Shown piece after piece: positions 1 to 64,000 of a stretch of 64,000 nt of DNA. The DNA is taken from the NCBI RefSeq assembly GCF_036865545.1, contig NZ_CP142208.1, positions 1,054,001-1,118,000 on the forward strand. The letters are read 5' to 3'. The stretch comes from Erwinia sp. E_sp_B01_1. GTDB taxonomy: Bacteria > Pseudomonadota > Gammaproteobacteria > Enterobacterales > Enterobacteriaceae. The notes beneath the pieces are model-generated. The model was not told the DNA's origin and searched no databases. It saw only the letters and a list, made by a program, of their open reading frames with translations. Each line of letters starts with the position of its first letter. The stretch's first letter is position 1. Both the position numbers and the translations under genes were made by a program.

Positions 1-10
1 GGGCTCAACT

Positions 11-598
11 ATGCTGTTATCCGCGTTTTCCTATATCAAAGATAAAACGGGTTACCTGCAGGAATTCATCGCCGATCCACGGAAAACGGGCACCATCGCT
101 CCCTCCTCACTGTCACTGTGTAAATCCATGTCTGATGCCGTTGACTGGAACAAGTGTGAGCGCATTGCTGAACTGGGAGCAGGGGACGGCGTCTTAACGC
201 GTCATTTACTGACAAGGATGCGACCTGATGCTGAGCTACTGGCTTTTGAAACCAACAACCGGTTTCATGCCAGGCTGGCCGCGATTGATGACCCCAGGCT
301 TCAGGTAACAGGCGCCTCTGCCGAAACGCTGTGTGGAGAATATGACGCCATTTTTTCCGGCCTGCCGCTGCTGTCGCTGCCGAAAAATGTCCGCCACGGT
401 ATCCTTGAACGTGCCGCTGCCTTACTCAGCCCCGAAGGGGTTTTTGTGCAGTTCCAGTACACTTCTCTCTCTGAACCGCTGATTTCCCAATACTTTGCCT
501 GGAACCGCCGTCGCGTGCTCTTTAATCTGCCGCCCGCCTGGGTTTACAGATGCCATTCCCTGGATAATCTGCCACCCGCTGACCTTGCCACGGACTGA
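11..598 (+). CDS. class I SAM-dependent methyltransferase, phospholipid N-methyltransferase-like
   Basis: The 195-residue protein has a glycine-rich SAM-binding motif I (ELGAGDG, residues 54-60), with an acidic residue at the end of the next strand (FETN). An IFSGLPLLSL segment follows, like the post-II motif of rRNA dimethylase and PmtA-type phospholipid methyltransferases. The N-terminus (FIADPRKTGTIAPSS) also resembles PmtA-like proteins. It is soluble with no signal peptide. The substrate cannot be read from the sequence: a lipid amine is possible, and an rRNA role is less likely because the protein is short. The start lies only 10 bases inside the window, so an upstream start cannot be excluded. 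Confidence 0.75.
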   Translation: MLLSAFSYIKDKTGYLQEFIADPRKTGTIAPSSLSLCKSMSDAVDWNKCERIAELGAGDGVLTRHLLTRMRPDAELLAFETNNRFHARLAAIDDPRLQVTGASAETLCGEYDAIFSGLPLLSLPKNVRHGILERAAALLSPEGVFVQFQYTSLSEPLISQYFAWNRRRVLFNLPPAWVYRCHSLDNLPPADLATD

Positions 599-688
599 CA
601 CACAGTTTTGTGAAGTGATTATGACGCAGGGATGGCAATCTCCGGGCAGTCTGCCAGGCTTATTGTTTACCCATAACAGGAGGAGAGA

Positions 689-919
689 ATGAGTACTGAA
701 AACGATCTGACACCCTCAAGTGATGAAGAAGTGTGCACTATCATCGGTAAAGCTGTGGTTGACCTCAGTATCACAGGGCAGCCCGTGACCAAAGCCACGC
801 TGGCTCTCAAGCTGTTAGCCATGGCCGATCAGGATGAAGATGAAGAGCGGGTATTACTTTACTGGATTGCGCGTAAGGCAATCAACCAGCCACACAGGTT
901 TGCCTCAGCAGCCTACTGA
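689..919 (+). CDS. AriR/YmgB-family biofilm connector protein (copy 1)
   Basis: This 76-residue acidic helical protein has the pattern of the YmgB/AriR family: a helix with EVCTIIGKAVVDLSITGQPVTKATLALKL, followed by a second amphipathic helix. In E. coli this family (YcgZ, YmgA, AriR) acts as small dimeric connectors. They signal through the Rcs phosphorelay to alter colanic acid, curli and acid resistance. A strong ribosome-binding site (AGGAGAG) precedes the ATG. A terminator follows at 951-982. Two more family members lie at 2600-2857 and 14597-14845. Assignment is by pattern only. Confidence 0.7.
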   Translation: MSTENDLTPSSDEEVCTIIGKAVVDLSITGQPVTKATLALKLLAMADQDEDEERVLLYWIARKAINQPHRFASAAY

Positions 920-950
920 AGGCCCGTGGCACCCGGCCCGTAGCCGCCGG

Positions 951-982
951 AAAAACGGCCCTCATGATGAGTGGCCGTTTTT
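951..982 (+). terminator. Rho-independent terminator, bidirectional
   Basis: The stem ACGGCC...GGCCGT has an inner CTCA/TGAG extension. It is flanked by an A-run on the left and a T-run on the right. It can end the AriR-like gene on the plus strand and the acyltransferase gene on the minus strand. Confidence 0.8.
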
Positions 983-989
983 GTTTCTC

Positions 990-2003
990 TCAGGTGATGC
1001 GTCGCACATAGGGAATGAGCCGCAGTAGCCAGATAATGCCCGCTGAGAGAGCAAAACAGAGCAATGCTACCAGGGGGATGGTCAGGATTGAACTGTATCC
1101 GACAAAATTCATATTCAGCAATTTCACCAAACCTTCCAGCACCATCGCATGAACGAAGAAGATCCCCAGACTGAGCCGTGACAGCACCCGGAGTGCCTTT
1201 ATTACCGATCTGTTATAGCGGAAACAGGCGTTCAGTAGCATAAAGAAGCAGGCCAGTGATACCACTACCAGCGTTGGCGCCGAGTAGAACAGGAATACGG
1301 TATTAGGGGACGCGATGGCCAGAGACAGAGAGTAGGTCATTACCGCCGTTAATACCGCTGAAAGGACAAAAACGATCGCTGAAATTGTTACTTTTGGCGT
1401 GATTTCAAAGCGACGTACAACGCCGCCAATAATATAAAAGCCGGAGAGGTAGACCACCATATCAATATTACTGGGGGCGGAGAGTACACGGTTTTCCAGC
1501 AGATTGGCTTTGGTGTTATCCAGCAGCATATAGACCGATGCCAGCACAAACCATATGGTCAGGGTATAGAGAACCCGCTGCCGGCTGCCATAAGTGATGA
1601 ACGTATTCAGCAGCGGCGTCACCAGATACAGCAGGATCATGGTGTAGATAAACCACATATGGGGATAGGCCGGGGTGCTGAGTAGCTCCAGCAGGCTCAC
1701 TGGTGCTTTGGTATTGATAATGAAGTTTGAGTAGATCAGATAGATGACAGACCAGGCGATCAGCGGAATGACCAGATCCAGCACCCGGGTTTTCAGCGTG
1801 CTGAGCAGCGACTCATCTTTATTCAGCGAAACGTAGCCTGCAATCAACAGATAAAGCGGGAAAGCAATGCGCCCAAGCGTCTCATACATTACCGAGACGG
1901 ACCAACCCATATGAAAATGTGAAAAAGGAATAGCCGCGGTGTGCAACAAAATCACAAAGAATGTTGCCAGCAGCATGAGCAGCTTAATATTGATCGTCTT
2001 CAC
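990..2003 (-). CDS. acyltransferase 3 family integral membrane protein (WecH/OafA-like)
   Basis: This hydrophobic protein of about 337 residues has roughly ten predicted membrane spans. Its N-terminal helix carries the family's conserved His (FFVILLHTAAIPF), and a KTR-type loop follows (LSTLKTRVLDLVIPLIAWSV). Family members O-acylate cell-surface glycans such as enterobacterial common antigen, O antigen or succinoglycan. The acceptor here is unknown. I prefer the GTG start at 2003 because AAGGA lies 8 bases upstream; a TTG at 2021 lacks such a site. It stands alone, ending at the bidirectional terminator shared with the AriR-like gene. Confidence 0.8.
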   Translation of the reverse strand: MKTINIKLLMLLATFFVILLHTAAIPFSHFHMGWSVSVMYETLGRIAFPLYLLIAGYVSLNKDESLLSTLKTRVLDLVIPLIAWSVIYLIYSNFIINTKAPVSLLELLSTPAYPHMWFIYTMILLYLVTPLLNTFITYGSRQRVLYTLTIWFVLASVYMLLDNTKANLLENRVLSAPSNIDMVVYLSGFYIIGGVVRRFEITPKVTISAIVFVLSAVLTAVMTYSLSLAIASPNTVFLFYSAPTLVVVSLACFFMLLNACFRYNRSVIKALRVLSRLSLGIFFVHAMVLEGLVKLLNMNFVGYSSILTIPLVALLCFALSAGIIWLLRLIPYVRRIT

Positions 2004-2118
2004 TACTTGAGTCCTTGTCAAAAAGCCTAATCTGACTCTTACTCAGATTATTGCCATCAGCCTAAAAGGTAACATATTTCCTTCACGCCGACGTATTTCC
2101 GACAAGAAAAAAGCGGGG

Positions 2119-2343
2119 TCAGGTCTGGCTCTGCTGTGCCTCTACCGTCACGGTGGAAGGGCAGCGCTCTTTTGGCTGAACAAGCCGGTATTCCGCTTTG
2201 CCCTGATGAATATAGAGGCAGGCGCGTCCCGCTTCTCCTCCATCCTGTTCCTGAGACAGCGTCAGGGTAACGGGTTCGGCCAGAACCTGAAGAGTGCTGA
2301 ACAGCGTCAGCGACAGGGTCATTATTGTGATTATTCTGTTCAT
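2119..2343 (-). CDS. small secreted or periplasmic protein of unknown function
   Basis: The 74-residue protein has a clear Sec signal peptide (MNRIITIMTLSLTLFSTLQVLA) with a probable cleavage after LA. The short mature part contains two cysteines (ACLYIH, ERCPST) that could form a disulfide. I do not recognise the family. It follows the AriR-like gene at 2600-2857 on the same strand after about 250 bases with no convincing gene, so cotranscription is possible. The ribosome-binding site is weak. Confidence 0.55.
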   Translation of the reverse strand: MNRIITIMTLSLTLFSTLQVLAEPVTLTLSQEQDGGEAGRACLYIHQGKAEYRLVQPKERCPSTVTVEAQQSQT

Positions 2344-2599
2344 ATAAGAGGGCCAGGTTAGGTAAACATGAATGCCATACTGCGGTCCCTGAGGGTTACA
2401 AAGGGCCAGTAATAAAAAACCTCGCAGGTGATGCGGGGCTTAAGACAAGCGTCTGCTGGCAATATCGGATGAAGCCTGAGGGGAGACCAGCAGAGTATTC
2501 TTATTCTGACTGGTTGTAGTAAAAAGAGTGTGAGCCGTATGGAGAAATGAACTAAAAGAGGCGGGGCGATCCGCCAGCCCCGGCTCTTCACTTTGATGA

Positions 2600-2857
2600 T
2601 CAGCTAATCAGATCGTCTTCCGTCTGATGGACTACCATCTCCAGCACATGGCGATACAGATCCAGCGTAACGATATCGCTGGTGGATTCCAGACGCTTTA
2701 ACAGTTGCGCGATGATCGCTTTATTGGTGACTGGCACGCCGCTGTGCAGGATTTCAACAATCACTGAGCCCAGAATAGCCACTTCACTTTTAGCTTCAAG
2801 CATTTCAGCTTCGAAATAATCGGTTAACGCATGCGGGGACTGTATTGCCGTGTGCAT
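2600..2857 (-). CDS. AriR/YmgB-family biofilm connector protein (copy 2)
   Basis: The 85-residue protein has the YmgB/AriR core: a long helix (EVAILGSVIVEILHSGVPVTNKAIIAQLLKRLE), then an acidic loop and a C-terminal amphipathic helix. In E. coli these proteins act through RcsC/RcsD and are repressed by the blue-light-antagonised MerR-type regulator BluR. The region upstream holds two TTGTACA palindromes, two helical turns apart, at 3041-3078. This is the motif type reported for the BluR/MlrA regulators and makes the assignment more attractive. Function here is inferred from the family. Confidence 0.75.
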   Translation of the reverse strand: MHTAIQSPHALTDYFEAEMLEAKSEVAILGSVIVEILHSGVPVTNKAIIAQLLKRLESTSDIVTLDLYRHVLEMVVHQTEDDLIS

Positions 2858-2954
2858 TCTTTATCTCCAGTTTGCCCGCCGGGACAGCGGCAGGATGCAG
2901 GTAATATGCGTGATTTTCGTTGGATAGTTTTTAATGATTTTTGAACAAAAAATT

Positions 2955-2993
2955 GCCTCAGGAAGTGGGAAACCCACTATCACTTCCTGAGGC
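2955..2993. repeat. 13-bp perfect inverted repeat with nested alternative hairpin
   Basis: GCCTCAGGAAGTG at 2955-2967 is the exact reverse complement of 2981-2993. An overlapping smaller hairpin (AGTGGG-AAA-CCCACT, 2964-2978) competes with the large stem. There is no T-tract on either side, so it is not a standard terminator. It would fall in the 5' leader of the minus-strand AriR-like mRNA if transcription starts near 3020. Confidence 0.75.
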
Positions 2994-3040
2994 CTGCAAA
3001 TGCATCATTCATTACAGCTTAGAAAGGTAGACGGTTTTTA

Positions 3041-3078
3041 AAACTTGTACAAGTTTATTTTGAAAGTTGTACAGCTTT
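3041..3078. promoter_or_regulatory. tandem TTGTACA palindromes, candidate BluR/MlrA-type (MerR-like) operator
   Basis: AAACTTGTACAAGTTT (3041-3056) is a perfect 16-bp palindrome. AAAGTTGTACAGCTTT (3063-3078) is a near copy starting 22 bases later, about two helical turns. TTGTACA elements are known at promoters bound by MlrA and its paralogue BluR, and BluR controls the ycgZ-ymgA-ariR operon in E. coli. Here the sites stand upstream of an AriR-family gene. The regulator itself is not in the window. Confidence 0.55.
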
Positions 3079-3224
3079 TTCCAGGGAAATGCGTCCGCCG
3101 TCATTCACTGAGTAAAATTTCTTAAAAAGCACCCCAAGAGGGGCATAATCACCGGAAAAATTTAACCAGCTTCAGGGAAACTTGTTAAAATTATCTTTTC
3201 GCCCCCTTTTTCATGGAAGCCCTA

Positions 3225-3419
3225 ATGACAACTGAAATTTCCCATCCCGCCAGCAGCCCAAAGCAGGCTGCCTTACAGTTGGTAATCGAGCTGGTTCGTG
3301 CTGGTAAGCTTAGCCCGATGCAGGGCGATGCTGCCAACATGATCTCGATCTATGAGCAGTTCAAAACGCATTTCGAATCCGATAAGCATAAACACAGCTC
3401 TGATTCTGCTATCTCATGA
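3225..3419 (+). CDS. small protein of unknown function
   Basis: This 64-residue soluble protein starts at an ATG with GGAAG six bases upstream; an ATG at 3213 is possible but lacks a site. It is predicted helical, with a central segment QAALQLVIELVRAGKLSPMQGDAANMISIYEQFK and a His/Ser-rich tail. I do not recognise a family. Its promoter region is shared with the divergent AriR-like gene and contains the TTGTACA palindromes, so both may respond to the same regulator. It ends just before the convergent ABC binding-protein gene. Confidence 0.6.
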   Translation: MTTEISHPASSPKQAALQLVIELVRAGKLSPMQGDAANMISIYEQFKTHFESDKHKHSSDSAIS

Positions 3420-3425
3420 CTGCCT

Positions 3426-3446
3426 GGGCGGTGTTATCGCCGCCCG
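3426..3446. terminator. possible hairpin terminator between convergent genes
   Basis: GGGCGG-TGTTAT-CGCCGCCC forms a strong stem between the small plus-strand gene and the end of the minus-strand binding-protein gene. The T-tract is poor in both directions, so this is tentative. Confidence 0.4.
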
Positions 3447-3450
3447 TTCC

Positions 3451-5028
3451 TCACAGTTTGCTGACCTGATCGTAATAGAGCATGCTGCCGCCAATTCCCT
3501 GCTGTGCCCCTTCAACGTTTTTACGCAGTCCCACCAGTTTCTGTCCCTGTAGCGTTACTACGTAAGGGGAATCCTGCTGAATTTCCGTCTGCAATTGCCT
3601 GTACAGGGCGTTGCGGGTTTTCACATCGCTTTCTGCCGCTGCTGCTCTGGTCTGCTCGCTGAGTTTCGGGATCGCCCAGCCTACCCGCCAGGCCAGAGTT
3701 TTAGGGCCGCCCTGCACGTTATAAGCGAAGGTGCTGGCATTGGTATTGGGATCGATGTAATCCGCACCCCAGTAGATAAAGATCGACTGGAAGTTTCTGC
3801 TGCGCATTTTGCCCCACAGTTCTGCTTCCGCCACCGGTTTAATCGCTATCTGAATATCCGCTTTGGCAAAGCTGGCCTGAAGAGCCTGAGCCACATCGGT
3901 ATAAGGCGGCTGATTAACAATGGTTAAGGCGAACGAGGTGCCGGGCTGAATGCCCCCTTTAGCCAGTATCGCTTTGGCTTTAGCCAGATCGTAATGGAAG
4001 GGCTGATTGTCCAGCGCGCCATCGAATCCGTTGGGTAAGAAAGCCTGATGAACCTGGTACTGTCCCTTGAGCAGATCTTTCGAAATGCTGTTGTAATCAA
4101 CCAGCCAGCGCGCGGCCTCCCACAGGGCAGGATTGCCCAAAGCAGGCTGGTTTTTGTCCTGAGTATTGAAGCCCAGATAATAGATCAGGCTGGAAGGGAA
4201 ACTGGCTACGCGGACAGAAGAGACTTTCTTCAGGGCATCAAACTGATCGGAACCCAGTTCATAAGCTACATCTGCATCACCCTGCTCTAACAACAGGCGA
4301 CGTGAACCGGGGTCCGACACGCCTTTTAAAATAATACGTTTGAGCTTTGGCGCAGTGGCGGCATTAGGGTTTTGTTCCAGCACCAGCGCCTGTTGAGGAA
4401 CATAATTTTTGATGCTGTAGGCGGCGCTGCCCGCAGAGTGAGTGCGAAGCCAGCCGTTGCCAAAGTCGCCTTTGCTGGCATGTTGTTCAGCCAGTTTACT
4501 GTCAACAATTGACGTCACGGGCGCGCTCAGCAGGCGTAAGGCCAGATCCCGCCCGATGGCTGAGGTCCAGCGGATCTCCAGCTGGTTATTGCCGTGACGG
4601 GTAAATTGCTGGTCAATATTTTCCGGCGTCCAGCCGAACTCATTGAGAATAAATGCCGGTGTTTTGTTCAGCCTGACGCCCCGCGTTAAAGAATAAATAA
4701 CGTCCTCTGCCGTCAACGGATTACCGCTGGCAAATTTTGCCCCCTCTTTAAGCGTAAACAACAGGCTGTGGTCGCTACTGCCAGGCTGCCATTGCGTGGC
4801 CAACTGTGGCACCAGCTTGCGTGGGTCATTCCGGTCAGAGTCCACCAGCTTCTGGTAAACGTTAAGCAGACTGCTGGTGCTGACGGTTTCAAAGCTTTCT
4901 GCCGGATCAAAGCTGATGATGCCATCAAGAGGGATGGCGACGATCAGGGTATCGGCTGGGGTGGCAGCCAAAGCGGGTGCCGACAGTCCCAGGGCTATGG
5001 CAACAGAAAAGGGCAGAGTTTTGAACAT
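3451..5028 (-). CDS. ABC transporter periplasmic substrate-binding protein, peptide/nickel family (paralogue A)
   Basis: The 525-residue protein has a Sec signal peptide (MFKTLPFSVAIALGLSAPALAA). Its body is a SBP_bac_5 (DppA/OppA-class) fold: SFDPAESFE near the N-terminus, FTLKEGAKFASGNPLTAEDVIYS, and the RLLLEQGDADVA motif. It should capture a peptide-like ligand in the periplasm for the adjacent permease/ATPase genes. It lies 145 bases beyond the second ATPase gene, as the last gene of the cluster. It is clearly paralogous to the protein at 8579-10147, with long shared stretches such as LLKGQ-QVHQAFLP and NQPPY-D-AQALQASFAK. The ligand is unknown. Confidence 0.88.
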   Translation of the reverse strand: MFKTLPFSVAIALGLSAPALAATPADTLIVAIPLDGIISFDPAESFETVSTSSLLNVYQKLVDSDRNDPRKLVPQLATQWQPGSSDHSLLFTLKEGAKFASGNPLTAEDVIYSLTRGVRLNKTPAFILNEFGWTPENIDQQFTRHGNNQLEIRWTSAIGRDLALRLLSAPVTSIVDSKLAEQHASKGDFGNGWLRTHSAGSAAYSIKNYVPQQALVLEQNPNAATAPKLKRIILKGVSDPGSRRLLLEQGDADVAYELGSDQFDALKKVSSVRVASFPSSLIYYLGFNTQDKNQPALGNPALWEAARWLVDYNSISKDLLKGQYQVHQAFLPNGFDGALDNQPFHYDLAKAKAILAKGGIQPGTSFALTIVNQPPYTDVAQALQASFAKADIQIAIKPVAEAELWGKMRSRNFQSIFIYWGADYIDPNTNASTFAYNVQGGPKTLAWRVGWAIPKLSEQTRAAAAESDVKTRNALYRQLQTEIQQDSPYVVTLQGQKLVGLRKNVEGAQQGIGGSMLYYDQVSKL

Positions 5029-5173
5029 GATTTGTCCTGGAAAAGGAGAGATATCAGGACTATAGGGATAATGTGACGGGGAGGAAATGCCGATTCCGGC
5101 AAGGCTTAGCTGTTAATAACAAAAGCGCGATTTGCCGGGAATGGCTGACCCGTACAGGCCAGCCAGACCAGGG

Positions 5174-5839
5174 TTAACTGACGATCACCCCACGATCCAT
5201 TCGTACTGCACGATCGCACATATGATCGATCACGTCGGGATCGTGACTGACCAGCACCATCGTCAGGTTATCCTGCTGTTTCAGACTGTTCAGCAGGTTA
5301 AGGATCTCCGCCTGCACGGACATATCCAGTGCAGAAGTGGGTTCATCCAGCAGCAGAATTTTGGGTTCCAGCAGCAGGGCACGCACGATGGCCACACGCT
5401 GACGCTGCCCCCCGGAAAGCTGATGAGGATAGCGATCGGCCATTGCCGGATCCAAACCCACATGGCGGAATCCCCGATCGATACGATCGTTAATGTCCGG
5501 CACTTTCAGCATTTTCAACGGCTCGGCCAGGGTACGGCGCAGCCTGTGCCGCGGGTGCAGAGAGGCGTAGGGATCCTGGAAGACCATCTGCACGTCACGA
5601 CGAAGTTGCCCGGTGAACGGCTTGCCTGGCTGCACCGGATGGTTGGCCAGCGACATCTCGCCCTGCCAGTTGGGATTCAGACCCGCCATGACCCACAGCA
5701 ACGAAGACTTCCCACAGCCGGAAGGGCCGACCAGACCGAAGCATTCACCGCCTTTTACCTGCAATTCAACGTTGTGGACTACGGTGCGCTGCTCATAGCC
5801 CTGACGGTGGGAAACGCTGAGGTTTTTCAGTTCAATCAT
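5174..5839 (-). CDS. ABC transporter ATP-binding protein, OppF/DppF type
   Basis: This ATPase of about 221 residues has Walker A (GPSGCGKSS), Q-loop (VFQDPYASLHPR), signature (LSGGQRQRVAIVRAL), Walker B (ILLLDEPTSALD) and the switch His (VSHD). It lacks the C-terminal extension of about 60-80 residues seen in many OppF/DppF proteins. The ATG at 5839 overlaps the end of the upstream ATPase gene by 8 bases, which implies translational coupling. It forms the nucleotide-binding heterodimer with the product of 5832-6680 and powers the importer. Confidence 0.88.
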   Translation of the reverse strand: MIELKNLSVSHRQGYEQRTVVHNVELQVKGGECFGLVGPSGCGKSSLLWVMAGLNPNWQGEMSLANHPVQPGKPFTGQLRRDVQMVFQDPYASLHPRHRLRRTLAEPLKMLKVPDINDRIDRGFRHVGLDPAMADRYPHQLSGGQRQRVAIVRALLLEPKILLLDEPTSALDMSVQAEILNLLNSLKQQDNLTMVLVSHDPDVIDHMCDRAVRMDRGVIVS

Positions 5840-6680
5840 GTTCACGCCAGGCCTCCAGTGCCGCACGGTCCAGAACCGGTAAAGGCTGGCCCTGCGTCGC
5901 CTTGCTCGGGCGGCATGACCACAATGTGCTGGTATAGGGATGGGTTGCCCTTGGCAGATCTGCCGCAGGCAGCGTATCCAGGATTTCACCCTGATACATC
6001 ACCATCACCCTTTCGCAATGCTCGGAAACCTGCTGCAAATCGTGGCTGATTAACAGCAGCCCCATATTGCGTTGCTCAACAAGGCGACGGATCAGCGCCA
6101 GCACCTGATCGCGCATGGCGTGATCAAGAGCGGAAGTAGGCTCATCCGCAATCAGGCACTGCGGATCGGCAATCAAGGCAATCGCCAGCATCACCCGCTG
6201 GCCCATGCCGCCTGAAAGCTGGTGAGGATAGCGCTGCATCAGTTGCTTAGGGTCGGGCAGACCCACCGCATCGAGCATCTCGCACACTTTTTCACTGATC
6301 TCCGCCCGGCTGAGACGGGTGTGCAGTTTCAGCGGCTCAGCGACCTGCCAGCCAATGGTACGCATGGGATTCAGGGCATATTTGGGATCCTGCATCACCA
6401 TGGCCAGTTTGCTGCCACGGAGCTGGCTCCAGCGGCGTTCGCTCAGCGTCAGGGCATTTTCACCCGCGACGTTAAGCGTTGAGGCCTGAATTTGCAGGCC
6501 CGGCGCAAGCAGGCCCATCAGGCTACGGGCAGTGAGGGACTTGCCGGAGCCGGATTCGCCTACCAGCGCCACGCGCTCACGTCCCAGCGTGAAGCTGATA
6601 TTCTTCACCAGTGGGGTGCCGGTAGCGCTGGCAATCCTCAGATTGTCCGCAAGGATAAGAGGGGGAGATTCAGTTGCCAT
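5832..6680 (-). CDS. ABC transporter ATP-binding protein, OppD/DppD type
   Basis: The ATPase has Walker A (GESGSGKSL), Q-loop (VMQDPKYALNP), signature (LSGGMGQRVMLAIAL), Walker B (CLIADEPTSALD) and the switch His (ISHDLQQ). I place the start at 6680 (MATESPPL), just inside the 3' end of the permease gene; an ATG at 6710 would extend further into it. The C-terminus ends in WREHD and lacks the cysteine cluster that binds an Fe-S centre in some DppD/OppD proteins. It pairs with the next ATPase. Confidence 0.88.
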   Translation of the reverse strand: MATESPPLILADNLRIASATGTPLVKNISFTLGRERVALVGESGSGKSLTARSLMGLLAPGLQIQASTLNVAGENALTLSERRWSQLRGSKLAMVMQDPKYALNPMRTIGWQVAEPLKLHTRLSRAEISEKVCEMLDAVGLPDPKQLMQRYPHQLSGGMGQRVMLAIALIADPQCLIADEPTSALDHAMRDQVLALIRRLVEQRNMGLLLISHDLQQVSEHCERVMVMYQGEILDTLPAADLPRATHPYTSTLWSCRPSKATQGQPLPVLDRAALEAWREHD

Positions 6681-7530
6681 TTCGGGTATCCAGTCGGTCA
6701 CGCAGGCCATCGCCCGTCAGATTAAATGCCAGGCTGGCAAACAGGATCGCACCACCGGGGGCGGCGGCTACCCACCACTGGTCGAAAATCACTTTACTGC
6801 CTTCAGCGACCATCGATCCCCACTCTGCGGTCGGCGGCTGTACGCCCATCCCCAGGAAGCCAAGACCGGCAGCGGAAAGAATGATCCCTCCGAGGCTCAG
6901 CGCCGCGCGCACCACGGCACTTGGCAGGCAAAGCGGCAGAATATGGCCGAACATCAGGCGCAGGCCGTTGATGCCCTGCATCCGGGCAGCGGCCAGATAA
7001 TCACTGCGGCGCAGCGCCAGCGTTTCAGCACGGGCCTGCCGCGCAAAGGGTGGCCAGCTGGTCAGCGCCAGCGCCAGCGCGCCATTCATCAGGCCTGGGC
7101 CAAGCATGGCGACCAGCGCCAGCGCAATGACCAGGTTAGGCAGCGACAGGAAAATATCGGTAATCCGCATCAGCACGCGTTCAGTCCAGCCGCCCACGTA
7201 GCCCGCACAAATCCCGATCAGCATTCCTACAGGAATAGTCAGCACCAGGATCAATGAAACCAGCAGCAGGGTAGGGCGTGCGCCGTAGATCACGCGGGAA
7301 AGCAGGTCGCGGCCAAAACCGTCGGTGCCAAACCAGTGTGCAGCAGAAGGCGGCAGCAGCCGGGCAGACATGGTCTGGGCATTAGGATCAAACGGGGCCA
7401 GCAGGGGGGCAAGCAGCGCCGCCAGCAGCAGAATCGCCACCAGCGTGCCGCCAATGGCCAGCGATGTCATACGGGGAAGGCGACGGCGCGGAGCAGCGGC
7501 GCTGTCGAGGTCGGTGAGATTTTGCGTCAT
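6670..7530 (-). CDS. ABC transporter permease, OppC/DppC family
   Basis: The 286-residue inner-membrane protein has an N-terminal span after a short cytoplasmic tail (SLAIGGTLVAILLLAALLAPLLAPFDP). Next is the OppC-type periplasmic motif HWFGTDGFGRDLLSRVIYGARPTL, then about five more spans with the cytoplasmic EAA loop (RAETLALRRSDYLAAARMQGINGLRLMFGHILP). The ATG overlaps the end of the preceding permease gene by 4 bases. It forms the translocation channel with the OppB-like partner. Confidence 0.9.
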   Translation of the reverse strand: MTQNLTDLDSAAAPRRRLPRMTSLAIGGTLVAILLLAALLAPLLAPFDPNAQTMSARLLPPSAAHWFGTDGFGRDLLSRVIYGARPTLLLVSLILVLTIPVGMLIGICAGYVGGWTERVLMRITDIFLSLPNLVIALALVAMLGPGLMNGALALALTSWPPFARQARAETLALRRSDYLAAARMQGINGLRLMFGHILPLCLPSAVVRAALSLGGIILSAAGLGFLGMGVQPPTAEWGSMVAEGSKVIFDQWWVAAAPGGAILFASLAFNLTGDGLRDRLDTRNGN

Positions 7531-8579
7531 CGGGTTCTCGGATCGGTGAGCCAGGTTAAAGCATCCGCCAGGGCATTCAGGGTGATAAAGCAGCCGCCAA
7601 TCAGCAGCGTTGACCCCAGAATGGCAGGCGTATCGGAAGCAAACAGGGCGGTCGTCATATAACGTCCCACGCCCGGCCAGGCGAAGACCGTTTCGGTCAG
7701 TACCGACCCTTCAAGCAGCGTGGCATAAGAGAGCGCCAGCACGGTAATCAGCGTGCCGCGCACGTTAGGGAAGACATGAAGCAGAAGGATCCGCCCCCGG
7801 CTGGCCCCTTTGGCTCGCGCCAGGGTGACGTACTCTTTGCTGCTCTCTTCCAGCAGCGCCGCACGCAGCAGGCGCGTAATTCCGGCCATCGCCAGCAGGC
7901 CCAGCACCACCACGGGTAACCAGAGATGCGCAATGGCATTACGAAACATCTCAGGATCGCCAGAGAGCCAGCTATCGACCAGCACCAGCCCGGTTTTAGG
8001 TTCCAGGGTATAGACCCAGATATCATCCAGCCGTCCCGGCCCTGCCGACCAGTGGAGCACGGCATAAAACAGCAGCAGCCCCAGCAGGCCCAGCCAGAAC
8101 ACCGGCACTGAATAGCCCAGCAGGGAGAGCAGGCGGGCGAGGTTATCCAGCACGCTACCGGGTTTCCAGGCCGCCAGCAGCGCCAGCGCAATGCCCGCTA
8201 CCGCACCAAAAATCATCGCGCAGGTCGCCAGCTCAATGGTCGCCGGGAAGGTGCGCAACAGATCGCCAGTAACGGATTGATTCGTCAGCCGGGAGATACC
8301 CAAATCGCCGTGCGCCAGGTGCACCAGATATTGCCAGAACTGCACGGGCAGCGACTGATCCAGCCCCAAATCGTGGCGGACCTGGGCATAGGTGGACTCA
8401 CTGGCGTGATCGCCTGCAATCTGCAAAACCGGATCCACAGGCGAAAGATGCGAGAGCATAAAGGTGAAGGCCAGCAGGCCGAGCAGCGTCACCGCGAGTG
8501 ACGCTATCCCGATGAGCAGGCGGCTACTTCGTAACCAAAAAAGCCGGGCTGACCCGGCTTGAGCAACAGAAACCGTCAT
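7527..8579 (-). CDS. ABC transporter permease, OppB/DppB family
   Basis: The 350-residue inner-membrane protein has the family N-terminus (SLAVTLLGLLAFTFMLSHLSPVDPV) and a typical LGLDQSLPVQFWQYLVHLAHGDLGIS segment. The EAA loop is TRLLRAALLEESSKEYVTLARAKGASRGRILLLHVFPN, and the C-terminal span motif is VLTETVFAWPGVGRYM. Its start overlaps the stop of the upstream binding-protein gene by one base, so the four core genes are tightly coupled. Confidence 0.9.
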   Translation of the reverse strand: MTVSVAQAGSARLFWLRSSRLLIGIASLAVTLLGLLAFTFMLSHLSPVDPVLQIAGDHASESTYAQVRHDLGLDQSLPVQFWQYLVHLAHGDLGISRLTNQSVTGDLLRTFPATIELATCAMIFGAVAGIALALLAAWKPGSVLDNLARLLSLLGYSVPVFWLGLLGLLLFYAVLHWSAGPGRLDDIWVYTLEPKTGLVLVDSWLSGDPEMFRNAIAHLWLPVVVLGLLAMAGITRLLRAALLEESSKEYVTLARAKGASRGRILLLHVFPNVRGTLITVLALSYATLLEGSVLTETVFAWPGVGRYMTTALFASDTPAILGSTLLIGGCFITLNALADALTWLTDPRTR

Positions 8580-10147
8580 TACTTACTGACCTGGCTGTAG
8601 TAAACCATATCCGGGTTAATTCCCTGGACATATCCTTTCAGGTTATCGCGCAGCGCAATCAGGTTACGCGCCTGCAAACCGACCACGTAAGGCGAGTTCT
8701 TCTGAACCTCACGCTGCATGTTCTGATAGAGCTCCACACGTTTGGCTTTATCACTTTCAGCGGTGGCGGCCAGCGTCTGCTTATTCAGCTCTGGAATATG
8801 CCAGTTTGAACGCCATGCCAGCGTTTTGCTGCCGTCTTCCGGGTTATAGGCAAAGGCTGCGGCGTTGGTGTTGGGATCAAAATAGTCCGCTCCCCAGGCG
8901 TTCAGCGTGGCTTCATATTTGTGCGCTTTCACCGAAGTGGCAACTTCGCTGCTCAGACCGGGGATCAATTCAACTTTGATGCCGCCTTTGGCGAAGCTGG
9001 CCTGTAAAGCCTGAGCAATATCCAGGTAAGGAGGCTGGTTGCTGACGCTCAGCTTGAAGCTGACGTTAGTCAGACCGGCTTTTTTCAGAATGGCTTTCGC
9101 CTTCTCCGGATCGTAGCGGTAAGGATTGTCGTTCAGCGCACCCAGGAAACCTTCCGGCAGGAACGCCTGATGAACCTGGAACTGGCCTTTCAGCAAATCG
9201 TCGGCAATCCCGTGGTAGTCGAACAGGTAGCGCGAAGCTTCCCACAGCGCCGGATTTTTCAGCACAGGATTCGCTTCAATATTAAATTGCATGTAATACA
9301 ACGAAGCCATCGGGATCGCCATCGGCTTCACGCCAGCTTTGTTTTTCAGCGCGGCCATCTGATCGGCACCCAGATTACGGGCAATATCCGCGTCTCCCTG
9401 CTCCAGCAGCAGACGGCGGGCAGCCGGTTCAGGCACGTTTTTGATCAGTACATTTTTCAGTTTGGGCGCGCCACCCGGAGAGGTCGGGTTAGCGGAGAGC
9501 AGCACCACTTCATGTGGAATATATTTGCGGATCTGGTACGGGCCGCTGCCAGCGGAGTTAATCGCCAGCCATTTATTGCCGAAGTCACCGTTTTTGGCGT
9601 TGGCCATGGCGGTTTTTTCATCAACAATCGAGGAAACCGGCGCGGCGAGCAGGCTCAATACGTAAGTCGGGCTGACATCAGCCGTCCAGCTGATCTGCAC
9701 ATGGGTGTCATCAATCTTCTTAAGCTGCCCGTCGACATTCTCTTTGTCCCAGCCCAGTTGCGTCAGGATGAAAGAGGGATCGAGGTTCAGCTTCACCACG
9801 CGGCTCAGCGAGAAGATCACATCTTCCGGGCGTACGGCATTGCCTGAAGCAAACTTTGCCCCATCACGCAGGGTGAAAGTCAGGCTGCGGTTATCGCTGC
9901 CTGGCTGCCAGGAGGCAGCAAGCGTCGGTTTCAGATCGGTCGGGTTCTGTGGGTCGGACTGGACCAGACGCTGATACAGGTTGGTAAACGCCTGCACCGA
10001 GGTCAGTTCAAAACCCTCAGCCGGGTCGAAGCTGCTGGCATCATCGATAGACTGGGCAATCACCAGCGTATCCGGTGGCGTGGCAGCGTGGGCGGTAAAA
10101 GAACCGGCCAGCGCGAGGGCGATTATTGAAGGAACTAAAGTTTTCAT
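8579..10147 (-). CDS. ABC transporter periplasmic substrate-binding protein, peptide/nickel family (paralogue B)
   Basis: The 522-residue protein has a Sec signal peptide (MKTLVPSIIALALAGSFTAHAA) and a SBP_bac_5 fold (SFDPAEGFE, FTLRDGAKFASGNAVRPEDVIFS, RLLLEQGDADIA). It is the first gene of the importer cluster and is directly coupled to the OppB-like permease gene, so it is the likely primary receptor. It shares roughly half its residues with the protein at 3451-5028 at the other end of the cluster. The two may hand different ligands to one channel. The ligand is unknown. Confidence 0.88.
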   Translation of the reverse strand: MKTLVPSIIALALAGSFTAHAATPPDTLVIAQSIDDASSFDPAEGFELTSVQAFTNLYQRLVQSDPQNPTDLKPTLAASWQPGSDNRSLTFTLRDGAKFASGNAVRPEDVIFSLSRVVKLNLDPSFILTQLGWDKENVDGQLKKIDDTHVQISWTADVSPTYVLSLLAAPVSSIVDEKTAMANAKNGDFGNKWLAINSAGSGPYQIRKYIPHEVVLLSANPTSPGGAPKLKNVLIKNVPEPAARRLLLEQGDADIARNLGADQMAALKNKAGVKPMAIPMASLYYMQFNIEANPVLKNPALWEASRYLFDYHGIADDLLKGQFQVHQAFLPEGFLGALNDNPYRYDPEKAKAILKKAGLTNVSFKLSVSNQPPYLDIAQALQASFAKGGIKVELIPGLSSEVATSVKAHKYEATLNAWGADYFDPNTNAAAFAYNPEDGSKTLAWRSNWHIPELNKQTLAATAESDKAKRVELYQNMQREVQKNSPYVVGLQARNLIALRDNLKGYVQGINPDMVYYSQVSK

Positions 10148-10280
10148 GACGCTTCCTTACCTGTTAATTGACCGCGAGTGTAAATGAGCAGCCGGTACGA
10201 CAAATAGTAGATTATCCGCTATCGATAGACGAAAAAGTTATAAAGCTGACAATATGGTTATAAAACCTGTGGAATGCAGG

Positions 10281-10937
10281 TCATTGCGTTACAGCCAGCC
10301 AGAGCCAGGGGGAGACGCCGATCAGGTTATTCAGCATATGCAGTAAGACTGGCAGTCTGAGGCCACCTGACAACAGCCTTGCATAACAGAGTAGCAGCGA
10401 GAGGGCGATAAGGGCGATGAGCGTCTGGAGGTGAGCATATTGCGTATGCATAGCTGCAAAACTGATTGAGGTTAACAGCGCGCAGGCGAAACGCTGTCGG
10501 GGCGCCCAGAGCAGGAGCCCCTGCAGGATAAACCCCCGAAACAGAATCTCCTCAAACACCGGGGCGAGCAGTACCACGGCCAGCGAGAAGAGCAGGATGG
10601 TGCTTTTACCTCCGCCAAACTGGCCGCTGGTCCAGCTCTCCTGTTGCAGGTAAAAGGATTGCGAAACAATCAGACCCAGCAGCAGCAGGCCGAACACCAG
10701 CACCTGACGGAGCTTCACATTACCGAAAGGGATATTGCTGTAGCGTCGCCCATACCAGAGATAGAGCGGTACCAGAGCGGAAAACTCCAGCGCACAAAGC
10801 AGCGGCATCAACAGGCCATTTGCCCGCAGTGTCGGATAACCCGGCAGCGCGCTGACCATCACAGTAATGCTGTACCAGACAAGACACATCCCCGCACACA
10901 GCAGCGTGCAGGTCACTCTGTCAGCATGATTATTCAT
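10281..10937 (-). CDS. CPBP family intramembrane glutamic endopeptidase (CAAX/Abi type)
   Basis: The 218-residue membrane protein has about six to seven spans. It carries the three CPBP motifs: E129-E130xxxR134 (FEEILFRGFILQG), a second-helix His (H164 in SFAAMHTQ), and the third-helix HxxxN (H200-N204, HMLNN). These residues make up the active site of the Rce1-like intramembrane proteases. Bacterial members are implicated in bacteriocin immunity or in processing of membrane peptides. No bacteriocin-like gene lies beside it. It is monocistronic, and the substrate is unknown. Confidence 0.85.
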   Translation of the reverse strand: MNNHADRVTCTLLCAGMCLVWYSITVMVSALPGYPTLRANGLLMPLLCALEFSALVPLYLWYGRRYSNIPFGNVKLRQVLVFGLLLLGLIVSQSFYLQQESWTSGQFGGGKSTILLFSLAVVLLAPVFEEILFRGFILQGLLLWAPRQRFACALLTSISFAAMHTQYAHLQTLIALIALSLLLCYARLLSGGLRLPVLLHMLNNLIGVSPWLWLAVTQ

Positions 10938-11157
10938 CGTAACGTCTCTCGCTCAGGGATCAGCGGATGGTAACAAGCACTACATTACCTGTCGAGCGTG
11001 CAGCATTCCTGCAAAAACACCCTAAATAGTTCGCTTCCCAGGCCGATAGTGCTTTGACGATCGCGTCCGGAGGACGAGAGGACCAGAGATTTTTATGCCG
11101 CACAGGCACTGAACCACAGGGACGTTTTGAATGAATGCCTGACAAGGTCCCCACTGT

Positions 11158-13752
11158 ATGAGATTTCCACCTGTAGCCAGCCCACTGCCTGCCGCTGAGG
11201 GCCACAAAACAACCTTTTTTACCCGAAGGATACTGATCTCTTTATCCCTGTTGCTGAGTTTCGTGATGCTGATGGCGATGCTGATGGTCATCGGGATTGC
11301 CTGGCGACAGAATCAGGACTCGATCAGACAGGAATCCTTTCTGCTGCACAATGCCTGGAAAGACAGCCGCCAGAGCATCCTGACCGACATCCGGGATTAT
11401 GCTTTTTGGGGCGAGGCCTGGAATCGTCTGCATCTGACTGTGGATTCCGTCTGGGCTTTCGATCAGCAAAATTTCGGCCCCGGTCTTTACAGCGAATACC
11501 ACTATGAAGGGGTGTTTGTGGTGGATGGCGAGGGCCGCACCCGTTATGCGGTCATTAACGGCAAACTCTCCGACTTACCCCTGGAAAGCTGGCTGGGGAT
11601 CCACGCCGTTCCCCTGATCAAGCACGCCAGAGCGCTGGCCGGTGACGAAAGTGGCATGACGCAGAACGCGATGATTGGTTCTACGCCGGCTATCGTTGCC
11701 GCCGCCCCTATTTCAACCGGAAAAGTCCCCGGACTGGGGACCATGCCTGGCCCACCGTCGGTGATGGTATTTGTGAATCTTTTCACGCCGGAGAAGCTGA
11801 AGGCCTTTGGCATCAGCGTTGGCGTGGAGAATGCCCGCATCCCCAACGGTGCCGAAGATGCTTTTAAATCCCCGTTGCTGAACGAAGATGTGCCGGATGA
11901 TTCACCGATTGTGATCCGCTGGGACTCATTGCAGCCCGGCGGCAATCTGTTATTTTTCCTGCTGCCTATGCTGTTTGGCGTGGCGATCATTATCGGGCTG
12001 GCGGCGCGCAGGGTAATTAAGCAGGCGATGAATAATGCTGTGCTGTCTGATGAGCGTTTCACGCAGCTGATTCAAAGCCAGCGCGAACTGGCTGCCAGTG
12101 AGTCCCGTTTCCGCGATGTGGCTGAAACCGCCTCGGACTGGATTTGGGAAACCAATGCGCAGGGGATCCTGACCTATCTCTCGCAGCGGTTTGCTGCGGT
12201 GACGCATTTTGACGTCGCGCATCTGCTGGGGAAATCCATTGATGAAGTGTTGCGGCATGATGACCAGAGGGTTTCTGACTGGATATTTCAGCAGCGTGCA
12301 GATGGATTGCGGCACGCGCTGCGCTGCTATTCCGTTACCGCATTAGGGGCGACCAGAATCTGTAGCCTGATAGCGAATCCCGTTACCCGGAATGGGCAAA
12401 TTATCGGCTATCGTGGCACGGTGTCCGATATTACGCTGGAGGTTGAAGCCCAGGCGAAAATCCATTATCTCTCCCAGCATGACGCGTTGACCGGGCTGCC
12501 TAACCGGTTATACATGAGTGAATTCCTGTTAAGCCGGCTTCAGGCACAGCCTACACTGGAGCGTCCTCTGGTTTTGATCAGTCTGGATCTTGATAACTTC
12601 AAGCCGATCAACGACACCTGGGGCCATGCCGCGGGGGACTGCGTGTTGAATGAAGTTTCCCATCGTCTCAGAAGCGTCCTGAAAGCCGGGGATCTGGTCT
12701 CACGGCAGGGGGGCGATGAATTTATCCTGATCGTCTCCGGGCTGGCCGGGGAAGAGGAGATATCGGCCTGTTGTCGCGAACTCCTGCAGGAGATCCGCCG
12801 TCCCTTCAGCCTGGGTCAGCACGATGCCTTTATCGGCGCAAGCCTGGGGATCGCCCTGGCACCGAAAGATGCGATGCAGGCCGATGAATTGCTGAGACTG
12901 GCAGATATAGCGCTGTATAAATCCAAACATGAAGGGCGAAACCGCTGGACCTGGTATACGCCGGAAATGGCTGAGCAGCTGATACACCGGCGTGAGATGG
13001 AAAGGAATCTGCGCAAAGCCATTGTCGGGGACGAGCTGCGGCTCTTCTATCAGCCGCGCTATGACCTGCAAAAAGGCCAGGTGGAAGGGGCCGAAGCGCT
13101 GCTCCGCTGGGAGCATCCACCGACCGGTTTGATTATGCCGGACAGGTTTATTCCTCTGGCGGAAGAGACCGGGCTGATTATTGATATCAGTACCTGGGTA
13201 CTGAACCGCGCCTGTTCTGATGCGATGAGCTGGCCTGAACCTATGTATGTTTCAGTGAATATTTCACCGGTTGAGTTCCGCAGCGGCCTGCTACCGAGCC
13301 GGGTGGCTGCGGCCCTGAACAACAGCGGGCTGCCTGCCGGACGGCTGGAGCTGGAAATTACCGAAAATATTACGCTGGAAAATCCGCAGAGTGCGCTGAA
13401 AGTGATGCAGGCGCTTAAACTTCTCGGCGTCCGGCTGACGGTAGATGACTTTGGGGCTGGCTGTTCCTCGCTGGGTTACCTGAAAACGTTCCCCTTCGAT
13501 GGGATGAAGATGGATCGCTCTTATATGAACGGCTTCCCGCACTCGCCCCAGGCATTGTCCATCGTGGAAGGGATTATTGGCCTGGGCAAGGCTTTCTCGC
13601 TGACCGTGACTGCGGAAGGAATTGAAACCCGCGAGCAGTTGCAGGAATTGCAGGCTATTGCCTGTGAGGAAGGGCAGGGATATTACCTTGGCCGACCGAT
13701 GCCGGTTGAGCGGTTCCGGCTGCTGTTGAATGAGCCTCTGAAGCCGGAATAA
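11158..13752 (+). CDS. CHASE4-PAS-GGDEF-EAL cyclic-di-GMP signalling protein
   Basis: The 864-residue inner-membrane protein has a membrane span at about 27-47, a periplasmic CHASE4 sensor at about 50-220 (DYAFWGEAWN, QNFGPGLYSEYHYEGVFVVD), and a second span near 262-280. A PAS domain follows (DWIWETNAQGILTYLSQRF). The diguanylate cyclase motif GGDEF is intact at 518-522 and the phosphodiesterase motif EALLR at 646-650. The EAL metal-site residues are present (EITEN, DDFGAG at 763-768, AEGIET). The upstream inhibitory RxxD is KAGD, so product inhibition may be lost. It stands alone with its own terminator. Which activity dominates cannot be told from sequence. Confidence 0.92.
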   Translation: MRFPPVASPLPAAEGHKTTFFTRRILISLSLLLSFVMLMAMLMVIGIAWRQNQDSIRQESFLLHNAWKDSRQSILTDIRDYAFWGEAWNRLHLTVDSVWAFDQQNFGPGLYSEYHYEGVFVVDGEGRTRYAVINGKLSDLPLESWLGIHAVPLIKHARALAGDESGMTQNAMIGSTPAIVAAAPISTGKVPGLGTMPGPPSVMVFVNLFTPEKLKAFGISVGVENARIPNGAEDAFKSPLLNEDVPDDSPIVIRWDSLQPGGNLLFFLLPMLFGVAIIIGLAARRVIKQAMNNAVLSDERFTQLIQSQRELAASESRFRDVAETASDWIWETNAQGILTYLSQRFAAVTHFDVAHLLGKSIDEVLRHDDQRVSDWIFQQRADGLRHALRCYSVTALGATRICSLIANPVTRNGQIIGYRGTVSDITLEVEAQAKIHYLSQHDALTGLPNRLYMSEFLLSRLQAQPTLERPLVLISLDLDNFKPINDTWGHAAGDCVLNEVSHRLRSVLKAGDLVSRQGGDEFILIVSGLAGEEEISACCRELLQEIRRPFSLGQHDAFIGASLGIALAPKDAMQADELLRLADIALYKSKHEGRNRWTWYTPEMAEQLIHRREMERNLRKAIVGDELRLFYQPRYDLQKGQVEGAEALLRWEHPPTGLIMPDRFIPLAEETGLIIDISTWVLNRACSDAMSWPEPMYVSVNISPVEFRSGLLPSRVAAALNNSGLPAGRLELEITENITLENPQSALKVMQALKLLGVRLTVDDFGAGCSSLGYLKTFPFDGMKMDRSYMNGFPHSPQALSIVEGIIGLGKAFSLTVTAEGIETREQLQELQAIACEEGQGYYLGRPMPVERFRLLLNEPLKPE

Positions 13753-13768
13753 GCGCCAGAGAGAAGAT

Positions 13769-13795
13769 AAAAAAGCCCGTGGAAACGGGCTTTTT
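13769..13795. terminator. bidirectional Rho-independent terminator
   Basis: The stem GCCCGT-GGAA-ACGGGC at 13775-13790 is flanked by an A-run and a T-run. It serves the GGDEF/EAL gene on the plus strand and the 21-codon frame on the minus strand. Confidence 0.85.
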
Positions 13796-13798
13796 CAG

Positions 13799-13864
13799 TT
13801 AGCGGACACGTACCGCTACGATCGTCATAACGACGGCAAACAGCACAAACACCACCAGTTCCAT
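13799..13864 (-). CDS. 21-residue hydrophobic small membrane peptide
   Basis: This short frame starts MELVVFVLFA and ends in a basic VRVR tail, forming one predicted transmembrane helix. A strong ribosome-binding site (GGAGGTG) lies just upstream of the ATG. A perfect TATAAT is present further upstream on the same strand. The bidirectional terminator at 13769-13795 follows immediately after the stop. Promoter, ribosome site, frame and terminator together support a real gene. I do not recognise the family. It could be a regulatory membrane peptide or a small toxin. Confidence 0.6.
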   Translation of the reverse strand: MELVVFVLFAVVMTIVAVRVR

Positions 13865-13894
13865 AAGCACCTCCATACTAAGATTCCTCTTAAA

Positions 13895-13902
13895 TTATAG
13901 TG
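13895..13902 (-). promoter_or_regulatory. -10 element of the 21-codon gene
   Basis: Read on the minus strand, the region contains CACTATAATTTAAG with a consensus TATAAT. The matching -35 is weak. It lies about 35 bases upstream of the GGAGGTG-ATG of the small hydrophobic frame. Confidence 0.5.
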
Positions 13903-14050
13903 CCAGTTGCGGGTGATAAAAGCCGCAGTTTGTGCCCTTTCGGCAGCGATCACAGAAACCGGCCCGGAGGCGAAATGCGATTATCATCCTGTGCGTGGGT
14001 CTGGTAGGCTTTCTCTGAGTTACCAAAGATACATGCACAGGAGAAAAGTG

Positions 14051-14344
14051 ATGAAACTCTATGGAATTGCCATTATCACCGCGCTGGTTACGCTATCCGG
14101 ATGCCAGACGGCGACAAAAAATGGGGGCGCTTCCGCCCCGGTGGATCCTGAGATGGACAGGTGTGGCGCTTCTCACTATCAGCAGTACGTCGGCAAGCCG
14201 ATGTCCTCTGTAGACAACGCGCGTTTTGACCATCCCGTCCGGGCAATCCCGTACAATTCTGCGGTCACTATGGATTTCAATCTGAACCGCCTGAACTTTA
14301 TGGGTGATGCGCAGGGCAATATTACTCGTGCCTATTGCGGATAA
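14051..14344 (+). CDS. I78 family peptidase-inhibitor-like lipoprotein
   Basis: The 97-residue protein has a lipoprotein signal peptide with lipobox LSGC. Its mature domain matches the I78 inhibitor pattern: CGASHYQQYVGKPMSSVD, then RAIPYNSAVTMDFNLNRLNFMGDAQGNITRAYCG, with two conserved cysteines. I78 proteins resemble the Aspergillus elastase inhibitor; bacterial members are periplasmic or surface lipoproteins whose protease targets are mostly unknown. AGGAGAAAAGTG precedes the ATG at 14051, so I reject a longer upstream start. A terminator follows at 14437. Confidence 0.8.
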   Translation: MKLYGIAIITALVTLSGCQTATKNGGASAPVDPEMDRCGASHYQQYVGKPMSSVDNARFDHPVRAIPYNSAVTMDFNLNRLNFMGDAQGNITRAYCG

Positions 14345-14436
14345 CCTTGTCACCAGATTGCAATAACTTCTCTGTAAGGTACGGGGTTATAAAAGTGATC
14401 TGCCGGTCACTGTGAAACATGCAATGCTCGTCTCTT

Positions 14437-14459
14437 CCCGCCTTGTGCGGGTTTTTTTT
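14437..14459 (+). terminator. Rho-independent terminator
   Basis: CCCGC-CTTGT-GCGGG is followed by eight T residues, ending transcription from the I78-type lipoprotein gene. Confidence 0.8.
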
Positions 14460-14596
14460 GTCTGAAGTTCAGCGACTGGCTGTTCGCGATAGTGACGAAA
14501 GGGAAGTTGAAGCGGGGATATTATTTATTGCGCACTTTCTCCCCAGACGCAGGAAAAGCGCAGTTCTGGTTGGGGCGTTTTAGCTGACGGCTGACA

Positions 14597-14845
14597 TCAT
14601 GTCTCTTTTTCTTCCAGTAATTGCGTCAGCAGATTTCGGTAACCCTGCAGCAGAGCTTCATCGACCTCTCCTTCCAGTTTGGCGATAACCGTGGCGATAA
14701 TCACCTTGCTGTTGGTGGGCCTGCCGCTACGCATTAACTCGGTCATAATCGCCGCCAGTAATTCACTCTCTTTTGGCGCGTGAAAAGCGGGGCTGTTAAA
14801 ATAGTCAGTAATAGCGCGACCTGCGCTGGGTGAGTAATGTCCCAT
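14597..14845 (-). CDS. AriR/YmgB-family biofilm connector protein (copy 3)
   Basis: The 82-residue protein starts at the ATG at 14845, preceded by GGAGG. The core is KESELLAAIMTELMRSGRPTNSKVIIATVIAKLEGEVDEALLQGYRNLLTQLLEE. It matches the other two family copies in the window in helix layout and in the G-P-TNKxII/TNSKVII motif. Like YmgA/AriR of E. coli it is probably a small dimeric connector acting on Rcs signalling or stress response. It is monocistronic, and no TTGTACA operator is visible upstream of this copy. Confidence 0.72.
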   Translation of the reverse strand: MGHYSPSAGRAITDYFNSPAFHAPKESELLAAIMTELMRSGRPTNSKVIIATVIAKLEGEVDEALLQGYRNLLTQLLEEKET

Positions 14846-15600
14846 CCTTAACCTCCAGAGAAGCGTTATCGATTGCCGACGGCTGACCGATAAGATCGGA
14901 AATAGTTTTTTGAGACGCTCTAATTTACCAGAACGGCAAATAGCCACTTAGCCTGGAAAATAGACAGGCGGGGATTTTAATTACTCTAGATGGCGCGTGG
15001 AGGAATTCCAGTAACAATCAGAAATAATTTTCATTCTGCTTTTCGCTTTGCTGAAAGGCAGCAGAAAAGCACTGTTTTCGCGGATTTAAACGCGATTGAG
15101 AAAGGTCAGCAAATCATGGATGAGGTTTAAAGTGGCGCCTTTCAGCCCGGCCCCTCTTATTAAATAATGCATTCACGAAGTACAGCCAGAATATCCACGC
15201 TCTAATCAGCGCCTTTAAGTAGCCAGATGGCTGGCTGAGAGCGAAATTCTCAGCAGGAAAAACCAGCAGTTAGTGAACAAAATGTAATCACTATTGAGCA
15301 ATGTTGTTAATAGCAAAGGCTTGCCTTGCAGCGATGTTGAAATTTATCATTTAAATCAATTGATTATAAAATAGTTTGGTTTTTTTTGTGGGTGGGGCTT
15401 GTGCTGCCCCTCCTGTTATGAGTAAATGCACCGTCGGTTTTGAAACAGACAACGTATGCGAGCAATTTTAGTAAAGCAGTTTTCAGTAAAAGGTTATCTC
15501 TGATATCTCTTCCTGACTTCCTTCTTAAGTGCCTCATAAGTCCACCCTGTTGACAAACCCCGTGCCCTTTGCGGCTTAATACTTATTGAAGGAAAGACAA
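14846..15600. other. long intergenic region containing the cold-shock gene promoter and leader
   Basis: No gene of coding quality is visible over about 755 bases. The right-hand part (from about 15430) is the leader of the cold-shock gene. The AT-rich part at 15340-15390 probably holds upstream promoter sequence. The remainder (14950-15330) shows no feature I can name; a small RNA there cannot be excluded. Confidence 0.5.
15430..15600 (+). promoter_or_regulatory. cspA-type 5' leader with cold-box-like element
   Basis: CGGTTTTGAAACAGAC at 15435-15450 resembles the cold box at the 5' end of E. coli cspA mRNA. It lies about 160 bases upstream of the start codon, close to the 159-nt leader of cspA. 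Such leaders act as thermosensors that favour translation in the cold. The transcription start is inferred. Confidence 0.55.
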
Positions 15601-15813
15601 ATGTCTAACAAAATGACTGGTTTAGTAAAATGGTTCAACGCTGAGAAAGGTTTCGGCTTCATCTCCCCAACCGACGGCAGCAAAGACGTATTCGTACACT
15701 TCTCTGCAATCCAGAACGGCGGCTTCAAGACGCTGGAAGAAGGTCAGAAAGTTGAGTTCTCTATCGAAAACGGCCAGAAAGGCCCAGCAGCTGCTAACGT
15801 AACTGCTCTGTAA
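15601..15813 (+). CDS. cspA: cold-shock protein, CspA family
   Basis: This 70-residue single cold-shock domain has RNP1 (KGFGFI, residues 16-21) and RNP2 (VFVHF, residues 30-34). The N-terminus [17 protein letters not shown] is nearly that of CspA. It is an RNA chaperone that melts mRNA structure and antiterminates transcription at low temperature. I place the start at 15601 because GAAGGA lies just upstream; a frame-extending ATG at 15586 is unlikely. The long leader is typical of cold-induced members. Enterics carry several paralogues, so the exact symbol is uncertain. A terminator follows at 15875. Confidence 0.88.
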
Positions 15814-15874
15814 TTAGAGAACTTTTCGCCGGTACGCAGCGGAACTTTGTTCAGGCAGCCCCAGCGAGAATACG

Positions 15875-15901
15875 AAAAACCCGCCTTATGGCGGGTTTTT
15901 T
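15875..15901 (+). terminator. Rho-independent terminator of the cold-shock gene
   Basis: ACCCGCC-TTAT-GGCGGGT at 15879-15896 is followed by six T residues. Confidence 0.88.
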
Positions 15902-16110
15902 GCGTCTGTCATCGCCTCACCCTGGTAGTCAGAAACACTGCCTTTGCCGGATCAACGGTCAGTGACAGCCCCTCTCTCCTGCAGTTTTCACCCCCAGTGC
16001 AGCGTAAAACTTCAAAGTTGATGCTATCCCCTGATTTGCCACTCATCGCTAAAACCTCCTTGTTACACTTTGGTTTCGCACTTCAGCCATAAGGCCCTGT
16101 TTACAGCAAG

Positions 16111-17319
16111 ATGGAATCCTGGAAGGTTAACCTCATCTCAGTCTGGTTCGGCTGCCTCTTTACCGGCCTCGCCATCAGTCAGATCATTCCTTTTCTGCCG
16201 CTCTATGTAGAGCAATTAGGGGTAACCGATCCCAGCTCGTTAACGCTCTGGTCCGGGTTAATCTTCAGCGTCACTTTTATGGTTTCCGCCATCGTTTCGC
16301 CGATGTGGGGCAGCCTGGCCGATCGTAAAGGGCGCAAGCTGATGCTGCTGCGTGCTTCGCTGGGCATGGGCGTGGTCATTTTTCTACAGGCTTTTGTCAC
16401 CGATGTCTGGCAACTTTTCCTGCTACGCGCCCTGATGGGGCTAACCTCAGGCTATATTCCTAACGCTATGGCGCTGGTGGCTACTCAGGTGCCGCGGGAA
16501 CGCAGCGGGTGGGCAATGAGTATGGTCAGCACCGCCCAAATCTGCGGGGTGATTATGGGGCCCCTGATGGGAGGCTTCCTCGCTGACTGGGTCGGGCTGC
16601 GTGCTGTTTTCCTGATTACCTCCGCTTTGCTGATGACCAGTTTTCTGATCACCCTGTTTTTGATTAAAGAGGGTGCTCAGACGCGCGTGAAGAAAGAGGA
16701 TAATCTGACCGGCAGCATGGTATTCCGTTCGTTAGCAAACCCCGGCCTGATTATCAGCCTGTTTTTAACGACGCTGGTTATCCAGCTCTGTAACGGCTCC
16801 ATCAGCCCGATTCTGACGCTGTTTGTCCGTGAGCTGGAACCGGATGTGCAGAATATTGCTTTTATCAGCGGTGTGGTGGCAGCAATTCCAGGTGTTTCTG
16901 CCCTGATGTCGGCGCCGAAGCTGGGTAAGCTGGGCGATCGTATCGGGGCTGAACGCATTTTGATTACCGCGCTGATACTGACTTTCGTGCTGTTTATGGC
17001 GATGTCCTGGGCTGGCAGCGCTTTCCAGCTTGGCGTTTTGCGCTTTCTTCTGGGGTTTGCTGAAGGGGCAATGATGCCAGCGGTTCAGACCCTGTTGTTA
17101 CGCTATTCCAGCGACAGAGTCACCGGAAGGATCTTCGGCTATAACCAGTCATTTATGTATCTGGGCAATGTGGTGGGCCCCCTGATTGGTTCTGGCGTGT
17201 CGGCCATCGGCGGTTTCCGCTGGGTATTTGCCGCCACCGCAGTGGTGGTGCTGATAAACACCTTTCAACTGATTATCAGCTGGCGTAACCGGAAACGGCC
17301 GAAGGCTGAACAGGGCTGA
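16111..17319 (+). CDS. mdtG: multidrug efflux MFS transporter MdtG
   Basis: The 402-residue inner-membrane protein has twelve predicted spans. The family signature GSLADRKGRKLMLLRASLGMG sits in the loop between spans 2 and 3. Long stretches match E. coli MdtG (LPLYVEQLGVT, IATQVPR-like, PILTLFVRELEPDVQNIAFISG, SAPKLGKLGDRIGAERILITALI, AVQTLL). MdtG exports drugs such as fosfomycin and deoxycholate by proton antiport. It is monocistronic. The upstream 297 bases after the cold-shock gene hold only that gene's terminator and presumably the mdtG promoter. Confidence 0.88.
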   Translation: MESWKVNLISVWFGCLFTGLAISQIIPFLPLYVEQLGVTDPSSLTLWSGLIFSVTFMVSAIVSPMWGSLADRKGRKLMLLRASLGMGVVIFLQAFVTDVWQLFLLRALMGLTSGYIPNAMALVATQVPRERSGWAMSMVSTAQICGVIMGPLMGGFLADWVGLRAVFLITSALLMTSFLITLFLIKEGAQTRVKKEDNLTGSMVFRSLANPGLIISLFLTTLVIQLCNGSISPILTLFVRELEPDVQNIAFISGVVAAIPGVSALMSAPKLGKLGDRIGAERILITALILTFVLFMAMSWAGSAFQLGVLRFLLGFAEGAMMPAVQTLLLRYSSDRVTGRIFGYNQSFMYLGNVVGPLIGSGVSAIGGFRWVFAATAVVVLINTFQLIISWRNRKRPKAEQG

Positions 17320-17487
17320 TGCTCGCCTGAATCAGACCGATGATTAAGCGTTTTGAAGGGGTTCCGACAGGAAATCGTTAAGCGTGGTGACCAGCGGTAA
17401 AAACGGCCCTGAACCGGAGGATTCTGCATTGTGGGGCCGCGTCTCGCCGCTTACTATCAGCGCCAACGTTACCAAGAGGAGATAACG

Positions 17488-17646
17488 ATGAGTCGATTGA
17501 TTAAAGTAGTAAGCGTCATTGCGCTGGTAACCGCCCTGAGTGGATGTCTGTTCCCGCCTCCGGGTGGCGGTGGGGGTTGGGGTGGTGGCGGCGGTCATGG
17601 CGGTGGCGGCGGGCCACGCGGCGGCTTCTCTCAGGGCCACGGCTAA
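17488..17646 (+). CDS. small glycine-rich lipoprotein
   Basis: The 52-residue protein has a lipoprotein signal peptide (MSRLIKVVSVIALVTALSGC). Its mature part is almost entirely Gly/Pro/Trp/His, with runs of up to five glycines. AGAGGAG precedes the ATG at 17488. A good terminator follows. The function is unknown; similar short Gly-rich lipoproteins occur in other enterics without assigned roles. The low-complexity tail should be disordered. Confidence 0.7.
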   Translation: MSRLIKVVSVIALVTALSGCLFPPPGGGGGWGGGGGHGGGGGPRGGFSQGHG

Positions 17647-17656
17647 CGGCCTGATA

Positions 17657-17685
17657 AACCAGAGGCAAGCTGCCTCTGGTTTTCA
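17657..17685 (+). terminator. Rho-independent terminator
   Basis: AACCAGAGGCA-AGC-TGCCTCTGGTT forms an 11-bp stem, followed by T-rich sequence after the Gly-rich lipoprotein gene. Confidence 0.8.
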
Positions 17686-17873
17686 CTCTTTCTGCCTCTT
17701 TAGTCACAAAGAGGAGAGCAAAACGTTTCGCTAAATCAAAAATTTGCGGCGTTTCACAAATGTGAATAGTTAATCACTCTTCCTGCGTAAGTAGCATTAA
17801 TACAGGGTAATTATCTGTTTTCTTTTTTAGGCTCAATGCTAACGTCTTGCTTTATATTTTTGAGACGCTCACC

Positions 17874-18140
17874 ATGAAAAATCTCATTGCAGAGCTGCTG
17901 GTCAGACTGGCAGAAAAAGAAGAAGAGTCCAAAGAATTAGTGGCTCAGGTTGAGGCGCTGGAAATTGTGGTTACCGCCCTGTTGAGAAAACTGGACAGTG
18001 CTCAGCTTCAGCAAATCTCAGAAAGCATTACCACTGCAATGGACACGGCCACGGCTAACAGTGCCGATACTATTAATCCCCAGGACACCGTTATGCTGGA
18101 GAATTATATTCAGCGACTGCTGCTTCATCCCCGCCAGTAA
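17874..18140 (+). CDS. iraP: anti-adapter protein IraP (sigma-S stabiliser)
   Basis: The 88-residue protein begins MKNLIAELLVRLAEKEEESKELVAQVEALEIVVTALLRKL and ends YIQRLLLHPRQ. This matches the coiled-coil N-terminus and C-terminus of E. coli IraP (86 residues). IraP binds the response regulator RssB, stopping delivery of RpoS to ClpXP; in E. coli it is induced by phosphate starvation through ppGpp. The start at 17874 is chosen by homology. As in E. coli it lies close to psiF and proC, although phoA is missing here. Confidence 0.9.
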   Translation: MKNLIAELLVRLAEKEEESKELVAQVEALEIVVTALLRKLDSAQLQQISESITTAMDTATANSADTINPQDTVMLENYIQRLLLHPRQ

Positions 18141-18284
18141 TCTTATCTGGCCCGCAACGGGTGCAGTGAGAAGCTAAATAACTCAACAGTGCGATACCGC
18201 CCGTAATTTCACTTAATTCTCTTATCCGCCCCGGAATACCTGCCAGACTTAACTGGCTGGTCAACAATGAGGGGTAAAACAGAG

Positions 18285-18590
18285 ATGAAGCTGAAATATC
18301 TGATCGCGGCGGGCATGCTCTCGCTGCTGGCCTGTAGCTACGCCGGTGCAGCAGAAAAAATCGCCCAGCAGCAAAAAATGACCCTGTGTAATCAACAGGC
18401 AGGAGATAAAGCGTTAAAAGGCGATGAACGCAAAACGTTTATGAGCAGTTGCCTTAAGAAAGAGAACAGCATGGGCAACATGTCGCCGCAACAAATGAAA
18501 ATGAAAACCTGTAATACCCAAGCTGGCGATAAAATGCTGAAAGGGGATGAACGTAAAACCTTTATGAGCAGTTGCCTGAAAAAAAGCTGA
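18285..18590 (+). CDS. psiF: PsiF-repeat protein (phosphate starvation-inducible)
   Basis: The 101-residue secreted protein has a Sec signal peptide (MKLKYLIAAGMLSLLACSYAGAA). Two PsiF repeats follow, each with the pattern QQ-KM-CN-QAGDK-LKGDERKTFMSSCLKK and two cysteines. Its function is unknown; the E. coli gene follows phoA in the Pho regulon. No Pho box is evident in the 144 bases upstream here. The ATG at 18285 is chosen because it leads straight into the signal peptide; an ATG at 18267 is possible. Confidence 0.85.
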   Translation: MKLKYLIAAGMLSLLACSYAGAAEKIAQQQKMTLCNQQAGDKALKGDERKTFMSSCLKKENSMGNMSPQQMKMKTCNTQAGDKMLKGDERKTFMSSCLKKS

Positions 18591-18850
18591 GACCCTGTGG
18601 GCCTTGATCGGGCCCGCTTTCCTTTGACGCTTTATCCCTGCTGTTATTCCCACCATTCTGTGACGCTCCCCCGTGCTGGCCCTCCCCGTAGTGCTTCGTT
18701 CATACTTTATTAAAAAATTATTCAGCATATTAAACAGTAAGTTATCACAATATCAGGCTGCTTTAACGGCTTTCATTCCGACAATTCCCCTGTAAATGCC
18801 AGGCTTATCAGTCTGCAATGTAAAAACATAATAATGAAAGGAGCGCTGTC

Positions 18851-20380
18851 GTGAGCTATCAGAATGCCATTGTGCTACAGGATCTACCCGAACTTAAGCC
18901 TGTCAGAGTGCCGGTGGGTGAAACCGGTATTATTTTGATTCGTGAACAGGAAACGGTGAAAGCGTTTCAGGGAAAATGCCCCCATTCAGGCGCGCCGCTG
19001 GAGCAGGGCGCCATTCTCAAAGGCCGGCTGGTTTGTCCGTGGCATAAGGCCAATTTCGATATCAGTGACGGCAGCGTCTGTGAGCCTTTAGCCCTGAGCG
19101 ATTTAACCCGTTACCCGGTCAGGATTGAGAACGGCATGGTGCAGGTGGATCCCGACCCTCTGCCACCTCTTTACGCCTTTTCAGCCGACCAGCAGGAGCC
19201 GGTCTTTGTGATCCTGGGCACGGGCGCCGCGGGCGCGGCGGCGGCATGGACATTACGCCGGGAGGGCTTCAGAGGTAAGTTAGTGCTGGTGGACAGAGAA
19301 AGTGAAGCCCCCTACGATCGTACTGTGTTAACAAAATTCGTGCCTGCCGGGAAGATGAAAATCAGCGAAGTTCCGCCGCTGCTGAAGGACGATTTTTCGC
19401 CCTATGCTGAACGCAAGCAGGCAGATGTGGAACGGCTGGACACCAGGCAGCAGCAGCTCCATTTTGCCGATGGATCGACGCTGAATTATGACAAGCTGTT
19501 GATCGCGAGCGGCGGCATTCCACAACGCCCGGATCTGGAAGGCAAAGCGCTGTCCGGCGTGCATGTTCTGCGCAGTATTGAGCAGGCCGATACGCTGTTG
19601 AACGAGGTGGATAGCAGCAAACAGCTGGTGATAATCGGAAACAGTTTTATCGGCATGGAACTGGCTTCGGCTTTACGATCCCGTGATATTAAAGTTCAGG
19701 TGATTGCACGTAATCCACTGCCATTCAAAGCGCAGTTTGGCGAAGAGATTGCTCGCTATTTCCGTGACTTACATGAAGAGCAGGGCGTGGAGTTCATTGA
19801 GGGGGACGTTGCTGAACTCAAAGCGGACGGTGGTCATGTCAGTGCCGTTGAGCTTAAAAGTGGAAAAGTCATTCCGGCTGACAGCGTGCTGCTGGCCACC
19901 GGCGTGGCGCCAGGCACCTCCTTTATTCACGATATTCCGCTTAATGAAGATGGCAGCCTGACCACCAGCGCAACGCTGGAAGTGGCCAGCAATGTCTGGG
20001 GAGCCGGAGATATCGCCACCTTCCCAACCCCCGCCGGTGAGATGAGAATTGAGCACTACCGCGTAGCACAGCAGCAGGGCCGGGTGGCGGCGAAAAATAT
20101 GTTGGGGCTGAAGGATGAATTTGACCGGGTTCCCTTCTTCTGGACAGCGCAGTTCGGCACCCGTTATGAGTATTTAGGCCATGCAGAAGAGTGGGATGAC
20201 TATCAGCTTTACGGCTCGCTAAAGGAGCAGAAGTTTGTCGCATTGTACGGGCAGAAAGGGCAGCTTGCCGCAGTAGCCTCCTGTGGACTCTATACTTTCA
20301 CGGCCGATCTGGTGTTGAGAATGCAGGAGCCCATGACGATGCAGGAAGCGGCTGCATTAGCGAAAGAAGCGCTGAGTTAA
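18851..20380 (+). CDS. Rieske [2Fe-2S] / FAD-dependent pyridine nucleotide-disulfide oxidoreductase
   Basis: The 509-residue protein starts at a GTG behind AAAGGAG. Its N-terminal Rieske domain has ligands C43-H45 and C62-H65 (CPHSGAPLEQG, CPWHKANFD). A FAD-binding Rossmann motif follows (VILGTGAAGAAAAWTLRREG), then an NAD(P)H motif (VIIGNSFIGMELASAL) and the second FAD motif (VWGAGDIATF). The layout is that of AIFM3-type and ferredoxin-reductase-like proteins, which pass electrons from NAD(P)H to an iron-sulfur or haem partner. The partner is unknown. It occupies the slot next to proC that holds a diguanylate cyclase gene in E. coli. Confidence 0.88.
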   Translation: MSYQNAIVLQDLPELKPVRVPVGETGIILIREQETVKAFQGKCPHSGAPLEQGAILKGRLVCPWHKANFDISDGSVCEPLALSDLTRYPVRIENGMVQVDPDPLPPLYAFSADQQEPVFVILGTGAAGAAAAWTLRREGFRGKLVLVDRESEAPYDRTVLTKFVPAGKMKISEVPPLLKDDFSPYAERKQADVERLDTRQQQLHFADGSTLNYDKLLIASGGIPQRPDLEGKALSGVHVLRSIEQADTLLNEVDSSKQLVIIGNSFIGMELASALRSRDIKVQVIARNPLPFKAQFGEEIARYFRDLHEEQGVEFIEGDVAELKADGGHVSAVELKSGKVIPADSVLLATGVAPGTSFIHDIPLNEDGSLTTSATLEVASNVWGAGDIATFPTPAGEMRIEHYRVAQQQGRVAAKNMLGLKDEFDRVPFFWTAQFGTRYEYLGHAEEWDDYQLYGSLKEQKFVALYGQKGQLAAVASCGLYTFTADLVLRMQEPMTMQEAAALAKEALS

Positions 20381-20390
20381 CGGGAGAGTA

Positions 20391-20420
20391 AAAAGGGGGA
20401 GAATATTTCTCTCCCTGAAA
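20391..20420. terminator. hairpin between convergent oxidoreductase and proC genes
   Basis: GGGGGAGA-ATATT-TCTCTCCC forms a long stem between the two convergent genes. A weak T/A tract is present, so it may act in either direction. Confidence 0.5.
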
Positions 20421-20497
20421 TTATTGACTCAGTGCAGGCTCCCATCGCTCAGGGTTCGTGAGCCGTCTGGGGGGAGAACAGGTCTCCCCCTCTGCCG

Positions 20498-21307
20498 TCA
20501 GCTTTTGCTCATCCGCTCGGATTTCGCCATACACTGCTGCATAGCCTCCATCACTGCGGCGCGGAAGCCTTTTTCCTCCAGCACTTTCACCGCTTCAATA
20601 GTGGTGCCACCCGGTGAACAGACCATATCTTTCAGTTCGCCAGGGTGTTTACCGGTTTCCAGCACCATCTGAGCAGACCCTTTCACAGCCTGTGCTGCAA
20701 ACTGATAGGCCTGCGCGCGCGGCATACCGCCCAGCACCGCAGCATCCGCCATCGCTTCGATAAACATGAATACATAAGCGGGCGCGGAACCGCTGACGCC
20801 CACCACGGCATGGATCATATATTCCGGAACCAGTGCCGCTTTGCCAAAGCCGTTAAAGATGGCGACGATCTCGTCGGCTTCTTCTTTTGTCACCAGCACG
20901 TTAGGGGTGACTGAAGTCATGCCTTCCTTGACCAGCGCGGGCGTATTAGGCATCACACGCACCAGTTTGCGATCGTGTCCTAATACGGTAGCCAGAGCGT
21001 CCAGCGTCACGCCTGCGGCAATAGACACTACCACCGTCTCTTTATTCAGGCTGCCTGAGATCTCTCTCAACACATTCAGAATGACGGCAGGCTTGACCGC
21101 ACCAAACAGAATATCTGCCTGCTTAGCCACTTCTTCCGCACTGGCTGCGGGGGTGATGCCGTACTGCTTCTGCATCGCCTCATTGGTGGCTGGCTTATGG
21201 TCGTATACCCAGATATTTTCGGGTTTGACCTGACCGGCTGACACCAGTCCGCCGATGATGGCTTTAGACATATTGCCGCAGCCAATGAAGCCGATTTTCT
21301 TCTCCAT
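20498..21307 (-). CDS. proC: pyrroline-5-carboxylate reductase
   Basis: The 269-residue protein has an N-terminal Rossmann motif (IGFIGCGNMSKAIIGGL) and the family C-terminal signature (QAVKGSAQMVLETGKHPGELKDMVCSPGGTTIEAVKVLEEKGFRAAVMEA). It catalyses the last step of proline synthesis, NADPH-dependent reduction of pyrroline-5-carboxylate, as a cytoplasmic oligomer. Length matches E. coli ProC (269). It is monocistronic, with position conserved between psiF and yaiI. Confidence 0.96.
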   Translation of the reverse strand: MEKKIGFIGCGNMSKAIIGGLVSAGQVKPENIWVYDHKPATNEAMQKQYGITPAASAEEVAKQADILFGAVKPAVILNVLREISGSLNKETVVVSIAAGVTLDALATVLGHDRKLVRVMPNTPALVKEGMTSVTPNVLVTKEEADEIVAIFNGFGKAALVPEYMIHAVVGVSGSAPAYVFMFIEAMADAAVLGGMPRAQAYQFAAQAVKGSAQMVLETGKHPGELKDMVCSPGGTTIEAVKVLEEKGFRAAVMEAMQQCMAKSERMSKS

Positions 21308-21422
21308 CGTAGTGCTCCCTGTTTCATTCAGTTTTCGTCCCGGTCTAGCTTACGTCATTCCCCACCTTAATTCAGCTTCGGCTACGCTTAAGCAACGGTA
21401 ATCGGCTGGCCAGGACTGCAAT

Positions 21423-21938
21423 ATGGATACTGAACAAAAAGATGAAGAACGAAGTCGCCGTTATCCCATCCAGGAACATATGTACTGGCAGCGCACCGAG
21501 TGGCGCATTCAGCGTATTGGCATTGCCTGCCTGTTTATACTGGTGATTTTGGGAGCCTGCGGATTGTTTTCAAAAGGTTTTCTCAGTGATGGCATCGCCA
21601 CCTCTTCGGACGGGACGCTAAGGGTTGAGTATGAACGTTTTGGCCTGCGCGACAGTGATGTCGCCATGACCATCCGCGTGAAACCGCAGCAGGGCCGCTT
21701 TACGCTGAAACTCAACGGTGAAGAGATGGAGAATTTTCAGATCCAGTCTCTGCAACCCCAGCCTTTGCAGGCTATCAGCCATAACAACACCCTGGAACTG
21801 ACTTACCAGTCCGAAAGCTTTCACGATGGGGCTACGGTGTGGATAGGATCTCAGGCGATGGAGTTTGGCCGTTATCCGGTGACGGTCAGCCTTGATGACA
21901 CGACCAGCGTGCACTTTACCCAATGGATCTACCCTTAA
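21423..21938 (+). CDS. single-span membrane protein of unknown function next to DUF421 gene
   Basis: The 171-residue protein has a charged N-terminal tail and one membrane span (RIGIACLFILVILGACGLFSKGFL). A periplasmic beta-rich domain of about 120 residues follows. It ends 15 bases before the DUF421 gene, so the two are probably cotranscribed and may act together. I do not recognise a named family. A topology with the large domain outside is predicted from the charge distribution. Confidence 0.7.
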   Translation: MDTEQKDEERSRRYPIQEHMYWQRTEWRIQRIGIACLFILVILGACGLFSKGFLSDGIATSSDGTLRVEYERFGLRDSDVAMTIRVKPQQGRFTLKLNGEEMENFQIQSLQPQPLQAISHNNTLELTYQSESFHDGATVWIGSQAMEFGRYPVTVSLDDTTSVHFTQWIYP

Positions 21939-21953
21939 TCGCAGGAGTCTGGA

Positions 21954-22400
21954 ATGGAAACAGTATTACGTGCTGTCAGTATGTATCTGTTGCTGATGGT
22001 GGTGCTGAAAGTGGCCGGAAGGCGCACATTGCTGGAAATGACCTCATTTGATCTGATCCTGCTGCTGATCATCAGTGAAGCCACACAACAGGCGCTGTTA
22101 GGCAATGATTTTTCCGTTACCGGTGCTTCGCTGACCATCATTACGCTGATCGTAGTGGATATCCTGTTTGGCATGCTGAAGTCCCGCTTTCCCCGCCTGG
22201 ATATGTTGATTGACGGCACCTCACTGATTCTGGTGGAAAATGGCCGGATGCTGCCGGAAAGAGCGCGCCGGGCGGGAATATCTCAGGATGACATTATGAA
22301 TTCTGCGCGCAGTACAGCAGGGCTGGAGCGTCTGGATCAGATTAAATTTGCCATTCTCGAAAAGAACGGCAAGATCTCTATCATTCCAGTCTCAAATTAA
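21954..22400 (+). CDS. DUF421 (YetF/YcaP-type) membrane protein
   Basis: The 148-residue protein has about three N-terminal spans with the motif VLKVAGRRTLLEMTSFDLILLLIISEATQQALLG. A cytoplasmic YetF-like domain follows (LIDGTSLILVENGRMLPERARRAGISQDDIMNSAR). Family members are of unknown biochemical role; YetF and YcaP belong to it. It is cotranscribed with the single-span protein upstream and lies just ahead of yaiI. Confidence 0.82.
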   Translation: METVLRAVSMYLLLMVVLKVAGRRTLLEMTSFDLILLLIISEATQQALLGNDFSVTGASLTIITLIVVDILFGMLKSRFPRLDMLIDGTSLILVENGRMLPERARRAGISQDDIMNSARSTAGLERLDQIKFAILEKNGKISIIPVSN

Positions 22401-22412
22401 AAGGAAATGGCG

Positions 22413-22865
22413 ATGCCAATCTGGGTGGATGCCGATGCGTGCCCGAAAGTGATCAAAGAAGTGCTTTACCGTGCTGCCGACCGTGAGCAGATGCAGGTTA
22501 CGCTGGTGGCGAATCAGCCGCTGAGCGTGCCGCCTTCCCGGTTTATTACCACGCTGCGCGTCGCCGCTGGCTTTGATGTGGCGGACAACGAAATTGTTCG
22601 TCGTGCCGGAGTGGGCGATCTGGTCGTTACGGCGGATATTCCGCTGGCGGCGGAAGTGATGGAGAAGGGCGCAGTCGCGCTGAATCCGCGCGGTGAACGT
22701 TACAGTGACGATACCATTCGCCAGAGACTGAATATCCGAGACTTTATGGATACGATGCGTGCCAGTGGCGTACAAACTGGTGGCCCTGCCGTGCTGAATC
22801 AGCGCGACCGTCAGCAGTTTGCCAATGAGCTGGATAAGTGGCTGCAAAGCCAGCGCAAGAAATAA
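22413..22865 (+). CDS. yaiI: YaiI/YqxD family protein (UPF0178)
   Basis: The protein of about 150 residues begins [20 protein letters not shown] and carries [21 protein letters not shown] and LNPRGERY motifs, closely matching E. coli YaiI. The fold is PIN-like with clustered acidic residues, so a nuclease role is often suggested, but none is shown. The ATG at 22413 sits at better spacing from AAAGGA than the ATG at 22407. Gene order proC-yaiI-aroL is as in E. coli, apart from the inserted pair. Confidence 0.88.
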
Positions 22866-23031
22866 GCATCCCCTTTTGAACAGAACAGCGGGCTGAACAG
22901 GCGAGGCGCGAGGGCAGGGTAGACCGGCCATCGCGCTTTTTAGCATTTAAGGGGCACGACACAGCCAGCCTGTTTACCGGAGGGGAAGTGTTCCGTTAAC
23001 GTCACGCAGCTTTAAGCCTGCTCTCTGCTGA

Positions 23032-23718
23032 TCAGAGGAAGCTGTCGTCATCACCAAAGCTGTCGTTATCGAAGCCATCGCTGCCAAAATCACTGTAATC
23101 GTTGCCGTTCTCCTGCTGGAAGCCGGCATTCTGGCCATCATTACCGTTAAAGGTGTCCAGATTATTATCAAAGTTCTCCTGCGGCATCGCGGGCTCATTG
23201 ATAATATTGACGATCTCTTCCGGCTGCGAATGGTGGAACATGCTGGTCAGCATATCGGCCATGACTACACCGCCTGCCACACCTACCGCCGTCTGCAACG
23301 CACCGCCCAGGAAGCCACGAGTGGCTGAAGGCGCTGCAGCCTGAGCAGGTGCTGGCGCGTAGCCCGGCTGTTGCTGCTGGGGCGCGCTGTTCCACGGGGA
23401 TTGCTGAGGCTGAGCAGGCGGCTGCTGACGCTGATTTCCACCGCCAAACAGGCCGGAGAGAAAACCGCCGCTGCTCTGCTGGGGCTGTTGCTGCTGAGCC
23501 AGCCGGGCTTCCAGTTCACTCACCCGGTTGTTGAGTTGCTTTAACGCCGCTTCCTGAATCAGAATCGACTGCGCCATATAGTAAGGCGCGCCCGGTTGTT
23601 GCTGTAGCTGCTGCTGGATCAACTTTTCTGCGGCCGCATCACGCGGGCCTGACTGAGTTTCAGCCTGTTTCAAACGGCCAAACAGGCTTTCAATTAATCT
23701 TTGTTCTTCGCTCTGCAT
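23032..23718 (-). CDS. DUF2076 family protein
   Basis: The 228-residue protein has the DUF2076 N-terminus (EEQRLIESLFGRLKQAE, DAAAEKLIQQQL, ALKQLNNRVSELEARLAQQQ). A Gln/Pro-rich linker follows, then a glycine-rich hydrophobic stretch (GFLGGALQTAVGVAGGVVMADML). The C-terminal tail is very acidic and Asn/Asp-rich (SDFGSDGFDNDSFGDDDSF), and could bind metal or be disordered. The family is periplasmic or membrane-associated by prediction and has no known function. It is convergent with yaiI and divergent from aroL. Confidence 0.82.
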   Translation of the reverse strand: MQSEEQRLIESLFGRLKQAETQSGPRDAAAEKLIQQQLQQQPGAPYYMAQSILIQEAALKQLNNRVSELEARLAQQQQPQQSSGGFLSGLFGGGNQRQQPPAQPQQSPWNSAPQQQQPGYAPAPAQAAAPSATRGFLGGALQTAVGVAGGVVMADMLTSMFHHSQPEEIVNIINEPAMPQENFDNNLDTFNGNDGQNAGFQQENGNDYSDFGSDGFDNDSFGDDDSFL

Positions 23719-23828
23719 AAGTAATCCTCCGTAACGGGCGATAAGGACTATATTGGGGCCACGCCGGGGAAAGTAAACGGCCTTCGGGTAAGGAAATGTT
23801 GCGGATATCAGCGCAGGTTATTATTCAC

Positions 23829-23846
23829 TGTAAATAAAATGATACA
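23829..23846 (+). promoter_or_regulatory. candidate TyrR box 1 upstream of aroL
   Basis: TGTAAA-N6-GATACA matches the TyrR consensus TGTAAA-N6-TTTACA at ten of twelve defined positions. aroL of E. coli is repressed by TyrR through several boxes upstream of the gene. Confidence 0.5.
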
Positions 23847-23899
23847 GGTAGTTATCAGTTATAATTCAATTGCTTAACCCGCAATCCCACCCCTCAGGG

Positions 23900-23917
23900 T
23901 GTAAAGAAAAATTGACT
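23900..23917 (+). promoter_or_regulatory. candidate TyrR box 2 overlapping the aroL -35
   Basis: TGTAAA-N6-TTGACT also matches ten of twelve consensus positions. Its right half TTGACT is a good -35 element, so binding here would block the promoter directly. It lies 71 bases from box 1. Confidence 0.55.
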
Positions 23918-24023
23918 ACTGGTCGCAGAAGGTAATTATCGGTATGATGCGTCGCAAAGTTAACCATTATCTGTCTGTCGACGCGGGTGCTGACCACGAC
24001 GACAGGCTGAGGAAGTGCCTGTT

Positions 24024-24548
24024 ATGTCGTTACCCCTTTACCTGATCGGCGCGCGCGGCTGTGGGAAAACCACCGTGGGCCAGGCGCTGGCTGTGGCTTC
24101 AGGTTATGCCTTCAGTGACACCGATCGCCATCTTCAGCTCACCACGCAGCGAACCGTCGCTGATATCGTGTCTGCCGAAGGCTGGGAAGGGTTCCGTCAG
24201 CGTGAAACACACTCCCTGAAAGCCGTGACGGCTCCCGCCACGGTGGTTGCCACCGGAGGCGGCATGGTGCTGGCAGCAGAAAACCGTGCCTTTATGCGTG
24301 AAAATGGTCGGGTTATCTATCTCAAAGCCGATGCCGCAGTGCTGGCCTCCCGTCTTGAGGCTTATCCTGAAGAGGATCAACGCCCCACGCTGACAGGCCG
24401 TCCGATAGCGGATGAAATGGTTGAAGTGCTTGCCGCCCGCGACGCCCTTTATCAGCAGACTGCGCACTACGTGATCAATGCGATGCAGCGTCCGGAAAAA
24501 GTGGTTGAAGAGATTATTGCGCTACTCTCGCTGGCCCGCGCCAGCTGA
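24024..24548 (+). CDS. aroL: shikimate kinase II
   Basis: The 174-residue P-loop kinase has Walker A at residues 9-16 (GARGCGKT), shikimate-binding DTD and the [10 protein letters not shown] motif, the Gly-rich VATGGGMV loop, and the LID region with Arg ([10 protein letters not shown]). It phosphorylates shikimate at the 3-hydroxyl in the common aromatic pathway. I place the start at the ATG at 24024, behind GAGGAAG, aligning with E. coli AroL (174 residues). yaiA and aroM follow as in E. coli. TyrR-like sites upstream suggest tyrosine-dependent repression. Confidence 0.94.
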
Positions 24549-24760
24549 GTTCTGCCGCAGGGGCCAGCTAATCCGCCTGGCCCTCTCTCTGCTTTCCCTT
24601 AGTTTTCCAGTCTGCTCAGCCCCGCGTTTGCCGCCTCTCCGCTAAGATTTCTCGCCTTCTCCCTGAGTTTTACCTGACTTTGTCTATACTTAGTGCATCA
24701 CCAGGCTGCCCGTACATTTCTTACCGGGCAAAATAACCCGTCTTACAGGAGGGAATTTTT

Positions 24761-24952
24761 ATGGCAGGTAAACCGCCGTATCCGCGTGAAGCACGTGTTG
24801 TAGCGATTGAAAAAGGGTCCACTGACAAGACCGTGACCTGGTATGAACTCCGTGCCGACCATCCAAGGCCTGACACCCTGATAAGCGAGCACGAAACGGA
24901 ACAGGAAGCTCAGGACGCTAAAGAGCGTTATGAAGACAAAGATAAAGAGTGA
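24761..24952 (+). CDS. yaiA: YaiA family protein
   Basis: The 63-residue acidic protein begins [19 protein letters not shown] and contains [36 protein letters not shown], closely matching E. coli YaiA (63 residues). The function is unknown; in E. coli it is cotranscribed with aroL. An excellent ribosome-binding site (AGGAGGG) precedes it. The 212-base gap from aroL includes a likely -10 (TATACT near 24686), so it may have its own promoter. Confidence 0.9.
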
Positions 24953-25256
24953 TCCCCTGCTGGCAAGGATGCCAGTGACTTTCCCCGCGAGAAAAGCTTG
25001 ACCCCGGTGAGCCATCCCCTTATGTTGCTTTTAGCCTGTGAGCATTGATTCAAATACAATAAATTTTGCCCATCCTTAGCCCGAACTGGACTGACTCTTG
25101 ACAGATTTTCTTAAAAGTACCCTTTCATCCGTGCAGCCCCGGTCCCCTTCAGGGACAGCTGCTATGCTTTCTGTATCCGTGCAAACTGGTAGTGACACCG
25201 GTGAAAATCACGGAATAAATCTCGCTGACAAAGCGAATGATGCGGAAAGTAAAACG

Positions 25257-25934
25257 ATGAAACATTTACTGGCAACACTTACCCTTGGCAGGGGAACACG
25301 CAGCGATCTCCTTCCGCTTCTGCGGGAACATCTTCCCGAAGAAAATATCACCCATATCGGACTTCTGGACGGGCTTTCAACACGGGAGATCGAACGTCTT
25401 TACTCCTCAGTCGGCGCTGAAAAAGTGGTGATGACCCGTCTGGAGGACGGCACGCACGTCGTGCTCTCCGCCGCTAAAGTGGAAGAGGCGCTGCAAAAAC
25501 AGATTGTCGAACTTGAACGTCAGGGCTACGAGACTATCCTGATGTTGTGCAGCGGACAGTATAAAAATCTGTTCACTGACAGCGCCATCCTGCTGGAGCC
25601 TTACCGTATTTTGCCGCCGCTGGTGGATGCAATTACCGGCGGGCATCAGGTAGGCATTGTGGTGGCAAGAGAGGAGTATATTGCGGAGCAGGCTTATAAA
25701 TGGCAAAAACTGGCGCAGAAGCCTCACTTTGCGGTCGCCAGCCCCTGGCATACCAGCGATGATCAACTGATTGATGCGGCGCTGCTGTTACAGGAGCAGG
25801 GCGCAGATGTCGTGGTGCTGGATTGCCTGGGATATCATCAGCGGCATCGTGATTTTTTACAGAAATTGTTGGGAATCCCCGTGCTGCTGTCCAACGTGCT
25901 GATAGCCAGACTGGCAGCGGAACTGCTTGTGTAA
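25257..25934 (+). CDS. aroM: AroM family protein
   Basis: The 225-residue cytoplasmic protein has the same length as E. coli AroM. The C-terminal motif is strongly conserved ([42 protein letters not shown]), as is [14 protein letters not shown]. It resembles the Asp/Glu racemase superfamily, but no activity is established. I prefer the ATG at 25257; the frame is open upstream to 25098, but that extension lacks homology. Position in aroL-yaiA-aroM-ppnP is conserved. Confidence 0.9.
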   Translation: [225 protein letters not shown]

Positions 25935-25994
25935 ACGAGAAACTCTCGGCACTTTTACACTGTTACCTTTGTCTCTGATTTTAAGGATGCTTAT

Positions 25995-26285
25995 ATGCTC
26001 AACGTCAGTGAGTACTTCGACGGAAAAGTGAAATCAATTGGTTTCGAGAGTGCCAGTACCGGGCGCGCCAGCGTGGGCGTGATGGCGGAAGGCGAATATA
26101 CGTTTGGCACAGGCCAGGCGGAAGAGATGACCGTGGTCAGCGGAACGCTGAAAGTGTTGTTGCCAGGTGAAGTGGAGTGGAAACATTACGAGCCGGGCCA
26201 GGTGTTCAACGTGCCTGCCCACAGCGAGTTTCACCTCCAGGTGGCAGAGCCTTCTTCTTACCTTTGCCGCTATCTGAAAGATTAA
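25995..26285 (+). CDS. ppnP: pyrimidine/purine nucleoside phosphorylase
   Basis: The 96-residue single-domain cupin closely matches E. coli PpnP/Yai[37 protein letters not shown], then [16 protein letters not shown], then [26 protein letters not shown]. PpnP splits nucleosides with phosphate, with broad base specificity, in salvage. The gene is monocistronic, with a strong terminator at 26321-26352 shared with the convergent rdgC. Confidence 0.94.
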
Positions 26286-26320
26286 TTCTGTCGGAAATCC
26301 CCCCTTCGGGTTTCCTGTGA

Positions 26321-26352
26321 AAGGCCCGGCGATAACCCGCCGGGCCTTTTTT
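26321..26352. terminator. bidirectional Rho-independent terminator, 11-bp stem
   Basis: AAGGCCCGGCG-ATAACC-CGCCGGGCCTT at 26321-26348 is a perfect stem followed by T residues. It separates convergent ppnP and rdgC. Confidence 0.9.
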
Positions 26353-26367
26353 ATGCTGATGAGGAAA

Positions 26368-27279
26368 TTAACGCTGAGCTTCGCCGCCCAGGGCTTCTAC
26401 CGTGTTGCTGACCAGCGCAGCCAGTTCGCTGGTCATCAGAATAAAGTCCGCATCAAAGCGTGCCTGAACATCATCCCTGTCGATATCATCGTTCTGCTCA
26501 CGCAGCGTGTCAGCAAACTTCAGGCGTTTCAGTGAACCATCATCGGACAGCAGGAACTGCACGCGCTCCTGCCAGTCCAGAGCCAGTTTGGTCACCAGTT
26601 TTCCGGCTTCGATATGGTTAGCGATTTCGTCGCACACCAGATCCTGCTTTTTACAGCGGATCACGCCGCCTTCTTCCAGCAGGGCTTTGAGCTCCGCTTC
26701 GTCCATCAGGGCAAAACCGGCAGGCGTCTCACCTGAGCGAACCCACTCGGTCATGGTCAGCTCAATAGGGCTTTCCAGCGTCAGGGGAACCACCGGCAAC
26801 GATCCCAGGCATTTACGCAGCAGCGCCAGCGTATCTTCCGCTTTTTTGGCGCTGGCGCAGTCAACCATGATCAGGTTGTTGACGGTATCGATCCACAGGA
26901 AGGTCTGGCTGAAACGGCTGAAGGCGCGTGGCAGCAGGCTGTGCAGCACTTCATCTTTCAGCGAATCTTTTTCCGTCTTTTTCAGCTTCCGCTGCTGCTC
27001 AGCTTCCAGCTTGCTGATTTTTGCTTCCAGCGCCTGCTTGATGACTGGCGAAGGCAGGATCTTCTCTTCTTTACGCGCGCAAATCAGGATCTGCCCGTTA
27101 TTGACGTGCGTCAGCGCATCGCCACGGGGGCCCATAGGTGATACCCAACCGGTTTTGGCCATATCCTGGCTGCCACAAGGGGTAAAAGAGAAAGCCTCAA
27201 GCTGTTTTTCCATCTCTTCAACCGCCAGGGGGATCTCGCGATTCAGACGATAGACCATTAAATTCTTAAACCACAGCAT
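26368..27279 (-). CDS. rdgC: recombination-associated protein RdgC
   Basis: The 303-residue protein begins [18 protein letters not shown], with [19 protein letters not shown] and the [17 protein letters not shown] motif, matching E. coli RdgC (303 residues). RdgC forms a ring-shaped dimer that encircles DNA and inhibits RecA loading. I place the start at the ATG at 27279; an ATG five codons upstream is less likely. It is divergent from mak as in E. coli. Confidence 0.95.
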
Positions 27280-27423
27280 TATGCTTTCCCTCACTGGCGC
27301 GCGTCATGCGCGCTCTATCAAAGTCAGCGCGCATGATAGCGAATCGGCGGCGCTGTTTCATTGCCTTTCCGCCCCTGGCCTTCTAAGGTAGAACACAGAC
27401 CGTTAAATAATGAGGAATAACAA

Positions 27424-28329
27424 GTGCGTATCGGTATTGATTTAGGTGGAACGAAAATTGAGGCGATCGCGCTCTCTGAATCCGGCGACACGCTGTTCCG
27501 TCAACGGGTGGCAACACCACGCGACGACTACCAGAAAACGCTGGAGGCTATCGCCGATCTGGTAAACCTGGCCGAAGAGAAGACAGGCGAGAAGGGAAGC
27601 GTCGGTATTGGCATTCCGGGCACGCTGTCGCCGTTCACTAAACGGGTAAAGAATGCTAACTCGACCTGGCTGAACGGTCAGCCGTTGGATAAAGACCTGC
27701 ATAAATTGCTGAACCGTGAGGTGCGGATTGCCAACGATGCTAATTGCCTGGCAGTCTCTGAAGCGGTGGACGGGGCTGCCGCGGGGAAACAGACGGTTTT
27801 TGCGGTGATTATCGGCACCGGCTGTGGTGCTGGCGTGGCGCTGAATGGCCATGCACACAGCGGCGGTAACGGCAACGCGGGTGAGTGGGGGCACAATCCC
27901 CTGCCGTGGATGGATGAAGACGAGTTGCGTTACCGGGAGGAGGTTCCCTGCTACTGCGGCAAGCAGGGCTGTATCGAAACCTTTATCTCCGGCACCGGTT
28001 TCGCCATTGATTACCACCGGCTCAGCGGCGTGGAGCTGAAAGGGGCAGAGATCATTACCCTGCTTGAGCAGCAGGATCCGGTAGCCGAACTGGCGATGAG
28101 CCGCTATGAACTGCGGCTGGCAAAATCGCTGGCGCAGATTGTGAATATTTTCGACCCAGAGGTCATTGTGCTGGGCGGTGGAATGAGCAACAACGAACGC
28201 CTGTACCGGACGGTGCCGCTGTTGATGAAGAAGTGGGTATTTGGCGGCGAGTGCGAAACGCCGGTGCTGAAAGCGATGCATGGCGATTCCAGCGGCGTGC
28301 GCGGTGCCGCCTGGTTATGGCCACTGTAA
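27424..28329 (+). CDS. mak: fructokinase (ROK family)
   Basis: The 301-residue protein starts at a GTG and has the ROK ATP motif ([13 protein letters not shown]), the catalytic region ([35 protein letters not shown]), and zinc ligands in [36 protein letters not shown]. coli Mak phosphorylates fructose, and mannose weakly. The GTG start is supported by exact alignment with the E. coli N-terminus. A terminator follows at 28337-28362. Confidence 0.94.
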
Positions 28330-28336
28330 ACGCAAT

Positions 28337-28362
28337 AAAAAAGGGGCTTTCGCCCCTTTTTT
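28337..28362. terminator. bidirectional Rho-independent terminator
   Basis: GGGGC-TTTC-GCCCC is flanked by A- and T-runs, between convergent mak and the ethanolamine permease gene. Confidence 0.85.
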
Positions 28363-28376
28363 GCATCCGGCCGCCC

Positions 28377-29741
28377 TTATTCTCCAAACAACATCGCATC
28401 GCGGGGGGCGCTGGCCCGCTGATTTTTGGTCATCAGGAAGTAGAGGTATCCGGCTACCATAAAGGCCACAAACAGCGCGCCAATCACCGGGTTAAACCAC
28501 AGCATCGCTATCAGGCAGACCAGCGCCAGCACCAGCGCAATACCCGGAACAATCGGATAGCCAGGCGCGCGGAAGGTGCGTTCCATTTCCGGCTCGGTAC
28601 GACGCAGGCGGAACAGGCTCAGCATACTCATCAGGTACATCACAATCGCGCCAAACACCGCCATAGTGATCATCGCGGCGGTCAGCGTCATGCCCTGCAG
28701 ATTAATCCAGCTGTCGCTGAAAATCGCCGCAATACCGATCACGCCCCCAGCGATAATGGCCCGGTGTGGCGTCTGAAAGCGTGAAAGCTTAGCCAGGCCA
28801 GCGGGCAAATAGCCAGCGCGTGAGAGGGCAAAGAACTGACGCGAATAGCCCAGGATAATGCCGTGGAAGCTGGCCACCAGACCAAATAAGCCAATCCACA
28901 CCAGCATATGCATCCAGCCGGAATGCTCACCCACAATCATTTTCATGGCCTGTGGCAGCGGATCGTTGATGTCGGACAGGGTGCGCCAGTCACCTGCGCC
29001 GCCCGCCAGCAGCATCACGCCTATTGCCAGCACCACCAGCGTCAGGATGCCGGAGATATAGGCTTTCGGGATGGTGCGTTTCGGATCTTTGGCTTCTTCT
29101 GCGGCCATCGCGGCCCCTTCAATGGCCAGGAAGAACCAGATGGCAAAGGGGATAGCGGCGAAAATACCCGATACCGCAGGCAGGCCGAAGCTGTCGCTGC
29201 CTGACCAGCCGTTCGCGGCAAAATTAGCCACGCTGAAGCCCGGTGCCACCACGCCCATAAACACCAGCAGCTCAAGCACGGCCAGTACGGTGACCACCAG
29301 CTCGAACATTGCCGCCAGCTTCACGCCCAGAATATTCAGCGTCATAAAGACGATATAGGCGCCTACAGCGGCATATTTCGGGTTGAGGTCCGGATACTGC
29401 ACGTTGAGATAGGCGCCAATCGCCATGGCAATAGCAGGTGGAGCGAAAACGAATTCAATCAGCGTAGCCATACCAGCAATCAGGCCGCCAGTCTCGCCGA
29501 ACGCGCGGCGGCTATAGGCAAACGGGCCACCGGCATGGGGGATCGCCGTGGTCAGTTCGGTAAAGCTGAAGATAAAGCAGGTGTACATGGTGGCGATCAG
29601 CGCGGTGGTCACCAGGAACCCCAGCGTGCCCGCCACACCCCAGCCATAACTCCAGCCGAAGTATTCACCGGAAATCACCAGACCTACCGCAATGCCCCAC
29701 AGATGGATTGTGCCCAGAGTGGGCTTTAGCTTAGCTGTCAT
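28377..29741 (-). CDS. eat: ethanolamine permease (APC superfamily)
   Basis: The 454-residue membrane protein has about twelve spans and belongs to the APC superfamily. Features include LWGIAVGLVISGEYFGWSYGWGVAG, the consensus IPHAGGPFAYSRRAFGETGG, the EGAAMAAEEAKDPKRTIPKAY loop and SRQFFALSRAGYLP. These are typical of Eat-type ethanolamine permeases. I place the start at the ATG at 29741. The gene is divergent from an APH-type kinase and an AraC regulator that probably belong with it. No eutBC lyase gene is in the window. This cluster replaces araJ between mak and sbcC. Confidence 0.82.
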   Translation of the reverse strand: MTAKLKPTLGTIHLWGIAVGLVISGEYFGWSYGWGVAGTLGFLVTTALIATMYTCFIFSFTELTTAIPHAGGPFAYSRRAFGETGGLIAGMATLIEFVFAPPAIAMAIGAYLNVQYPDLNPKYAAVGAYIVFMTLNILGVKLAAMFELVVTVLAVLELLVFMGVVAPGFSVANFAANGWSGSDSFGLPAVSGIFAAIPFAIWFFLAIEGAAMAAEEAKDPKRTIPKAYISGILTLVVLAIGVMLLAGGAGDWRTLSDINDPLPQAMKMIVGEHSGWMHMLVWIGLFGLVASFHGIILGYSRQFFALSRAGYLPAGLAKLSRFQTPHRAIIAGGVIGIAAIFSDSWINLQGMTLTAAMITMAVFGAIVMYLMSMLSLFRLRRTEPEMERTFRAPGYPIVPGIALVLALVCLIAMLWFNPVIGALFVAFMVAGYLYFLMTKNQRASAPRDAMLFGE

Positions 29742-29980
29742 ACCGATATCCCCGTGATGAATTTTATTGTCAGTCGATAATGCCGTCGCTACCGGGCGGG
29801 AAACTTGACGCCGGGATAAGGAATTTTGTGCTCTGCGGTCAACTCCCCCGCAAAAAAAGTGCCGGATGCACGCTACAGTCAAAAGAGGGTCGTCTGCGGT
29901 CAAGCGGGTAAGGGCGGGCGACGCCATGCTGGTATCACCACGGTGGGTAACCGACAGCCAACTTTTTCTGGAGCCTGACT

Positions 29981-30985
29981 ATGACTGCCACGCAATATGA
30001 CAACCTGGATAATACTGCCCTGTTGAATCTCGCCCGACGTACCCTGGCCCGTTATCCGGCAGCCTTACAGGGCGAGCTGAGCCTGCTTTGTCGCTCGGAG
30101 AACGCGACTTTCCTGTTACAGGCAGGAGGGAAACGTTATGCGCTGCGTCTGCATCGCGGCAACTACCATGCGCGGGCGGATATCGAAAGTGAGCTGCACT
30201 GGCTGGATGCACTGCGGGAAACCGGCATCATTGTGCCTCAGGCTGTGCCGGATAAAGAAGGTCAGACCGTGCAAACCCTGCAACTGGAAGACGGCAGCGA
30301 GCGCCATGCCGTGCTGTTTGACTGGATTGAAGGCGATATGCCCACCACCGATGTCGATCCGCGTGCGTTTCAGCAGTTGGGTCACATCACTGCGCGCCTG
30401 CATCAGCACAGCAAAACCTGGCAAAAGCCAGCCGGTTTTCAGCGCATCATCTGGGATCATCACACCATGGTCAGCCCACAGAGCCACTGGGGTGACTGGC
30501 GTGATGCGCCCAATCTGCGCAGGGAAGATCGTCCGGTAGTGGAAGAAGCGATCGCCAGAGTAGGTAACGATCTTCTGACCTTCGGCAAAGACGCCTCTAA
30601 ATACGGCCTGATCCATGCCGATCTTCGCCTGACGAACCTGCTGCTGCACAAAGGTGAAACGCGGGTGATCGACTTCGATGACTGCGGCATGGGGTGGTAT
30701 CTGCACGATCTTGCGGCAGCGATCAGTTTTGTGGAGCACCATCCCCGTGCAGCCGAATGGGTGGATCACTGGATCAGGGGCTACGAGCAGGTGGCGCACA
30801 TCAGCGACAGCGAAATGGCGAGGGTGCCAACGCTGCTGATCCAGCGTCGCATCCAGCTGCTGGCCTGGGTGGGATCTCATGCGGAAACCGAAATGGCTCA
30901 GAGCCTGGGGCCGCAGTGGGCAGATCATTCAGTCAGGCTGTGCCGCCGCTATCTTGAAACCAGCGAACTGCCTGTCGGTGCCTGA
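29981..30985 (+). CDS. APH-family small-molecule phosphotransferase
   Basis: The 334-residue kinase has the choline/aminoglycoside kinase fold. Its N-lobe contains YALRLHRGNYHARADIESELHWLDALRETG, the catalytic loop is H212-A-D214-xxxx-N219 (HADLRLTNLL), and the metal-binding motif is VIDFDDCG. Family members include choline, ethanolamine, homoserine and hydroxylysine kinases. The gene is divergent from an ethanolamine permease, which makes an amino-alcohol substrate plausible, but this is inferred from context only. The symbol is left blank because no characterised orthologue is certain. Confidence 0.75.
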   Translation: MTATQYDNLDNTALLNLARRTLARYPAALQGELSLLCRSENATFLLQAGGKRYALRLHRGNYHARADIESELHWLDALRETGIIVPQAVPDKEGQTVQTLQLEDGSERHAVLFDWIEGDMPTTDVDPRAFQQLGHITARLHQHSKTWQKPAGFQRIIWDHHTMVSPQSHWGDWRDAPNLRREDRPVVEEAIARVGNDLLTFGKDASKYGLIHADLRLTNLLLHKGETRVIDFDDCGMGWYLHDLAAAISFVEHHPRAAEWVDHWIRGYEQVAHISDSEMARVPTLLIQRRIQLLAWVGSHAETEMAQSLGPQWADHSVRLCRRYLETSELPVGA

Positions 30986-31118
30986 GGTTGCACCTTTAGC
31001 GGGCATAATCAGCGCGCTGTTTCCGTCGCTGCTTTGCTAAGGCCTTGTTTTCCGGTGAGAGCTTAAGACCTGGTATGAAAATTGCTGCATTAGCAGGATA
31101 TTTTCTGCAGTCGGGGCG

Positions 31119-32192
31119 ATGATAATGGAAACAGGTCTTATCCAGCAGCCTGAGATGGCGACAGCGCTGAATGCCGCAGCGGTCAGCAACCGCGGCGTGC
31201 TGGCTGCTGCGGCCAGCGGATTGAGTGATTTTATCAGTGATAAGGGCGGCGATGTGGATCGCATCTTTGGCGTCAGCGGTATTGACCCGGAGTTGCTCTC
31301 CAGCCCGACCCTGAGCTTAGGTTTAATCAACTATTGTCGGGTGATGGAAGAGGCGGCACGCTGTTCCGGTTTTGATAACTTCGGTTTGCACTACGGCAGG
31401 CAGTTTAAACCGCAGTCATTAGGTCTGATTGGCTATGTCGGATTATGTTCCGCCACGCTGGAGCAGGCGTTGCAGAATGTGGTGAACGCCTTCCCTTACC
31501 ATCAGCACGACACCCTGACCCGACTGGTTGATAAAGGGGATTGCTGGCGTCTGGACTACCAGGTTCGCCACGGTGCGATACTCAGCCGTCGTCAGGATGC
31601 TGAGCTGACGCTGGGGATGTTTATGAACCTGATCCGTCATGTGACGGGGAAAAACTGGGCCCCGCGCGAGGTGCATTTCGAGCATCCACGGCCTGCTCAG
31701 TGGCATGAACACTGTAAAGTCTTTGATGCGCCAGTCTATTTTGACCAACCCTTCAACTCTTTAGTGATCCCCAAACGCGATCTCGCACGATCGATGCCCG
31801 ACAGCGATCCAATGTTACTGATGGTGATGCAGGATGCTATCCGCCGTCTGAACAGCGCAACGCCGCAGCAGAATATTGTCGATCAGGCCCGGGCGCAGGT
31901 GCATCTGGTCTTGCTGAAGGGAGAGCCGGTGCTGGAAGAGGTCGCCGAGAAAATGGGGCTCTCAAGCTGGTCACTTCAGCGCCGTCTGCGTGATGAAAAT
32001 CTCAGCTTTACCGCGCTGGTGGATAAAGTACGCTGCGAGATGGCAACCCACTATCTGCAGCAGCGTCAGCTGCCGATTTCAGAGATGGCGCTGCTGCTGG
32101 GCTATTCCGAAGTCAGCGCCTTTTCCCGTGCCTTTCGCCGCTGGTTTGGCATCAGCCCGCGTCAGTGGCGTCAGGATGCAATGGTGGGGTAA
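31119..32192 (+). CDS. AraC family transcriptional regulator (Arabinose_bd N-terminal domain)
   Basis: The 357-residue protein has an N-terminal ligand domain of the Arabinose_bd/OruR type (SDKGGDVDRIFGVSGIDPELLSSP, QSLGLIGYVGLCSATLEQALQN). A C-terminal double HTH lies at about 255-352 (VAEKMGLSSWSLQRRLRDENLSFTALVDKVRCEMATHYLQQ, then EMALLLGYSEVSAFSRAFRRWFGISPRQWR). It lies about 130 bases after the kinase gene on the same strand. It probably regulates the permease/kinase pair. The start may be the ATG two codons later. Confidence 0.85.
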   Translation: MIMETGLIQQPEMATALNAAAVSNRGVLAAAASGLSDFISDKGGDVDRIFGVSGIDPELLSSPTLSLGLINYCRVMEEAARCSGFDNFGLHYGRQFKPQSLGLIGYVGLCSATLEQALQNVVNAFPYHQHDTLTRLVDKGDCWRLDYQVRHGAILSRRQDAELTLGMFMNLIRHVTGKNWAPREVHFEHPRPAQWHEHCKVFDAPVYFDQPFNSLVIPKRDLARSMPDSDPMLLMVMQDAIRRLNSATPQQNIVDQARAQVHLVLLKGEPVLEEVAEKMGLSSWSLQRRLRDENLSFTALVDKVRCEMATHYLQQRQLPISEMALLLGYSEVSAFSRAFRRWFGISPRQWRQDAMVG

Positions 32193-32196
32193 CCCA

Positions 32197-32634
32197 TCAG
32201 CGCTCTGGTTTGAAATCCAGCACCATTTTTTTGGGCAGGTTTGCGGGCGGCGGCGGTAAATAATCTGCGCTGCTGACCACGCCCCAGGCTTTCTTACAGA
32301 GCACTTCATCCCCTTCAGTGCTCACAACCTCGTAACGGCCTTTGTCATTGTACTGAATGGTAAGGGTACACTCACGACCGGCATACAGACTGGCGTTGTA
32401 AAAATTGCGCTGAATGCCATACCCTAATTTTGCCGTATAAAGACAGTCCGGCTTACTGATCCCTGGCTGCGGAGTGACGCATTGTTTCTCTGCGGCGGCC
32501 TGCATTTCCTGTTCCGTTGGCGGGGGAAGTTTCGGATGCTGCGGCTCATTAACAGACTGGCACGCTGCCAGCACGAAGAGTATCAAGCCGGTTCCCCCTG
32601 CCTTTCCCGCTTTACTTAGCTTTGAGCGCATCAT
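32197..32634 (-). CDS. lipoprotein with a TolA C-terminal-like domain
   Basis: The protein of about 145 residues has a lipoprotein signal peptide with lipobox LAAC and a short Pro-rich linker (PKLPPPTEQEMQAAAEKQ). Its C-terminal domain, YGIQRNFYNASLYAGRECTLTIQY, GDEVLCKKAW and FKP, follows the spacing and cysteine pair of TolA domain III. That TolA domain binds TolB, colicins and filamentous-phage g3p. A lipid-anchored stand-alone copy might interact with Tol-Pal or phage proteins, but this is inference. The start is either of two adjacent ATGs (32634 or 32631) behind GGGG. It is convergent with the AraC gene. Confidence 0.72.
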   Translation of the reverse strand: MMRSKLSKAGKAGGTGLILFVLAACQSVNEPQHPKLPPPTEQEMQAAAEKQCVTPQPGISKPDCLYTAKLGYGIQRNFYNASLYAGRECTLTIQYNDKGRYEVVSTEGDEVLCKKAWGVVSSADYLPPPPANLPKKMVLDFKPER

Positions 32635-32946
32635 TTTCCCCAAAAATAATAAAGATAATCTTATGTCTGCCGATAGTTTACAGGGTTGGCTTCTGGCTGA
32701 CAGATTATTCCAGCATCCTGAAACCTTTTACAGATTATTCACCTCCTGCATACAAGCAGCAACATTATCATTTTAAGGTTGTTTATTAAACAGATTGATT
32801 AATAACGGGTATAAACTTTATTATGCATTCGGAATGTTATTAGCTGTTCAGCACTTTTACTTTGTGCTTCTTTTTACCGACATTCTGAAAATATCGTTCT
32901 GCTAATGCAGTGCTGGATTACTGTTTACTTTATTCATGGAAAAGAA
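32635..32946. other. AT-rich divergent intergenic region
   Basis: No gene is visible over about 310 AT-rich bases. It presumably holds the promoters of the TolA-domain lipoprotein gene and the CsgG-like operon. I could not pick unambiguous -35/-10 pairs. Confidence 0.45.
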
Positions 32947-33624
32947 ATGAAACGTCATTATCACCTTGTTGCTTTCACGTTATTAAGCTCTGCTGCGCTC
33001 AGCGGCTGTGCCACTGAATCCTCGCGGGCCATTGAGGCACCCCAGGTTACAGCAGCGACCCAACCTGCTTATCAGGGCGTGAAAAGCCCGATTGCCGTAG
33101 GCAAATTTGATAATCGCTCCTCTTATATGAACGGCATCTTCTCGGATGGCGTGGATCGTCTTGGCAATCAGTCCAAAACCATTCTGATCACTCACCTGCA
33201 ACAAACCGGCCGCTTTACCGTGCTGGATCGCGCTAACCTGGACGAGCTGAAAGCCGAAGCGGGTTACAAGCGTAGCACTCAGGCGATCAAAGGGGCGGAT
33301 TATGTCGTCACCGGAGATATTACCGAATTTGGGCGTAAAGAAGTGGGCGACCAGCAGCTGTGGGGCATTCTTGGCCGGGGCAAAACGCAGGTTGCCTACG
33401 CAAAAGTTAACCTGAATATCGTGGATGTTGCGACCTCAGAAGTGGTCTATTCCGTTCAGGGTGCTGGCGAATACAAGCTTTCAAACCGTGAAGTAATTGG
33501 CTTTGGCGGCACCGCCAGCTATGACTCCACCCTGAATGGTAAAGTCATGGATCTGGCGGTTCGCGAAGCAGTGAATCACCTGGTCAGCGGACTGGAATCC
33601 GGCGCATGGCGTGCGGCTAAATAA
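32947..33624 (+). CDS. CsgG/HfaB-family outer membrane lipoprotein
   Basis: The 225-residue protein has a lipoprotein signal peptide with lipobox LSGC. Its CsgG-like domain includes PIAVGKFDNRSSYMNGIFSDG, LITHLQQTGRFTVLDRANLDELKAEAGYKRS, GADYVVTGDITEFGRK, and VAYAKVNLNIVDVATSEVVYSVQGAGEYKLSNREVIGFGG. CsgG forms the nonameric curli secretion pore; HfaB acts in Caulobacter holdfast anchoring. Here the gene leads an operon with DUF4810 and DUF799 lipoproteins, not with csg genes. A different outer-membrane assembly is implied. The start at 32947 is chosen because it gives the signal peptide directly. Confidence 0.85.
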   Translation: MKRHYHLVAFTLLSSAALSGCATESSRAIEAPQVTAATQPAYQGVKSPIAVGKFDNRSSYMNGIFSDGVDRLGNQSKTILITHLQQTGRFTVLDRANLDELKAEAGYKRSTQAIKGADYVVTGDITEFGRKEVGDQQLWGILGRGKTQVAYAKVNLNIVDVATSEVVYSVQGAGEYKLSNREVIGFGGTASYDSTLNGKVMDLAVREAVNHLVSGLESGAWRAAK

Positions 33625-33639
33625 GAGAGGGAATTTAAA

Positions 33640-33993
33640 ATGCGTATTGTGAAATATACTCTGGCAGCGGCCACGGCTCTGCTATTAACGGCCTGCGCCG
33701 GAAAATCAACCAGCCTCTATTACTGGGGCGATTATCAGCCTTCGTTATACAGCTATTACCAGCACTCAGCGGCCCCAGAAAAAGAGATTGAAACGCTTAA
33801 CGCGGTTATTCAGCAGGCGCATGCGAAAAATAAACTGGTCGCGCCTGGTTTGCATGCCCAGCTGGGATTGCTGTATGTAGATACCGGTCATCCTGATTTG
33901 GCCTTTCAGCAGTTTACCGCTGAGAAAACGGCTTTTCCTGAATCCGCTCACTACATGGATTTCCTGATGCGTAATAAGCAGGGAGAAAAATAA
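33640..33993 (+). CDS. DUF4810 family lipoprotein
   Basis: The 117-residue protein has a lipoprotein signal peptide with lipobox LTAC. The domain has SLYYWGDYQPSLYSYYQ, then a TPR-like helical part (GLHAQLGLLYVDTGHPDLAFQQFTAEKTAFPESAHYMDFLM). DUF4810 proteins almost always lie between a CsgG-like and a DUF799 gene, as here. The stop overlaps the start of the next gene, so the three are translationally coupled. Function is unknown; an accessory role in outer-membrane assembly is inferred. Confidence 0.82.
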   Translation: MRIVKYTLAAATALLLTACAGKSTSLYYWGDYQPSLYSYYQHSAAPEKEIETLNAVIQQAHAKNKLVAPGLHAQLGLLYVDTGHPDLAFQQFTAEKTAFPESAHYMDFLMRNKQGEK

Positions 33994-34634
33994 TGAAAAA
34001 GATCTTAGCTATCGTTGCGGTACTCGCCACCGTGGCCCTGACCGGGTGTGCCAAAAAGCCTTACGACTATTCGGCGTTCCGTGAAAGCAAACCGGCCTCT
34101 ATTCTGGTCTTGCCAGCAGACAATCACAGCACGGATATCAATGCGGCCCACAGCTTTACTTCCCTGGTGACCCAACCGCTGGCGGAATCTGGCTATTACG
34201 TGTTCCCGGTTGCCGTGGTGGAAGAAACCTTCAACCAAAACGGGCTGACCAACGCTACGGATATCCGCAGCGTCAGCACCACTAAGCTTCGCAGCATTTT
34301 CAACGCTGATGCGGCGCTCTATATCGATATCACTGACTACGGAACCAAATTTATCCTTGTTGACAGCGTTACCCAGGTCAGCGCTACGGCTAAGCTGGTC
34401 GATCTACGCAGCGGTAAAGAGATCTGGAGTGGTAAAGCCAGTGCTGCGAACAACGAAAGTAATGGTAATCAGGGTGTGATTGGCATACTGGTTGCGGCAG
34501 CAGTGAAACATGTCATCAGCAACGTCAGTGATGAGTCACATAAGATTGCCCTTGTCACCAGCAATCGTTTACTGACGGCAAACACCAACGGCGGCATTCT
34601 GCCTGGCCCGCGTGCTAAAACAGCGAAACTTTAA
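33993..34634 (+). CDS. DUF799 (GNA1162-family) lipoprotein
   Basis: The 213-residue protein has a lipoprotein signal peptide with lipobox LTGC. The DUF799 domain includes PYDYSAFRESKPASILVLPADNHSTDINAAHSF, GYYVFPVAVVEETFNQNGLTNATDI, and DAALYIDITDYGTKFILVDSVTQVSATAKLVDLRSGKEIWSGKA. The family is typified by the meningococcal lipoprotein GNA1162, whose fold resembles a TolB-N-like periplasmic domain. The gene ends the three-gene operon, and a terminator follows at 34640. Confidence 0.85.
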   Translation: MKKILAIVAVLATVALTGCAKKPYDYSAFRESKPASILVLPADNHSTDINAAHSFTSLVTQPLAESGYYVFPVAVVEETFNQNGLTNATDIRSVSTTKLRSIFNADAALYIDITDYGTKFILVDSVTQVSATAKLVDLRSGKEIWSGKASAANNESNGNQGVIGILVAAAVKHVISNVSDESHKIALVTSNRLLTANTNGGILPGPRAKTAKL

Positions 34635-34729
34635 CTGACGGGGCGCCTTAATGGCGCCCGCTTTTTCGCCTGGCTCGCGAGCCAGACAGTGAAATTCTGA
34701 CTGGCCGGGGGCCTCAATGGTGCCCGCTT
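34625..34729. repeat. imperfect tandem duplication of a gene end plus terminator
   Basis: The 39-base segment 34625-34663, covering the DUF799 gene end and its terminator stem, recurs in degenerate form at 34691-34729. Both begin GAAA and end GCCCGCTT, with about 80 percent of positions alike. The second copy has lost the perfect stem. Confidence 0.65.
34640..34667 (+). terminator. Rho-independent terminator
   Basis: GGGCGCC-TTAAT-GGCGCCC at 34641-34659 is followed by five T residues, ending the CsgG-like operon. Confidence 0.85.
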
Positions 34730-37700
34730 CAGGCTGGAGGCGTCTCCAGTTTGCTGTAGCCCAGACCATTCACTTTCCTCACTTTAATCTGCACCGGGAT
34801 CCGCTCCTTCATCGCTTCCACATGGCTGATCACGCCAATCGTTTTGCCACTGGCGTTCAGGGCATCCAGGGCATCCAGAGCGCTGTCCAGCGTATCGGCA
34901 TCCAGCGTGCCAAACCCTTCATCCAGGAACAGCGATTCAATGCGGGTCTTGTGGCTGACCAGATCGGAAAGCGCCAGCGCCAGCGCGAGGCTGACCAGGA
35001 AACTTTCGCCGCCGGAAAGGGTGCGGGTATCACGCAGTGAATCGGCCTGCCAGGTATCCACGACCTGCAACTCCAGCGCTTCCTGTGATTTTCGTTGTAA
35101 CAGATAGCGCCCGTGTAGCCGGTTCAGCTGGTTATTGGCCAGCCAGACCAGATGATCCAGCGTCAGACCCTGAGCAAATTTACGGAATTTATCCCCCTCA
35201 CGTGAGCCTATAAGCTGATTCAGATAGCCCCAGTCTTCGACGTCCTGCTCGTTTTGGCCGATTTGCGCCAGCAACGCTTGCTGCTGCTGACGGCGCAGGG
35301 CATCGCTGGTCAGTTGCTGCCGCGTTTCTCCCTGCTGGCGGGCGTTTTCTCTTAGCCGATCTGAAAGCGAAGCAACAACCTCCGCTAATCCCTGCGTTTC
35401 TTCCGGCAGGTCTTCCGGCTTTTGCTGCTGATGACTCTCCAGCGTCTTCCGGGCCTGCTGCAGGAGCACCGCCGTTTGCTGGCGGCGCTGTTCATGCTGT
35501 TTTTGCAGCAGCCTGAGTCGCTGCGTCTGTTCTTCATCCAGCAGGGCGGTGGTAAAGGCCTCTTCATCCCTGAAGTGACTGGCCGCCAGCGCCTCGCTAA
35601 CCGCCTGCTGAGCCTGTTCAAGGCGCAGGATTAGCGCATCTGACTGCTCAGATAGTGAGTTATGCTGTCCGGTCAGTGTATTTAACTGGCTTTGCCCCGC
35701 CTGCCACTGCTGCTGGCAGGTCTGACACCGGTCACTATGCTGCTGTGACTGGGCACGAAGCTGTTGCTGTACCCCGGCTGTGTGCCGATCGCCAAACAAC
35801 GACTGACGACGCTGTTTCAACTCCGCCAGCGAATCCTGTTCAGCTTTAAGGCGCTGTTCCAGGCTGTTAACACGGGTTTGCTCGCTGGTTATTTCGTGGT
35901 TCAGCGCCTGCTGTTGGGTTGCCAGAGCGGTGAGTTGTGGCAGTAAGTCAGTTAGCGCCTGCTCCGCTTTCTCCCATTGTTGCCACTCGCTTTCCCGGCT
36001 GGCGAGCCAGCTTTCATGTTCACCCTGTTGCGGCGGTATCAGGCCCGATTCGGCCAGTGAAGTGCGCAGCGATTCGCGTTGTTGCTCTACGGCCTGTTGC
36101 TCCTGCGCCAGCAGCTTTTCCTGCTCTTCACTGGCCTGAAGGGCAGCCTGACGTTGCTGGCCTGCCAGCTGTTGCTGCTGCTGCAGGGCAACAAGTTCGT
36201 TCTGCCGCTGGCTCAGCGTATCTTTATGCTGCTGTAGCAGGCGGGCGCTTTGTTGCAGGCTGAGCAATTGAGCCTGCAGAGCGGTTTCCATCTGCTCCTG
36301 TTCAGCCAGCCACGCCTGAGTTAGCTGGGTATCTTCTGGCATCAGTGCGATCGCCAGGGTTTCCGCCGTTGCCAGCCACTGGCTGCGTAGCTGGGCTGCC
36401 TCACGCTGGAGTTCCTCCTGCGCCTGACAATCTTTCTCTGCCTGCGCCTGAAGATTTTTCAGCTGTTCGCGCCTGGCGGTGCCCAGATCTTTAAGTTTCT
36501 CAACCTCGTTTCTCAGCACCAGCAGGCGTTGCTGGTTTTCTGAAGGTTCCAGCGCCTGATAATCAGCAATGGCGGGGTGTTCGCAGGAGCCGCAGAGCGG
36601 GCAGGGATCGCCAGCTTTAAGTTGGGCACGATGCTGTTCCAGTCCGGCAATCCGCTGTTCAAGCTCGCAGCGTTTTTCCAGATCCTGTTGATGCTGATAC
36701 TTCTCTTTCCAGCTGGCGCGTAATGTCTCCAGCTGCTGTTCAGTTTCCTGCTGCTGTTTCTGCCCCTGCTGCTGCGCGGCCTGTTGCCGTTCAGCGCGGA
36801 TCTGCAACTGGTGCCACTGTGATGAGAGCAGAGCCAGCTTTTGCCGGTGTGGGCGGTGCTGGCTCAGTTGGGTCAGTGAAGCCTGTAGCTGCTGTTCAGA
36901 GTGCTGCTGCAGATGCTGAGCGAGACCTTTCTCCGCTTCCGTGCAGAGCCTCTGCGCCTCATCCAGCAGCGCCTGCTGTGGCCGGGCCTGCTGTTCAAGC
37001 TGGCTGAGCTGTTGCGTCAGTTGCTCAACGCTGTTTCTCTGTTCCCCGGCGCGGGTTTTTCGGGCGCTCAGTGCCCGCTCGTTTTGCTGCTGCTGTTCAA
37101 AGCGCATGCGCCATAAGGGCAGGGATTCGCCCCAGCGAGCCACATGAGGATTATCCTGTTGCCATTCTCTGTGCCGCTGTTGTTCTGTCTGCTTGCTGGC
37201 CTGCAACTGCTGATTCTCATGCAGGGATTGCTGACGGCTATGCAACGAATGTTGGTACTCACTCACTTCTTTAGCCAGCTGCGCATTCTGCTGCGTCAGC
37301 GAAGTAATACGGTTATCCAGCGGCAGCACCGTCTCAGTAATCAGCATCTCCTGCTGCTGGCGATGGGATTCATGTTGCTGTCGGGCATCTTCAGCGGCTT
37401 TGAGCTGCTGAGTGATTTCATCAAGCGCCTGTCCGGTAGCGGATTTTTTCTGTGTAAGTTGCAGAAGCTGCGTTTTCAGCTGCTGCAAATCCTGCTGATA
37501 CTGGTTGCGCTGTTGCCAGACCGGACGCAGTTTTTCCGCCGGTTCCGCCAGCGTCAGGCGCTCCAGTTGTGGCTGGTCCTTTTGCCAGGCCGTTTCTGCC
37601 TGCTGATAATCCGCTTCGGCGGCAGTAACAGCCTGCGAGGCCAGCTGATGCTGCTGCTGCCAGTGCAGTAAAACTTGCTGGCGCTGATGGCGTGAAGTAA

Positions 37701-38403
37701 GTGCCTGCTCTTCTTCTGTCAGCTGCTCCAGCTGGGCTGTAAGCTGCTGAAGCTGCCCGCTTTCCAGCAACGCCATTCCGCCTGCCTGGGCGCGCAACGT
37801 GTCCAGCGCCACTTTGGCATTTTTATGGCGTTCAAAGACGTTGGCGGAAAGTCGCCCGTAAATTTCCGTGCCGGTTAACTCTTCCAGCAACTCGGCACGG
37901 CTGTTGGCATCGGCATTCAGGAAAGCGGCAAACTGCCCCTGCGACAGCATCATGGATTTAGTAAAGCGTTCGAAATCCAGGCCGGTCAGGGTGGTCAGCA
38001 TATCCAGCTTGTCCTTGACCTTGTCCGCCACGATTTTATTGTCATCACAGCGCGCCAGCTCAACCCGTGGTGCCTGAAGATTGCCATCGGCGGCACCGCG
38101 GGCGCGGTTCTGGCTCCAGAAGGCACGCCAGGCGACGCCTTTTACTTCAAACTCCACTTCCGCCAGGCACTCCGAAGTGTCACGCGTCATCAGATCGTTC
38201 TGCGACTGCGAGAGTTTCCCCAGCCGCGATGTTTCATGGTAAAGCGCCAGACAGATAGCATCCAGCAGGGTGGTTTTCCCCGCGCCCGTTGGCCCGGTGA
38301 TGGCAAACAACCCGTTGCTGGCAAAAGGCTCAGCGGTAAAATCAATCTTCCATTCGCCCTTCAGCGAGTTAAGGTTTTTAAACCTCAGCGTCAGGATTTT
38401 CAT
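34729..38403 (-). CDS. sbcC: DNA double-strand break repair nuclease subunit SbcC
   Basis: The 1224-residue SMC/Rad50-type ATPase has Walker A at 37-44 (GPTGAGKT). Very long Gln-rich coiled coils flank a zinc hook near residue 600 ([10 protein letters not shown]). The C-terminal signature ([20 protein letters not shown]) and Walker B ([19 protein letters not shown]) are present. With SbcD it cleaves DNA hairpins and protein-blocked ends. It is longer than E. coli SbcC (1048) because of extended coiled coils. It overlaps sbcD by 4 bases. Confidence 0.95.
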
Positions 38404-39623
38404 GCTTGCGCCTCATCATCAATCTCTGCCAGCGTCAGGTTAAACAGTTCAGTGGCCCGGGCCTGCCTTTCCGGCTTTTCGTTCTCGACCAGCGCCAGGC
38501 GGCGACTGAAGACTTCCTGGGCGCTGAGCTCACTTAAGGTCTCATTATTGTGGCGATCTATAGCCTTTTCGCGCTGCTCCCGACTGCGGCGAAGCAGCAC
38601 CACTTCCACCGGCAGAGCCTGAGTCAGTTCCTGAATGCGTCGCTGCAGATCATTCAGCCATGACTGGGTGGAAATCTCGATATCCAGCCAGACCACTTTG
38701 CCATCATCACGGGCAGGGATAGCTGCGAGCTGCTGCTCAATCTCTTCCAGCGCCCCTTTGATCATCTGCATCGGCTGGAAAAGGGGGATCGCCAGCGGCT
38801 CAACCTGGATGAGCTTGCCATCGGCAAAATCCACCAGGAACACGCTTTTCTCTTTGCCCAGCTCGTCAAAACTCAGCGGGATGGGCGAACCGCTGTAGCG
38901 GATATGTTCCGTGCCACCGATACGTTGCGCACGATGAATATGCCCCAGTGCAATATAATCGGCTGGCGGAAATGCCTGCGCCGGGAAGGCGTCCAGCGTG
39001 CCAATATAAATATCCCGCACCGCATCGCTTTTGGTCACGCCGACGGTGGTCAGATGGCCGGTGGCGATAATGGGCAGCGTCAGGTTGAGTTTTTCCCGCA
39101 TCTCCCGCGCCGCCTGCCAGCAGCGCTGGTAATGCTGGGTTATGGCTGTCAGCAGGCTTTGCTGCTTGTCACGGCCAGACTGGCCAGCCTGGCTGGTGGT
39201 GATATCGCGGGGACGAAGAAAAGGGATAGCGCAGAGCAGCGCGCCGGGTTCTCCATCACGCTTATTCAGCAGCAGCACCTGCTGGCTGATATCATCACTG
39301 GCAGAGGCGATCACTCGGGTGTTCAGGCAGGCGAGCAGCTCACGGGATTCATTAAGCGTGGCTACTGAATCGTGGTTGCCACCGAGCACCACCAGCTGGC
39401 AGCCGGTCTGCTGGAGATTGACCACAAAACGGTTATACAACTCGCGCGCGTAACTGGGCGGGGATCCCGTATCGAAGATGTCACCCGCAACAATGATGGC
39501 ATCCACGTGATGTGCCACAGCCTGCTCCAGCAGCCAGTCTGTAAAAGCCTGATGCTCCGGCGCGCGGCTTTTTGTGTAGAAGAATTGGCCCAGATGCCAG
39601 TCGGAGGTATGAATAATTCGCAT
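38400..39623 (-). CDS. sbcD: exonuclease subunit SbcD (Mre11-type)
   Basis: The 407-residue metallophosphoesterase has all nuclease motifs: [45 protein letters not shown] and LGHIHRAQ. It is the nuclease partner of SbcC and needs manganese. The start at 39623 is divergent from phoB, as in E. coli. The C-terminal SbcC-binding part is present, and the protein has the family's usual length. Confidence 0.95.
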
Positions 39624-39702
39624 GGGATCCCTTTAAGGCGCGAGGCAGAGTCGACGATTATAAACAGCACAGCGTAAAACCCCAGACCCAATCTCAGCGA
39701 CC

Positions 39703-39777
39703 CTTAATAAAACTGTTATGAAACCTCGGGACAGGCCGTGCTTTTTTCATAAAACTGTCATAAAACTGACGCATAAT
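39703..39777 (+). promoter_or_regulatory. Pho boxes and promoter of phoB
   Basis: Repeats of a CTGTCATAAAA type run through the region. Examples are TTTTCATAAAACTGTCAT (39744-39761), CTGTCATAAAACTGACGC (39755-39772), and a weaker copy at 39703-39720. CATAAT at 39772-39777 lies 10 bases after the 39744-39761 box, the usual spacing in PhoB-activated promoters. The layout closely matches the autoregulated phoB promoter of E. coli. Confidence 0.85.
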
Positions 39778-39823
39778 GACGCCGCAAATCCAGTGACATT
39801 CCGTCACAGTAGCAGGAGCAACA

Positions 39824-40513
39824 ATGGCAAAGCGCATTCTGGTAGTCGAAGATGAAGCCCCAATCCGTGAGATGTTGTGTTTCGTTCTGGAGCAAAATGA
39901 CTATCAACCCATAGAAGCGGAAGATTATGACAGTGCGGTCAATTTGCTTATCGAACCCTGGCCTGATTTGATCCTGCTTGACTGGATGCTGCCCGGCGGC
40001 TCAGGCATTCAGTTCATCAAGCATTTGAAGCGCGAAGCGATGACCCGTGAAATTCCGGTCATGATGCTGACCGCGCGTGGCGAAGAAGAAGATCGCGTCC
40101 GCGGGCTGGAAGTGGGCGCTGACGACTATATTACCAAGCCTTTCTCCCCTAAAGAGCTGGTGGCGCGTATCAAAGCCGTGATGCGCCGCATCTCTCCGAT
40201 GGCGGTGGAAGACGTTATCGAAATTCAGGGGCTGAGTCTTGATCCCTCCTCGCACCGGGTAATGTCGGATACCCAACCGCTGGAGATGGGCCCAACTGAA
40301 TATAAATTGCTGCACTTCTTTATGACTCACCCTGAACGTGTTTACAGCCGCGAGCAGTTGCTTAATCACGTATGGGGCACTAACGTGTACGTCGAAGATC
40401 GTACCGTTGACGTTCATATTCGCCGCCTGCGTAAGGCGCTGGAACTGACCGGGCACGATCGCATGGTGCAGACGGTTCGCGGAACAGGTTATCGTTTCTC
40501 TGCACGTTACTGA
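39824..40513 (+). CDS. phoB: phosphate regulon response regulator PhoB
   Basis: The 229-residue OmpR-class regulator has a receiver domain with acidic residues EDE at 9-11, phospho-acceptor D53 (LLDWMLPGG) and the conserved Lys ([10 protein letters not shown]). The winged-helix DNA-binding domain carries [32 protein letters not shown]. It activates Pho regulon promoters when phosphorylated by PhoR. Pho boxes upstream indicate autoregulation. phoR follows after 23 bases. Confidence 0.97.
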
Positions 40514-40536
40514 TCGTTCGCACTGGAGTCTTTACC

Positions 40537-41850
40537 GTGTTGGAACGCCTCTCCTGGAAGAGATTGTTGTTTGAGCTGATACTTGCCTCACTGCCAGCCC
40601 TGATCCTGGGGCTTCTGGTGGGCTATCTGCCCTGGCTCCTGCTGGTTTCCGTGCTGGCCGTTTTGGGCTGGCATTTCGCTAACTTACTCCGTTTATCCCA
40701 CTGGCTGTGGATTGACCGCAGCATGACGCCTCCGGCCGGGCGTGGTAGCTGGGAGCCGCTGTTTTATGGCCTGTATCAGATGCAGGCGAGAAATCGCCGC
40801 CGTCGGCGTGAGCTGGGGCATCTGATCAAGCGATTTCGCAGTGGCGCAGAATCCTTACCCGATGCCGTTGTGCTGACCACGGAAGAGGGCACCATTTTCT
40901 GGTGTAATGGCCTCGCCCAGCAGATGCTTGGGCTGCGCTGGCCGGAAGATAACGGACAGAACATCCTTAACCTGCTGCGCTATCCCGAATTTACCCGCTA
41001 CTTACGTCAGCGCGACTTTTCACGGCCACTGACGCTGGTGCTTAACAGCCATCGTCATCTGGAATTTCGCGTGATGCCCTATTCAGAAGGGCAGTGGCTG
41101 CTGGTGGCCAGGGATGTCACGCAGATGCACCAGCTGGAAGGCGCCCGCCGTAACTTCTTCGCCAACGTCAGCCATGAATTACGCACGCCGTTGACGGTGC
41201 TGCAGGGCTATCTGGAGATGATGAACGACTCGGTCATGGAGGGGCCACTGCGTGATAAAGCGCTGCATACCATGCAGGAACAGACCCGCCGGATGGATGG
41301 GCTGGTGAAGCAGTTGCTGACGCTCTCCCGTATTGAAGCAGCGCCTGCGCTGGATCTTCAGGAAAAAGTGGATGTTCCGATGATGCTGAGGGTATTGCAA
41401 CGGGAGGCAGAAACCCTGAGCCAGGGCAGGCACGACATCCACTTCACCACCGAGCCGGGTTTGCAGGTGTATGGCAACGATGAGCAGCTTCGCAGTGCCA
41501 TCTCCAATCTGGTGTATAACTCGGTCAATCACACGCCACCGGGCACCCGCATTGATATCAGCTGGCAGAAAACCCCGCTTGGAGCGCAGTTCAGGGTAAA
41601 AGATAACGGGCCAGGCATTGCCGCAGAGCATATTCCGCGCCTGACCGAGCGCTTCTATCGCGTGGACAAAGCCCGCTCGCGCCAGACGGGCGGAAGTGGG
41701 CTGGGACTGGCCATTGTGAAGCATGCGCTGAGCCACCATAACACCCGGCTTGATATCACCAGCCGGCCTGGTGTGGAAACCTGTTTCAGCTTCTCTTTAC
41801 CGTCGAGGTTGATTGTCAGCGGTGAATTGTCTCAAAATGCGGTTCGCTGA
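40537..41850 (+). CDS. phoR: phosphate regulon sensor histidine kinase PhoR
   Basis: The 437-residue kinase has a GTG start ([11 protein letters not shown]). Two closely spaced N-terminal membrane helices carry no real periplasmic loop. A PAS domain follows ([37 protein letters not shown]). The H-box is [14 protein letters not shown], followed by the N-box ([13 protein letters not shown]) and the G boxes ([21 protein letters not shown]). It senses phosphate status through the Pst complex and PhoU. Length and sequence match E. coli PhoR closely. Confidence 0.96.
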
Positions 41851-41868
41851 CCGAACCGGATACCCGAG

Positions 41869-42795
41869 ATGAAAAAGCTGTTTCTGATTGCCCTGGCCTG
41901 TTTCAGCCTGATGGCTCACGCCAAAGAGGGCATGCTGGCCGGCAACCTGACCAGCGTGGGCTCAGATACGCTGGGAACGTTGATGACGTTATGGGGAGAG
42001 AGTTTTAACCGGCAATATCCTGGCGTGAATGTGCAGGTGCAGGCCGCCGGTTCCTCTACTGCGCCAACTGCGCTGGCTGCGGGTGCTGCTCAGGTGGGCG
42101 CGATGAGCCGCCCGATGCAGGCAGTGGAACGGCAACTTTTTGAAGCGAGCTACGGTTACCCACCGCTGGCAGTGCCGGTAGCGATGGATGCGCTGGTGGT
42201 GGTGGTGAATCAGGATAACCCGCTGCAGAAGCTGGATACCCGGCAACTCGATGCGATCTTCTCTGTGACCCGGCGTTGTGGAGCCCTTGCAGATGTCCGA
42301 AGCTGGGGAGATTTACAGCTCAAAGAACCCGGCTGGGCCGCACGTCCGATACAGCGGTTTGGCCGCAATTCGGCTTCGGGTACCTGGGGGTTTTTCAAAC
42401 AGCAGGCGTTGTGTAACGGGGATTTTCGTAATGATGTGGGCGAATATCCCGGTTCAGCAGCGGTAGTTCAGGCGGTGGCCGGCACACTCAATGCTATTGG
42501 CTATGCCAGCATGGGGATCCACCTCAGCGGCGTGAAAACGCTGCCCGTTTCCCTGGCGGATGGTGAGGTCATTCCACCCGATCCCGACAATATCCGCAGC
42601 GGCCGCTATCCCTATTCCCGCCTTTTGTACCTGTATGTCAACAAAACGCCAGGCAAGCCGCTGGAGCCGCTGACCGCCGCGTTTCTTCATCATGTTTTAT
42701 CCGTTCAGGGACAGGCGCAGGTGACACAGGCAGGCTATCTTCCCTTATCTGAAAAGCAGGTTAATCAGGCCCGGGAGCTGATCGGAGCCAGATAA
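41869..42795 (+). CDS. PstS-like phosphate ABC substrate-binding protein
   Basis: The 308-residue periplasmic protein has a signal peptide (MKKLFLIALACFSLMAHA). Its PBP-like phosphate-binding fold includes GNLTSVGSDTLGTLMTLWGESF, AAGSSTAPTALAAGAAQVGAMSRPM, and RFGRNSASGTWGFFKQQALC. It starts 18 bases after phoR, so it is almost certainly cotranscribed with phoBR and under PhoB control. E. coli lacks a gene here. It might be a dedicated sensor input or an extra scavenging receptor; no permease genes accompany it. Confidence 0.85.
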   Translation: MKKLFLIALACFSLMAHAKEGMLAGNLTSVGSDTLGTLMTLWGESFNRQYPGVNVQVQAAGSSTAPTALAAGAAQVGAMSRPMQAVERQLFEASYGYPPLAVPVAMDALVVVVNQDNPLQKLDTRQLDAIFSVTRRCGALADVRSWGDLQLKEPGWAARPIQRFGRNSASGTWGFFKQQALCNGDFRNDVGEYPGSAAVVQAVAGTLNAIGYASMGIHLSGVKTLPVSLADGEVIPPDPDNIRSGRYPYSRLLYLYVNKTPGKPLEPLTAAFLHHVLSVQGQAQVTQAGYLPLSEKQVNQARELIGAR

Positions 42796-42837
42796 GCGGC
42801 AGAACTCAGGACATAAACGCACAGAAGTTTCAGACGT

Positions 42838-42868
42838 AAAAAAGCCCGACATCACATCGGGCTTTTTT
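42838..42868. terminator. bidirectional terminator for the pstS-like gene and the antisense-type small RNA
   Basis: GCCCGA-N7-TCGGGC at 42844-42862 is flanked by six A residues (42838-42843) and six T residues (42863-42868). It can end the plus-strand pstS-like transcript and the minus-strand small RNA. Confidence 0.85.
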
Positions 42869-42922
42869 CATTCCGGTAGCAGTTGGTGCTGCGACGGAAC
42901 GTGCTGCTTGCATCTGTTCACG
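42838..42922 (-). ncRNA. istR: IstR-1-like antitoxin small RNA
   Basis: The predicted RNA of about 85 nt starts near 42922 and ends at the terminator 42838-42868. A strong promoter precedes it on the minus strand: -35 TTGACG (42956-42951), 16-base spacer, -10 TAAAAT (42934-42929). The 5' end (42921-42901) is complementary to 43118-43138 in the TisB-like toxin leader over 21 positions, with 20 Watson-Crick pairs and one G-U. E. coli IstR-1 is likewise divergent from tisB, constitutive, and pairs over 21 nt. No transcript evidence is available. Confidence 0.75.
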
Positions 42923-42928
42923 GGATCG

Positions 42929-42956
42929 ATTTTATCACGGATTGTGTTACCGTCAA
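42929..42956 (-). promoter_or_regulatory. constitutive-type promoter of the IstR-like RNA
   Basis: TTGACG and TAAAAT on the minus strand are separated by 16 bases. The expected start, seven bases downstream, coincides with the first base of the segment complementary to the toxin leader. Confidence 0.7.
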
Positions 42957-43001
42957 GAGATCACAAAACAGACGATTCCTGCTTCATTAGTGGTCAAACT
43001 A

Positions 43002-43017
43002 CTGTTAATATATACAG
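43002..43017. promoter_or_regulatory. LexA (SOS) box of the TisB-like toxin gene
   Basis: CTGT-TAATATAT-ACAG matches the LexA consensus CTGT-N8-ACAG perfectly with an AT-rich core. It lies between the divergent small RNA and the toxin leader, as in the E. coli istR/tisAB region. It would repress the toxin until DNA damage. Confidence 0.85.
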
Positions 43018-43081
43018 GTGTTCGGATATTCCGGGGTGGCCCTAGCAGTTGTCACACTGCATCAGAATTTCGCCCGGCAGG

Positions 43082-43211
43082 AAACAGGTGGTGCTGTCCT
43101 GTTTGCCTCCACCCTGAGTGCTGCTTGTATCTGTTCACATTGATGCGCGCGGTGAGGGTTGAACCTGAAGGCATAAGCTGCGTGCGGCACTCTCCTTGCA
43201 GGAGAAATGCC
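43082..43211 (+). promoter_or_regulatory. structured toxin mRNA leader with antisense target and sequestered ribosome site
   Basis: Three elements are visible in order. A hairpin AAACAGG-N9-CCTGTTT occupies 43082-43104. The small-RNA target lies at 43118-43138. A second hairpin pairs TCTCC (43191-43195) with GGAGA (43201-43205), extended by GGCA/TGCC (43186-43189 with 43208-43211). The second hairpin buries the toxin Shine-Dalgarno. In E. coli, tisB translation needs an upstream standby site because its own start region is structured, and IstR-1 blocks that site. Confidence 0.65.
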
Positions 43212-43214
43212 ACA

Positions 43215-43304
43215 GTGATTATTCTCGCTATCATCCTGATAGTTCTGAAGATAATGCATGTGATGTTGCAGATTCTCGAAATAATCCTTGCGAAACGCAA
43301 GTGA
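43215..43304 (+). CDS. tisB: TisB-like type I toxin, 29-residue membrane peptide
   Basis: A GTG-started frame encodes 29 residues, the same length as E. coli TisB. Aligned without gaps it shares K12, L18, Q19, L21, an acidic residue at 22, L25 and K29, within an amphipathic hydrophobic helix (it begins MIILAIILIVLK). TisB inserts in the inner membrane, collapses the proton motive force and promotes persistence during SOS. AGGAGA lies 9 bases upstream. The LexA box, the complementary small RNA and the terminator at 43340-43370 support the call. A longer upstream extension of the frame crosses the LexA box and is not credible. Confidence 0.78.
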   Translation: MIILAIILIVLKIMHVMLQILEIILAKRK

Positions 43305-43339
43305 GTGAAAGCCGTTCTGGCTGACACAACTGGATCAAA

Positions 43340-43370
43340 GGCCGGGTAAATTACCGACCCGGCCTTTTTT
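43340..43370 (+). terminator. Rho-independent terminator of the TisB-like gene
   Basis: GGCCGGGT-N9-ACCCGGCC (43340-43364) is followed by six T residues. Confidence 0.88.
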
Positions 43371-43438
43371 CGATCATGAAATTTCTTCATGTCTGATGAA
43401 TTTTCCTCGTTTGCACCTGAATCCCGCTCATGACACTC

Positions 43439-43470
43439 TTACGTCTGGACATTTAGACATCCAGAAGTCT
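43439..43470 (+). promoter_or_regulatory. four tandem MetJ boxes
   Basis: Four adjoining 8-mers read TTACGTCT, GGACATTT, AGACATCC and AGAAGTCT. They match the met-box consensus AGACGTCT at 6, 5, 6 and 7 of 8 positions. Tandem boxes are how MetJ dimers bind cooperatively with SAM. They stand 70 bases ahead of the MetE-like gene. Confidence 0.75.
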
Positions 43471-43539
43471 AAGAATAACGAATCGTGATAATTTCACCGG
43501 TAAATTATGCGCCCATGCGCGTGCCAGGAGTGACACAAC

Positions 43540-44643
43540 ATGCAACAACAAACCTCTCAGTATCGTGCCGAAGTCGTGGGCAGCTATCTGCGTCCTGCGG
43601 CCATCAAACAGGCCCGCGAAGAGTTTCAGGCCGGTAAGATCGATGCTGTCGCGCTGCGTCGTATTGAAGATGAAGCCATTCGTGATGTGGTCACTCAGCA
43701 GCGTGCCTGTGGGCTGAAAGTTGTTACCGATGGGGAATTCCGTCGGGCATGGTGGCACTTCGATTTCTTCGATGGTCTGGAAGGGGTGGAGCGCTATGAA
43801 TCCGAACAGGGGATCCAGTTTAATGGCGTACAGACGAAAGCTCACAGCATTCGCGTGACCGGCAAACTCGGCTTTGGTCATCACCCCATGCTGGAAGATT
43901 TCCGCTATCTGCAAAGCATCAGCGGTGATGCCGTGGCTAAGATGACCATCCCCAGCCCAAGCGTGCTGCATTTTCGCGGGGGCCGTAAAGCCATTGATGC
44001 CAACGTCTATCCCGATCTGAATGCCTATTTTGACGATCTGGCGCAGACTTACCGCGATGCGATCCAGGCGTTTTATGACGCCGGCTGCCGTTATCTGCAA
44101 CTGGACGACACCGTATGGGCCTATCTCTGTTCCGAAGATCAGAAGAGTCAGATCCGCGAACGGGGTGACGATCCGGAAGAGCTGGCACACATCTATGCTC
44201 AGGTGCTGAATAAAGCGATCGAAGGTAAACCGGAGGATCTGACCATTGGTCTGCATGTCTGCCGTGGCAACTTCCGTTCGACCTGGATCTCTGAAGGCGG
44301 TTACGAGCCGGTAGCTGAAATCCTGTTTGGCACCGTTAACATTGATGCCTTCTTCCTGGAGTATGACAACGAACGTTCCGGCGGCTTTGAGCCACTGCGT
44401 TTTGTGAAGCCAGGTAAACAGCAGGTGGTTCTGGGGCTGATTACCACGAAAAACGGTGAGCTGGAAAACCCGGAAACGGTGAAAAAGCGTATTGCTGAAG
44501 CGTCTCAGTATGTCAGCCTCGATCAGATCTGTCTGAGCCCTCAGTGTGGCTTTGCTTCAACAGAAGAGGGCAACAGCCTGACCGAAGAGCAGCAGTGGGC
44601 CAAGCTCCGGCTGGTGGTCGATATCGCTAAAGAAGTCTGGTAA
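43540..44643 (+). CDS. cobalamin-independent methionine synthase family protein (MetE C-terminal-like)
   Basis: This 367-residue TIM-barrel protein corresponds to the catalytic C-terminal half of MetE, as in YxjG/YxjH-type proteins. It has VVGSYLRPAAIKQAREEF, VVTDGEFRRAWWHFDFF, YLQLDDTVWAYLC, the zinc ligands His/Cys in GLHVCRGNFR and the second Cys in LSPQCGFASTEEGN. It lacks the N-terminal MetE half that binds polyglutamylated folate, so it may use another methyl donor. MetJ boxes upstream tie it to methionine control. A terminator follows at 44662-44690. Confidence 0.86.
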   Translation: MQQQTSQYRAEVVGSYLRPAAIKQAREEFQAGKIDAVALRRIEDEAIRDVVTQQRACGLKVVTDGEFRRAWWHFDFFDGLEGVERYESEQGIQFNGVQTKAHSIRVTGKLGFGHHPMLEDFRYLQSISGDAVAKMTIPSPSVLHFRGGRKAIDANVYPDLNAYFDDLAQTYRDAIQAFYDAGCRYLQLDDTVWAYLCSEDQKSQIRERGDDPEELAHIYAQVLNKAIEGKPEDLTIGLHVCRGNFRSTWISEGGYEPVAEILFGTVNIDAFFLEYDNERSGGFEPLRFVKPGKQQVVLGLITTKNGELENPETVKKRIAEASQYVSLDQICLSPQCGFASTEEGNSLTEEQQWAKLRLVVDIAKEVW

Positions 44644-45049
44644 GGCTGCATCAGACTGTGTAAAAGGCGCGATAATTCGCGCCTTTTGTGCATCCCAGTC
44701 CCGATTCATGCAGAAAATAACCCCGCTTCGGGCAAAAAGAATACAAATCATGTAAGGCATCCAGGCCAATAACTGAAGTGATAAGCTGGTTGCTACTTTT
44801 TTTACAACATATCCTTCTGCTTTTCCGATCCTGCCTTGCCTTTCTCCGCTATAAACGGTTTACTTAGCGCCGTTTTTACATTATCCCCCTGTAGTAAAAT
44901 TAAAATCAGCGCAAATCCGCTGCCAGAGCGACCTCAGGACAGAATAATGACCTGTATCGGTTTGAATTATTAGCGTTTTTAGAGCACACAGGGTGATGAA
45001 GCTGACATCACGACTTCACTTAACACCGGTACGGGCTAATTTTCTGCTT
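44644..45049. other. intergenic region upstream of brnQ
   Basis: Apart from the terminator at its left end, no gene is supported over about 400 bases. AT-rich sequence at 44870-44910, with TTTACA and two TAAAAT elements, is a plausible but imperfectly spaced brnQ promoter. Confidence 0.45.
44662..44690 (+). terminator. Rho-independent terminator
   Basis: AAAAGGCGCG-ATAATT-CGCGCCTTTT forms a 10-bp stem after the MetE-like gene. Confidence 0.88.
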
Positions 45050-46372
45050 ATGACTAATCGATTAACTTCCAAAGATATCCTGGCGCTGGGGTTTATGACC
45101 TTTGCCCTGTTTGTGGGCGCTGGCAATATCATCTTCCCGCCGATGGTGGGTATTCAATCTGGTGAACACGTATGGATTGCCGCACTGGGCTTCCTGATCA
45201 CCGCTGTGGGTCTGCCAGTCATCACCGTTATCGCGCTTGCACGCGTTGGCGGCGGCATTGACGCGCTGAGTTCACCCATTGGTAAAGCGGCCGGTATCGT
45301 GCTGGCAACGGTGTGCTATCTCGCAGTAGGCCCCCTGTTCGCCACGCCGCGCACCGCGACAGTCTCCTTTGAAGTCGGCATTGCGCCGCTAACGGGTGAC
45401 GGCGCACTGCCGCTGTTTATCTACAGCCTCGTGTACTTCTCGCTGGTTATTGGCATCTCTCTTTATCCCGGCAAACTGCTGGATACCGTGGGACATTTCC
45501 TTGCGCCGCTGAAAATTGTCGCGCTGGCCGTGTTGGGTATTGCCGCGTTGATCTGGCCTGCGGGCGGCCTGGCGCTGGCTACCGAAGCCTATCAGCATGC
45601 GGCCTTCTCCAGTGGCTTCGTAAACGGCTATCTGACGATGGATACCCTGGGTGCGCTGGTGTTCGGGATTGTGATTGTTAATGCTGCACGCTCGCGTGGC
45701 GTCAGCGAAGCGAAACTGCTGACCCGATACACCGTAATGGCAGGTCTGATCGCGGGTGTTGGCCTGACGCTGGTTTATCTGGCACTGTTCAAACTGGGTT
45801 CAGACAGCGCCTCTATCGTTGATCAGAACGCCAATGGCGCTGCTATTCTTCACGCCTATGTTCAGCAAACCTTTGGCGGCATGGGCAGCAGCTTCCTCGC
45901 CTTGCTGATCTTCGTTGCCTGTATGGTTACGGCTGTGGGCCTGACCTGTGCCTGCGCAGAGTTCTTCGAGCAGTATCTGCCGCTGAGCTATCGCCAGCTG
46001 GTGTTTATCCTGGGCCTGTTCTCCATGCTGGTCTCAAATCTCGGTCTGAGCCATCTGATTGAGATTTCTATTCCGGTTCTGACCGCCATTTATCCGCCTT
46101 GTATCGTGCTGATCCTGCTGAGCTTCACGCTGAACTGGTGGAAAAAAAGCAGTCGTATCATCGCGCCGACCATGCTGGTCAGCCTGCTGTTCGGCATTGT
46201 GGATGCGGTTAAAACTACCAGCTGGAAAGAGGCGATACCTGCCTTCGCGCAGAATCTGCCGCTGGCAGAGCAGGGCCTTGCCTGGCTGCCACCGTCGGTA
46301 GCAATGCTGATTCTGGTTGCGGTTTACGATCGCGTAGCAGCTCGTCAGCAGGTTAATGCACACCAGCAATAA
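45050..46372 (+). CDS. brnQ: branched-chain amino acid transporter BrnQ
   Basis: The 440-residue inner-membrane protein has about twelve spans. It begins [34 protein letters not shown] and carries [28 protein letters not shown], which is nearly identical to E. coli BrnQ. It imports leucine, isoleucine and valine by cation symport. I place the start at 45050 by alignment; an in-frame ATG at 44993 would add 19 residues with no homology. proY follows as in E. coli. Confidence 0.94.
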
Positions 46373-46439
46373 GTGATGAATTCGTCCCCGGCGGCCTTGC
46401 CGCAGGGGATGTTCACAGAGTGATAACAGAAGTAGAAAG

Positions 46440-47795
46440 ATGACAAAAAATACGCTCAAAAAGGGACTGAGTACCCGCCACATTCGTTTTATGGCATTGG
46501 GGTCAGCAATCGGCACCGGGCTGTTCTACGGTTCGGCTGATGCGATGAAGATGGCCGGTCCGAGCGTGATTCTGGCCTATATTATCGGCGGCGCTATTGC
46601 TTATATCATCATGCGCGCGCTGGGCGAAATGTCCGTCAACAACCCTCAGGCCAGCTCCTTCTCTCGCTATGCCCAGGACTACCTTGGCCCGCTGGCAGGT
46701 TACATCACCGGCTGGACCTACTGTTTTGAAATCCTGATTGTCGCCATAGCCGACGTCACCGCCTTCGGGATCTATATGGGCGTCTGGTTCCCGGATGTGC
46801 CGCACTGGATCTGGGTACTGAGCGTGGTGCTGATTATCGGCGCCATCAATATGGCCACGGTAAAGGTGTTCGGCGAAGTCGAGTTCTGGCTCTCTCTGTT
46901 TAAAGTCGCGACCATCATCATCATGATTGTCGCCGGGATTGGCATTATCTTCTGGGGCATCGGCAACGGGGGCCAGGCGACCGGCATCCATAACCTCTGG
47001 ACCAACGGCGGCTTCTTTGCCCACGGCGTGATCGGCATGGTGCTGTCATTGCAGATTGTGATGTTTGCCTACGGCGGCATTGAAATCATCGGGATTACCG
47101 CGGGCGAAGCAAAAGATCCTGAGACATCTATTCCCAAGGCTATTAATACCGTTCCGCTGCGTATTCTGGTGTTCTACGTGGGGACGCTGTTCGTCATCAT
47201 GTCGATCTTCCCCTGGAATCAGGTCGGCACCAACGGCAGTCCTTTTGTGCTGACCTTCCAGCATATGGGCATTGCTGCGGCTGCCGCTATTCTGAACTTT
47301 GTGGTGATTACCGCGTCGTTATCGGCGATTAACAGCGATGTATTTGGCGTTGGCCGCATGCTGCACGGCATGGCAGAGCAGGGACATGCCCCTAAAATGT
47401 TTGGCACTGTCTCACGCCGTGGTATTCCGTGGGTCACCGTGCTGGTGATGATGGCCGCGATGTTGATAGCGGTCTACCTGAACTATCTGATGCCGGAAAA
47501 AGTCTTCCTGGTGATTGCCTCACTGGCCACTTTTGCCACCGTCTGGGTGTGGATAATGATCCTGTTTGCTCAGATTGGTTTCCGCCGGACGCTGAGCAAA
47601 GAGCAGGCTAAAGCGCTGAAGTTTGCTATGCCGGGCGGCATCTTTACCGCCCTGGTTGGGATTCTGTTCCTGGCCTTTATTATCGGCCTGATTGGTTACT
47701 TCCCGGATACCCGGATATCGCTGTACGTGGGAGTAGGCTGGATAGTGCTGCTGCTGGTCAGCTGGCTCTTCGTGCGGAAAAAAGTCACCGTATAA
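46440..47795 (+). CDS. proY: proline-specific permease ProY
   Basis: The 451-residue amino acid permease of the APC superfamily has about twelve spans. It carries [54 protein letters not shown] and the [28 protein letters not shown] motif. E. coli ProY is a cryptic proline transporter in the same slot after brnQ. malZ, which follows in E. coli, is missing here. A terminator follows at 47801-47830. Confidence 0.92.
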
Positions 47796-47800
47796 CTGCA

Positions 47801-47830
47801 AAAAGGCCGGAGAAATCCGGCCTTTTTGTT
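47801..47830 (+). terminator. Rho-independent terminator
   Basis: AAAAGGCCGG-AGAAAT-CCGGCCTTTT follows proY and precedes the convergent phosphatase gene. Confidence 0.88.
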
Positions 47831-47890
47831 TTCAACAGCGCACCAGAGCGCCGTTTCGTAATTATTACCCTCACCGAACCCCACGGTGCA

Positions 47891-49141
47891 TCAGGGATAA
47901 CTTACAGGCTCAAGCCATGAGTGGTCGATATTCTCGCTGATATGCTCCAGTGAAGAGTCATAAAGGCAAAGCGTGCCTGCAGGGGTATTTTTACAGCCGG
48001 GAAAGTGCCACTCAGCGATCATCAACGGATTATCGGCACTTAATGGCGTAAGGTGCCGGATTTGATCCAGGCTTTGCGACTGAAAATAGATGCGGAGATA
48101 GCGTTGCCGGCTCTGTGTATCCTGCCAGCGTTCGAAAACAAGGCTGCCACCGGGCGGGATATTTCCCCGGGGATAATCGCCCTGTTGCCATGTGAAGTTG
48201 AGCAGGGTACGCAGGTAAGAGATATTGATATCGCTGGCGACATAGAGCAGCCAGCGAACGTCAGGTGGGGCATCCTGCTGTTTTCCCGGCTTCATGGCCT
48301 TGGCGATTTGCCCCATCAACACTGAGCCTCCCCGACGGGCGGCTGAAGGCAGGTCATTGGTGAAGTCATACTTCGCCGTCAGCAGCGGCATCAGTTTACC
48401 CACATCAGCCGCGCTGTCGGCATGGCCAAAGGCGACCTTATCCAGCGGCTGATTTTCACTCCAGGCGAGCCGGATCGTTTCTGCCATCGCGGCCAGCGTG
48501 TCCAGTCCAACGATTGCTAATCCACCGTTGGACCAGCTCTTTAAAACCCACGGCTGTTCGAAAGCAGGGCAGGGACGATCCTTCTCACAGACAGCGTTTT
48601 TGAGGAGGGAAATTTGGGGTTGCAGACGCTGTTGTGCCTGCTGCAGATCGCCTCCCAGCGCGGTGAGCGCTTCCTGTCTGTTGCGGGCTTTTTCCGCTTC
48701 GCTGGCTTTATGGCTGGGGAATGAGAAGAGCACATCCCTGTTTTTCAGCGTCTCTACAGGTACGTCACAGCCGGGAAAAGCCGCTGAAGAGTATGCATTT
48801 GCGGTAGCCTGGGTGCGTTGCAACGTGCTGGACCGAATATAAACATCACCAGAGGCAGGGCAGCCAGCCGGAAGCAGGCCAAGCGCACGGTAGCGCTGAA
48901 CTTCATAACGGGCTTTCAGTATAACCGCAGCTTCACCCTGGCCGGTCAGATGGCCGTCTTCAGTCTGCCAGGCTGGCCAGTTGCGCCCCGAGCCAACTTC
49001 AATCAACTTACGATCGCCAGGGGTGGGTGGGCGGACGCCATGTCGGCTGACCTCCACCACTTTTTCCAGCCTGTAGTGAGCCTCTTCAGCCTGCAGACTC
49101 AGGCTGAAGAGGCTCAACAGCAGGATAAGGAGGCGGCTCAT
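47891..49141 (-). CDS. periplasmic histidine-acid phosphatase with atypical HD motif
   Basis: The protein of about 416 residues has a signal peptide (MSRLLILLLSLFSLSLQA). Its N-terminal catalytic motif is intact (R33-H34-G35-VRPP, with the nucleophile His34), and the second Arg motif (YIRSSTLQRTQATANAY) is present. At the usual HD site it reads VASDINI, with S303-D304 where Agp has GHDSN and AppA AGHDTN. The substrate-binding His is thus a Ser, and activity may be altered. Relatives are glucose-1-phosphatase and phytase. Several cysteines suggest disulfides. An ATG at 49171 is an alternative start. Confidence 0.82.
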   Translation of the reverse strand: MSRLLILLLSLFSLSLQAEEAHYRLEKVVEVSRHGVRPPTPGDRKLIEVGSGRNWPAWQTEDGHLTGQGEAAVILKARYEVQRYRALGLLPAGCPASGDVYIRSSTLQRTQATANAYSSAAFPGCDVPVETLKNRDVLFSFPSHKASEAEKARNRQEALTALGGDLQQAQQRLQPQISLLKNAVCEKDRPCPAFEQPWVLKSWSNGGLAIVGLDTLAAMAETIRLAWSENQPLDKVAFGHADSAADVGKLMPLLTAKYDFTNDLPSAARRGGSVLMGQIAKAMKPGKQQDAPPDVRWLLYVASDINISYLRTLLNFTWQQGDYPRGNIPPGGSLVFERWQDTQSRQRYLRIYFQSQSLDQIRHLTPLSADNPLMIAEWHFPGCKNTPAGTLCLYDSSLEHISENIDHSWLEPVSYP

Positions 49142-49232
49142 TGAGCGCCCTGGGGCATCAGAAGTTTTCATCGCCACAGACAGTAACCTAATCGTCGGGG
49201 CAATGAAACCACCGCGCCTGGCGTGTTTGAGC

Positions 49233-51179
49233 CTATAAATTATTGCCCAGCGCAATGGTGCTGCCCAGATCGGTCAGATGGTGCGTATCGTAATAAAGCG
49301 GCAACCCTTTACTGGCAATCAGACAGCCTTGCAGCGTGCATAAGTTATCTTTCAACCGGATAACCTTGACCCCTTTCTGGGCATAAGCGTCCAGCAGAGA
49401 GTTGATTTTATCTTCAGTCAGATGGAAGCGCAGAGTCCGGTCTGTGGTTTTTTGGGGCTGCGAGCTGTTACTGAGCCAGCCGTTGAGGGTTTTCCGCAAC
49501 GGGATGTGCTGGCTGTTGTTAAAGCGCAGAGGATCGATATCCAGCCCCGGCGCATCTTCAATCAGGGTGACTTTTTTATTGGCGGCCAGTAATTGCGTTA
49601 CCGCATTGCCAATCCCCGCATCAAGAGCCTGATAATTGTCGGTGACTTTTCCATCAAGGGAGCGGTAGCCATAGCCGGGTGTCAGCGATAATCCGGCGGA
49701 CCAGTAGGCGGTAATCACCACTTCATCGACTTTATCACTGAGCAGGGTTTTCATGACCGCCTGATTAAACGCCGAGCACTGCTCGCCCTGAGCAGGCTGC
49801 TCGCTCATATAACGGCTGGCACCCACTAAAAACGGACAGGATGATTTGGTCAGTTCAAACAGAGGCTTCTGCTTTGCTGAAGCATAGTGCTCAACAGCCG
49901 ATCTCAGGGCGGCTGCGTGGCTGTCTCCCACCAGCGCAACGGCGGGTACGGCCGTTACTGGCATGCACAGGCTGTTGGTTGACGGCAGGTTAGGGCCATA
50001 GGTTAGCAGGCAGGGATTGGTTTGTGCCTCGATCTTGTAGAACTCGCCGTTATTGACCTGCTCGCTGACCCGATATTTCAACCCGCCGGTCAGATAGATT
50101 GAGGTAAAGGTTAAAATACCTACCCCGCACATCAGCGTGTAGACAGTAATAATTCGCTGCCCTGGCTGGGCGGGGCGACGGAAGGGTTTTTCCACAAAAT
50201 ACCAGGAGAAAGTGGCGATTAACAGCGCGCCCGCACTGATCGTCAGTCCCTGTACTACCGTCAGAGGATCATCTGTACTGATCCTCGCCAGGCTCAGTAA
50301 AGGCCAGTGCCACAGGTACCAGGAGTAGGAGACTTTACCTATAAAGACCATCACGGGATTCTCCAGCAGCCGCCGGTGAATCCCGTTGTGGGTCAGCATC
50401 AACAGCACGGCTCCGCCGACCGGCATCAAAGCCAGATAGCCGGGAAAGGCGCTCTCTTTATCCAGCGTAAATACCGGGACCAGGATCAGCACCAAACCGG
50501 CCAGCGTCAGCGGCAGGCTCTTTGTCCCGGTAACGGGCTGGCTACGGTACAGGGCCAGCAGGACGCCCGCACCCAGTTCCCAGGCACGGGTATGCAGCAG
50601 ATAAAATGCGTTACTGGTGTTGAGGGGGGTAATAACGATACCCGCTACCAGTGAGGCCAGACTCAGCACGGCGATCGCCACTTTGGGCGAGAAGCGCAGC
50701 TTGTGGGCCAGCAGCAGCAACGCAGGAAGGACAAAATAGAATTGCTCCTCTATTCCCAGCGACCAGGTCATCAGCATGGGGTTGAGATCGGCATCAGGAT
50801 TAAAATAATCGATGCCTTTCATCAGCATGATATTGGGAACGAACAGCAGGACTGAGGTGACATATTTCGCCAGATCGCGGAACTCCAGCGGAGAGAGAAG
50901 GTTATAGCTGAGTGCCGTAATGCAGAACAGCATAAAGAATAGCGCGGGCGCAATACGACGTATCCGTCGGATATAAAATTGCTGAAAGGAGAACCGGTGC
51001 TGGCTTATTTCACGCGAAATAATACTGCCAATCAAAAATCCGGAGATCACGAAGAAAACATCCACACCAATAAACCCTCCGCTTAATGCTCCCACTCCGG
51101 AATGGAACAGAACCACCAGCAGGATGGCAAGGGCCCTCAGGCCATCAATATCTCTGCGATACGCAAGCACGTTAACCAT
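49233..51179 (-). CDS. OafA/YrhL-type acyltransferase with C-terminal SGNH domain
   Basis: The protein of about 648 residues has an N-terminal acyltransferase-3 membrane domain of about ten spans (YRRDIDGLRALAILLVVLFHSGVGALSGGFIGVDVFFVISGFLI, with the catalytic His in LFHSG). The C-terminal periplasmic SGNH hydrolase-like domain has GDSHAAALRSA and DTHHLTDLG. Such fusions O-acetylate O-antigen, peptidoglycan or exopolysaccharide. I place the start at 51179 behind GGAAAG. It is transcribed toward the phosphatase gene, 91 bases away, so the two may form a unit. The acceptor glycan is unknown. Confidence 0.87.
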   Translation of the reverse strand: MVNVLAYRRDIDGLRALAILLVVLFHSGVGALSGGFIGVDVFFVISGFLIGSIISREISQHRFSFQQFYIRRIRRIAPALFFMLFCITALSYNLLSPLEFRDLAKYVTSVLLFVPNIMLMKGIDYFNPDADLNPMLMTWSLGIEEQFYFVLPALLLLAHKLRFSPKVAIAVLSLASLVAGIVITPLNTSNAFYLLHTRAWELGAGVLLALYRSQPVTGTKSLPLTLAGLVLILVPVFTLDKESAFPGYLALMPVGGAVLLMLTHNGIHRRLLENPVMVFIGKVSYSWYLWHWPLLSLARISTDDPLTVVQGLTISAGALLIATFSWYFVEKPFRRPAQPGQRIITVYTLMCGVGILTFTSIYLTGGLKYRVSEQVNNGEFYKIEAQTNPCLLTYGPNLPSTNSLCMPVTAVPAVALVGDSHAAALRSAVEHYASAKQKPLFELTKSSCPFLVGASRYMSEQPAQGEQCSAFNQAVMKTLLSDKVDEVVITAYWSAGLSLTPGYGYRSLDGKVTDNYQALDAGIGNAVTQLLAANKKVTLIEDAPGLDIDPLRFNNSQHIPLRKTLNGWLSNSSQPQKTTDRTLRFHLTEDKINSLLDAYAQKGVKVIRLKDNLCTLQGCLIASKGLPLYYDTHHLTDLGSTIALGNNL

Positions 51180-51511
51180 GTTTAATCTTTCCACAAAGCT
51201 CAACATTGGTGTTGAAAGGAAAAAATCTGACCCATGAGTCCAGCTGGCACGGCAGGGTAAGAGCAGTGACCTTGCTGAGGCTGGCTGATTTTACAGAGTA
51301 ACGATGCCGGATAAGAGTGGCTATATGCGAGGTAAAAAATAGAAAAATCTCAGAGACGAATCTCAAAGAATATAAAAATTTTATTCTGGGTTTAACAGGG
51401 ATTAATAAAGAAATAAATGAATTAAAGAGGTGGCTGGAGGGATAGCAAGGCTTGATATGAAAGCAATAAAAAAGGCCCGCCTTAGCGAGCCTTTCAGGAA
51501 CGGGAAAGCTA
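51180..51511. other. AT-rich intergenic region
   Basis: Over about 330 bases I see only the peroxiredoxin terminator (about 51472-51500) and AT-rich sequence that presumably holds the acyltransferase promoter. No gene is supported. Confidence 0.5.
51472..51500 (-). terminator. Rho-independent terminator of the peroxiredoxin gene
   Basis: On the minus strand GGCTCGC-TAAG-GCGGGCC is followed by six T residues. The stem has one mismatch. Confidence 0.75.
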
Positions 51512-52114
51512 TTACAGCTTAGCCGCGTTCTCGGACAGGTATTTAGCAACGCCGTCTGGAGACGCGCCCATACCTTCTTTTCCTTTTTCCCACTGAGCCG
51601 GGCACACTTCGCCGTGCTCTTCGTGGAACTGCAGCGCGTCAACCATACGCAGCATTTCATCAACGTTACGGCCCAGTGGCAGGTCGTTAACAACCTGGTG
51701 GCGAACCACACCGGCTTTGTCGATCAGGAATGAACCACGCAGAGCAACGCCTGCGTCCGGATGCTCAATACCGTAAGCTTTCTGCACTTCACGCTTGATA
51801 TCAGCAACCATGGCATATTTCACTTCGCCGATGCCGCCTTTTTCGATTGGAGTTTTGCGCCATGCGTTATGCACAAACTCAGAATCGAAGGAAACGCCGA
51901 CCACTTCCACGCCGCGCTTCTGGAACTCTTCGTAACGCTTGTCGAAGGCAATCAGTTCAGAAGGACAAACGAAGGTGAAGTCCATTGGCCAGAAGAACAC
52001 AACGGTAGCTTTACCAGCGGTGTGTTTTTTGAAGTTGAAGTTTTCAACGATTTCACCGTTGCCCAGCACGGCTGCGGCAGTAAAATCAGGGGCTTGACGA
52101 GTTACCAGGACCAT
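51512..52114 (-). CDS. typical 2-Cys peroxiredoxin (AhpC/Tsa family)
   Basis: The 200-residue cytoplasmic thiol peroxidase has the peroxidatic Cys at residue 50 (FWPMDFTFVCPSEL), the conserved Arg in SFLIDKAGVVRHQV, and the resolving Cys in HGEVCPAQW. The GG-IG and C-terminal helix features of sensitive typical 2-Cys enzymes appear (GGIGEVKY, C-terminal VAKYLSENAAKL). It reduces hydrogen peroxide and organic peroxides. The start at 52114 follows AGGAGTG. It is a single gene lying upstream of acpH, where E. coli has none. Confidence 0.92.
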   Translation of the reverse strand: MVLVTRQAPDFTAAAVLGNGEIVENFNFKKHTAGKATVVFFWPMDFTFVCPSELIAFDKRYEEFQKRGVEVVGVSFDSEFVHNAWRKTPIEKGGIGEVKYAMVADIKREVQKAYGIEHPDAGVALRGSFLIDKAGVVRHQVVNDLPLGRNVDEMLRMVDALQFHEEHGEVCPAQWEKGKEGMGASPDGVAKYLSENAAKL

Positions 52115-52308
52115 ATTCACTCCTGTAAAGGTAGTTAGATTAAGAAAACAAAACGCCTGCAGTATAAAAGCGACGCCTGTGAAGGTACCAGCGCTAAACG
52201 CCGATTATTCTGATAGGTGTAACCTATCAAAACAGGTGAATTACTAAAGCAGTCCCATACAATAGACTTTTTCAGCAAAAGGGCAAGGGTTATGCACTTT
52301 GCATCAGG

Positions 52309-52890
52309 CTACAGGGCTTTGCGGGCGGCTTTTTCCATCATCACCGGATAAAACTGCCAGAAAAAAGCGTTAAACTGTTCATAGTTATCACTAAAATCCT
52401 GCCATGAATTTTCCAGCGCGGCCAGGCGCGGGCGACGACTGGCCATCCCGCTTAACACGTTTTGCAGATAATCCGCCTCTGCATAACGTTCCATCCAGCG
52501 CTGAGTCCATAAGTAACGGTTAAGATTCTGGAAACGCTCTGGTGTCGAGGGTAATTCAGGCTCGATCACAGATTTCGCATTAGCCAAAAAAGCTGGCAAA
52601 GAAATTTCCGGGACGATTTTATCCCAGTGGCGTGACAGAAAATGATCCCACACCACGTCGAGCGTAATCGGGGATACGCGCCGGGTTTCAACGCGGAAAA
52701 ACTCACGGGCGGCGCGGACCTCGGGCAGTGAATCGGTCATCACATCAATACGGCGATGATGCAGGATCCCCTCAGCAACGGACTCAGGCCAGTCATTATG
52801 CGGGTTGCCACGCACAAAATCGGCCATCAGGTTACCGAGAAGAGAGCTGTCGGCCAGTGAGGCCAGGTGAAGGTGAGCAAGAAAGTTCAT
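52309..52890 (-). CDS. acpH: acyl carrier protein phosphodiesterase
   Basis: The 193-residue HD-superfamily enzyme begins [28 protein letters not shown] and has [15 protein letters not shown] and [12 protein letters not shown] motifs, closely matching E. coli AcpH (193 residues). It removes 4'-phosphopantetheine from acyl carrier protein. It is divergent from queA, as in E. coli. Confidence 0.95.
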
Positions 52891-52978
52891 GGGGGGAGTA
52901 TATCGTGCGGGGAGTTGTTTAGATATGAGCGGTTATCAGCTAGAATGTGCGCCCTGATTTCCCAGACAGTGAATGACC

Positions 52979-54061
52979 ATGCGCGTTGCCGATTTTTCCT
53001 TTGAGTTGCCCGAATCTTTGATCGCCCACTATCCGCAGGCCCAGCGCAGCGGATGTCGCCTTCTCTCCCTTAACGGGCCGGATGGTGAGTTGTCACATGG
53101 CGTTTTCACCGATTTGCTGGACAAGCTTAATCCCGGCGATCTGCTGGTATTCAACAATACGCGGGTAATTCCTGCTCGTATTTTTGGCCGTAAAGTCAGC
53201 GGTGGAAAAATTGAAGTGCTGGTCGAGCGGATGCTGGATGAGCACCGTGTTCTGGCCCATGTGCGCGCCTCGAAAGCACCAAAGCCGGGTGCAGAATTGC
53301 TGCTGGGGGATGACGAAAGCGTTAAGGCCACTATGGTCGCCCGTCATGACGCGCTTTTCGAACTGAAGTTTGAGGATGAGCGAGCGGTGCTGGATATCCT
53401 GGAAGCCGTGGGGCACATGCCGCTGCCTCCCTATATCGACCGTCCTGATGAAGAGTCCGATCGCGAGCTGTATCAGACTGTCTACAGCGAACGTCCCGGC
53501 GCGGTGGCCGCACCTACAGCCGGCCTGCACTTTGATGAGCCTCTGCTGGCCGCCCTGCGCGAGAAAGGGGTGGAGACGGCGTTTGTCACCCTGCACGTGG
53601 GCGCGGGGACCTTCCAGCCGGTGAGGGTCGACAGCATTGAAGATCACATCATGCACGCTGAATACGCTGAAGTGCCACAGGAAGTGGTGGATGCCGTGCT
53701 GGCGTGTAAAGCCCGGGGTAATCGCGTTGTTGCCGTCGGCACCACCTCAGTCCGTTCGCTGGAAAGCGCGGCTCAGGCAGCGCAGGATGCCCTGATTGCC
53801 CCCTTCTTTGATGACACCAAAATTTTCATTTTCCCCGGCTACCAGTATCAGGTTATTGATGCGCTGGTCACTAACTTCCACCTGCCTGAATCCACGCTGA
53901 TTATGCTGGTCTCGGCCTTTGCCGGCTATCGCAACACCATGCGGGCTTACCAGCAGGCAGTGGCAGAGCAGTACCGCTTCTTCAGCTATGGCGATGCGAT
54001 GTTTATCACCCGCAACCCGCAGGCGATGAATGAGCAGGTGGGCGAACCGTCGCCGACCTGA
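52979..54061 (+). CDS. queA: S-adenosylmethionine:tRNA ribosyltransferase-isomerase
   Basis: The protein of about 360 residues begins [20 protein letters not shown] and carries [51 protein letters not shown] and [21 protein letters not shown], as in E. coli QueA. It transfers the ribosyl group of SAM to preQ1 in tRNA, forming epoxyqueuosine. I choose the ATG at 52979 by alignment; an ATG two codons earlier is possible. tgt follows after 78 bases. Confidence 0.95.
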
Positions 54062-54080
54062 GGTTGGCATACTCCCTACG

Positions 54081-54099
54081 CAGCCGCCACGGGCGGCTG
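54081..54099 (+). other. hairpin between queA and tgt
   Basis: CAGCCGCC-ACG-GGCGGCTG is a perfect 8-bp stem with no T-tract. It may stabilise or process the message rather than end it. Confidence 0.5.
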
Positions 54100-54103
54100 T
54101 TAA

Positions 54104-55264
<1,161 letters not shown>

Positions 55265-55288
55265 TAATTAAACAATGAGGGAAATTTA

Positions 55289-55621
55289 ATGAGCTTGTTC
55301 ATTTCTGACGCTGTAGCAGCAGCAGGCGCGCCGTCTCAGGGAAGCCCGTATTCACTGGTTATCATGCTGGTGGTGTTTGGTCTGATTTTCTACTTCATGA
55401 TCCTGCGTCCACAGCAGAAACGCGGTAAAGAGCATAAAAAACTGATGGATTCCATTTCCAAAGGTGATGAAGTGCTGACCACCGGCGGTCTGGTTGGCCG
55501 TGTCACTAAAGTGAGTGATACCGGTTATGTTGCCATCGCGCTGAACGAGACTACGGAAGTTGTCGTTAAACGTGATTTTGTGGCTGCCGTTCTGCCGAAA
55601 GGTACGATGAAGGCGCTTTAA
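55289..55621 (+). CDS. yajC: preprotein translocase subunit YajC
   Basis: The 110-residue protein has a single N-terminal membrane span (YSLVIMLVVFGLIFYFMILRPQQKRGKEHKKLM). A cytoplasmic beta-rich tail follows (GDEVLTTGGLVGRVTKVSDTGYVAIAL). It associates with SecDF and YidC in the holotranslocon. The operon order tgt-yajC-secD-secF is as in E. coli. Confidence 0.96.
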   Translation: MSLFISDAVAAAGAPSQGSPYSLVIMLVVFGLIFYFMILRPQQKRGKEHKKLMDSISKGDEVLTTGGLVGRVTKVSDTGYVAIALNETTEVVVKRDFVAAVLPKGTMKAL

Positions 55622-55648
55622 TTTTTTGTTTTCCCTAAGGGAACTGCC

Positions 55649-57496
55649 GTGTTAAACCGTTATCCTTTGTGGAAGTACATCATGCTGATCGTCGTGTTAA
55701 TCGGCGGCCTGTTGTATGCACTTCCCAACCTTTATGGTGAGGATCCGGCTGTTCAGATCACTGGTGCGCGCGGAAGCGCCGCCAGTGAGCAGACGCTGGT
55801 TCAGATCCAAAATGCCCTGAAACAGGACAATATCCAGAGCAAATCTATTGCGCTGGAAAATGGCGCCATTATGGCGCGTTTTGCTAACGGTGATGTGCAA
55901 CTGCGCGCCCGTGATGCCATTACCCAGGTGCTCGGCGAAGATTACGTCGTGGCGCTTAACCTTGCCCCAGCCACCCCAACCTGGCTGAGCATGCTGGCCG
56001 CCGAGCCGATGAAACTCGGTCTTGATTTGCGTGGCGGCGTGCACTTCCTGATGGAAGTCGATATGGATACTGCTCTGGGTAAACTCCAGGAGCAGAACAT
56101 TGATAACCTCAGAAGCGATCTGCGCGACAAAAACATTCCTTATACCAACGTTCGCAAGACCGACAACTACGGTCTGGAAATTCGTTTCCGTGATGCTGCA
56201 GCGCGTGATGATGCCGTCAGTTACCTGACGGGTCGCCATCGTGACCTGGTGATCAGCACTTCGGGGAGCAATCTCCTGCGGGCGGTGATGACTGACGATC
56301 GTCTGCGTGAAGCCCGCGAATATGCGGTGCAGCAGAACATCACTATCCTGCGTAATCGTGTAAACCAGCTGGGCGTTGCTGAGCCACTGGTGCAGCGTCA
56401 GGGATCCGATCGCATTGTGGTTGAGTTGCCTGGTATTCAGGACACTGCCCGTGCGAAAGAGATTCTGGGCGCTACTGCGACCCTGGAATTCCGTCTGGTT
56501 AACACCTCTGTTGATCCAACCGCTGCGGCTAATGGCCGTGTCCCTGGTGATTCTGAAGTGAAGAACATGCGTGATGGCCAGCCGGTTACCCTGTACAAGC
56601 GAGTGATCCTGACCGGTGACCACATCACTGACTCCACGTCGAGCCAGGATGAGTACAACCAGGCCCAGGTAAACATCTCGCTGGACAGCGCCGGTGGCAA
56701 CATCATGTCCAACTTCACTAAGGATAATATCGGTAAGCCGATGGCAACGCTGTTTGTGGAATACAAAGACAGCGGTAAGAAAGATGCCAATGGCCGGTCG
56801 ATCCTTGCGAAGCAGGAAGAGGTTATCAACGTGGCGAATATCCAGTCCCGACTGGGTAACAGCTTCCGTATCACCGGTATCAACAACCCGAACGAAGCCC
56901 GCCAGCTTTCACTGCTGCTGCGTGCCGGTGCGTTGATTGCGCCGATTCAGATTGTTGAAGAGCGGACTATTGGTCCAACTATGGGTCAGCAGAACATCAC
57001 CCAGGGTCTGGAAGCCTGCCTGTGGGGCCTGATCGCCTCTATCGTCTTTATGGTGGTTTACTACCGTAAGTTCGGTGTGATCGCCACTACTGCGCTGGTC
57101 GCCAACCTGGTACTGATTGTCGGTATCATGTCGCTGCTGCCTGGCGCCACGCTGACGATGCCGGGTATTGCCGGTATCGTACTGACGCTGGCGGTTGCGG
57201 TAGATGCTAACGTGCTGATTAATGAACGTATCAAGGAAGAGATAAAGAATGGCCGGTCCATTCAACAGGCTATCCATGAGGGCTATAAAGGCGCGTTCTC
57301 CAGTATCGTTGATGCCAACGTCACCACGTTGATCACCGCGATTATTCTTTATGCGGTGGGTACCGGGTCGATCAAAGGCTTCGCCATTACGACCGCCATC
57401 GGCGTGATGACTTCTATGTTTACCGCCATTGTCGGTACCCGTGCCATCGTCAACCTGTTGTACGGCGGCAAACGCATCACCAAGCTGTCTATCTGA
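55649..57496 (+). CDS. secD: protein translocase subunit SecD
   Basis: The 615-residue protein has six membrane spans and a large periplasmic P1 domain. Motifs include [55 protein letters not shown], and [45 protein letters not shown]. It uses the proton motive force to complete export through SecYEG. A GTG start (55649) is supported by alignment. secF follows 10 bases later. Confidence 0.97.
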
Positions 57497-57506
57497 GGAG
57501 TGCGTT

Positions 57507-58475
57507 GTGGCACAGGACTATAGCGTTGAACAACTAAACTACGGGCGTAAAGTTCATGACTTTATGCGCTGGGACAAACTGGCCTTTACCCTTTCAGGTT
57601 TACTGCTGATCGCCTCTTTTCTGGTGATGGGCGTGAAAGGGTTCAACTGGGGGCTGGATTTCACCGGTGGTACCGTTATTGAAATCACACTGGAGAAACC
57701 AGCGGATCTGGACAGCCTGCGCGGTGCGCTGGAGAAGTCTGGCTTTGTTGATCCTCAGATTCAAAACTTCGGCAGCAGCCGTGACGTGCTGGTGCGTTTG
57801 TCTCCCAATGACGGCGCAGTAGGGCAGGATCTGGGTAACAAGGTGGTGACCACCATTAACCAGGCCAGCCAGCAGAATGCCACGGTTAAGCGTATCGAAT
57901 TCGTCGGGCCAAGCGTGGGTAGCGATCTGGCGCAGGCTGGTGGCATGGCGCTGCTGGTAGCGCTGATTGCGATTCTGGTGTACGTCGGCTTCCGTTTTGA
58001 GTGGCGGCTGGCGTTAGGGGCCGTACTGGCACTGGCGCACGACGTCATCATTACCATGGGGATCCTCTCTCTGTTCCATATAGAGATAGATCTGACCATC
58101 ATCGCCTCACTGATGTCGGTAATTGGTTACTCGCTGAACGACAGCATCGTGGTCTCGGACCGTATTCGTGAGAACTTCCGCAAGATCCGTCGCGGCACCC
58201 CTTACGATATCGTCAACGTCTCACTGACCCAGACGCTAAGCCGAACCATCATGACCTCGGCTACTACGCTGGTGGTGGTACTGATGCTGTTTATTTTCGG
58301 TGGCGCACTGCTGGAAGGCTTCTCGCTGACCATGCTGATTGGTGTCTCAATCGGTACCATTTCGTCTATCTACGTGGCTTCAGCGCTGGCGCTGAAACTG
58401 GGAATGAAACGCGAACATATGCTGCAGCAAAAAGTGGAAAAAGAGGGCGCCGATCAGCCTTCGATTCTGCCTTAA
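57507..58475 (+). CDS. secF: protein translocase subunit SecF
   Basis: The 322-residue protein has six spans, with the motifs [49 protein letters not shown], and [23 protein letters not shown]. It partners SecD. I place the start at the GTG at 57507 behind GAGGAG; a longer open frame into secD is not credible. A terminator follows at 58489. Confidence 0.95.
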
Positions 58476-58488
58476 GCTGAATAAATGA

Positions 58489-58515
58489 AAAAGGCCGCGA
58501 AAGCGGCCTTTTTTT
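58489..58515. terminator. bidirectional Rho-independent terminator
   Basis: AAGGCCGC-GAAA-GCGGCCTT is flanked by A- and T-runs, between convergent secF and yajI. Confidence 0.9.
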
Positions 58516-59077
58516 ATGGCGTGGCGGCAGGCGGTGAGGCCGTCTGCGGCACAACATCATGTACGCGCAGATAACCCAGCTGCTCAGGCGCGATATTACT
58601 CAGGCGCAGAGGAACAGTGACTTCACTGCGCGGCAGTAAAGAATCCGCAACGCTGATGGCCTGGCTCTGACTGTCTGCCTGTAAAGGTTTACCGGTGGTG
58701 GGATCCATTTCGCCCCACTCAATCCGTGCCGTAAAGGCGGGCAGGGTATTTTCTCCGGCGGCACGAAAATGCAGGATCGCCCGTGTGCCGTTGGCTTCAC
58801 TTTCGATATGGCTCAGAGAAAGACGCATATCCCCAATCTGGCTTTTCAGCACTACCGCTGTATGGGTGGCTGGCAGTAACCAGGCCCCCTGATCGGAGGT
58901 GCTGTTGAGCATGTTCTGCTGCTCAAGACTGGAAGCCTGCTGAGTCAGTTGACGCATCTCGGTGTTCAGTTTCCCCACCTGATTATGTAACTTGTTCAGC
59001 TCCGGTTGCGGCTTTGGTGCTGCACAACCTGCCAGCATCAGCGCCGTTATCATCACCAGAGATTTACTCTTCACCAT
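58514..59077 (-). CDS. yajI: YajI family lipoprotein (DUF3251)
   Basis: The 187-residue protein has a lipoprotein signal peptide with lipobox LAGC and a coiled-coil segment (ELNKLHNQVGKLNTEMRQLTQQASSLEQQN). Its DUF3251 domain has GAWLLPATHTAVVLKSQIGDMRLSLSHIE and LSNIAPEQLGYLRVHDVVP. It matches E. coli YajI, which lies at the same place between secF and nrdR; tsx is missing here. The function is unknown. I place the start at 59077 behind AGGAGC. Confidence 0.85.
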   Translation of the reverse strand: MVKSKSLVMITALMLAGCAAPKPQPELNKLHNQVGKLNTEMRQLTQQASSLEQQNMLNSTSDQGAWLLPATHTAVVLKSQIGDMRLSLSHIESEANGTRAILHFRAAGENTLPAFTARIEWGEMDPTTGKPLQADSQSQAISVADSLLPRSEVTVPLRLSNIAPEQLGYLRVHDVVPQTASPPAATP

Positions 59078-59099
59078 GCCCACGTGCTCCTTGCCGTGT

Positions 59100-59540
59100 T
59101 TATTCAGGAATGCGCAATGTCTGTCCCGGATAGATTTTATCCGGATGGGAGAGCATCGGCTTATTAGCTTCAAAGATCTTATTGTATTTGCTGGCATCGC
59201 CATACACATGTTTGGAGATGGCGCTCAGCGTGTCGCCAGACTTCACGGTGTAAAATGTGGCTTCGGTGGCAGGTTGCGCTACTTTGACGTTGTCATCCAC
59301 GGCGGTGATACCGGCTACGTTACCGGCAGCGATCAGGATTTTTTCTTTCAGCTCCTGCGAAATAGCATCACCACTGATACTGGCCTTGCCATCTTCACCG
59401 ACCTTTACATCTACCTTGTCGCTGCCTGGCAAACCCAGCTTATCGATGTGCTCTTTCAGCTTTTTCGACTGATCGTCTCCGCCGGTGACCGAGTCCCATA
59501 ATTTTTCGCCTGCTTCTTTAACGAAGTTAAACAATCCCAT
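59100..59540 (-). CDS. kbp: potassium-binding protein Kbp (BON-LysM)
   Basis: The 146-residue protein begins [18 protein letters not shown]. It has a BON domain at about 25-85 ([44 protein letters not shown]) and a C-terminal LysM at about 97-145 ([49 protein letters not shown]). This is the layout of E. coli Kbp (YgaU), a cytoplasmic potassium sensor. The gene is elsewhere in E. coli; here it is cotranscribed or adjacent to yajI, 22 bases upstream of it. Confidence 0.92.
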
Positions 59541-59741
59541 ATATCCTCCGGTTAATAGTCGATAAGAGAAAAATTTACGCTTTTCAGCAGGGTTATTATA
59601 GACGGTAAATCGGCACGTCAACTTTAAAGGGCAGGAGGGAGCGGGCGGCGGCCATAGCCAGGAAATGGCTAAGCCGTTATTTTGTTAGCGGGCACTTCGC
59701 GCTACACTAGCAGCCAATTTCCAGGATTATCAGGAAGCATC

Positions 59742-60191
59742 ATGCATTGCCCGTTCTGTTCAGCTGTCGACACCAAAGTGATCGACTCCCGCCTTGTCGG
59801 GGAAGGGACTTCGGTGCGCCGTCGTCGCCAGTGTCTGCTCTGCCATGAGCGTTTCACCACCTTTGAAGTGGCTGAACTGGTGATGCCGCGCGTGGTGAAA
59901 AGCAATGAAGTCCGCGAACCTTTTAACGAAGACAAGCTCAGCAGCGGTCTGATGAAGGCGCTGGAGAAGCGGCCAGTGAGTTCTGACGATGTGGAAAACG
60001 CCATCAGCCATATCAAAAGTCAGCTGCGCTCCACCGGTGAACGTGAAGTGCCAAGCAAGATGATTGGCAACCTGGTGATGGACGAGCTGAAAAAACTGGA
60101 TAAAGTCGCTTATATTCGCTTTGCTTCGGTCTATCGCAGCTTCGAAGATATTCGTGAGTTTGGCGAAGAGATCGCCCGGTTACAGGACTGA
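59742..60191 (+). CDS. nrdR: transcriptional repressor NrdR
   Basis: The 149-residue protein has an N-terminal zinc ribbon (C3PFC...CLLC, residues 3-34) and an ATP-cone ([30 protein letters not shown]). It represses ribonucleotide reductase genes when bound to ATP/dATP. I place the start at the ATG at 59742 by alignment with E. coli NrdR (149 residues). ribD begins 3 bases after the stop. Confidence 0.97.
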
Positions 60192-60194
60192 TCC

Positions 60195-61295
60195 ATGCAA
60201 GATGAAATCTGGATGGCGCGGGCACTTGAGCTTGCCCGCCGTGGCCGTTTTACCACCACACCAAACCCGAATGTGGGCTGCGTGATCGTCCGCCGCGGGG
60301 AGTTAGTAGGGGAAGGCTATCATTTCCGCGCCGGAGAGCCGCACGCAGAAGTTCATGCGTTGCGCATGGCAGGGGAGAAGGCCAAAGGAGCCACTGCGTA
60401 TGTCACCCTTGAACCCTGTAGCCATCACGGACGCACGCCGCCATGCTGCGACGCGCTGATAGCTGCAGGGGTTAGTCGGGTGGTGGCTGCAATGCAGGAT
60501 CCCAATCCTGAAGTCGCCGGGCGAGGATTATATCGTTTGCAGCAGGCGGGGATAGAGGTTACTCACGGGCTGATGATGCAGGAAGCCGAAGCGATCAACA
60601 GAGGCTTTCTCAAGCGTATGCGCACCGGATTCCCCTGGGTACAGTTGAAAATGGGGGCTTCCCTGGATGGGCGCACGGCAATGGCCAGTGGTGAGAGCCA
60701 GTGGATCACTTCCCCGGAAGCCCGTCGTGATGTGCAGCGCCTGCGTGCAGAAAGCTCTGCCATTCTCAGCACCAGCGCCACGGTGCTTGCTGACAATCCC
60801 TCTCTGACCGTTCGCTGGCAGGAACTGCCGCAGGAGATTCAGACGAACTATGCGCTGGACACTTTGCGTCAGCCGGTGCGGGTGGTGATTGACAGTCATA
60901 ATCAACTCACTCCGGAACACCGTCTGATCGCTCAGCCCGGTGAAACCTGGCTGGCACGCCAGCAGGCAGACAGCCTTAGCTGGCCGGACAATGTTCAGCA
61001 GTTCACCGTGCCCCGTCACAACGGGCAAACCGACCTGGTGTCGCTGATGATGTTACTGGGCCGCCGGCAGATCAATACTGTCTGGGTGGAAGCAGGGGCT
61101 AAGCTTGCCGGTGCGCTGCTTGCCGCAGGCGTGGTGGATGAGCTGATTGTGTATATGGCACCGAAACTGCTGGGCGACGGAGCACGCGGTTTGTGCCATT
61201 TGCCCGGCTTAGCACATCTTGCTGACGCACCTGCCTTTGCTTTCAGCGATATTCGTCAGGTGGGGCCAGATTTGCGTCTGACCCTGACGGCCTGA
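60195..61295 (+). CDS. ribD: bifunctional riboflavin deaminase/reductase RibD
   Basis: The 366-residue enzyme has an N-terminal zinc deaminase domain (HAEVHAL, LEPCSHHGRTPPCCDALIAAG). The C-terminal NADPH reductase domain contains VQLKMGASLDGRTAMASGESQWITSPEARRDV and LLGDGARGLCHL. It carries out the second and third steps of riboflavin synthesis. It is tightly packed behind nrdR, as in E. coli. Confidence 0.96.
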   Translation: MQDEIWMARALELARRGRFTTTPNPNVGCVIVRRGELVGEGYHFRAGEPHAEVHALRMAGEKAKGATAYVTLEPCSHHGRTPPCCDALIAAGVSRVVAAMQDPNPEVAGRGLYRLQQAGIEVTHGLMMQEAEAINRGFLKRMRTGFPWVQLKMGASLDGRTAMASGESQWITSPEARRDVQRLRAESSAILSTSATVLADNPSLTVRWQELPQEIQTNYALDTLRQPVRVVIDSHNQLTPEHRLIAQPGETWLARQQADSLSWPDNVQQFTVPRHNGQTDLVSLMMLLGRRQINTVWVEAGAKLAGALLAAGVVDELIVYMAPKLLGDGARGLCHLPGLAHLADAPAFAFSDIRQVGPDLRLTLTA

Positions 61296-61463
61296 ATTTA
61301 CGTTCAGCGTCAACCGGCACTGCGCTGGTTGCCAGCAAATGCCGCTAACCCGGCTGCATTTCCAGCTAATAAACAGGGCTGTTTAAAAGCGGAGCAGACC
61401 CTGAAAGAGTATGATAGAATCCGCCCCCCTGCGGGGCCATAACTGAACCCTGAAAGGAAGATT

Positions 61464-61934
61464 ATGAACGTTATTGAAGCTGCTGTTGCTACTCCTGATG
61501 CGCGTGTTGCCATTGTCATTGCGCGCTTCAACAACTTTATCAACGACAGCCTGCTGAGCGGTGCCCTTGATGCGCTGAAACGCATCGGCCAGGTGAAAGA
61601 TGAAAACATCACCGTGGTCTGGGTACCGGGCGCCTATGAAATGCCAATGACCGCTCGTGCGCTGGCTAACGCTGGCAAGCATGATGCCGTTGTCGCCCTC
61701 GGAACCGTTATTCGTGGCGGGACTGCCCACTTTGAATATGTGGCTGGTGAAGCCAGCTCTGGCCTGGCCAGCGTGGCTATGAACAGCGATATTCCAGTGG
61801 CTTTCGGTGTTCTCACCACAGAAAACATTGAGCAGGCCATCGAGCGCGCCGGCACCAAAGCGGGTAATAAAGGCGCAGAAGCTGCCCTGACCGCACTTGA
61901 AATGATTAACGTATTGAAAGCCATCAAAGCCTGA
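61464..61934 (+). CDS. ribE: 6,7-dimethyl-8-ribityllumazine synthase
   Basis: The 156-residue enzyme has [66 protein letters not shown], and [37 protein letters not shown]. It forms a 60-mer shell that makes the riboflavin precursor. It is also called ribH. The 168-base gap from ribD may hold its own promoter (TATGAT near 61411). nusB follows. Confidence 0.96.
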
Positions 61935-61950
61935 TTTAAAGGGGAATTTC

Positions 61951-62370
61951 GTGAAACCTGCTGCTCGTCGCCGCGCCCGTGAATGTGCTGTCCAGGCGCT
62001 TTACTCCTGGCAGTTGTCTAAAAACGACATCGCTGATGTCGAATACCAGTTTCTGGCGGAGCAAGACGTCAAAGACGTTGATATCAGCTACTTCCGTGAG
62101 CTGCTGAGCGGCGTTGCAACCAACAGCGCATACCTCGATGGCCTGATGAAGCCCTACCTGTCGCGCCAGCTTGAAGAGCTGGGTCAGGTAGAAAAGGCGA
62201 TCCTGCGCATTTCGTTGTTTGAGCTGAGCAAGCGTGCCGATGTTCCCTACAAGGTAGCCATCAACGAGGGCATTGAGCTGGCAAAAGTGTTCGGCGCTGA
62301 AGACAGCCATAAGTTTGTCAACGGCGTGCTGGATAAAGCCGCTCCTTATATTCGCCCCAACAAGAAGTAA
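61951..62370 (+). CDS. nusB: transcription antitermination factor NusB
   Basis: The 139-residue all-helical protein has a GTG start. It contains [51 protein letters not shown], then [52 protein letters not shown], matching E. coli NusB (139). With S10 it binds boxA and supports rRNA antitermination. A terminator lies at 62377-62405. Confidence 0.96.
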
Positions 62371-62376
62371 TTCATC

Positions 62377-62405
62377 CAGGCCGGTTATCCGGCCTTCTTT
62401 ATTTT
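62377..62405 (+). terminator. Rho-independent terminator
   Basis: GGCCGG-TTAT-CCGGCC is followed by a T-rich tract after nusB. thiL then needs read-through or its own promoter. Confidence 0.75.
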
Positions 62406-62424
62406 TATTCCCGGAATGCATTGT

Positions 62425-63402
62425 ATGGCCTGTGGCGAATTTGAACTTATTACGCGCTATTTTGATCGCGTGACAAGCTCCCGTCGCGATGTGGAAAAGG
62501 GCATCGGCGACGACTGCGCATTACTCACGCTGTCTGAAAAACAGACCCTGGCTATCAGTACCGATACGCTGGTGGAAGGCGTCCACTTCCTGCGTGACAT
62601 TCATCCTGCCGATCTGGGTTACAAAGCGCTGGCGGTCAATCTCAGCGATCTCGCTGCAATGGGAGCCGATCCGGCCTGGCTGACGCTGGCATTAACGCTG
62701 CCCTCGATCGATGAAACGTGGCTGAAAGCTTTCAGTGACAGTCTTTTCGAGCTGCTGGATTACTACGATATGCAGCTGGTAGGCGGTGATACCACCCGTG
62801 GGCCGCTAAGTATGACGCTGGGGATCCACGGCCTGGTGCCGCAGGGTAGGGCGCTGAAACGTTCAGGTGCCCGCCCCGGAGACTGGATCTATGTCACGGG
62901 GGCGCTGGGTGACAGTGCCGCCGGGCTGGCGCTGTTGCAGCACCGGGTGAAGATCAACGATCCGGTGGCCCATGAGATGCTGATCAAACGGCATCTGCGC
63001 CCGATGCCCCGTATCCTGCAGGGTCAGGCACTGCGTGATTTGGCCAGCGCCGCTATCGATCTGTCAGACGGGTTGATTTCCGATTTGGGCCATATTCTTA
63101 AAGCCAGCGACTGCGGTGCGCGTCTGAATCTGGATGCCTTGCCCCTCTCTGAAGTGATGAAGCTGCACTTCGAGCCGGAACAGGCTATCCGCTGGGCGCT
63201 CACCGGCGGTGAAGATTATGAACTCTGCTTTACCGTGCCCGAGATCAATCGTGGCGCACTGGATGTGGCGCTGGGCCATTATGGCGTGCCTTTTACCTGT
63301 ATTGGCCAGATGGCGCCGCAGTCCGAAGGGCTGATCCTGTTACAGGACGGCAAGCCGGTGCAGCACAAAATGAAAGGATTTGACCATTTTGACGCGCGAT
63401 AA
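62425..63402 (+). CDS. thiL: thiamine-monophosphate kinase
   Basis: The protein of about 325 residues begins [34 protein letters not shown]. It has the PurM-like fold motifs [54 protein letters not shown] and [12 protein letters not shown]. It phosphorylates thiamine phosphate to the active diphosphate cofactor. I choose the ATG at 62425 by alignment. It overlaps pgpA by 23 bases. Confidence 0.95.
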
Positions 63403-63886
63403 AGATGTGGCAAAAAGCCGCCTGAAAATGAGCAATCCCTGGCATTTGCTGGCTACCGGCTTTGGCAGCGGCTTATTCCCCTGGATGCCGGGAACCGTGG
63501 GCTCGCTGGCAGCCATCCCGTTCTGGTGTCTGATGACCTACCTGCCGCAGGATATTTACTCCCTGGTGGTGATGTTTGGTATCTGCATCGGCGTCTATCT
63601 TTGCCACCGTACGGCAAAAGATATGGGCGTGCACGATCACGGCAGTATCGTCTGGGATGAGTTTATCGGCATGTGGATCGCGCTGATGGCTGTTCCGGTT
63701 AACAGCTGGCAATGGGTGCTGGCCGGATTTGTGATCTTCCGTATTCTGGATATCTGGAAGCCGTGGCCAATCCGCTGGTTCGATCGCAATGTGCACGGTG
63801 GCATGGGGATTATGGTCGACGATATCATCGCCGGGATACTCTCTGCGGGCATCCTGTACTACGTCGGGCACCATCTGGCGCTGTAA
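63380..63886 (+). CDS. pgpA: phosphatidylglycerophosphatase A
   Basis: The 168-residue inner-membrane protein contains [40 protein letters not shown], then the catalytic [23 protein letters not shown] and [19 protein letters not shown], matching E. coli PgpA. It dephosphorylates phosphatidylglycerophosphate. A TTG start behind AAAGGA is supported by alignment of [13 protein letters not shown]. It overlaps thiL and is thus translationally coupled to it. Confidence 0.94.
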
Positions 63887-63893
63887 TGCTGAG

Positions 63894-63917
63894 AAGGGCG
63901 ACAAGGGTCGCCCTTTG
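63894..63917 (+). terminator. hairpin terminator after pgpA
   Basis: AAGGGCGAC-AAGG-GTCGCCCTT is a perfect 9-bp stem followed by a short T-tract. The final 80 bases of the window hold no recognisable gene. Confidence 0.75.
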
Positions 63918-64000
63918 ATATTGCTGATACCCTCCTTTACTGGCAGGGGAGCTTGCTATAACACCCGCTGATTTTTATTACTCAAATCCCACCACATTGT

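Follow-up and report, generated by a model that had tools for sequence, protein, structure and literature searches.

A probable chromosomal type I toxin–antitoxin module of an as yet unnamed family in Erwinia, with a leader resembling those of tisB and dinQ

The locus and its short reading frame

The window analysed here, a stretch of 64,000 nt from Erwinia sp. E_sp_B01_1, carries a compact set of elements between a pstS-like and a metE-like gene (Table 1). A short hydrophobic reading frame is preceded by a LexA box and a structured leader, and a small RNA gene complementary to this leader runs in the opposite direction. As the initial annotation had remarked, the locus is unlike that of tisB in E. 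coli. The pstS-like to metE-like interval measures 744 bp in the window, as against 172–411 bp in relatives (16 of the 29 compared, the other 13 having given no valid interval), and the module looks like an insertion between the two genes. At gathering scores, the Rfam models matched only a cspA thermoregulator leader elsewhere in the window (15433–15904, 219.5 bits).

Table 1. Features of the module; positions are those of the window
Feature	Position	Strand	Evidence
Putative antitoxin sRNA of ~90 nt (approximate ends), AgrB-like, with a terminal hairpin and T run	42836..42925	-	Rfam AgrB, model R2, fold
Antisense segment of the sRNA	42901..42921	-	Complementarity to leader
sRNA promoter TTGACG-16-TAAAAT, TG before -10	42929..42956	-	10/12 matches in promoter scan
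LexA box CTGTTAATATATACAG, presumed toxin operator	43002..43017	+	Core match; CTGT-N8-ACAG perfect in 3/3 A copies, 0/16 B copies
Structured toxin leader (model R1 minus start codon)	43070..43214	+	Model R1, 133.1 bits
GGTGGTGC core of leader	43087-43094	+	Leader alignment
Antisense target in leader	43118..43138	+	21 nt paired, one G-U
Hairpin TCTCCT-TGC-AGGAGA burying the Shine–Dalgarno sequence in its 3′ arm	43191..43205	+	Fold, comparison of loci
Putative toxin ORF, GTG start, 29 aa (stop included)	43215..43304	+	Reading of frame; conserved GTG and frame, purifying selection among copies
Hairpin with T run behind the toxin, resembling a terminator	43340..43370	+	Sequence, fold

The 29-codon frame reported in the initial annotation as hidden inside a longer open frame is indeed present: the peptide read from GTG 43215 to TGA 43304, VIILAIILIVLKIMHVMLQILEIILAKRK, is nested in a 120-aa open frame (42942–43304), with a Shine–Dalgarno sequence, AGGAG, at 43200–43204. 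The amphipathic character ascribed to the peptide holds for the window copy, whose moment of 0.32 over residues 1–25 was attained by 0.6% of 5000 shuffles. The corresponding proportions were 7% and 6% for its two closest relatives, L005 and L006, and 50% for L031, the sole peptide measured from a second branch (B, see below); this one peptide does not share the amphipathicity.

A gap-free alignment with TisB of E. coli K-12 gives nine identities, namely the K12, L18, Q19, L21, L25 and K29 already listed in the initial annotation together with M1, I6 and L11; the shared acidic residue at position 22 is E in the window peptide and D in TisB. Shuffled peptides averaged 5.1 identities and reached nine in 3% of 20,000 cases, while the eight identities with DinQ were reached by 7%. 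Taken alone, the resemblance to TisB is therefore weak, as had been cautioned for so short a peptide. Its specificity also does not exceed that of the similarity between TisB and DinQ themselves, since local alignment scored 44 with TisB (shuffle mean 28.8) and 39 with DinQ (26.4), against 47 for TisB with DinQ. The nearest peptides are those of L005 and L006 (81 and 80), followed by the B branch (at most 62 among those compared, the value for L031, with a shuffle mean of 25.7) and then TisB. The scores of L005 and L006 with TisB, 33 and 38, were attained by 14% and 7% of shuffles and are not significant. The search with TisB family profiles suggested in the initial annotation turned out negative: Pfam TisB_toxin (PF13939) gave 9 bits, where the cut-off is 25, and no NCBIfam model matched the window peptide up to an E value of 10, neither that of TisB (TIGR04459/NF011340) nor those of DinQ and DqlB (NF041472, NF041473). 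Peptide homology on its own was consequently discarded as a route to family identity, the signal being too weak.

Leader, Shine–Dalgarno hairpin and antisense RNA

The LexA box, antisense RNA and leader structure that had been said to surround the frame are all recognizable in the sequence, as a LexA core, a 21-nt complementarity, an sRNA promoter and a leader fold. LexA cores of this type occur twice in the window (0.67 expected), and promoter-like sites twice in the scanned stretch (1.1 expected). GTCAA, the complement of the sRNA -35 element, is present in 18 of 19 aligned copies of the element, the remaining one, L073, having TTCAA. The promoter scan found no -10/-35 pair for the toxin near 43000 on the + strand; if transcription begins just after the LexA core, the leader would be ~195 nt long. 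A simple terminator scan listed neither the toxin-end nor the sRNA-end hairpin.

The leader proved far more informative than the peptide. A model, R1, was trained on 20 leaders of the window family only, from an alignment (A1) that leaves out the decayed L073 and the held-out L003. Within the window it scored 133.1 bits at the locus, which is a training row, and 8.6 bits at the next best place in 64 kb. Applied to two fetched loci of E. coli K-12, R1 matched tisB with 24.1 bits (E 2.9e-5 for 24 kb) and dinQ with 16.2 bits (E 0.0031 for 24 kb), each time as a match of the whole model whose end coincides with the start codon. From the GGTGGTGC core to the start codon, the distance is 128 nt in the window, 126 nt in dinQ and 154 nt in tisB. 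A hairpin of at least four pairs at the Shine–Dalgarno sequence is found in 26 of 27 loci, K-12 dinQ and tisB among them, as compared with 66 of 1350 shuffled sequences; for at least five pairs the counts are 23 of 27 and 26 of 1350. It exists in compensatory versions (TCTCCT/AGGAGA, TCTTCC/GGAAGA and CGCTC/GAGCG). The leader and hairpin shared by the family, tisB and dinQ probably reflect common descent; convergence over 150 nt seems unlikely. In the folds, the probability that the Shine–Dalgarno sequence is unpaired was only 0.05 for each of three 5′ ends tried, so that some activation step would be expected.

Across the family Enterobacteriaceae, R1 matched in 50 of 295 genomes (own included) and 29 of 154 genera, and within the genus in 16 of 37 genomes. 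The 43 R1 loci examined are a selected set, further matches being without a locus or copies already known; in 37 of them a hydrophobic frame of 24–36 aa lies within 25 nt of the R1 end, as against 35 of 860 control positions. A toxin-like mini-ORF follows the match at 28 of 29 loci of other genera (27 of 28 once L120 is set aside, its leader being the same as that of training row L079) and at 9 of 14 loci of the genus. Of the 37 loci with a hydrophobic frame, 22 have a perfect LexA core upstream, and all 22 belong to other genera. We scanned 24 peptides, namely the three of branch A plus 21 out of 30 distinct peptides from R1 loci: 14, all from other genera, matched TisB and one matched DinQ, at E values up to 0.001. 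At L103 and L133, as well as at L114 and L144, the R1 match is followed by an ATG peptide (MKGFLQIAVIALKA..., MITILTIIKLV...); no NCBIfam model matched those of L103 and L114, and L103/L133 and L114/L144 are perhaps two more toxin families.

The sRNA runs divergently from the toxin, and its 5′ part is complementary to the leader. Rfam AgrB (RF02891) matched it over the full length of the model (1–84) with 31.0 bits and an E value of 0.0038 in a search of 761 bases, short of the gathering score of 40; among 17 other loci, AgrB was seen only at L069 at E values up to 0.5. The sRNA body and terminator (42827–42890) are 82–84% identical over 64 nt to the sequence lying upstream of two annotated plasmid genes, dqlB on an IncX5 plasmid of E. 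coli and dinQ on a plasmid of Erwinia tracheiphila. An sRNA model, R2, built from an alignment (A2) without L069, which has no clear terminator, and the held-out L003 and L124, gave 70.7 bits at 42833–42930 of the window (a training row), 36.0 and 30.4 bits at the two plasmid loci, and 41.6 and 15.2 bits at TisB loci of other genera (L122 and L130). The scores on AgrA, AgrB and IstR-1 of K-12 (26.1, 25.6 and 21.2 bits) prove nothing, because R2 lacks specificity at low scores and gives 26.1 and 21.4 bits at window positions that have nothing to do with the sRNA; R2 was therefore rejected as proof of kinship with these RNAs. Terminator palindromes, moreover, yield wrong-strand R2 matches.

Counting ties, the own leader is the best partner of the sRNA in 15 of 19 family rows, and the same holds for the two E. 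coli controls, dinQ (31) and tisB (21). Over all 21 rows, controls included, own pairing scored 19.9 on average and cross-pairing 9.2. The exceptions are L005 and L006, which pair best with the leader of the window, L064b and the decayed L073. Since own pairing is best in most rows, the pairing segments appear to drift mostly together with their targets. Modules also occur in tandem, with three copies at L066 and two at L064, whose toxins are identical or nearly so and whose pairing segments differ. The segments look as if they were kept apart against cross-talk; cross-pairing scores are still fairly high for some of these tandem pairs.

Copies at other loci and their history

Searches of 37 genomes of the genus revealed copies of the element at other loci, and 19 copies, window included, were aligned. 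GTGAT is present in all 19, and the frame is open, over 29–33 codons, in all except L073, which stops early. For the B branch, 15 distinct frames were compared, two of them from Pantoea loci: entropy at the three codon positions is 0.73, 0.49 and 0.90, and 104 of 105 pairs have a dN/dS below 1, with a median of 0.45 (the pairs are not independent). The window frame differs from L005 at 7, 2 and 12 sites and from L006 at 6, 2 and 15 sites of the first, second and third codon positions, and is separated from each by an in-frame indel of 12 nt (four codons). This pattern indicates that the toxin frame is under purifying selection; the conservation in Erwinia and Pantoea relatives that the initial annotation had proposed to look for is thus borne out.

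The window peptide appears to belong to a new, as yet unnamed family with two branches. Branch A consists of the window, L005 and L006, all with the perfect LexA core and peptides ending in ILAKRK; it occurs in 3 of the 37 genomes, as judged from 31 of the 34 listed matches. Branch B comprises the other 16 copies, in none of which the core is perfect. In 12 of these 16, TATAAT occurs in the interval from -100 to -30 relative to the conserved core, and 14 of 15 open B frames have QLT near the C-terminal end (mostly ...QLTG..). In a midpoint-rooted tree, branch A was supported at 92/93 and grouped with B and C, apart from dinQ, dqlB and tisB, by a weak split (63/64); half of the inner forks are open, the bootstrap had not settled and long branches meet among the known toxins. 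Two loci from another genus, L124 and L003, encode GTG peptides with a B-like tail yet have a LexA box, perfect in L124 and imperfect in L003, from which it may be supposed that SOS control was gained or lost more than once. In a family-wide DNA search 2 of 149 genomes matched, own included; searching within the genus was more productive. Two of 12 pattern matches, L077 and L084, look like chance.

With a B-branch peptide as query, 27 plasmid records were found at E values up to 0.1; among the 25 listed, 12 have no feature and 13 a hypothetical protein under the match. The IncT plasmid Rts1 combines a weak peptide match (E 0.03) with a good leader match (108.2 bits), and at this locus (L151, 1469–1723) the annotation covering leader and toxin is a hypothetical protein in a different frame. 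The window peptide matched no plasmid record, and a search of phage records gave no match. In six copies (L101, L102, L112, L113, L117 and L119) the sRNA gene runs straight into the leader at a repeated segment of ~20 nt; upstream, the sRNA-promoter element GTCAA and a TATAAT-like site were both looked for and not found. These copies look like deletion scars. Their fused structure fits recombination between the two, antisense segment and target being direct repeats of ~20 nt. The likeness of these two segments also suggests an origin of the sRNA gene by copying of the leader.

Interpretation and comparison with known systems

We conclude that the stretch 42836–43370 (~535 bp) is very probably a chromosomal type I toxin–antitoxin module of an unnamed family. 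In growing cells, the toxin promoter would be repressed by LexA, and a divergent sRNA, made constitutively, would pair with 21 nt of leaked toxin mRNA, upstream of the start. By analogy with tisB and dinQ, pairing may block ribosome loading or rearrange the leader; the sRNA has been described as blocking standby loading in the former and shifting the fold in the latter (PMC5668327, PMC3567139). With the Shine–Dalgarno sequence locked in its hairpin, free mRNA would presumably be poorly translated until processed or loaded via the leader. The primary mRNAs of tisB and dinQ are inert and activated by 5′ processing (PMC5668327, PMC3567139). Upon DNA damage LexA would be removed and the toxin mRNA would outrun the sRNA. 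Translation from the GTG would then produce a cationic amphipathic helix of 29 residues that may enter and depolarise the inner membrane, leading to growth arrest or tolerance.

Short hydrophobic frames are common enough, as the control positions show, for a chance frame in an intergenic region to be considered; this explanation may be regarded as refuted, because the module recurs at unlinked loci with start, frame, indel phase and architecture conserved. Alternatively, the copy in the window could be a decayed relic, retained through recent arrival and no longer expressed. Its sporadic occurrence, the six deletion scars elsewhere in the genus and the lack of a good toxin promoter in the scan would agree with this; the parts in the window, however, look intact and the frame is under selection among the copies, which makes decay very unlikely.

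An ordinary TisB/IstR-1 ortholog could be invoked from the length of 29 residues, the LexA box, the nine identities and the leader homologous to that of tisB. Yet the window peptide passes neither TisB profile, whereas 14 of the 24 scanned peptides do match TisB; it starts with GTG instead of ATG, its spacing is 128 instead of 154 nt, its sRNA is AgrB-like and its locus is different, and we find orthology in this strict sense extremely improbable. The designation 'TisB-like' in the initial annotation thus stands for the LexA-type box, hydrophobic peptide, antisense RNA and leader, and fails as a family name; it holds at a level that lies deeper than the peptide sequence, because the leader is homologous to that of tisB too. 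A diverged DinQ or DqlB with its AgrB would account for the nested GTG, the LexA box, the AgrB-like sRNA and the nearly identical spacing (126 and 128 nt; cf. PMC3567139). No NCBIfam model for these toxins matched, though a DinQ of the same genus, L104, passes (40.9 bits, cut-off 30), and the tree, with its weak split and midpoint root, sets branch A apart from them; we consider this assignment rather unlikely. A member of a separate, unnamed family remains our preferred reading.

At a larger scale, we think it likely that tisB/istR-1, dinQ/agrB, dqlB/agrB and the families described here form one superfamily derived from a single module, in which the antitoxin gene would be a second copy of the toxin leader, read in reverse. 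The toxin peptide, its control by LexA and the pairing segment would diverge fast while leader and Shine–Dalgarno hairpin persist, and each new pairing segment would create an orthogonal pair. It may be that zor/orz belongs here as well. A 2024 paper reports that a segment of the zor leader matches the sequence upstream of plasmid dinQ frames at 71–74%, and its authors knew of no earlier proposal that zor/orz and dinQ/agrB are evolutionarily related (PMC11264685). In the titles and abstract openings surveyed we found nothing on this family, nor on tisB and dinQ having a common origin; works on the zorO leader and the 2016 DinQ structure might mention relatives, and PMC12365149 cites the latter for DinQ-like families. 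The present analysis would add a toxin family overlooked by standard models to Erwinia, Pantoea, Mixta and plasmids of several genera, the plasmid copies seen being of the branch without LexA control. The leader model offers a tool for modules whose peptides are too short or diverged for protein searches, and ties together toxin families hitherto treated as separate.

The divergent layout common to tisB, dinQ, zor and shoB has already been described (PMC4147584). With tisB/istR-1 of K-12 the window module shares a cationic amphipathic peptide of 29 aa, a LexA box, a divergent sRNA with ~21 nt of pairing, a homologous leader and the Shine–Dalgarno hairpin; it differs in the TisB models not being passed, the GTG start, the shorter spacing from leader to start and the AgrB-like sRNA. 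The dinQ gene of K-12 likewise has a GTG start in a longer frame and a LexA box (PMC3567139); in the window these features, like the Shine–Dalgarno hairpin also shared with dinQ, are recognized by sequence. Like dinQ/agrB and the plasmid-borne dqlB/agrB, for which toxicity and pairing have been experimentally established in the case of dqlB/agrB (PMC12365149, PMC12317039), the window has a divergent AgrB-like sRNA pairing with a leader that contains GGTGGTGC. Unlike them, it encodes a peptide matched by neither model, at a different locus; its pairing spans 21 nt as compared with 30/31 nt in dinQ and 35 nt in dqlB of pOXA-48 (PMC3567139, PMC12365149), and one sRNA was found as against two in K-12. 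By description, zor/orz of E. coli resembles the module in its divergent sRNA, its multicopy loci and its variable pairing region, which may prevent cross-talk (PMC11264685, PMC5668327). The GTG in a nested frame, the spacing of 128 nt and the AgrB-like sRNA point, within this group of systems, to the dinQ/agrB side.
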